The notes beneath the pieces are model-generated. The model searched no databases, was not told the DNA's origin, and worked only from the letters and a program-made list of their open reading frames with translations. Below, one piece after another: positions 1 to 26,163 of a stretch of 26,163 nucleotides of DNA; position 1 is the stretch's first letter, and each line of letters begins with the position of its first letter. Source of the DNA: a virus; the IMG/VR virus record IMGVR_UViG_3300027806_000142, positions 1 through 26,163 of that record. One strand, given 5' to 3'. The position numbers were made by a program, and so were the translations under genes.

Positions 1-47
1 AAATGTATGACAACTGTCCATACTTTTTCTTTTGGTGTACTTTCCAT
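1..47 (-). CDS. Start of a leftward gene cut by the window edge (partial)
   Basis: An ATG at 47-45 opens a frame that stays open to the window edge (begins MESTPKEKVW). It lies one base after the stop codon of the preceding minus-strand gene, the tight spacing seen throughout this cluster. Only 15 codons are visible, so no function can be given. Confidence 0.4.
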   Translation of the reverse strand, partial: MESTPKEKVWTVVIH

Positions 48-48
48 A

Positions 49-282
49 TCAATGATAGGTATTTGGGTCCACAAACAATCCTAACACCACGTACTTGCCT
101 GAGCGTACGTAGCCATGAACGCGTTGTCCATGAAACACATCCATACCCTTCAGACCTTTCTTGGTCAGCTCAAACTTGTCAAGCTTATAGGTCATGGTAT
201 CTGTGTCAATGTACTTGCGTATCACCTTGGGCTTATCCTCAAGGGTGCTTACGTAGTCAAACATGTAGTGAATGTTACTCAT
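49..282 (-). CDS. Small hypothetical protein, 77 aa
   Basis: The frame is open further upstream, but I start it at the ATG at 282 (MSNIHYMFDY). That ATG overlaps the stop of the 43-aa gene upstream, and the residues before it look non-coding (Arg/Thr-rich). The protein is soluble, with a lysine-rich middle and a hydrophobic C-terminal strand (YVVLGLFVDP). It is the third member of a coupled three-gene set (599 to 49). I do not recognise the family. Confidence 0.65.
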   Translation of the reverse strand: MSNIHYMFDYVSTLEDKPKVIRKYIDTDTMTYKLDKFELTKKGLKGMDVFHGQRVHGYVRSGKYVVLGLFVDPNTYH

Positions 283-406
283 CGTCTTTGGATTTTGGTT
301 TATGTTTAGTTTTTCGTGTGTACTTCTTCTTGTTCTTGTGCAGGACTGGACGCGTGTGCGCCCAGATCTCCTGCATAGAAACTTCAACGACTTTAAGCTT
401 GGCCAT
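275..406 (-). CDS. Very small basic protein, 43 aa
   Basis: The frame runs from ATG at 406 to TAA at 275. It overlaps the gene before it by 14 nt and the gene after it by 8 nt, where its last codons share GATGAGTAA with the next ATG. The product starts MAKLKVVEVSMQEIW and ends in a strongly basic tail (HKNKKKYTRKTKHK) followed by an acidic KDDE. Correctly phased overlaps at both ends are the main evidence that it is translated. A basic tail could bind nucleic acid, but that is only a guess. Confidence 0.6.
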   Translation of the reverse strand: MAKLKVVEVSMQEIWAHTRPVLHKNKKKYTRKTKHKPKSKDDE

Positions 407-599
407 AGGTCTCGTGTACGTCATCTGCCACAGCTCCTGCTACAAACAGGTAAACAACACTTGGAAAAACCATGTAGGCAGGATGACCAGCGATTTCCTG
501 AAAGGTACCGGTGGTAACCATGGCAAAGAATGCTGCCACACACGCGTAAAGACAGCAATATGTTCCTAAGAAAGCCATAACGGCAATAAATGTTCTCAT
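393..599 (-). CDS. Small membrane protein, 68 aa
   Basis: The N-terminal residues 1-25 (MRTFIAVMAFLGTYCCLYAC onward) form one hydrophobic segment, and residues 40-58 (AYMVFPSVVYLFVAGAVA) form a second. The protein is probably an inner-membrane two-helix peptide, although the first segment could also be a signal anchor. It is the first gene of the overlapping trio. Phages often place such small membrane proteins in early accessory regions, where they act on host envelope functions. No specific role can be assigned. Confidence 0.65.
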   Translation of the reverse strand: MRTFIAVMAFLGTYCCLYACVAAFFAMVTTGTFQEIAGHPAYMVFPSVVYLFVAGAVADDVHETYGQA

Positions 600-611
600 A
601 GTTCAGTGGTT

Positions 612-737
612 TTAAGAAAGTTCATTTACAAAAATTGTTACTACTACAACACAAATGCAGACGGTCAAGAGTACACCGGCAAGTATGCCTTGTTTAAACT
701 CATTTTCCATGTCAGCGTGATTAAACTCTTTTTTCAT
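612..737 (-). CDS. Single-pass membrane peptide, 41 aa
   Basis: The frame runs from ATG at 737 to TAA at 612. It begins MKKEFNHADMENEFKQG and continues into an uninterrupted hydrophobic helix of about 19 residues (ILAGVLLTVCICVVVVTIF), ending in NELS. The start follows the leader motif AACCCTTAA (742-750 on the opposite strand), which precedes several other genes here. The gene is 12 nt upstream of the 68-aa membrane protein, so the two are probably co-transcribed. The function is unknown. Confidence 0.65.
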   Translation of the reverse strand: MKKEFNHADMENEFKQGILAGVLLTVCICVVVVTIFVNELS

Positions 738-766
738 TTGTTTAAGGGTTTTTGATTTAACTGCGG

Positions 767-988
767 TTAGTAATTGACCATCGGATAGTTGCTGATGATC
801 TCTAGATTCAGGTTTTCAGCAAGTATTCGCTTGCATTTGTAAAAATCAGACCCAAGGTCTGTAAGGAAACCACCATCAAAGGCGATGTTGAAAGCACCTT
901 CAGGAGAGAGCTGTTTGCAAATCACTACCTCAAATGTCTTCTCAGAAGGCTTGTCCATCATGGACGGGTGAAAACGTGACGCATGCAT
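767..988 (-). CDS. Small hypothetical protein, 73 aa
   Basis: This soluble protein begins MHASRFHPSMMDKPSEK. A second Met pair at residues 10-11 is an alternative start. The middle (FEVVICKQL...NIAFDGGFLTDLGSDFYKCKRIL) looks like a small alpha/beta fold. The start is preceded by AACCCTTAA (999-1007 reverse). It is the first gene after a 32-bp gap in the leftward cluster. I do not recognise the family. Confidence 0.65.
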   Translation of the reverse strand: MHASRFHPSMMDKPSEKTFEVVICKQLSPEGAFNIAFDGGFLTDLGSDFYKCKRILAENLNLEIISNYPMVNY

Positions 989-1020
989 ATCGTAGGGTTT
1001 AAGGGTTTACAAAGTAAAAG

Positions 1021-1251
1021 TCAGGCGCGTTTATAGCGCCCGACTACGCTCACAGAGGTGTTCCCCTGATCGCATCCACAGCCACACTGCCATCCACTGA
1101 CGTAGACAACACGGTTCTTGGAACTCAACTTGAAATAGGCAAATGCTTCAGAGTCTTGCCAAAGCTCCAATTGCTTATTCACAATGGTATTTTGAAACTT
1201 GACCCAATGCTCTGCCTGTTTCTGGGTGTTGAACACGATGAACTTACTCAT
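1021..1251 (-). CDS. Small Cys-containing hypothetical protein, 76 aa
   Basis: The protein begins MSKFIVFNTQKQAEHWVKFQ and carries a compact Cys cluster near its C-terminus (GWQCGCGCDQGN, about residues 53-64) that could hold a metal or a disulfide. The first 35 residues predict a strand and a helix. The leader contains AACTCTTAAT, a variant of the local start-associated motif. It is followed downstream by the 73-aa gene. No family assignment. Confidence 0.65.
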   Translation of the reverse strand: MSKFIVFNTQKQAEHWVKFQNTIVNKQLELWQDSEAFAYFKLSSKNRVVYVSGWQCGCGCDQGNTSVSVVGRYKRA

Positions 1252-1637
1252 GGTTGTGGTATTAAGAGTTAAACTTCGACAGATTTAGGGGGAACTTTAT
1301 CTGTCCCCCTTGCGCTCTGTCTTCAGCGCGACATAACCGAGCATATCCAGTTATGAGTCTTGACCTCCCCACATGCGGGTCAAACGGCCTAATATTATAA
1401 CGCTCTATGCTATCCAACTTGCAAGCGTCCTGGCTGTCCCCTGTCTCAGCAGTCTGTTAGAGATTGTCAGGGTTAGGAATAGACTAAACGGCAGGTTGTC
1501 ACCCTAACATAACCTTGTCATGTCAGCAAATCCATACGGGCATCACCCCGTTTCTCATCATGTAGGACACACTATCCGCTGTATGTTGCGGAACGTATCT
1601 TAAATGCGATGTAGTATTAGCAAAAAACCCCATGCAC
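1252..1637. other. Gene-free stretch with several small hairpins
   Basis: I see no convincing coding frame in these 386 bp. The stretch holds several local inverted repeats: AGGGGGA/TCCCCCT at 1287-1293 and 1304-1310, TTGACC/GGTCAA around 1359-1382, and ACGGG/CCCGT at 1536-1540 and 1547-1551. They may be parts of leader or terminator structures for the leftward genes, or of an untranslated RNA. None has a clear U-tract. Confidence 0.4.
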
Positions 1638-1970
1638 TTACCGACGTGCACGGGGTGTGGGTTCAGGCCCATCTTTGCGCTTGCAAAAAAGGTATGAACC
1701 TGAGGAAGAAGGGGTGGTGTATCCTGTCCCAAGCTTACCATCAAAGACAACCGCCTTGATATCATGAAAGTAGTCCATCTCTAACAGTTGTGCATTGGAT
1801 ACATACTTCACCTTGTAATGACCCCACTTGGAGATAACATTACGCTCCTTCAGACGTTTGGGGGAAACGTCTTTGAACACATACAAGGTCTTATGACCCC
1901 AGTGTTCGTAGGCTACACAGCCTTTGTACAAGCCCCAAGTACTTGAGTACATACGATTTGCAATCTGCAT
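1638..1970 (-). CDS. Hypothetical protein, 110 aa
   Basis: The gene begins MQIANRMYSSTWGLYKGC. The first 75 residues look like a normal soluble fold with alternating strands (KTLYVFKDV, YKVKYVS). The last 35 residues (SSSGSYLFCKRKDGPEPTPRARR) are low-complexity and basic. The start has AACCCTTAAAA about 12 nt upstream, and a strong leftward terminator hairpin lies just beyond (2003-2025). This gene is therefore probably transcribed separately from the lipoprotein gene upstream. Unknown family. Confidence 0.6.
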   Translation of the reverse strand: MQIANRMYSSTWGLYKGCVAYEHWGHKTLYVFKDVSPKRLKERNVISKWGHYKVKYVSNAQLLEMDYFHDIKAVVFDGKLGTGYTTPSSSGSYLFCKRKDGPEPTPRARR

Positions 1971-2002
1971 AGGAGTTGAGTTTTAAGGGTTGAGAAAAAA
2001 AT

Positions 2003-2025
2003 AGAGAGGTTTATCCTACCTCTCT
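2003..2025 (-). terminator. Rho-independent terminator, leftward
   Basis: AGAGAGGT (2003-2010) and ACCTCTCT (2018-2025) form a perfect 8-bp stem with a 7-nt loop. On the minus strand the stem is followed by TATTTTTTC (from 2002 leftward), a good U-tract. It would end transcripts coming from the lipoprotein gene, or act as an attenuator 33 nt before the 110-aa gene. Confidence 0.75.
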
Positions 2026-2311
2026 GTTAGAACCTGCATTGTCTGGTTGATGCCAGAGTACAGCTTATACATGTTCCACCAATCACTTCACCAGTCGGTT
2101 TTCCATGTAAATCTCAGGCCGTTAGAAGTAACGATACTACTAATGCTCCAGGCTGTTCATTCAACAGGATTGCTCCTGTTCAGTCTTGTTCCCCTGGTTT
2201 GTTTCAGGTACACAGAGTTATCAGCTCTGAACCCATACGCTTTTCAGCCCATAGTGGGGCCTGTTATCATCTTCAAACTACACAGCAAGTGTGCAGTCTA
2301 TGTGCATCAAA
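2026..2311. other. Gene-free stretch with multiple short hairpins
   Basis: No reliable coding frame is seen on either strand. It contains a run of short perfect hairpins: CGTTA/TAACG (2120-2133), AACAGGA/TCCTGTT (2163-2180) and CAGAG/CTCTG near 2212-2230. On the minus strand the second has a GCAA (GNRA-type) tetraloop. Because it ends at a terminator on the minus strand, it could be the 3' untranslated part of the lipoprotein transcript or an independent small RNA. Confidence 0.4.
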
Positions 2312-2557
2312 TCAATCAGCGTAGTGATCTACTACTGCCTGGAGCTCATCATCTGAGAGAGACATCATATCAGCCGTCTCAAGAATGGCATCGGTGATGT
2401 TCTCATCAGTCACATCTTCATAGGAGAGATGGAGAGAGTCAATGTGGTGAACAGCGTCTTCCACGGGAGAGCTGTCAGAAGTAGGGTATGTAGAGACCCA
2501 GGTGTCTGCGGTGCATGCCATAAGGCATATCACACAGAGAAAGAGAAACTGTTTCAT
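2312..2557 (-). CDS. Putative phage lipoprotein, 81 aa
   Basis: The N-terminus MKQFLFLCVICLMAC is a lipoprotein signal peptide with lipobox L12-M13-A14-C15. After lipidation at Cys15 the mature chain of about 67 residues is very acidic (DSSPVEDAV, YEDVTDENITD, SLSDDELQAVVDHYAD) and likely helical. It would be anchored in the inner or outer membrane facing the periplasm or surface. Small phage lipoproteins of this kind commonly block superinfection or protect against envelope-active phage products, but the sequence does not prove that role here. The gene is followed by hairpins and a terminator. Confidence 0.7.
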   Translation of the reverse strand: MKQFLFLCVICLMACTADTWVSTYPTSDSSPVEDAVHHIDSLHLSYEDVTDENITDAILETADMMSLSDDELQAVVDHYAD

Positions 2558-2575
2558 GGTGTTTCAGATTAATAG

Positions 2576-2710
2576 TTAGTACGGTGTAGTGAAGTAGGCA
2601 TAAGGCATAGTATCAAACGTAGCCAGGTATGCCATAACGTGGGTAAGGGATTCACCAAGCTCAACAATCCATGGACTGTCAGCTGTCATTTGTATGTGAA
2701 AGTACTTCAT
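2576..2710 (-). CDS. Very small hypothetical protein, 44 aa
   Basis: The open frame extends upstream to 2836, but I prefer the internal ATG at 2710 (MKYFHIQMTADSPWIVELG). It follows a leader AACCCTCAAAT like other starts here, and the upstream residues look like translated intergenic DNA. The product could be a small alpha/beta peptide ending TMPYAYFTTPY. It lies 18 bp upstream of the lipoprotein gene and is probably in the same transcript. Confidence 0.5.
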   Translation of the reverse strand: MKYFHIQMTADSPWIVELGESLTHVMAYLATFDTMPYAYFTTPY

Positions 2711-3137
2711 GGTTGTGCGGGGGATTTGAGGGTTGATGGAAAAAACGGGTGGCTGGTATGCTGATTCCCTATAGAGAGAAACAACAACATATATAGGTAA
2801 GCATATATAGACAGACATAAGTACGGATATACGCATGTACTTACACGCTTACTTAGGTATAGCTATCTACAGCGAGGTACAGTTGTGCACTTGTGGGGTG
2901 TGTCACGGAGTCAACAAAGGGTGTGAGGGGTGGTGGTTCCTCACCCTTACTCCCTCATACTCAGTGAGTTACCTCTGATTTTTACCGTTCTGATCAGTGC
3001 GCTTGGCCCTGCTTGGGTCGTGATGGAGGAGGTGTGAGCGTTGCTCTGAAAGAACTGCGGGTGTCTTCTCTCTATATATAGGGAAGAGAGACCAGGTTAG
3101 TCTCTCCCCCTCTATATATGTGAGAGGCACCACTTCC
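2711..3137. other. Gene-free stretch with AT palindromes and long inverted repeats
   Basis: No credible gene is seen in these 427 bp. Features: CATATATAG-type AT blocks repeated near 2788-2812. AAGGGT-gt-GAGG (2917-2928) pairs with CCTC-ACCCTT (2939-2948). A long imperfect hairpin at 3071-3120 has a 7-bp GAGAGAC/GTCTCTC core at 3086-3106. Below the core, GGG/CCC and TATATAT/ATATATA arms extend it outward. The last structure lies just after the stop of the 182-aa gene on the minus strand and may end or protect its transcript. Confidence 0.5.
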
Positions 3138-3686
3138 TTATGCAGGAAGTTCCGCTCCTTTGCGGGAGCGAGCAGGGCGCTCTGCAGGAAGGTCAGCCGC
3201 ATCCGCAGCTTTCTCCTTCGCAGCAGCATACGCCTGACGAATGGCGTCACCATTGTCATGCGCGCAACGGATGTCTTGCACCTCACCGGTCTGATCCCAG
3301 TACTTGTAGGCAACGATGCGCTCGCCTCCTACGGTACAGAACATGCCGTCCTTACCTGCACGCTTGAAGTAGCGCTTATACGCCTTCTCCTCGTCGGTGT
3401 TCTTACCCATGATCTCCTTGTGGATATGGGCAGGCACCTCAGACTGTGGCCACTCCATGACCACAATGCGACCTGGAAGCTCACCGCCTTTGGCCGACTG
3501 GATGATCTGCTTGAGTACGGGGATGGTACCCAATACAAGGGCCGATCTTTCCTCAGTCTCTGCCCAGCGACCGCCACCCATCTTTAGGGTAGACTGTCTC
3601 ACCTGGATGAAACCGTACTCTGGGTTGTTCTTACTTGCAGTGAATAATGCACCGCTCTCTGTTGGTTGAAGCTTTACTTTGCTCAT
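3138..3686 (-). CDS. Hypothetical protein, 182 aa, paralogue of the 185-aa neighbour
   Basis: Begins MSKVKLQPTESGALFTASKN. It shares a full-length pattern with the protein encoded at 3936-4493: an N-terminal strand-rich part ending in G-R-W-A-E, a central P-G-[RQ]-[IL]-V segment, then GKDG...CT.GG.RI (about residues 110-125), a Q-D...AHDN motif, and a charged tail ADLPAERP.R.RK.AE. The pair therefore arose by tandem duplication. The order (beta-rich body plus a disordered, charged tail) would suit a nucleic-acid-binding or scaffolding role, but I do not recognise the family. Its stop codon lies in the loop of a 6-bp hairpin (3132-3150). Confidence 0.75.
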   Translation of the reverse strand: MSKVKLQPTESGALFTASKNNPEYGFIQVRQSTLKMGGGRWAETEERSALVLGTIPVLKQIIQSAKGGELPGRIVVMEWPQSEVPAHIHKEIMGKNTDEEKAYKRYFKRAGKDGMFCTVGGERIVAYKYWDQTGEVQDIRCAHDNGDAIRQAYAAAKEKAADAADLPAERPARSRKGAELPA

Positions 3687-3877
3687 TGGTTAAACTGTTT
3701 TAGGTTAATTATTTATACTGACCCTGTTGGTGGGTGGGTGGTTTTGGGTGTAATGTGGCCCAAGTGGTGCGCAGTGCAGGGTCTCGTTTTGATCACCGCG
3801 CTACACCGATGGTGTCATATTGTTCCTCCTGGTGCTCCACTGGTGTGAGACAGTGTTGCGTGTAGAGGAACGGTAGG

Positions 3878-3919
3878 CTACGCGGCAGCAGCTCCCCGAA
3901 GAGAGCCACCGCTGCGTAG
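3878..3919 (-). other. Strong RNA hairpin with UUCG tetraloop
   Basis: On the minus strand the two 19-nt arms pair along their whole length with one A-C mismatch and a few G-U wobbles, closed by a C-UUCG-G tetraloop, one of the most stable RNA loops known. On the plus strand the G-U pairs become C-A mismatches, so the fold is specific to leftward RNA. It begins 17 nt after the stop of the 185-aa gene and has no U-tract. It is therefore more likely a stability or processing element than a classical terminator. Confidence 0.6.
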
Positions 3920-3935
3920 TAAGGAAGCACAGCAA

Positions 3936-4493
3936 TTAGGCCTCAGCCTTTTTGCGGGTGCGCTTGGGACGCTCAGCAGGAAGATCCGCAGGAGTGTCGG
4001 CAGCCTCAGGAGCTGACTCAGACTTGGCAGCCTTCTTGGCCTCACGCCACGCCTTGATCTCAGCCTGATTGTCATGCGCTACGAGCTTGTCCTGCATGAC
4101 CCCTTGAGGATCATACTCGGTGAAGCGCAGGATACGCACACCACCCGCAGTACAGACAGGGCCGTCTTTCCCTGGGCGCTTGAGGGCATACTTCAGCTGC
4201 TCTTCTCCCTCTTTCTTGGGATTAAGCATCTTGGCATACGCCTCACGCTCGGTCTCTAAATACTCAAGGGTGACAAGCTGACCAGGCACATTGTCCCCAT
4301 AGGCGTCCATCCAAGCTTTGAGGGCCTTGATGTCTCCCATGATGCGGGTGATTCTCGTTTGAGATTCCGCCCAACGCCCATTAGTGATGGCCTTCTCAGA
4401 TACAAGGGCGATTGAACCTTGAGAAGGGTTAGACTTGCTAACACGGATTTTGGCGCCTGATTCAGACGCGAGAACAGAAATTTGAGCTGACAT
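3936..4493 (-). CDS. Hypothetical protein, 185 aa, paralogue of the 182-aa neighbour
   Basis: Begins MSAQISVLASESGAKIRVSK. It aligns end to end with the next gene downstream: NGRWAESQTR versus GGRWAETEER, VPGQLVTLEY versus LPGRIVVMEW, GKDGPVCTAGGVRIL versus GKDGMFCTVGGERIV, VAHDNQAEIKAWREA versus CAHDNGDAIRQAYAA, and the tail ADLPAERPKRTRKKAEA versus ADLPAERPARSRKGAEL. The tail is basic and probably disordered. The intergenic distance to its paralogue is 249 bp with no gene. Function unknown; both are likely early or middle proteins made in quantity. Confidence 0.75.
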   Translation of the reverse strand: MSAQISVLASESGAKIRVSKSNPSQGSIALVSEKAITNGRWAESQTRITRIMGDIKALKAWMDAYGDNVPGQLVTLEYLETEREAYAKMLNPKKEGEEQLKYALKRPGKDGPVCTAGGVRILRFTEYDPQGVMQDKLVAHDNQAEIKAWREAKKAAKSESAPEAADTPADLPAERPKRTRKKAEA

Positions 4494-4543
4494 TTGAGCT
4501 AAAATTTAAAGGTTGCGGAGAGAGGTGAATTGATTTAAAGGGC

Positions 4544-4578
4544 GCATACGATCTATCTCTCCATTGTAGATCGCATGC
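4544..4578 (-). other. 12-bp leader hairpin
   Basis: GCATACGATCTA (4544-4555) and TAGATCGCATGC (4567-4578) form a 12-bp stem with an 11-nt loop. The single non-Watson-Crick position is a G-U wobble on the minus strand and an A-C mismatch on the plus strand, so the fold suits leftward RNA. It lies 50 nt before the 185-aa gene start and could be a leader element, or the end of the transcript from the small gene upstream. Confidence 0.5.
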
Positions 4579-4620
4579 ACCCTGTCGCTGTGCGGTGGGC
4601 CACTCCCGTGACCCTGACAA

Positions 4621-4684
4621 ATCATTGCTCTAAGCAGAACTCTCTGAAATACGCGTACGCCTCAGAGAGTGACTTAGCAATGAT
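4621..4684. repeat. 64-nt inverted repeat (cruciform or RNA hairpin)
   Basis: The outer arms ATCATTGC..TAAG (4621-4634) and CTTAGCAATGAT (4673-4684) give 12 bp with a 2-nt bulge. The inner arms ACTCTCTGA (4639-4647) and TCAGAGAGT (4662-4670) give 9 perfect bp, around a 14-nt loop. There is no U-tract on either side. Confidence 0.65.
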
Positions 4685-4720
4685 GGTATGCCCCGCGATG
4701 ATGAAAATCTTCATGATCAT
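4622..4720 (-). CDS. Micro-ORF, 32 aa, overlapping a long inverted repeat
   Basis: The frame runs from ATG at 4720 (a second ATG is at 4714) to TGA at 4622. The product MIMKIFIIAGHTIIAKSLSE continues with AYAYFREFCLEQ: a hydrophobic strand pair, then an amphipathic helix, which is protein-like. However, its 3' half coincides with a 64-nt inverted repeat (4621-4684) that includes the stop codon, so the DNA or RNA structure may be the selected feature. An AACCCAAATG leader precedes the start. Confidence 0.45.
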   Translation of the reverse strand: MIMKIFIIAGHTIIAKSLSEAYAYFREFCLEQ

Positions 4721-5122
4721 TTGGGTTTACTGCTGAATCTCATGGGGGGTGGGCGGTGTTGTGTGGTTTGGTGGGGGTGGTGTTGGTGGGGACTCCCCAC
4801 TCTCTCCCCCTCAGACCAAATCCTCCCCCTCACACGTTTCTGTGTCCCTGAGCATGGTGGGTAACTTGGTGGGAACATGGGGGGGGGTATGTTCACCCCT
4901 GCAGTTAACCGGGGGTAGGTGAAAACCAGCGTACCCTAGGGGGATCATCTAAGTAGCGCTACCTATGTCAAGTTTTTAGTGTAAAAAACTGGACATTTGT
5001 GCATGAAGAATTTGGAAAAATTCATGCAGATTTTGCAAACATTTGCGACAAGTTGGTCGGTGACTTAGTCGGTTACTTGTACGGTGGTCTTGTAACAAAT
5101 CCTTAGGTAAAAATGTGACAAC
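4721..5122. other. Gene-free, palindrome-rich stretch; candidate origin or control region
   Basis: No convincing gene lies here. The left half is strongly G-rich on the plus strand, including a run of nine G at 4879-4887 and several G3-G6 tracts at 4743-4790. Palindromes are dense: GTGGGGA-c-TCCCCAC (4786-4800), CCCTAGGG (4934-4941), GTAGCGCTAC (4953-4962) and GCATGAA/TTCATGC around 5001-5026. In addition GCAAA-ca-TTTGC lies near 5035-5046, and ATTTG-cg-ACAAG pairs with CTTGT-aa-CAAAT (5040-5099). CTCCCCCTCA is repeated directly near 4804 and 4823. Such a cluster suits a replication origin or multi-operator site. Confidence 0.45.
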
Positions 5123-5149
5123 AAAAAACCCCAGCGATGAGGCCGGGGT
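5123..5149 (-). terminator. Rho-independent terminator, leftward
   Basis: ACCCC (5128-5132) pairs with GGGGT (5145-5149), extended by GC/GC inside, and on the minus strand is followed by TTTTTTG. It lies about 50 nt after the stop of the 66-aa gene and would end the two-gene transcript from 5678. The plus-strand side has only TCTTTG and would terminate weakly. Confidence 0.75.
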
Positions 5150-5196
5150 CTTTGTCCTGCTTGTCACGTAACAGGTCCCAAGGTAGCGGTCGAGGG

Positions 5197-5397
5197 TTAG
5201 TTCTGTAGGAAGTCTGGTGTTTTCTCTCTGGCGAGTTCTATCTCATAGTGCCACTGCTCGTTCATGCCGATGGCAAGTTTGTAAAGCATGCCGCCATCTA
5301 CTGTGATCTGTAGGGCTACAATGATGCGGGGAAATTGGTCCGGGTCTGTGCGTAGGTATACAAGCTCGCCCAGCTTGAATCTGTTGTTGATGGTCAT
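5197..5397 (-). CDS. Small conserved-looking phage protein, 66 aa
   Basis: The frame is open upstream to 5532, but the ATG at 5397 (MTINNRFKLGELVYLRTDPD) overlaps the stop of the upstream membrane gene in an ATGA junction, which fixes the start. The pattern F-K-L-G-E-L-V-Y-L-R-T-D-x-D-Q-x-P-R-I-I, followed by a G-x-x-Y-x-L strand and W-H-Y-E-x-E, looks like a small beta-barrel seen in many Bacteroidota phages. Its function is unknown to me. Its transcript ends at the terminator at 5123-5149. Confidence 0.7.
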   Translation of the reverse strand: MTINNRFKLGELVYLRTDPDQFPRIIVALQITVDGGMLYKLAIGMNEQWHYEIELAREKTPDFLQN

Positions 5398-5678
5398 AGT
5401 GCCTGGGATATTAGGTTGGTCAATGCTTTGGAGGTCGCCAGTCCGGCCAGAGACCCTAGGGTCGCCCCCAGGGAGTACAGCACCCTGTCCATTGTGGTGC
5501 CAAATGCTATCTTCTTGATGTTGTGGGACCATATCATGGAGATCATAAAGGCGGCAAAGGTGACGCCCAGGTAAAACTCTCTACTAAGAAAATACGTATT
5601 AATTGCCACAAAATAAACTTGCACAGCACCGGTGGCAAACAGACTGAACTTTGACTTGATGTTAAATTGTTGTTTCAT
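5394..5678 (-). CDS. Small multi-pass membrane protein, 94 aa
   Basis: The protein has hydrophobic segments at about residues 11-30 (SLFATGAVQVYFVAINTYFL), 36-51 (YLGVTFAAFMISMIWS) and 67-93 (YSLGATLGSLAGLATSKALTN). The central loop SHNIKKIAFGTTMDR carries positive charge and is probably cytoplasmic. It resembles small membrane proteins recurring in Bacteroidota phage genomes. It is the first gene of a two-gene leftward unit. Its upstream region reads CTGTAGAGCTAAC on the minus strand, similar to the TTGTAGAG promoter-associated motif found elsewhere. Role unknown. Confidence 0.7.
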   Translation of the reverse strand: MKQQFNIKSKFSLFATGAVQVYFVAINTYFLSREFYLGVTFAAFMISMIWSHNIKKIAFGTTMDRVLYSLGATLGSLAGLATSKALTNLISQAL

Positions 5679-5761
5679 AATTTGTTAGCTCTACAGAAAA
5701 ATTTTGCTGCTTGGTTGGTTTTTATTAGCTTACCTCTCCAAAGTCAAAACCTTCTTTTCAA

Positions 5762-6067
5762 ATGGCAAATTCAAAAAAGCAGCCAGTGAAATCAGCTGGC
5801 AGACCTAGGGTCTTAAAACAGGAGATGTCTTTGTTAACGCTTGAAGACAATGTACCGTTACCTGAACGTGGCGTCAGAGACCCGCTGTTCTTACAACAGG
5901 CCGGTGACATCCTAAAGAAGATCAAACCCAGGCAATCGTTTGTGGTACCCAAATCCAAACTGCATTCTGTCAAACGTCTGATAAAATCTGACTTTGAGCA
6001 TCTGGTGATAAAGGGTCAGGTGATTCAACCGGAGAATAAGTTTGCGCGGATATGGAGGGTTCGGTAG
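5762..6067 (+). CDS. Basic hypothetical protein, 101 aa
   Basis: Begins MANSKKQPVKSAGRPRVLKQ, a basic AT-hook-like GRPR segment that could touch DNA. The C-terminal half (IKPRQSFVVPKSKLHSVKRL...KFARIWRVR) resembles a small alpha/beta domain ending in the A-R-I-W-R pattern that I associate with small phage proteins. It is the first rightward gene, diverging from the 94-aa membrane gene across an 83-bp gap. Its last 98 bp are antisense to the end of the leftward 120-aa gene. Function unknown. Confidence 0.7.
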   Translation: MANSKKQPVKSAGRPRVLKQEMSLLTLEDNVPLPERGVRDPLFLQQAGDILKKIKPRQSFVVPKSKLHSVKRLIKSDFEHLVIKGQVIQPENKFARIWRVR

Positions 6068-6332
6068 CAGCCTCATTATTGGTTAAGGTGTACGTAGAAT
6101 TTTTAGTTCTAAACTGTACGGTGGCTGAGGTCTGTTGCTGGATCTCGGCCACTTCTGTTGTAAGCCAGGTATAGGAGTAAGAGTACTGAGGATCCAGCAT
6201 CAAAGACCTGCCTGGTGCAGGCTCATCATGCATCTTTTTCAGATAACCCTTGTCGTTCCATTCAACCCAGGCAATCTTGTCTGCCTCTTTGGTGAGCCCA
6301 TCGTGCTCACGCTTCAGTTGGTATTTTTTCAT
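5970..6332 (-). CDS. Hypothetical protein, 120 aa, convergent with the 101-aa gene
   Basis: Start chosen at the ATG at 6332 (MKKYQLKREHDGLTKEADKI); a TTG 21 nt upstream is open but less likely. The first 80 residues are soluble and strand-rich (IAWVEWNDKGYLKKM, YSYSYTWLTTEVAEIQ, ATVQFRTKNSTYTLTN). The last 35 residues (PSISAQTYSPVESPDPLSPD) are Pro/Ser-rich, and they are also the part that overlaps the 101-aa gene on the other strand. It is the only minus-strand gene right of 5700 and seems to have its own promoter divergent from the 6391 promoter. Confidence 0.65.
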   Translation of the reverse strand: MKKYQLKREHDGLTKEADKIAWVEWNDKGYLKKMHDEPAPGRSLMLDPQYSYSYTWLTTEVAEIQQQTSATVQFRTKNSTYTLTNNEAATEPSISAQTYSPVESPDPLSPDAQSQILSDV

Positions 6333-6338
6333 AGTGAT

Positions 6339-6398
6339 ATTGTAGAGGTACAAAAATATACATAAATTTGTAGAGGTTAAACTTTTTAAGTATATTTG
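6339..6398 (+). promoter_or_regulatory. Tandem Bacteroidota-type promoter array, rightward
   Basis: TTTG (6367-6370), a 20-nt spacer and TATATTTG (6391-6398) match the Bacteroidota promoter consensus exactly. The -33 TTTG is itself the end of another -7 box, TAAATTTG (6363-6370), which has ATTG (6339-6342) exactly 20 nt upstream. Three TTGTA elements therefore recur with a 28-bp period. Transcription would begin near 6404 and read the 82-aa, GroES-like, tRNA and anti-defence genes. Confidence 0.75.
6351..6381 (-). promoter_or_regulatory. Putative leftward promoter for the 120-aa gene
   Basis: On the minus strand TATTTTTG (6358-6351) matches the Bacteroidota -7 box TAnnTTTG. A weak -33 match TTTA (6381-6378) lies 19 nt upstream. 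It is interleaved with the rightward promoter array, so the two directions share about 40 bp. Confidence 0.45.
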
Positions 6399-6442
6399 TA
6401 GTGTTAAATCTCAGCAGTTTGCTGAATAAACCAACTAACCCT

Positions 6443-6691
6443 ATGTCAAACACTGAAACTCCTGAAAAGGAAGTATCTCGCGAAGAAGTAGTAGCGTGGT
6501 ACAAAGACCAGATTGAACTGGCAACTCTCCGTGCAGACCTTGCTGAACAGCAAGCCCGTGCTGCCAAATCTGACGCTGAACGCCTGCAGGCCACTTTGTT
6601 CCTGGCCCAGGTTCAACAAAAGCAAAACGAAGCTCCTGCTGACGAGGAGGAAGAAAGTCCTAAAGTAAGGTCATTAAAGAAAGAGAAATAA
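6443..6691 (+). CDS. Coiled-coil hypothetical protein, 82 aa
   Basis: Start chosen at the ATG at 6443 after CTAACCCT (MSNTETPEKEVSREEVVAWY); the open frame further upstream begins with GTG inside the promoter region. Residues 12-68 form a continuous Glu/Gln/Ala-rich helix (IELATLRADLAEQQARAAKS), probably a coiled coil. The tail is charged (EEEESPKVRSLKKEK). Its stop overlaps the start of the GroES-like gene by one base (TAATG), so the two are translationally coupled. Function unknown. Confidence 0.75.
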   Translation: MSNTETPEKEVSREEVVAWYKDQIELATLRADLAEQQARAAKSDAERLQATLFLAQVQQKQNEAPADEEEESPKVRSLKKEK

Positions 6692-6978
6692 TGCTAGAGT
6701 TTAAAGCCCTTAAGGGACGAAGGATTCTTATTGAGAAACCAGAGCGTCCGAAGTCAGCCATTGAGTTGACCCCAGAACAGCAAGCTGCACTGGACCGTGA
6801 GTTCATCAGCAAGTGGACACGTCTTAAAGTGTCTGCGGTTGGTGAAGAAGTAGAAGGTGTAAAAGCAGGGGACGAAGTGTACATCTCTGGCAGCGCGTTG
6901 CAGTCATGCGAAGTGTTACCGTTGGAAGACAAGCATTACCTGATGTTGAACGAATATGAGGTGGCCATTGTGTGGTAA
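6691..6978 (+). CDS. GroES-like co-chaperonin, 95 aa
   Basis: The length and pattern fit a GroES (Cpn10) fold. KALKGRRILIEKPERPKSAI corresponds to the N-terminal R-[IV]-L-[IV]-x-K strand, and a mobile-loop-like variable segment follows at residues 24-45. KVSAVGEEVEGVKAGDEVYI corresponds to the V-x-A-V-G ... V-x-x-G-D-x-V core, and LMLNEYEVAIVW is the terminal strand that reaches the D/E-[VI]-x-A-V end. It would cap the host GroEL ring and adapt it for folding phage proteins, as T4 gp31 does for its capsid protein. The gene is separate from the head genes, and no GroEL is visible. Confidence 0.65.
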   Translation: MLEFKALKGRRILIEKPERPKSAIELTPEQQAALDREFISKWTRLKVSAVGEEVEGVKAGDEVYISGSALQSCEVLPLEDKHYLMLNEYEVAIVW

Positions 6979-6987
6979 CCTCTGGAT

Positions 6988-7062
6988 GGCGGGGTAGACT
7001 GGAGTTGGTCCCAGCTCGGTCTCATAAGCCGAAGTACGCAGGTTCGAGCCCTGCCCCCGCAA
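6988..7062 (+). tRNA. tRNA-Met (CAT anticodon)
   Basis: The acceptor arm GGCGGGG/CCCCGCA pairs at six positions, with a G1-A72 mismatch. The anticodon arm is TCGGT-CTCATAA-GCCGA (anticodon CAT at about 7022-7024). The variable loop is AGTAC and the T-arm is GCAGG-TTCGAGC-CCTGC. The D-arm CTGG/CCAG sits behind a 4-nt TAGA linker instead of the usual 2 nt. The unpaired 1-72 and the GCAA 3' end recall initiator tRNA, but the three G-C pairs of initiators are not complete in the anticodon stem. A lysidine-type Ile tRNA is also possible. CCA is not encoded. Confidence 0.8.
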
Positions 7063-7079
7063 CTACTTTAAAACCAAGT

Positions 7080-7328
7080 ATGGAAAACACAGACATGAGA
7101 ACATTGACACTAGGGGAGTCTAGATGTCATATCAATTTCAATCCATCTTCAGATGACAAGATTGGAACATTCAAACGTATGATGGCAGATGCCATTGATT
7201 ATTGTAACAATGAATTGCTTGGTACAGAAGATGGTGAGGCCAAGCGTTGCTTTAGCATTGCCATGACAGAGTTAGAAACAGCGCAGATGTATGCGGTAAA
7301 GGGCATTGCCAAGGGGCTGAAGAAATGA
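7080..7328 (+). CDS. Acb2/Tad1-hairpin-like protein, candidate anti-CBASS cyclic-nucleotide sponge, 82 aa
   Basis: The open frame extends back through the tRNA, so I start at the ATG at 7080 (MENTDMRTLTLGES); ATG at 7095 is also possible. A polar N-terminus is followed by two helices: DDKIGTFKRMMADAIDYCNN and GEAKRCFSIAMTELETAQMY-AVKGIAKG. The second matches the S-I-A-[MI]-T-x-L-E-x-A-x-M-x-A-V-K signature of the Acb2/Tad1 helical-hairpin family. Known Acb2 proteins form hexamers that bind cyclic di- and trinucleotides and so shut off CBASS immunity. The next gene, Tad2, overlaps it by ATGA, which supports an anti-defence role. No binding residues can be checked without alignment. Confidence 0.7.
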   Translation: MENTDMRTLTLGESRCHINFNPSSDDKIGTFKRMMADAIDYCNNELLGTEDGEAKRCFSIAMTELETAQMYAVKGIAKGLKK

Positions 7329-7615
7329 GCAATCTAAGTTATGGTCAAGCGCTTGAAGCGCTAAAAGCTGGTAAGCGCGCTTGCCGTGCCGGCTGGAATG
7401 GTAAAGGGATGTGGGTTGCTTTGGGTGAAGGAAACCCTGCACTAGAAGCAGAGAAGTTCTGGAATCCTCACACCCGTGCATTTGCAGAACAAAACGGTGG
7501 TACTGCTGAAGTATTGCCATATATCTTGTTCAAAACCGCAGACAACAAGATCCTGATGGGATGGCTTGCCTCTCAGACGGACATGCTGTCTGAAGACTGG
7601 ATGATTTTAGATTAA
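7325..7615 (+). CDS. tad2: DUF2829 / Tad2-family anti-Thoeris protein, 96 aa
   Basis: This is a textbook DUF2829 domain over the full length. It begins LSYGQALEALKAGKRACRAG and continues with the hallmark R-A-G-W-N-G-K-G-M (about residues 21-29), a variable loop, Y-I-L-F-K-T-A-D-N-K, and the closing W-L-A-S-Q-T-D-M-L-S-E-D-W. Tad2 proteins assemble as tetramers that sequester the 1''-3' gcADPR signal made by Thoeris ThsB; some also bind CBASS cyclic dinucleotides. Start ATG overlaps the Acb2-like stop (ATGA), so the two proteins should be co-translated. A tRNA gene follows 10 nt after the stop. Confidence 0.85.
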   Translation: MSNLSYGQALEALKAGKRACRAGWNGKGMWVALGEGNPALEAEKFWNPHTRAFAEQNGGTAEVLPYILFKTADNKILMGWLASQTDMLSEDWMILD

Positions 7616-7625
7616 GAATCCACTT

Positions 7626-7706
7626 TGTGCAGTTGAGCAACTGGTTGGCTCGCCAGACTGTAAATCTGGTCCGTGAGGCTTGGGGGTTCGAGTCCCTCCT
7701 GCACAA
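7626..7706 (+). tRNA. tRNA-Tyr (GTA anticodon)
   Basis: Acceptor TGTGCAG/CTGCACA pairs fully. The D-arm is GAGC/GCTC, the anticodon arm is CCAGA-CTGTAAA-TCTGG with anticodon GTA, and a 13-nt variable arm is typical of bacterial tRNA-Tyr. The T-arm is GGGGG-TTCGAGT-CCCTC, with discriminator A and no encoded CCA. All arms are intact, so the tRNA should be functional. Confidence 0.93.
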
Positions 7707-7763
7707 CGACATGAAAAACCACATGGTATCGCGCACTGGGCGAAGCTTAAAGTTAACCACATC

Positions 7764-7848
7764 TGCTGTCGGGTGGGGCAGCTCGTCACAAATACTGGCA
7801 ACATTTGTGACAACGGGTGTTATCCAGGTGCAAGTCCTGGGTGCAGCG
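7764..7848 (+). ncRNA. tRNA-like structured element or degenerate tRNA
   Basis: The element contains a T-arm-like hairpin ATCCAGG-TGCAAGT-CCTGGGT (7822-7842), whose loop differs from the tRNA consensus TTCAAGT at one base. It also contains a 9-bp hairpin GTCACAAAT/ATTTGTGAC (7785-7811) with a 9-nt loop. GCTG (7765-7768) can pair either locally with CAGC (7779-7782) as a D-arm, or with CAGC (7844-7847) as a closing stem. No arrangement gives a full acceptor arm, so this is not a canonical tRNA. Confidence 0.45.
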
Positions 7849-7866
7849 ATACAATACTAAAGACCT

Positions 7867-8262
7867 ATGGAAGTCAACAGAATCCAAAAAAAAATCAGGG
7901 TCACTTCACATGACCTGGTGAAATATCAGATCATGACAGAGGTAATGTTCTTTGCTAAAGAACACCTGATCCCTTCTGACATAGAGCTGCTGACCCTGCT
8001 TGCCTTGTGGGGTCCCATGGAGCTGGGTGCATTTTGTACCCAGGCTGCCAAAAAACTGAACCCTGGCATCAAGCCAGAGGAGATTGCGGTGCGGGCACAG
8101 AACGTGCGCAACCGCATTGTCAAATTGGAAAAACGGGCGCTGGTTGAGAAAAACAAGCGCGGTAAAAAGATGATTGAGATTACCAAGCGCATCCCGGTGG
8201 CTGCCAAAGGAAATGTGTTGTTGGACTATAACTTTTTAGCTGTTGAGACCGGTAAAGCGTAA
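7867..8262 (+). CDS. Putative winged-helix DNA-binding protein, 131 aa
   Basis: Begins MEVNRIQKKIRVTSHDLVKY. A helical region (PSDIELLTLLALWGPMELGA) precedes KPEEIAVRAQNVRNRIVKLE, which reads like a recognition helix, and then KRALVEKNKRGKKMIEITKR, a basic wing. That order is typical of small winged-helix regulators, and the gene heads the rightward operon that includes the HU-like protein and terminase. It could control late transcription or act in packaging. I cannot name a family. Its 3' end overlaps the next gene by 20 nt. Confidence 0.6.
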   Translation: MEVNRIQKKIRVTSHDLVKYQIMTEVMFFAKEHLIPSDIELLTLLALWGPMELGAFCTQAAKKLNPGIKPEEIAVRAQNVRNRIVKLEKRALVEKNKRGKKMIEITKRIPVAAKGNVLLDYNFLAVETGKA

Positions 8263-8662
8263 AGAGCTGATTGCTAAAACAGCGCAGCAGATGGAGTTGC
8301 CAGCTGAGCTGGTGGAAGACATTGTGAGTTTCTTCTACTCTACGCTGCACAAACGCCTGAGCAGTGGAGACTACCACTCGCTGCAGGTACCTAACCTGGG
8401 CAGGTTTGTGATAAAACCCAAGAGCCTGCAGAAAAAGATTGACCATACGGTAAATAAGATACCGTTCCTGGAAAAGATCAACACCATGCGCGCCTACGAG
8501 GTACGCCTCACACACATTGAAGACCTGAAAAAGTTCCACAAGCTACAGGAAATGATGCAGGCTGAGAAGGATCGCAAGGCTGGTATTATGGAATTAAGAA
8601 AATCTAACACCTATGAAACATACCCTGATACAAATCTGGAAGAACAAGGGGAAGATTCTTGA
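8243..8662 (+). CDS. HU/IHF-like DNA-bending protein, 139 aa
   Basis: The first 65 residues follow the HU/IHF pattern: R-K-E-L-I-A-K-T-A at the N-terminus, L-P-A-E-L-V-E-D-I-V helix, then a G-D-Y-H-S-L-Q-V-P-N-L-G-R-F strand turn equivalent to the V-x-L-x-x-F-G-x-F motif, then a basic arm start IKPKSLQKK. The remaining 70 residues are a phage-specific charged helical extension. The frame has no ATG at the expected place. TTG at 8243 gives the complete HU domain; the first in-frame ATG would remove helix 1. HU-like proteins compact or bend DNA, and IHF-like genes are common near the head genes of crAss-like phages. Confidence 0.7.
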   Translation: MRPVKRKELIAKTAQQMELPAELVEDIVSFFYSTLHKRLSSGDYHSLQVPNLGRFVIKPKSLQKKIDHTVNKIPFLEKINTMRAYEVRLTHIEDLKKFHKLQEMMQAEKDRKAGIMELRKSNTYETYPDTNLEEQGEDS

Positions 8663-8924
8663 GGGAATCACCAATAGTGTCTTCAAGAATGAACACGTGG
8701 AGGAAGTAGCCGCTGAACGCCAGGCTATTTGCAACGATTGCGAGTTCCTTGACAAAACCGGCAAGAGCTGCGTAGTTCCCGGCACCCAACCTTGTTGCGG
8801 AGCCTGCGGATGCTCTCTTGCCCTGAAGCTGCGCTCACTGTCGAGCGCCTGTGACAAACAGAAGTGGGAAGCTGTGGTGACACAGGAAGAGGAGGACATG
8901 ATCAAATCTCAAATTGAATCGTAA
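8613..8924 (+). CDS. Cys-rich, probable zinc-binding protein, 103 aa
   Basis: Eight cysteines are spaced as in a treble-clef or ribbon site: C40-x2-C43, C53, C61-C62, C65-x-C67 and C80, within EVAAERQAICNDCEFLDKTG and PGTQPCCGACGCSLALKLRS. The N-terminal 25 residues form a basic helix. Similar small Cys-rich proteins occur upstream of the terminase in Bacteroidota phages, but I know no proven role. The start overlaps the HU-like gene by 50 nt, and the stop overlaps the next start by one base (TAATG). Confidence 0.7.
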   Translation: MKHTLIQIWKNKGKILEGITNSVFKNEHVEEVAAERQAICNDCEFLDKTGKSCVVPGTQPCCGACGCSLALKLRSLSSACDKQKWEAVVTQEEEDMIKSQIES

Positions 8925-9772
8925 TGTCCTTAGTATTTGAACCTTCAACCCACTCGTACAAAAGCATTGACGCTTCTGATGCGACACTCTGGACCAGTGT
9001 CACTACACTGATCGGACACCTCAAACAACCTTTTGACAGCAACGCGGTAGCGAAAAAAAGCGCGGCTAACAAAAAGGGTAAATGGTATGGTATGACGGTG
9101 GAACAGATACAAGCTGCCTGGAAGAAAGAATCTGACAGGGCTTGTAGCCTGGGAAACTGGTACCATGACCAGCGGGAGCAGGACATCACCGGCTGCACAA
9201 CCTTGAATCGTCACAACAAGGAGCTGCCGGTGATCCGTCCCATGTTTGATGAGAACGGAAAAAAGATGGCGCCTTCTCAGAAACTGATTGAAGGTATCTA
9301 TCCAGAGCACATGGTGTATTTACGCTCAGCAGGGATCTGCGGACAGTCAGACCTGGTGGAGGTTGCGGATGGACAGGTGCACATCACCGACTACAAAACC
9401 AACAAGGAGATCAAAGCAGAGTCGTTCAAGAACTGGGAGGGCATCTCACAGAAGATGGGCTTTCCGGTATCACACCTGGACGACTGTAACCTGAACCACT
9501 ACAACCTCCAGCTGAGCATTTACATGTACATGATCCTGAAGCATAATCCCAACCTCAAGGCGGGAAAGCTTACCATCCACCACATCGTGTTTGAAGAGGA
9601 AGAGGAGAAAGATGAGTTTGGTTATCCCATTAGCAAACTGGATAGTAACGGAGAACCCATCGTAAAAGAGGTGATTCCCTATGAGTTGCCGTATCTTAAA
9701 GATGAGGTCCTCTCTATCATGAGCTGGTACAAGGACAACGCAGCTATGCTGCAAAAGAAAAAGAAAAAGTGA
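8924..9772 (+). CDS. PD-(D/E)XK nuclease (RecB/Cas4-like), 282 aa
   Basis: The active-site motifs appear in the expected order. G77-N-W-Y-H81-x3-E85 is equivalent to the G-x-x-x-H-x-x-x-E helix. G-Q-S-D143 is the first acidic metal ligand. I-T-D156-Y-K158-T-N-K is the D-x-K core, and Q196-L-S-I-Y200 is the Q-x-x-x-Y motif. This arrangement is typical of RecB/Cas4-type exonuclease folds. The C-terminus ends in a lysine run (QKKKKK). A phage enzyme of this kind could process replication or recombination intermediates, or degrade host DNA; no Fe-S cysteine set is seen. Its stop overlaps the next start (GTGA). Confidence 0.8.
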   Translation: MSLVFEPSTHSYKSIDASDATLWTSVTTLIGHLKQPFDSNAVAKKSAANKKGKWYGMTVEQIQAAWKKESDRACSLGNWYHDQREQDITGCTTLNRHNKELPVIRPMFDENGKKMAPSQKLIEGIYPEHMVYLRSAGICGQSDLVEVADGQVHITDYKTNKEIKAESFKNWEGISQKMGFPVSHLDDCNLNHYNLQLSIYMYMILKHNPNLKAGKLTIHHIVFEEEEEKDEFGYPISKLDSNGEPIVKEVIPYELPYLKDEVLSIMSWYKDNAAMLQKKKKK

Positions 9773-10440
9773 AAGTGCACTTTGACCACATAGAAGGTTT
9801 TGGTAAGGTCTCTGACTTAGACTTTATCTACTCCGCGCCCTATGGAATCCTGGAGCCAGGAGAATCTGGCGCGGATGCACTCAAAGAAGGGTGGATCCCT
9901 TGGGGTTCTGAATGGTATAACCTGCGCAGTGTACGCCTGGACCTTTCCTTATACCGTCCGTCTGAAACAGTCAAAAGGCTGAGTAAGAAGGTGACTGCCC
10001 GCCCTGGTGATTTCATTCTGCACCAGGACGCATACAAAAAAATTTACGAGCAATACTGTGCGTACCATGGATTTGCCAGGGATATACAGTGGGAACACTT
10101 TGAAGGTTGCCAGTGTATTGAGTATTGGCACGATGACAAGCTGGCCGGTGTAAGTTTTTACAAAACCTATGATGACCAGTTTGTGGCCATGCAGTTCATA
10201 TCCAACTATGAACATCCTGGTCTGTCGCTGGGTAACATTGCCCAAATGCACGAATGCAATCTGGCTTCTCAGCTGCACTGCACGCACGTGTATCTGCTGG
10301 GAGGTTATGAGAAATGCTGTCGCTACAAGGCAGGGTTCAAAGGTTTTGAGTTCTGGACAGGAGCTGGGTGGAGCGCTGATATAGAGCTGTACTATCACCT
10401 GGTAGAGCGGGATGAACAAATACAAGTCACGCTGCTATGA
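9769..10440 (+). CDS. Arginyl-tRNA-protein transferase (ATE)-like GNAT-fold protein, 223 aa
   Basis: The start is GTG at 9769, overlapping the nuclease stop. The C-terminal half matches the ATE/aminoacyl-transferase GNAT-type fold: LAGVSFYKT, then PGLSLGNIAQMHECNLASQL (residues 150-169), then T-H-V-Y-L-L-G-G-Y, and R-Y-K-A-G-F-K-G-F-E (residues 185-194), equivalent to the S-L-G ... E-x-x-x-A ... Y-L-G-Y ... M-x-Y-K-x-x-F-x-P pattern. The zinc-binding N-terminal domain of true ATE is absent. If active it would move an aminoacyl group from tRNA to a protein or small acceptor, perhaps tagging for the N-degron pathway. A more general acetyltransferase role is possible. Confidence 0.6.
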   Translation: MKVHFDHIEGFGKVSDLDFIYSAPYGILEPGESGADALKEGWIPWGSEWYNLRSVRLDLSLYRPSETVKRLSKKVTARPGDFILHQDAYKKIYEQYCAYHGFARDIQWEHFEGCQCIEYWHDDKLAGVSFYKTYDDQFVAMQFISNYEHPGLSLGNIAQMHECNLASQLHCTHVYLLGGYEKCCRYKAGFKGFEFWTGAGWSADIELYYHLVERDEQIQVTLL

Positions 10441-10643
10441 TGATCTACGAACCACACAACCGCCTGGAGGTAATCACACCTAAAGGTAAAGGAGTCGTAT
10501 GGCTAGTGACAGACTACGGACATGAAACGGATACAGTATACACGGTAATAATTGATGAGACAGGAGAGATGTGGCAGTTCACGCACAAGGATCTGAGAGT
10601 AAGAAACAACCTAACCTTTGGAAGACATGGTAAAACTATTTGA
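10437..10643 (+). CDS. Small beta-rich hypothetical protein, 68 aa
   Basis: Starts at an ATGA overlap with the transferase-like gene (MMIYEPHNRLEVITPKGKG). Alternating strands (GVVWLVTDYG, TVYTVIIDETGEMWQFTHKD) suggest a small SH3-like barrel of the kind often found as an accessory domain. No catalytic residues are apparent. The following gene starts inside its 3' end. Probably co-translated with its neighbours; function unknown. Confidence 0.7.
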   Translation: MMIYEPHNRLEVITPKGKGVVWLVTDYGHETDTVYTVIIDETGEMWQFTHKDLRVRNNLTFGRHGKTI

Positions 10644-11142
10644 TATACATGAAGGAGCCATCATTCCCTCAGAACATTGCTACGCGCTGAAGTTCCTGAA
10701 GGACATCATGGAAGAATATCCGGACAGTTACATGAAAGTGTACCTGTACCTGTTCTATATGACTTGTCCTAACCCGGACATGAACCCGTTTTTTGACACG
10801 CCAGAAAATGAAAAGGAGGAGCTTATCCTCTCGCAGATTCAGCCAGACTTTTCTACAGAAGACGAGCCTATCCTGTACGCCCTGGATATGTGCAAAAAAC
10901 TATACGAGACACCTACCTACCGCGCATACATTGGTATGAAGCACATGCTGGACCGCCTGGCCAAGTACATGGAAACCACACCCATTGAACACGGGCGTGA
11001 CGGGAACATCAACTCCCTGGTCAATGCTGCTGCCAAATTTGAGGCCATCCGCATGAGTTTCAAAGGAGCGTACAAAGACCTGATGGAAGAACAAAAGAGC
11101 ATGGTGCGCGGAGGACAACAGCTGGGCTATGACCAGATGTAA
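10627..11142 (+). CDS. Conserved-looking phage protein upstream of terminase, 171 aa; possible TerS-position protein
   Basis: I choose ATG at 10627 (MVKLFDIHEGAIIPSEHCYA); the frame also has a TTG at 10618. The protein is mostly helical, with landmark segments FLKDIMEEYPDSYMKVYLYL, TCPNPDMNPFFDTPENEKEE, YETPTYRAYIGMKHMLDRLA and FEAIRMSFKGAYKDLMEEQK. It resembles proteins encoded just before the terminase in Bacteroidota phages. Its helical make-up and position would suit a small terminase subunit, but I see no clear helix-turn-helix, so that stays a hypothesis. Confidence 0.7.
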   Translation: MVKLFDIHEGAIIPSEHCYALKFLKDIMEEYPDSYMKVYLYLFYMTCPNPDMNPFFDTPENEKEELILSQIQPDFSTEDEPILYALDMCKKLYETPTYRAYIGMKHMLDRLAKYMETTPIEHGRDGNINSLVNAAAKFEAIRMSFKGAYKDLMEEQKSMVRGGQQLGYDQM

Positions 11143-11172
11143 GTTTAACGAATACTGATCCTATGGACCCTG

Positions 11173-11391
11173 ATGATACGAGTACTCAGACATACCCACA
11201 CCAGAAACATCCTGCTGATGCTGGCGATGTTCTTCAACCCCTTTGGCTTCGATGCCTTGTTCGCCCTGGTCATGGAGTGGACAGGTTCCTACTGGACTAC
11301 GGACTTTGTGTTTTACTGCCTGTCGGGACTGTTCTTTGGTTTATACTACTTGCATGCAAAATTTTATCCTTATGAAAAAGACACTATATAA
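11173..11391 (+). CDS. Small membrane protein, 72 aa
   Basis: The protein has two hydrophobic segments: residues 12-31 (NILLMLAMFFNPFGFDALFA) and about 44-61 (DFVFYCLSGLFFGLYYLH). A tryptophan-containing loop (MEWTGSYWTT) separates them. The basic N-terminus (RVLRHTHTR) suggests that both termini are cytoplasmic. A shifted frame from 11163 is open but reads as a shadow. The gene overlaps the next one by 20 nt. Role unknown. Confidence 0.65.
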   Translation: MIRVLRHTHTRNILLMLAMFFNPFGFDALFALVMEWTGSYWTTDFVFYCLSGLFFGLYYLHAKFYPYEKDTI

Positions 11392-11734
11392 AATTGCCTC
11401 ATGTTTGTTGCTGAAACTTTCAGAGTTTTTGTACAATCTCCAGTGGGCAGAAAAGCTTTCCATTAAACTCTTCATTAAAGGGTTGAACCTGCACATGAAG
11501 CACAGACAGCTTGATACAACACCTTGTATAAAAACAAATCAAGAGTGGATGTATGAGTGGCTGCTTCACTATAACAGTTATACCAATACTTGGTATGCTT
11601 TTCACCGTGAAGACCACGCTGCTTACTGGAACAGGAGTGAAATGAAACACCCGCTGATTGAAGCCAACTGTGTGACCTCCCTACTGGAAAAATTAAAAAA
11701 TACCTGCAATGCCCTCAACAGCAATCATCCATAA
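11372..11734 (+). CDS. Hypothetical protein, 120 aa
   Basis: Starts at ATG 11372 inside the end of the membrane protein gene (MKKTLYKIASCLLLKLSEFL). The hydrophobic N-terminus could be a weak signal anchor. The body is soluble, with aromatic segments (QEWMYEWLLHYNSYTNTWYA, FHREDHAAYWNRSEMKHPLI). Its 3' end overlaps the 59-aa gene by 26 nt. I do not recognise the family. Confidence 0.65.
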   Translation: MKKTLYKIASCLLLKLSEFLYNLQWAEKLSIKLFIKGLNLHMKHRQLDTTPCIKTNQEWMYEWLLHYNSYTNTWYAFHREDHAAYWNRSEMKHPLIEANCVTSLLEKLKNTCNALNSNHP

Positions 11735-11888
11735 AGCAGAAGGTACACTGGCATACTTTGATTTTAGACAGGTTCCTTGCAAAGGAGACTGGATTGAGTT
11801 GGACAACAATACCTATGAAATCAAACAGGTGATATGGCCCGTAAGTACGGGTCACGTGCGCCTGATAGTAGACGATTTGAAAGACTGA
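11709..11888 (+). CDS. Small hypothetical protein, 59 aa, coupled to terminase
   Basis: The frame runs from ATG at 11709 (MPSTAIIHKAEGTLAYFDFR) to TGA at 11886-11888. The product is beta-rich (GDWIELDNNTYEIKQVIWPV, HVRLIVDDLKD), like a small barrel. Its stop forms a TGATG junction with the preferred TerL start at 11888, and its start overlaps the gene before it. Protein-like composition plus overlaps at both ends make it very likely to be a real gene. Function unknown. Confidence 0.7.
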   Translation: MPSTAIIHKAEGTLAYFDFRQVPCKGDWIELDNNTYEIKQVIWPVSTGHVRLIVDDLKD

Positions 11889-14086
11889 TGCACATTAAGA
11901 TCCCAACCTATGATTACGCCACCGGTGAGTGGAGCCACACAGAATTTGTGACACGTGAAACATTTTGTGAGTTCTTGTGGTCAATGTTCAAACAGCCTGG
12001 TCAATACGAGTTTGACGAGTGCTCTCTGCTATTCAACAAGCAGGCGCGTAGGTTTAACATAGACAAGTTTTATTGCCCTGCTCCACCCAAGAGTAAGGAT
12101 TTTGTAGCCTACTGGGATACTGAGAAAGACAAGTGCCGCAACGGGGTGATCTACAAAAATGGGAAAAAGACCTGGTATCTTACCCGTGACTACTACATGT
12201 GGCTGAACTTCCTACCTATCTACAACAAAGAGGTGGGGAAGTTCACCTTCCCGGATGTACGGGATGCCCAGTACCACATGGCCCTCTACGAGGAACTGGC
12301 CAAGCAACACTACAAACATGCTGCAATCCTGAAGAAACGTCAGATTGCGTCATCCTATTTTCATGCGGCCAAGATGATCAACCTCTACTGGTTTGAAGAG
12401 GGTGCGATCAACAAGATGGCCGGTTCTCTGAAAGACTACATCGCAGAGAAAGGCACTTGGCGTTTCCTAGAGGAGTACCGAAACTTCCTGAACACGCATA
12501 CTGCATGGTACCGTCCCAGCAATCCTGACAAGGTATTGAACTGGGAACAGAAGATTGAGATTAACCAGGGTGGCCGCAAGCGCGACGTGGGTCTGAAAAG
12601 CGTTCTCATAGGCCTGGTACTGGAGAAAGACCCTACCAATGGTGTCGGTGGTCCTTGTACGTTGTTCTTCCATGAGGAGGCAGGTATTGCCCCACACATG
12701 GGTAAGACCCTGGAGTACCTGTTACCTGCCATGAAATCGGGTATGGTCTACACGGGACAGTTTGTAGTGGCAGGTTCTGTAGGAGATTTGGAGCAGTGTG
12801 AGCCACTGAAAGACCTGATCATGAACCCCGATTCCAAGGATGTGCTTGCCATAGAGACCAACCTGATGGATGAGAACGGGCAAATTGGGGAGTGTGGACT
12901 CTTTATTCCAGAGCAGTGGAGTATGATTCCCTGCATTGACCAGTGGGGTAATTCCAAAGTGGAGGAAGCCATGACCATGATCCTGGCAGAGCGTGAGGAT
13001 TGGAAAAAGAAACTACGCCCGGATGAGTACCAGCTTAGGGTGTCTCAGAAACCCATGTACATTTCAGAGGCTTTTGCCAGCAGGGAAGACTCCGTGTTCC
13101 CGCTGCACCTGGTTACTCAACAGCTGAGACGCATTGAAGACAAGACATACTTTTCTGAGTACGTAGAGCTCTACCGCGATGAGCATGGTAAGATTCAGGC
13201 ACAGGACAGCAAAAAGCTGCCCATCCTGGAGTTTCCCATTACGCCTAAGACACAGAACAAAGAGGGAGTCATTTGCGTGTATGAACGCCCGCAGAAAGAC
13301 GCAGCCTTCGGTACGTACTACGCCAGCATTGACCCTGTGGCAGAAGGTAAGACAACAACCTCAGAATCTTTGTGTTCCATCTACGTATACAAGACGTCCC
13401 AGGAAGTCACCAAGCACAAGAAAGACGGTAGCATTGAGCAGGTGATTGAACGTGACAAGATTGTCGCTAGTTGGTGCGGTCGTTTTGATGACCTCAACAA
13501 AACGCATGAGCGCCTGGAACTGATCATTGAGTGGTACAATGCGTGGACCATTGTGGAAAACAACATCTCGCTGTTTATCCAGTACATGATTTCGCGTCGC
13601 AAGCAGAAATACCTGGTGCCCAAAAACCAGATCATGTTTCTCAAAGAGCTGATGAGCAACACCAACGTCTACCAGGAATATGGCTGGCGTAACGTAGGTA
13701 ACATCTTCCGTGGCAACTTGCTGAGTTATGCCGTGCAGTTCATGGAAGAAGAACTTGACCATGAGAGTGACGAACATGGAACCATTGTGAAACGCACCCA
13801 TGGAGTAGAGCGCATTCCAGATGCAATGTTGTTAAAAGAAATGCAGGCTTACCGCAAAGGACTCAACGTGGATAGACTGGTGGCATTCTGTGCGCTGGTG
13901 GCATTTGCCAAAGTGCAGGAGTCCAACAGGGGCTACAGCAAACGCGTTGAACGTGAGGAGAGTAATTTGGAGAACTCTTCCAAATTCAGTACATTATATA
14001 AGAGCCCCTTTCGTCACATGGGTAATGCCAGTGGCGGTTCTTCAAGTATGAGAAAACCCAGAAATCCCTTCAGGAATCTGCGATGA
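11888..14086 (+). CDS. terL: Terminase large subunit (TerL), 732 aa
   Basis: This is the packaging motor ATPase and DNA-cutting nuclease. I start at ATG 11888 (MHIKIPTYDYATGEWSHTEF) because of the TGATG coupling; an in-frame ATG at 11834 would add 18 residues that overlap the 59-aa gene. In the ATPase half, KKRQIASS (residues 149-156) takes the Walker A position but lacks a canonical GK[ST]. LFFHEE (H262-E263-E264) is the Walker B with His in place of the usual Asp. In the nuclease half, the acidic ligands are D482 (YYASIDP), E557 (TIVENN) and D662 (NVDRLVAF). At over 700 residues it is long, as in crAss-like and related phages. Confidence 0.92.
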   Translation: MHIKIPTYDYATGEWSHTEFVTRETFCEFLWSMFKQPGQYEFDECSLLFNKQARRFNIDKFYCPAPPKSKDFVAYWDTEKDKCRNGVIYKNGKKTWYLTRDYYMWLNFLPIYNKEVGKFTFPDVRDAQYHMALYEELAKQHYKHAAILKKRQIASSYFHAAKMINLYWFEEGAINKMAGSLKDYIAEKGTWRFLEEYRNFLNTHTAWYRPSNPDKVLNWEQKIEINQGGRKRDVGLKSVLIGLVLEKDPTNGVGGPCTLFFHEEAGIAPHMGKTLEYLLPAMKSGMVYTGQFVVAGSVGDLEQCEPLKDLIMNPDSKDVLAIETNLMDENGQIGECGLFIPEQWSMIPCIDQWGNSKVEEAMTMILAEREDWKKKLRPDEYQLRVSQKPMYISEAFASREDSVFPLHLVTQQLRRIEDKTYFSEYVELYRDEHGKIQAQDSKKLPILEFPITPKTQNKEGVICVYERPQKDAAFGTYYASIDPVAEGKTTTSESLCSIYVYKTSQEVTKHKKDGSIEQVIERDKIVASWCGRFDDLNKTHERLELIIEWYNAWTIVENNISLFIQYMISRRKQKYLVPKNQIMFLKELMSNTNVYQEYGWRNVGNIFRGNLLSYAVQFMEEELDHESDEHGTIVKRTHGVERIPDAMLLKEMQAYRKGLNVDRLVAFCALVAFAKVQESNRGYSKRVEREESNLENSSKFSTLYKSPFRHMGNASGGSSSMRKPRNPFRNLR

Positions 14087-14107
14087 TCCTGACCTATAGA
14101 AAACACC

Positions 14108-16837
14108 ATGCCTAAAATTTACAACGCCTTACAACTAAAGAACGGAGCCAGAGCGGATTACCACCGCATGGGCACCATCACCCAGCCTGTGCAGTTTTTA
14201 CTGCGCAAGGAAAAAGACGAATCATGGGGTGCATGGAACATGGACTGGTTGGAGATGCAAGGGCTCAAGCAGATCCGTCGCAATGCGCGTCGCTTGATGA
14301 AAAACTACAAGCTGGCCAACGGTATCATAGACAAGACGGACTATATCGTAGAGGAAGACAATGAGGTGGCAGACTTGATTGACGTGCTCACCAAAGAAGA
14401 TGCTTCTGCATTTGAGCTTAAGTTCTTTCCCATTATACCCAATGTCATCAACGTGATGGTGGGCGAGTTTGCCAAGCGCAACGACCGCATCACCTATCGC
14501 GCGGTGGATGACAACAGCTTCAACGAGATGTTGGAGGCCAAGCGTCTGATGCTGGAGCAAACCCTGCTGGCAGATGCAGAAAAGAAAATGCAGGAGACCA
14601 TTCAGTCCATGGGTCTTGACCTGAATAACGAGGAGCAGGCACAGCAAGCTCAGCAAATGATGAGCCCGGAGAGCTTGAAAAGCTTACCAGAGATTGAAGC
14701 ATTCTTCAAAAAAGATTACCGCTCCCTGGTAGAGGAGTGGGCTACCCACCAGCACAACGTAGACACTGAGCGTTTCTACATGAAAGAACTGGAAAACATG
14801 GCCTTCAAAGACATGTTGATCACTGACCGTGAGTTCTGGCACTTCAAGATGAATGAGGATGATTTTGACATTGAGCTGTGGAACCCTGTATTGACCTTTT
14901 ATCACAAAAGCCCTGAGGCGCGTTACATCTCCCAGTCTAACTGGGTAGGTCGTTTAGACCTGATGACGCTGTCAGACATTGTAGACAAATACGGCTGGAT
15001 GATGGATGCAGAACAACTGCAAACTTTAGAAGCCATCTATCCTACCAAAGCAGCCGGTTACCTGTTGCCTGGTGTGCAGAACGACGGTAGTTTCTACGAC
15101 GCTACCCGTTCCTATGAGTGGAATACGCAAGGTCCTTCTCTGGGCATGCGCCAGTTCCTGAGTGCCCGCGACACATTTGTGTCTACCGGGGATGACATCC
15201 TGTTCCGCATTCTGAACGAGTCAGAGGACTTGTCTGATTTGTCCAACATGAACTTATTGCGTGTAACTACCTGCTACTGGAAAAGCCAGCGCATGGTAGG
15301 GCATCTCTCCAAGATTAATTCAGATGGTATTCTCATTGACATGATTGTAGATGAGAACTACCGCATCACTGAAAAGCCCATATACGATACTTCTGTGATG
15401 AGGGACAAAAATCGTGAGACGTTGATTGCCGGTGAGCATATTGACTGGATATGGATCAATGAAGTATGGGGTGGAGTAAAGATTGGACCAAACCGTCCTA
15501 GCTTCTATGGTAACGTAGACGCCAACGGTTTTCAGCCATTATACCTGAATGTAAAGCCCCTGCGTTTCCAATTCAAGGGTGACTTTACTTTATATGGGTG
15601 TAAACTTCCTGTTGAAGGATCTGTCTTCTCAGACCGCAACACCAAGAGCTCATCTTTGGTAGACAAGATGAAGCCCTACCAGATTGGCTATAACCTGGTG
15701 AATAACCAGATTGCAGACATCCTGGTGGATGAACTAGGCACAGTGATCATGCTGGACCAGAACGCGCTTCCCAAACACTCTATGGGTGAAGATTGGGGAC
15801 ATGACCAGTTTGGTAAAGCTTACGTGGCCATGAAGAACTTCCAGATGCTACCCTTGGATACATCAATTACCAACACGGAGAACGCGCTGAACTTCCAGCA
15901 CTACCAGGTACTGAACCTGGAACAGACCCAGCGTTTAATGTCAAGAATCCAATTGGCCAACTACTTTAAAGGTCAGGCATTTGAATCCATTGGTATCAAC
16001 CCACAGCGCATGGGACAAGTCATTGCCCAGGAAACCGCTACCGGAGTACAGCAGGCTATGAACGCCTCGTACTCTCAAACTGAAATGTACTTTATCCAGC
16101 ACTCAGAATACCTGATGCCACGCGTACACCAGATGCGTACAGACCTGGCACAATACTATCATTCTACCCGTCCATCCCTGCGCCTGCAGTATGTAACCTC
16201 TATGGATGAGAAGGTGAACTTTGAGATGAATGGTACAGAACTACTAAGTCGTGACCTGAATGTGTTTGCTTCTACCAAGGTAAACCAGCGCATGTTAATG
16301 GAGCAAATCCGTCAGCTGGCGCTAAGCAACAATACTGCGGGTGCCTCTATCTATGACCTGGGTAATATCCTCAAGGCAGACTCACTGGCTGAGATCACCC
16401 ATACCATGAAGGGTATTGAGGACAAGACCAATAAAGCTAAGCAACAAGAACTGGAGGCAATGCAGCAAACTGAGCAAATGAAGCAGCAGGCAGAATCTGA
16501 GCGCCAGGAAGCATTGCTGAAAGCACAGGCTGAAGAAAGGGCTTTAGACCGTGAGAAAGACATCCGTGTGGCAGAGATTCGTTCTGCGGGTTACACCGCT
16601 ATGATGGATGCTGACAAAGATGGCGAGTCTGACTATGTAAAGACACTGGAGTACCTCGATAAAAAGAACGCCCAGCAAGCTGCCCAACAGCTTAACCGCG
16701 ATAAGGAAATTAACCGCCAGGCTACTGAACAACAGAAACTGGATCTCAAACGCCAGGAGCTTGCATCCCGCGAGCGCATTGCTGATAAGCAGGTTCAGGT
16801 AGCCCAGACCAACAAAAACAAATACGACAAGGAGTAA
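14108..16837 (+). CDS. Portal protein, 909 aa
   Basis: This protein forms the dodecameric ring at the head vertex through which DNA is pumped. It directly follows TerL. The N-terminal part (MDWLEMQGLKQIRRNARRLM, FFPIIPNVINVMVGEFAKRN) has the wording of long portals of crAss-like and related Bacteroidota phages. The middle carries the wing and stem (IQLANYFKGQAFESIGINPQ, then QETATGVQQAMNASYSQTEM). From about residue 774 to the end it is a Gln/Glu/Lys-rich coiled coil (QQELEAMQQTEQMKQQAESE), probably the barrel extending into the capsid. A weak hairpin (TAGCG/CGCTA, 16842-16859) follows the stop. Confidence 0.9.
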   Translation: MPKIYNALQLKNGARADYHRMGTITQPVQFLLRKEKDESWGAWNMDWLEMQGLKQIRRNARRLMKNYKLANGIIDKTDYIVEEDNEVADLIDVLTKEDASAFELKFFPIIPNVINVMVGEFAKRNDRITYRAVDDNSFNEMLEAKRLMLEQTLLADAEKKMQETIQSMGLDLNNEEQAQQAQQMMSPESLKSLPEIEAFFKKDYRSLVEEWATHQHNVDTERFYMKELENMAFKDMLITDREFWHFKMNEDDFDIELWNPVLTFYHKSPEARYISQSNWVGRLDLMTLSDIVDKYGWMMDAEQLQTLEAIYPTKAAGYLLPGVQNDGSFYDATRSYEWNTQGPSLGMRQFLSARDTFVSTGDDILFRILNESEDLSDLSNMNLLRVTTCYWKSQRMVGHLSKINSDGILIDMIVDENYRITEKPIYDTSVMRDKNRETLIAGEHIDWIWINEVWGGVKIGPNRPSFYGNVDANGFQPLYLNVKPLRFQFKGDFTLYGCKLPVEGSVFSDRNTKSSSLVDKMKPYQIGYNLVNNQIADILVDELGTVIMLDQNALPKHSMGEDWGHDQFGKAYVAMKNFQMLPLDTSITNTENALNFQHYQVLNLEQTQRLMSRIQLANYFKGQAFESIGINPQRMGQVIAQETATGVQQAMNASYSQTEMYFIQHSEYLMPRVHQMRTDLAQYYHSTRPSLRLQYVTSMDEKVNFEMNGTELLSRDLNVFASTKVNQRMLMEQIRQLALSNNTAGASIYDLGNILKADSLAEITHTMKGIEDKTNKAKQQELEAMQQTEQMKQQAESERQEALLKAQAEERALDREKDIRVAEIRSAGYTAMMDADKDGESDYVKTLEYLDKKNAQQAAQQLNRDKEINRQATEQQKLDLKRQELASRERIADKQVQVAQTNKNKYDKE

Positions 16838-16875
16838 GGCGTAGCGATATAGTGCGCTATTTGTAGAGCTTACCT

Positions 16876-16908
16876 CTTGTAGATGTAAATTCTACAGGTT
16901 TATTCTTG
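16876..16908 (+). promoter_or_regulatory. Putative promoter of the scaffold-capsid unit, with inverted repeat
   Basis: CTTG (16876-16879), a 21-nt spacer and TATTCTTG (16901-16908) fit the Bacteroidota consensus with one mismatch per box, and TAGA follows as at the 6391 promoter. TGTAGA-N7-TCTACA (16878-16896) is a perfect inverted repeat placed between the boxes and may be a repressor site. A second TTTGTAGAG lies upstream at 16860. Confidence 0.55.
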
Positions 16909-16946
16909 TAGATTATATATGAAGAGCTAACCAACATAAACCAATT

Positions 16947-18203
16947 ATGAGCAAACCCGGAGAAAACACCAGCACAGATAGTGTAACTATCGACAGCATT
17001 GATGACTTTTTGCCAATGCCCGGTGCTGATAGCATTGTGACATCAGATGGGGATGATGATTCCAAACCCAACATGTTCACAAGCAAAGCCAAAGCCGCAG
17101 ACCTGAGTTTCCTTGACAGCGATGACGACGGAAATGATGACAGTGGTGATGGAACCAAGAAGACCAGTCCTGAAGATGTTCAGAAAACACTGGCTGCCTT
17201 GGATGAGGAACTGGAAGAAGGAGATGATGACGATACCAAGAAGCCTGGTCGCAAGAAGATTGACAAGAGCGGAATGGTAGAAACCTTTAACAAGTTGATT
17301 GAAGAAGGTTTGATCATGCCCTTTGAAGAGGACAAAGCCCTGGAAGACTACTCCATGAAAGATTGGAAAGAGTTAATCCAGGCCAACATAGAGGAGCGCG
17401 AGCGCGCAATACGCGAACAAACTCCCAAAGAGTTCTTTGAATCATTACCACACGAGCTGCAGTACGCAGCGGAGTATGTGGCCAAAGGCGGAACAGACAT
17501 GAGAGGTTTGTTCAGAGCATTGGCTTCGGTAGAGGAAGTGCGTTCACTGGATGCCACCAATCCTGATCACCAGGAATTGATTGTCCGCCAGTACCTGCAG
17601 GCTACCAATTTTGGCAACGGAGACCAGGAGCTGTTAGAAGATCAGATTGCTGAGTGGGCCGATGCAGGAACACTGAGTAAAAAAGCTCAGCAGTTCAAAC
17701 CCAAGTTGGACCAGAAGCAGGAAGAGATCGTACAATCCAAGCTTCAGCAACAAGAAGCTTTCCGCCAACAGCAAGCCGCCCAGAAAGAGGCCTATATGTC
17801 CAACATCTACCATACCCTGAAACCAGGTGAACTGAACGGGGTGAAGATTGACGGCAAACGCCAGAAATTCTTATGGGATGAGCTGACCACGGTAAAGTAT
17901 GAGTCCATGACAGGACGTCCTACAAACCTGTTGGGAAGACTGTTGGAAGACTACCAGTTTGGCAAAGAACCCCGCTATGACCTGATTGCAGAAACCTTAT
18001 GGTTGCTGAGTGATCCAGATGACTACAAAGAGAACATCCGTCGCCAGGCAAAGAATGAGGTGGTGCAAGACACAGCCCGCAAGTTGAAAACGGAGGAAGC
18101 CCGCAAGCTGAGCTCTTCTGTGAGAGACGATGATGATGACGCTCCGTCAAAGTCACAGACCCGCAGAATCCCCCGCCAACCTGCCAACATCTTTAAACGA
18201 TAA
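16947..18203 (+). CDS. Putative head scaffolding protein, 418 aa
   Basis: Its place between portal and major capsid is the standard scaffold position. The composition agrees: an acidic disordered N-terminus (residues 1-110, with DSDDDGNDDSGDG), long charged helices, a Gln-rich coiled coil (QKQEEIVQSKLQQQEAFRQQ, about 253-272), and a basic C-terminal tail (RIPRQPANIFKR) like the capsid-binding tails of known scaffolds. A central domain (ESLPHELQYAAEYVAKGGTD) looks folded. No protease motif is seen. It has its own promoter, so the scaffold and capsid can be expressed above the TerL/portal level. Confidence 0.7.
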   Translation: MSKPGENTSTDSVTIDSIDDFLPMPGADSIVTSDGDDDSKPNMFTSKAKAADLSFLDSDDDGNDDSGDGTKKTSPEDVQKTLAALDEELEEGDDDDTKKPGRKKIDKSGMVETFNKLIEEGLIMPFEEDKALEDYSMKDWKELIQANIEERERAIREQTPKEFFESLPHELQYAAEYVAKGGTDMRGLFRALASVEEVRSLDATNPDHQELIVRQYLQATNFGNGDQELLEDQIAEWADAGTLSKKAQQFKPKLDQKQEEIVQSKLQQQEAFRQQQAAQKEAYMSNIYHTLKPGELNGVKIDGKRQKFLWDELTTVKYESMTGRPTNLLGRLLEDYQFGKEPRYDLIAETLWLLSDPDDYKENIRRQAKNEVVQDTARKLKTEEARKLSSSVRDDDDDAPSKSQTRRIPRQPANIFKR

Positions 18204-18244
18204 CACAATTAACCCTTATTAACAATTAATCCTTAACCCTAACT

Positions 18245-19903
18245 ATGGCAACACCAGTTTTAAACAATGGTTTGTTCCTCAGAGACACTAACTACAAGGT
18301 TAGTTCTCACGTGGACAGCTACCATTTGGTGAACATGCTCAAAAACTCTGAACCTATGGATTTAGGTCCAGTTGATTTGTGGGCCATGACCCAAAAGGTA
18401 GAGATGCCTCTGTATCAGATGGCATCGTTCGGTGGTAAAAACACCATCTTAGTTGACAACGCTCGTGGAGAGTACAAGTGGCAGACTCCTGTTGTACAGG
18501 ACCTTCCTTATGTAGTCGAGAACGTAGAGTCTGGCAACGTAGGTGCTGATGGTACTACCTTCAAAATTAAGTTGAACAAGCGTGCGTTCGGTCACGGTGA
18601 CATCGTCACTTATGACAAGTACAAAGGCTTGGAGATGTACATCACTGCTGATGACATCCTTCCTGCAGGAGACGGTTTCATCTACACCGTACAGTTGGTA
18701 AACAACAACAACACAGCAACTTTAGAGACTGCCAAGTATTTAAAGCCTGGCACTAAGTTCTTCCGCAAAGGTTCTGCACGTGGTGAGTACGGTGAGAAGT
18801 TCTCTGACATCGGAGAATTGAACGCTGGCTTCCGCGAGTACTACAACTTTGTTGGAGGTGCTGAAGCTCACGTACACTACTCTGTATCCAGCCGCGCAGA
18901 GATGATGATGAAAGGCGGTATGAACGCTGACGGTACAGTTCCTGTAACTGAAATCTGGCGCTCATTTGACGCAAACATCGCAAACGATCCATCGTTGACC
19001 AACATCGACGCTATGGTATCTAAGTTGGGTAAAGACTACATCAAGAAGGCGTATGACAATGGTTCTTTGACCAGAACATTCGTTACCAAGATGGAATCTG
19101 CTCACTTAAGCAAAGTGGCTAACGACATCGAGACTTACCTGATGTGGGGTAAGGGCGGTAGAATCAAGCAAGACGGACCAGATGACATTCGCTTGTCAGT
19201 AGGTTTGTGGGATCAATTGGACAACTCGTTCAAGCGTATCTACAACAAGAATGGTTTCAACTTGGAATTGTTCCGCTCTGAGATCTTCAACTTCTACAAT
19301 GGTAAGGTTGAATTTAAAGGACCAGATCCTTCTCGTCAGATCATTGTACAAACTGGTATGGCCGGTATGCGCATGGTGAACGAGGCGATCAAGAAAGAGG
19401 CCTTTAACATCGCAGGTGCCACGTCTTCTCAGACTAACGCATTGTTCACTGACATGTCTAAAGCTGGTATCGGAGCGATCTCTGGTAACAACGCTATGGA
19501 CTTGAACTTTGGATTTGCGTTCACCAGCTACACAATCCCATTCTTGGCGAATGTGAAGTTTGTGTTGAATCCTGCATTTGACAACGTACACACCAATGAC
19601 ATTGAGAACCCCATCATCGATGGTTACCCATTGTCATCTTACAACTTCATCGTGTTTGACATCACTGACAACACCAACGACAACATCTTCTTGTTGAAGT
19701 TGAAGTGGGACAGCGAACTGAAGTGGTTCTATCAAAACGGTACTATGGACTACATGGGTCGCTCTCAAGGGTTTGCCTCTGTAGGTAACTTCAACGGTTA
19801 CCGTGTATTCATGACTCAGATGATGCCTTCTATCTGGGTTAAGGACCCAACCAAAGTTCTCAAGATCGTGATGCGCAACCCCATCACTGGAGGTTCATTC
19901 TAA
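18245..19903 (+). CDS. Major capsid protein (HK97-type), 552 aa
   Basis: This is the most abundant virion protein. Evidence is position after the scaffold, length, a composition rich in Asn/Gly and aromatic strands, and codon use shifted to a few preferred codons. An acidic N-terminal arm (EPMDLGPVDLWAMTQK), a long middle (YVVENVESGNVGADGTTFKI, GAEAHVHYSVSSRAEMMMKG) and a C-terminal P-domain/A-domain part (GMAGMRMVNEAIKKEAFNIA) fit the capsid proteins of Bacteroidota podovirus- and siphovirus-like phages. The leader carries two TTAACCCT repeats just before ATG. A strong terminator follows. Confidence 0.88.
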   Translation: MATPVLNNGLFLRDTNYKVSSHVDSYHLVNMLKNSEPMDLGPVDLWAMTQKVEMPLYQMASFGGKNTILVDNARGEYKWQTPVVQDLPYVVENVESGNVGADGTTFKIKLNKRAFGHGDIVTYDKYKGLEMYITADDILPAGDGFIYTVQLVNNNNTATLETAKYLKPGTKFFRKGSARGEYGEKFSDIGELNAGFREYYNFVGGAEAHVHYSVSSRAEMMMKGGMNADGTVPVTEIWRSFDANIANDPSLTNIDAMVSKLGKDYIKKAYDNGSLTRTFVTKMESAHLSKVANDIETYLMWGKGGRIKQDGPDDIRLSVGLWDQLDNSFKRIYNKNGFNLELFRSEIFNFYNGKVEFKGPDPSRQIIVQTGMAGMRMVNEAIKKEAFNIAGATSSQTNALFTDMSKAGIGAISGNNAMDLNFGFAFTSYTIPFLANVKFVLNPAFDNVHTNDIENPIIDGYPLSSYNFIVFDITDNTNDNIFLLKLKWDSELKWFYQNGTMDYMGRSQGFASVGNFNGYRVFMTQMMPSIWVKDPTKVLKIVMRNPITGGSF

Positions 19904-19920
19904 GAACCTTGAAGGTAATA

Positions 19921-19970
19921 CTGCAAACCAGGAGGGCATTAAAATCCTCCTGGTATTTGCAGGTTTTCTT
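19921..19970 (+). terminator. Strong rho-independent terminator after capsid gene
   Basis: CTGCAAA-CCAGGAGG (19921-19935) pairs with CCTCCTGG-ta-TTTGCAG (19946-19962), 15 bp with one 2-nt bulge, and GTTTTCTT follows. It lies 18 nt after the capsid stop and would cap the high-level scaffold-capsid transcript. Confidence 0.9.
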
Positions 19971-19986
19971 GTGATCCACCTCCCAC

Positions 19987-20095
19987 CCGTACATGAGTAA
20001 TGTACGGCCCCTAGCCTGGCGAAAGCCGGGTACTCCTGAGAAGCAACAACCGTGACGTGGTTCAGGAGCTTAAAGCGAAAGCTGACCAATGTTGC
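19987..20095 (+). ncRNA. Candidate structured RNA between capsid terminator and next gene
   Basis: Stems in order: CCGTACAT/ATGTACGG (19987-20007, 8 perfect bp); GCCTGGC-GAAA-GCCGGGT (20014-20031, GNRA loop); CTCCTGA/TCAGGAG (20033-20039 with 20062-20068); and GCAACA/TGTTGC (20043-20048 with 20090-20095). The last two interleave, which would make a pseudoknot. A second GCGAAAGC lies at 20075-20082. It could be a leader regulating the next gene (start 20126) or a processed RNA. It matches no ribozyme or riboswitch that I can name. Confidence 0.55.
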
Positions 20096-20125
20096 AGAAG
20101 AAAAACAAACCAACTTAAAAACCTT

Positions 20126-21139
20126 ATGGAAGTTACTTTGATTGAGAAACACAACTCATTAAAGAAGGGTGCGCAAGTGAGCATCCGACCTTATGTGGAC
20201 ACGACAGCAGACAACATGGGTCTGCAACGCTACAACATGGCGTTGTTTGAAAACTGTTTTCACGAAGAACCCTTGGTCTGTCTGACCAACAACGGCATTA
20301 GCCGTTATGTGACAGGACTCAATGAGTTCGCTCCTGAGCTCAAAGACCTGGAAGACGATGAGCGTGAAGCGCAGATTAACCAGATCCGCATCACCGTATC
20401 CCAGTTGGAAAAAGAACTGGCGTCTAACATCGTTGACCCCAAGGATCCTGAGTTCTGGAACAAGGTGAAGCTGCTTAGACCAGATAATGCAGATTTCTGG
20501 GAAAAGGTAGTTATCCGCATGGGAAATGACCCTGTGTTCTTGGATCCGGCCAAAGACCCTTATGACCTCATCAAGATGAAGGCTATTGAGGCAGGAGGAT
20601 TCTCACTCATTGCGGGCTCGCTGGAAGATGCACGCAGAACCCCAGGCGCTAAGTTTTACCTGGATAAGTTTGAAGAAACAGCTTCCATCAGAACTGAAGT
20701 TAAAAAATTACGCAACAAGGCCTTGGCTGAATTGCAAAAGCTCTTTGACAAGAACCAGAACAAATTGTTCTACGTGTGCAAAATCGTGGATCCTAACTCC
20801 ACCCAGTACCGTAAGACTACACCTATTGACATCCTGTATGACAATATGGATAAGTACATTAACGGTGAGTCAGTGGATAAGGACAAGCGCAAAACAGCGC
20901 AGCGATTCCTGGATGTGATTGCACTGGACATGGAAACGCTCAAGATCCGCGCTATGGTGAAAGACGCCAACCTGTACAAGTTTATTGCAACACGTGGTGA
21001 TGGATTTATCTATCACATGAAGAGCGCGACCATGGTGGGTAAAAACCCATCAGACGTGGTAGAGTACCTAAAGAACCCTCTGAATGAGGACATCTTGGCG
21101 GACATTACCAAGAACGTAGAAAAAATGTGGAACGCATAA
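20126..21139 (+). CDS. Hypothetical virion-region protein, 337 aa
   Basis: Start set at ATG 20126 (MEVTLIEKHNSLKKGAQVSI); the frame is open into the structured RNA upstream but without a better start. The N-terminal 70 residues look folded (PLVCLTNNGISRYVTGLNEF). The rest is helical and charged (DDEREAQINQIRITVSQLEK, RTEVKKLRNKALAELQKLFD) and contains a repeat-like D-P-[KE]-D-P-E pattern. It lies between the capsid and head-completion genes, so it is likely structural or an assembly factor. I do not recognise the family. Confidence 0.75.
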   Translation: MEVTLIEKHNSLKKGAQVSIRPYVDTTADNMGLQRYNMALFENCFHEEPLVCLTNNGISRYVTGLNEFAPELKDLEDDEREAQINQIRITVSQLEKELASNIVDPKDPEFWNKVKLLRPDNADFWEKVVIRMGNDPVFLDPAKDPYDLIKMKAIEAGGFSLIAGSLEDARRTPGAKFYLDKFEETASIRTEVKKLRNKALAELQKLFDKNQNKLFYVCKIVDPNSTQYRKTTPIDILYDNMDKYINGESVDKDKRKTAQRFLDVIALDMETLKIRAMVKDANLYKFIATRGDGFIYHMKSATMVGKNPSDVVEYLKNPLNEDILADITKNVEKMWNA

Positions 21140-21165
21140 CATACACCATCCTCAAGGTTTGGGCT

Positions 21166-21201
21166 CAGGGTAACACCGGGCCCTGCCTTCTGGATACCAG
21201 A
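21166..21201 (+). other. Pair of short hairpins between two virion genes
   Basis: CAGGG (21166-21170) pairs with CCCTG (21181-21185), and TCTGG-ata-CCAGA (21189-21201) follows directly, five bases before the next ATG at 21206. No U-tract is present. The second hairpin sits where it could limit access to the start codon. Confidence 0.4.
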
Positions 21202-21205
21202 CAAT

Positions 21206-21907
21206 ATGAATAACATACAGTTACAGATCAAAATCAAGCAGCGGTTGAACAAACTGTCTTCTATGGATTATGACAACATTGAGTGCTGGCAGATCGCGGA
21301 AGCGTTCAATAAAGCACAACTTGAGTTTGTCAGACGCCAGGTACATGGAGTGAACCAGACCAAAGAAGGGGATGAGAGCTCTAAAGTACTGATTGATGAT
21401 TTGCAATGTCTGTTGACGGAAACATCGCTTACAGGCACTCATGGGGAAGTTTATTTTCAGAGTGGCGATTTGCCAGACAATTACCTGTTTTATAAAAGCG
21501 TGGGAGCATCTGCCAAAACAGATTGCTGTCCTGACCGCAGGCTGGTAGTATACCTGGCTCCGGTAGCTGACGTGACCAACCTGCTGTTTGACCAGCTGAG
21601 AAGTCCAAGCGCAGAGTGGGGTGAAACTTTCTGCACGCTTATAGACAACAGGGTGAGGATTTATCATGATGGTAAGTTCCAAGTCGCTGAACCTAAGCTG
21701 ACTTATTATCGCAATCCAGTGAATGTAGAGTTTACAGGCTGTGTGAATCTTGCTACAGGCGTGGCCAGTACACAAGATGTGGAGTGTGAACTTAAAGATG
21801 ATGTAGCTGAATTGATTGTTGATGAGGCCGTTTCTATACTGGCTGGCGACATTGAAAGCGTACTGCAGTATCAGCGTAACAAAACCAACGCAACACAGAA
21901 TAACTAA
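21206..21907 (+). CDS. Head-completion / connector-type protein, 233 aa
   Basis: The N-terminus (LQIKIKQRLNKLSSMDYDNI then ECWQIAEAFNKAQLEFVRRQ and VHGVNQTKEGDESSKVLIDD) is very close in style to a head-completion/stabilisation protein found after the capsid gene in crAss-like and related phages. The middle holds a C-C-P-D motif, then strands (RVRIYHDGKFQVAEPKLTYY), and an acidic helix at the end (DDVAELIVDEAVSILAGDIE). It likely binds below the portal and joins head to tail. The stop overlaps the next ATG by one base. Confidence 0.7.
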   Translation: MNNIQLQIKIKQRLNKLSSMDYDNIECWQIAEAFNKAQLEFVRRQVHGVNQTKEGDESSKVLIDDLQCLLTETSLTGTHGEVYFQSGDLPDNYLFYKSVGASAKTDCCPDRRLVVYLAPVADVTNLLFDQLRSPSAEWGETFCTLIDNRVRIYHDGKFQVAEPKLTYYRNPVNVEFTGCVNLATGVASTQDVECELKDDVAELIVDEAVSILAGDIESVLQYQRNKTNATQNN

Positions 21908-22344
21908 TGGAACAACCAATATACAAACTTAAACGCAGAAGTGAATCGACAGGACAGGGACCGCTGTGCGACAGCGTTGCGGCATGTGTTTCTGAACTGA
22001 TGAATGCGCGGACGTCTTTCCACAAGTTGCATCTTCGTGTACAAGGCCTTGGTTCATTTGCATCACACAATGCACTTAATGAACTTTATGATGCTTTACC
22101 TGGTCATGCAGATGCACTGGCAGAACAGTATCAGGGTGCGCGCGAGATGATCTTAAATTATGGTGAAGAAAAAGCTGCCAGAATTTTGAACGACGTCACA
22201 GATGCATTATCTTATTTAAGAGAGCTGACAGACATGGTCAACAATCTGCAAAGCAAAATACCTTTCAGTGAGATCGTGAATGACCTTGACACCATCAAGA
22301 GCACGATTAACTCCATCAAGTACAAGCTTCTCTTTTTACAATGA
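21907..22344 (+). CDS. DUF5856-like, ferritin-like helical bundle protein, 145 aa
   Basis: The protein is all helical, with the segment ARTSFHKLHLRVQGLGSFAS followed by HNALNELYDALPGHADALAE and QYQGA. This H-x-x-H/L-K-x ... H-x-A-L-x-E-x-Y pattern matches DUF5856, a family of phage proteins with a ferritin-like four-helix arrangement. Whether the metal ligands of true ferritins or Dps are kept cannot be judged, because the Glu/His pattern is partial. It sits among virion genes, so it may be a minor virion or DNA-protecting protein. Confidence 0.6.
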   Translation: MEQPIYKLKRRSESTGQGPLCDSVAACVSELMNARTSFHKLHLRVQGLGSFASHNALNELYDALPGHADALAEQYQGAREMILNYGEEKAARILNDVTDALSYLRELTDMVNNLQSKIPFSEIVNDLDTIKSTINSIKYKLLFLQ

Positions 22345-22373
22345 TTTTTTTTAACCCTTAATTCTTATAAACT

Positions 22374-23840
22374 ATGGCTTATTTTCCACACGCGTACCAA
22401 AAGATGTTGGTCGCAAACAGTCCCACTCCATTCAAGCTTGGAACTGGTACAGAAGCAACTACTACCTTACTTCCTGGGCAGGTAGGTATTGTTGACCCTA
22501 AAAATCACAAACTCGTTGACCTTGCAGAACCCGCTGTAGATCTGTACGGAAACGGTCTGAGAATGATTTACCTGGCACAGGGAAGCTTTTATCAATCTGA
22601 TAAATTAGGCTCTTCTTTGCACGGTGGATATAAAGAGACTGTAAAGTCTAAAGGTATCAACCCAAAGTATGTAAGTGCTTTTTACTTAACCAAAAGTGCT
22701 GAAGCGGCTCAACATGTGTTGATGGTTAGACCTGCCAAAGACTGTGAAACTCTTGAGTGCGACACTACCTACCGTTTACGTGTAGACGTAAAAGGTTCTC
22801 CTGCCTTGCGTTTTTTAACGCACAACCTGTATCAAACACTTGATGCTCATAGCGGTTGTTGCGGTACCAACCCCGTTGACCCAATGGTCTTGTTGTTGCA
22901 ATGGAAGGAAGCAATCAATGCATCTCCCATCTTGAATCAGTTTGTTCAAGCTGCGGTGTTTAATGTTGCCTCAACTGCTACAACCAGCGCTTCTCCTGGA
23001 ACAAACATAACTGCTATTTCTGCTACTTTTGACATGGCCAGCACAACGGCTGTGGCTGAAGGACAACGTGTTGTAGGTGCAAGATTTCCTGTAGGTGCCG
23101 TAGTAACTAGTAAAACTGCAGGTAAGGTAACCATTTCTTTTCCAGATACTGGTGTTACTCCTGATGCAGCATCATTTAATAATGAGCCTGTTACGTTTTA
23201 TTCTCCAGTAACGACTGCGTTTTCAGCATATACTCCAGATGCGACTCCTGCTACAAATGACTGCTTTTTGACATTGACCGGTGCATATAGCGCTACTGAT
23301 TTTCAGGATTGCTCTTTTTCTCCTATGGATCATGTTGAATATCAGCCAATTGAAATCTATGCATCTGTTGTAGAGCAGACTGACGTTCCTTGTGACACAT
23401 CATGTTTTGGAAAGGGTGGAGTAATTACCAATCCTGCAAACGCGGTGATTAGCAACGGTGGTGTTTATGTATTGGCACAAGCCAAGCAAGGTAAAGGATT
23501 CGGTGAAACTGTAGTACGTGAGTACATCCTTGACAAGCGCTACAGACAAGAGCCATGGAACCAAGATCCACGTTTACGTGAGGTATTGGGTAACACTACT
23601 CTTACTACTGACATAAGCAGAACTGCTAAGTACTGGGCATTGCACATTTTACACAATGTACCTCGTAGCAGCAACCCAAGCGGAACTATGGATAGCGATC
23701 AATATTTGATCAAAATTGTGTTCCCTGCTTCTGACAGCGCTGACCTTTCTATAGGCAGTTTCATTGATTTCTTGAATGCCTATTTTGCAGCTGCCGGAAA
23801 CCCAGTGGCGTGTGTTGATGAATTTGGTGTTCCTGTGTAA
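22374..23840 (+). CDS. Abundant virion (probable tail or decoration) protein, 488 aa
   Basis: Begins MAYFPHAYQKMLVANSPTPF. It has its own TTAACCCTTAA leader and a strong terminator, and its codon use is like that of the capsid gene, which suggests high expression. The first 190 residues (YLAQGSFYQSDKLGSSLHGG, YKETVKSKGINPKYVSAFYL) and the last 120 (FGETVVREYILDKRYRQEPW) form a conserved-looking frame. Residues 200-310 are a Thr/Ala/Ser-rich insertion (TATTSASPGTNITAISATF) resembling an Ig-like or beta-sandwich domain. A tail tube/sheath-like or surface role is likely, but I cannot distinguish these. Confidence 0.7.
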   Translation: MAYFPHAYQKMLVANSPTPFKLGTGTEATTTLLPGQVGIVDPKNHKLVDLAEPAVDLYGNGLRMIYLAQGSFYQSDKLGSSLHGGYKETVKSKGINPKYVSAFYLTKSAEAAQHVLMVRPAKDCETLECDTTYRLRVDVKGSPALRFLTHNLYQTLDAHSGCCGTNPVDPMVLLLQWKEAINASPILNQFVQAAVFNVASTATTSASPGTNITAISATFDMASTTAVAEGQRVVGARFPVGAVVTSKTAGKVTISFPDTGVTPDAASFNNEPVTFYSPVTTAFSAYTPDATPATNDCFLTLTGAYSATDFQDCSFSPMDHVEYQPIEIYASVVEQTDVPCDTSCFGKGGVITNPANAVISNGGVYVLAQAKQGKGFGETVVREYILDKRYRQEPWNQDPRLREVLGNTTLTTDISRTAKYWALHILHNVPRSSNPSGTMDSDQYLIKIVFPASDSADLSIGSFIDFLNAYFAAAGNPVACVDEFGVPV

Positions 23841-23857
23841 GTAGCACCTGACTGATA

Positions 23858-23893
23858 AAAAAAGGAGATCATGGAAACTTGGTCTCCTTTTTT
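23858..23893 (+). terminator. Rho-independent terminator after the 488-aa gene
   Basis: AAAAAAGGAGA (23858-23868) pairs with TCTCCTTTTTT (23883-23893) around a 14-nt loop, 18 nt after the stop codon. The symmetrical A and T flanks allow it to act on either strand. Confidence 0.85.
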
Positions 23894-23927
23894 GTTTTCT
23901 AGCTGTTTTTTTTGTAAATTCTTATTG
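23891..23927 (+). promoter_or_regulatory. Possible promoter for the 188-aa gene
   Basis: TTTG at 23891-23894 lies 20 nt before TAAATTCT (23915-23922), a 6/8 match to TAnnTTTG. The motif ATTGTAGAG (23924-23932) follows, as at the other promoters here. It lies directly after a terminator and before the gene at 23955, where a promoter is expected. Confidence 0.35.
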
Positions 23928-23954
23928 TAGAGATTACTCTGCATTTTATATCCT

Positions 23955-24521
23955 ATGGCAACACTCAGACACAACCTATCCCTTGATGTTCCAGACACAG
24001 CGTGTGAGAACATCTTGCGCATCTGTGACGCATCTGTCTACGCGCAAGGCCTTGCCGTAGATTGTCAGCGTTTGGACATATATCTACCAGGGTATACCGT
24101 ACCTGTTTATATCAGTGAAGGTCTTGAGCCTGCATTTTGCAAGAATCTTTCTGCAACCGACCTAGGTCTAATGCCTGTAAATAATCCTGCAATCACAGAG
24201 CTGCCAGACGGTTTATATACCATCAAGTTTTCTGTGTCCCCTAATGACAAGGTGTATGTAGAGTACTATCACCTTAGAACTACGGCAACATTAAACACTT
24301 ACTATAAAGAGCTGTGTAAAGTACAGCTGACAACTTGTGAACCCACACCTGAGCAACATGAAAAAATGCATGACCTCAGGTATATCAAGATGTTTTTGGA
24401 TGCGGCTAAGGCAAAGGCTGAATACTGCCATTCCCCAAAGGATGCCTCTAACATGCTGACTTATGCCCAAAAACTTTTAAAGAAGTACCAGAGCGGATGT
24501 TGCTCTACATGCAATTGCTAA
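23955..24521 (+). CDS. Virion-region protein with Cys-rich tail, 188 aa
   Basis: Begins MATLRHNLSLDVPDTACENI. The N-terminal 110 residues are beta-rich (RLDIYLPGYTVPVYISEGLE, GLYTIKFSVSPNDKVYVEYY), resembling a small jelly-roll or tail adaptor domain. Then a helical segment (RYIKMFLDAAKAKAEYCHSP) leads to the Cys-rich C-terminus GCCSTCNC. It is the first gene of a four-gene unit ending in the large FnIII protein. Related proteins appear next to tail or appendage genes in Bacteroidota phages. Exact role unknown. Confidence 0.7.
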   Translation: MATLRHNLSLDVPDTACENILRICDASVYAQGLAVDCQRLDIYLPGYTVPVYISEGLEPAFCKNLSATDLGLMPVNNPAITELPDGLYTIKFSVSPNDKVYVEYYHLRTTATLNTYYKELCKVQLTTCEPTPEQHEKMHDLRYIKMFLDAAKAKAEYCHSPKDASNMLTYAQKLLKKYQSGCCSTCNC

Positions 24522-24536
24522 CCAACCAACAAGTAT

Positions 24537-24701
24537 ATGGCAAAATGTAACAACTGTAGTGCAAACCTAGGCTGTAGCTGCCAGGTACGCACAGCTTCAG
24601 ACGGACGTTCTGTATGTTCCAACTGTATTACGCAGTATGAAAACATGCTAAAGCTGACCCAGAATATTCAAAACATCAATCTCAACAACTATAACAGGTG
24701 A
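24537..24701 (+). CDS. Small zinc-ribbon-like protein, 54 aa
   Basis: The frame runs from ATG at 24537 (MAKCNNCSANLGCSCQVRTA) to TGA at 24699-24701. Three cysteine pairs, C4-x2-C7, C13-x-C15 and C-S-N-C near residue 30, fit a zinc ribbon. The rest is a Gln/Asn-rich helix (QYENMLKLTQNIQNINLNNY). Its stop overlaps the next start as GTGA, so it belongs to the coupled run. It could be a structural adaptor or a small regulatory protein. Confidence 0.7.
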   Translation: MAKCNNCSANLGCSCQVRTASDGRSVCSNCITQYENMLKLTQNIQNINLNNYNR

Positions 24702-24925
24702 ATACCTTAGAGCACATCAATGAGCTTTTTGCAGATGCAGTTTTTCAGGAAATGCAGAAGAAGCGCTTTGGTCTGAAGTCTTGCCGCGCCAAGGTGGATG
24801 CGGTATTGGCAGATGACCTACGCACCATCTACATGCGTAACCTGGAGCGCAAGGGCTGCGGATGCTCAGTGGAATATCAAGGTTGTTCACATACAGCTGT
24901 TGAAGAAAGAATCAATACCCTATGA
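24698..24925 (+). CDS. Small Cys-containing protein, 75 aa
   Basis: Starts with GTG at 24698 (read as Met; N-T-L-E-H-I-N-E-L-F follows), fixed by overlap with the zinc-ribbon gene stop. Two helices (LFADAVFQEMQKKRFGLKSC, DAVLADDLRTIYMRNLERKG) are followed by C-G-C-S and G-C-S-H. The stop overlaps the next ATG (ATGA). Function unknown. The run of Cys-rich small proteins before a large appendage protein suggests assembly partners. Confidence 0.65.
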   Translation: MNTLEHINELFADAVFQEMQKKRFGLKSCRAKVDAVLADDLRTIYMRNLERKGCGCSVEYQGCSHTAVEERINTL

Positions 24926-26163
24926 AGCCAGTAAAATCCAACATAACTCAAACGTCAGAGGCATGCACTCCGGTGTCATCCAATTGCGTGATCTGGCAGG
25001 GTCCAGACATTCCTTGTCTTAGCCTTTGCTCTGGTGACTCTGTTACCGAGGTAGTTTACAAACTGGGTACGCTTTTCTGCGAAATAGCAGATAGCGCATT
25101 TGACATTGACCTGACCTGTCTTTTGACAGAGGGGGATGTTGCACCTACCACCCGTGATGAGTTTTACCAGTTAGTAGTTACTAAACTTTGCCTGGCATTA
25201 TCAGCCAATGGAATAGTTACTCCTGAAACTGAAGTATATGATTTGCCAGAGTGTTTGCAGTATACAGATAGCGATGGGAACACCATTACCACCCTGCCTC
25301 TCACAGAGTACGTAGAGCATATTGCTCAGGCAATTTGTGACATTTACTTGGTTATTGGTGACTTGGATACCAACATCAAGTCACTGGAAAACCGTGTGAC
25401 TTTGCTGGAAAGCAACAGTTCAGGGGGAAGTGTTAACCCGCTTATAAATGTAACGGTACAGTGTGCCAGCGGACCTACACCAGGCGCATCTCTTCCTGTA
25501 CAACAGGCCTTTTATAACTTAGAAAATAAGTTTTGTGCGCTTTCTCAGGTACTAGGTACAGTAGCTCAGATCAATGCTGTTATTGCAACAGAGTGTACAG
25601 GCCTAGATACACAGTCTACTTTAATGGACAGCGATGTATTGATGCAAGAGCTTCCTGGTTGGGTAATAAGCCCTGTAACGCTCATGGAGAATCTTAACAA
25701 CATGTGGCTGACTATTTGCGATATGCGCTCAAAGATTACAGAGTGCTGTGGTACGCCTGTTGCATCTTGTGTACTACTTCCTCCGACTAATGTTGCTGTT
25801 AGTGGATTGACCAATACCACAGCGACAGTTAGCTGGTCTCTACCTTTGACTGGAACCAGCGAAACTCCTGTTGAGTATATGATTCAAGCGTTTATGGCAT
25901 CTGGTGGTTTACCTTCTGGCAGCGCTGTACTCACTCAATATGTTAATCATCCCACAAATGTTATTAATCTGAATACAGCGGCTTTGGAAGAAGGCAAACC
26001 TTATGTTGTTCAGATCACCGCTCTTTATTCTTGCGGAGAATCCGCAGTTGCCCAAACCATAAGTGAACTTCGTGTAGCTGCTACATCACTTTGTATTTAT
26101 CTGTTTGAAGAGAACGCAACAGGTTCTATTGCAACATGCCGCAGTGTAACTTATCCTGTGCAA
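24922..26163 (+). CDS. Large virion appendage protein with fibronectin-III domain, cut by window edge (at least 414 aa)
   Basis: The ATG at 24922 opens a frame without stop to the window end. The N-terminal part is Cys-rich (ACTPVSSNC, GPDIPCLSLCSGDSVTEVVY). A coiled-coil stretch lies at about residues 147-166 (DTNIKSLENRVTLLESN). A second Cys-containing helical part follows. A fibronectin type III-like domain spans about 286-375 (PPTNVAVSGLTNTTATVSWS, GKPYVVQITALYSCGESA). FnIII domains are common in phage tail fibres and host-contact proteins. It is likely a fibre, baseplate or head-fibre protein; its C-terminus lies outside. Confidence 0.75.
   Translation, partial: MKPVKSNITQTSEACTPVSSNCVIWQGPDIPCLSLCSGDSVTEVVYKLGTLFCEIADSAFDIDLTCLLTEGDVAPTTRDEFYQLVVTKLCLALSANGIVTPETEVYDLPECLQYTDSDGNTITTLPLTEYVEHIAQAICDIYLVIGDLDTNIKSLENRVTLLESNSSGGSVNPLINVTVQCASGPTPGASLPVQQAFYNLENKFCALSQVLGTVAQINAVIATECTGLDTQSTLMDSDVLMQELPGWVISPVTLMENLNNMWLTICDMRSKITECCGTPVASCVLLPPTNVAVSGLTNTTATVSWSLPLTGTSETPVEYMIQAFMASGGLPSGSAVLTQYVNHPTNVINLNTAALEEGKPYVVQITALYSCGESAVAQTISELRVAATSLCIYLFEENATGSIATCRSVTYPVQ

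Follow-up and report, generated by a model that had tools for sequence, protein, structure and literature searches.

We propose that the DNA analyzed here probably encodes a two-sponge anti-defense cassette, with an Acb2-family gene as the constant first gene and an exchangeable anti-Thoeris gene in the second slot. The stretch, hereafter the window, is a virus record of 26,163 bases (IMGVR_UViG_3300027806_000142, positions 1 to 26,163), which we treat as a fragment of a crAss-like phage because its terminase is ~25% identical to those of crAss-like phages and related Flavobacterium phages, and because an HU/IHF-like gene (a weak match, below the cut-off) is followed by the terminase and then by a series of portal/capsid-sized genes. 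The features central to the argument are:

6988 to 7063, plus strand: tRNA-Met (CAT), detected by ARAGORN and Rfam; left border of the insertion, also present in relatives with an empty site
7080 to 7328, plus strand: Acb2/Tad1-hairpin family protein of 82 aa (PF24729), a probable cyclic-nucleotide sponge
7325 to 7328, plus strand: ATGA overlap of the Acb2 stop and the Tad2 start, read from the sequence
7325 to 7615, plus strand: Tad2 family protein of 96 aa (PF11195 and matches to solved Tad2 proteins), a probable gcADPR sponge
7626 to 7707, plus strand: tRNA-Tyr (GTA), detected by ARAGORN and Rfam
7064 to 7710 (boundaries approximate), plus strand: inserted block Acb2–Tad2–tRNA-Tyr relative to the empty site of lineage L286, from flank alignment with L286 and L285

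The first-pass annotation had described two tightly coupled genes overlapping by ATGA and bracketed by the two tRNA genes; the shared four nucleotides confirm the overlap, the tight coupling is supported, and the two tRNA searches recover the bracketing genes. An alternative Acb2 start exists (ATG at 7095), while the start at 7080 is kept in lineages L083 and L094. These lineages also keep the pair itself, with Acb2 95% and Tad2 99% identical in L083, and 82% and 42% identical, respectively, in L094. As a tandem of Acb2 with Tad2 or a RyR domain recurs in further lineages too, the association goes beyond chance.

The Acb2-family and Tad2 proteins

The claim that the 82-aa protein carries the Acb2/Tad1 hairpin holds at the family level, with a match to PF24729 (Acb2_Tad1_hairpin) above the curated cut-off (39.9 bits against 27; E 4.9e-10). 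Its AlphaFold2 model (pLDDT 90.9) comprises one short N-terminal helix (H11-15) and two long antiparallel helices (H26-48 and H52-80) and lacks the beta domain of Tad1; Acb2 has likewise been described as a short helix followed by two long ones (PMC10419184, PMC12043709). On domain and fold layout, we thus assign the protein to the Acb2 family, with a putative ligand. Direct comparisons with solved structures returned little: Foldseek searches of the PDB with two AlphaFold2 models gave nothing below E 1 and left Acb2 outside the top 50, a two-helix monomer being a weakly discriminating query, and phmmer with the single sequence recovered chance-level matches only. When a profile of 41 subfamily relatives, with T4 excluded, was searched against the PDB, T4 Vs.4/Acb2 ranked first (E 0.011) and PaP2 p26 was also listed (E 0.77). 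Further, hhalign aligned the subfamily in register with 17 T4-type Acb2 proteins along the C-terminal helix (E 4.5e-4). The link to the solved Acb2 proteins (T4 Vs.4, PaP2 p26) is thus one of Pfam-level similarity and weak direct matches. Neither of the two window proteins matched any family in an NCBIfam search.

The canonical Acb2 proteins display an IKGY-x14-K motif, with the lysine 15 residues past the tyrosine (Y8/K23 in T4; Y11/K26 in PaP2). In the Pseudomonas phage protein, the canonical ligand residues are Tyr11 and Lys26, and PaP2 p26 indeed has a tyrosine at position 11 and a lysine at 26. The window protein belongs to a subfamily typified by FNPS...K and TAQM-AVK, in which FNPS-x8-K replaces the canonical motif and an invariant lysine lies 12 residues past the phenylalanine; accordingly, Phe20 and Lys32 appear to stand for the Tyr/Lys pair, with the lysine about one helical turn earlier. 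The invariant positions of the subfamily are G12, N21, P22, K32, R56, A61, A68, Q69, M70, V73 and K74. Given the absence of the exact Tyr/Lys pattern and the failure of Foldseek to retrieve a solved Acb2, the ligand is the weakest step of our proposal. In sum, the window protein resembles the anti-CBASS sponge Acb2 (T4 Vs.4; PaP2 p26) in its PF24729 domain, its size class (80-95 aa), its short and two long antiparallel helices and its phage provenance, but differs in its FNPS...K motif, in the remoteness of the similarity and in having an anti-Thoeris gene directly downstream.

For the 96-aa protein, the full DUF2829/Tad2 signature that had been reported is amply supported: it matches PF11195 (Tad2-like) over positions 2-73 of the 73-position profile (85.2 bits against a cut-off of 25; E 4.4e-24) and seven solved Tad2-family sequences at 6e-14 or better, the best being SptTad2 (8wjd; 9e-19). 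These seven matches put its Tad2 homology beyond doubt, and its GWNGKGM and WLASQTDM..EDW motifs align with those of the solved proteins. It is a full-length counterpart of the known Thoeris anti-defense sponges (SptTad2, SPO1 Gp34.65 and others); what sets it apart is its setting in a crAss-like phage, where it follows an Acb2 gene as the second member of an overlapping pair.

The 82-aa gene has relatives at 30 to about 36 viral loci. They are 64-100% identical, and their phages mostly share few or no other genes with the window; moreover, the otherwise unrelated L084 and L085 are 91% identical in DNA over a match the size of the Acb2 gene alone. The Acb2 gene spreads as a unit. The cellular genome collection searched for this subfamily yielded no relative, and therefore no host link.

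Recurrent Acb2-led pairs and partner exchange

To survey such pairings, we prepared profiles of three kinds (Acb2, Tad2 and phage RyR domains), used them to scan loci collected around each kind, grouped these loci into lineages by shared DNA with one representative apiece, and scored a Tad2 or RyR gene as a partner if it lay no more than 600 bp downstream of Acb2 on the same strand. A partner directly downstream was found in 12 of the 79 Acb2 lineages, and in one more (L117) a RyR domain is fused in front of Acb2; no Tad2 or RyR partner was detected in the other 66. Across the other 585 kb of flanking DNA in these representatives, no further Tad2 or RyR turned up, giving a Fisher value of 4e-13 for the excess in the downstream slot, with the number of flank genes approximated at one per 600 bp. 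In a Pfam scan of 59 genes directly downstream of Acb2 (the alignment used also held one non-downstream protein, the family-14 member of L094), Tad2 (7) and RyR (6) were the commonest families, followed by PF21825 (2), with no further family above two. The junctions are frequently tight: Acb2 and its partner overlap by 4 nt in the window, L084, L085 and L094 (all Tad2) and in L088 (RyR), and by 1 nt in L103 and L109 (RyR) and L111 (Tad2), while several other lineages have gaps of 1-18 nt. RyR domains occur in L088, L103, L105, L109 and L117, with that of L105 fused to Tad2 two genes after Acb2; the HMM scan of the window detected no RyR (PF02026-type) domain. As the Acb2 genes of many unrelated phages carry Tad2 or RyR in the same adjoining position, the arrangement looks selected rather than accidental.

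The Acb2 gene stays nearly constant while different partners replace one another beside it, even among close relatives. Thus, L084 and L105 share 82% DNA identity over the 3.7 kb downstream of the cassette and 81% in the Acb2 gene, and yet L084 has an 87-aa Tad2, whereas L105 has a family-14 gene and the RyR-Tad2 fusion. Likewise, in the comparison of the window with L094, most nearby proteins are 65-99% identical, and the 82% identity of Acb2 contrasts with the 42% of Tad2. The window Tad2 is in turn 79% identical to an unpaired Tad2 from L002.

A single ancestral Acb2–Tad2 operon was considered as the source of these pairs and rejected. In the Tad2 tree the window protein nests among unpaired versions, apart from the other paired ones, and in the RyR tree the Acb2-linked domains are scattered, both trees being built from short alignments and including some long branches. 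Since they split the paired proteins, repeated assembly is likelier than one inherited operon.

Other small genes also accompany Acb2. A family of ~112-aa proteins, with no Pfam or PHROG match, recurs beside it (L094:4469-4807, L095:714-1097, L105:1479-1820 and the gene before Acb2 in L084), the L105 member overlapping Acb2 by ATGA; and a 70-aa PF21825 protein (crAss001_48-related) overlaps the Acb2 stop in L090 (5246-5458) and L093 (5237-5449). Both are candidate anti-defense genes. The gene after Acb2 in L104 (5272-5619) shows a sub-threshold second match to the Acb2/Tad1 hairpin (E 0.0013), a possible double hairpin sponge. In 6 of 24 lineages of the window's Acb2 subfamily, a GroES-like gene is found no more than 1.5 kb from Acb2, in varying order, and a GroES also sits near the Acb2 of phage DSL-LC05; the window has such a co-chaperonin candidate at 6691-6978 (plus strand).

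The insertion site between tRNA genes

The suggestion that the tRNA interval is an accessory hot spot is borne out by close relatives with an empty site, which reveal Acb2–Tad2–tRNA-Tyr to be an insertion. In L286 (terminase 92% identical), tRNA-Met is followed directly by an intergenic RNA element and then a wHTH gene; L285 (terminase 94%) has the same order, its contig beginning inside tRNA-Met; and in L287-L291 no Acb2, Tad2 or tRNA-Tyr was found between tRNA-Met and the wHTH gene. As in the window, tRNA-Met adjoins the GroES-like gene in L286 and L287-L291. The block occupies the same place in the window and in L094/L292. Lineages with the cassette (window/L082/L083 and L094/L292) carry tRNA-Tyr, which was not found at the site in relatives lacking the cassette; in the former it travels with the cassette. 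Around the insert, a search for direct repeats gave only short imperfect ones and no convincing attachment sites.

Between tRNA-Tyr and the wHTH gene lies a structured RNA candidate (7725-7856, plus strand; fold z-score -2.7), which is kept in L285, L286 and L289-L292, even without the cassette. The stem that closes it seems to be preserved despite differing sequences: GTATCGCGCAC/GTGCaGCGATAC in the window, GTATCCTG/CAGGATAC in L286 and GTGTTCTT/AAGAACAC in L289. An Rfam search of this region returned only tRNA and one chance-level match. Elsewhere in the window, the gene at 9769-10440 (plus strand) encodes an arginyl-tRNA-protein transferase C-terminal domain (PF04377; E 2.5e-7), unusual for a phage; found in L285 and L292 and not in L286-L291, it is another accessory gene. 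Two neighboring paralogous genes for proteins of ~183 aa (3138-3686 and 3936-4493, minus strand) vary in copies among relatives.

Proposed action and competing readings

In the mechanism that we favor, one transcript would yield two small proteins from the overlapping genes, probably by coupled translation. The Acb2-family hairpin would hold the cyclic di- and trinucleotides of CBASS and related systems, and Tad2 the gcADPR of Thoeris and possibly some cyclic dinucleotides; with the host second messengers so held, the effectors would stay off and the infected cell would not abort, to the phage's benefit against both CBASS and Thoeris. Acb2 is known as a hexamer that binds cyclic di- and trinucleotides, and Tad2 as a tetramer that sequesters gcADPR. 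The cassette, with its tRNA-Tyr, was inserted between the resident tRNA-Met and the conserved RNA element, and more widely an Acb2-family gene comes first in such cassettes, with Tad2, a RyR domain or a RyR-Tad2 fusion in the second slot. Besides gcADPR, Tad2 proteins described in the literature bind some cyclic dinucleotides but no trinucleotides, whereas Acb2 binds both (PMC12043709). The division of labor in the pair may therefore not be clean; despite the overlap, the pair would still widen the range of signals covered.

The main rival to this two-sponge reading holds that the 82-aa hairpin binds another ligand (e.g., an ADPR signal, like Tad1) or has a different role, such as helping its partner, with Tad2 as the only active sponge. 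The divergent ligand motif and the weak direct similarity to solved Acb2 are consistent with this, as is the occurrence of the Pfam hairpin in Tad1, a gcADPR binder (PMC12043709), and the anti-Thoeris nature of both of the commonest recognized partners. However, the protein has the size and helix layout of Acb2 and no Tad1 beta domain, and its conservation across phages, together with the gene-sized match of L084 and L085, indicates a selected stand-alone function; hence, we regard this rival as possible but rather unlikely. That the 82-aa ORF is a chance pattern match and no real Acb2-family gene could be argued from its short, helical nature and the negative Foldseek result, but its conservation already contradicts this: with the Pfam cut-off passed, relatives at viral loci, 11 invariant positions and gene-sized conservation between unrelated phages, we give the idea almost no credence.

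It might also be held that two ordinary accessory anti-defense genes have become neighbors in a variable tRNA interval and do not function as a pair. Insertion does occur in this interval, the family-14 and PF21825 proteins show that other small genes settle near Acb2, and Tad2 relatives of the window subfamily seldom adjoin Acb2 (0 of 52 lineages). Against this stand the restriction of Tad2 and RyR, across the representative flanks, to the slot next after Acb2 or to a fusion with it, the frequent 1-4 nt overlaps and the origin of the pairings on more than one occasion, which make such an unlinked neighborhood improbable. More tentatively, and with considerable doubt on our part, the two-sponge cassette might be extended to a modular, Acb2-headed operon that swaps Thoeris-signal modules (Tad2, RyR and fusions), possibly a split Tad1-like unit in which the hairpin and an ADPR-binding protein physically join. 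Tad1 itself joins the same helical hairpin and an ADPR-signal-binding module in one polypeptide, and the RyR-Acb2 fusion of L117 is laid out similarly, whereas in the window the two parts are encoded apart, by exchangeable genes. If such an operon exists, the PF21825, family-14 and L086-type 104-aa proteins found in the same slot would be new anti-defense proteins.

Each component of the cassette is of an already known kind. Phage RyR-domain proteins (PF02026), including RyDEP, the alternative occupants of the downstream slot elsewhere, degrade or sequester Thoeris cADPR signals according to a 2026 preprint (PMC13232231), the text of which mentions neither Acb2 nor Tad2. We found no description of the recurrent, partner-swapping, Acb2-led arrangement in the open-access papers searched. 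By tying an anti-CBASS-type sponge to anti-Thoeris proteins through gene order, this arrangement: (i) suggests that phages often must silence both signal families together; (ii) supports, on independent genomic grounds, a role of RyR-domain proteins in inhibiting Thoeris; (iii) offers a simple rule for finding more anti-defense proteins, namely to look at the gene directly after Acb2; and (iv) shows that crAss-like phages, too, have such a cassette, located at a defined insertion site.
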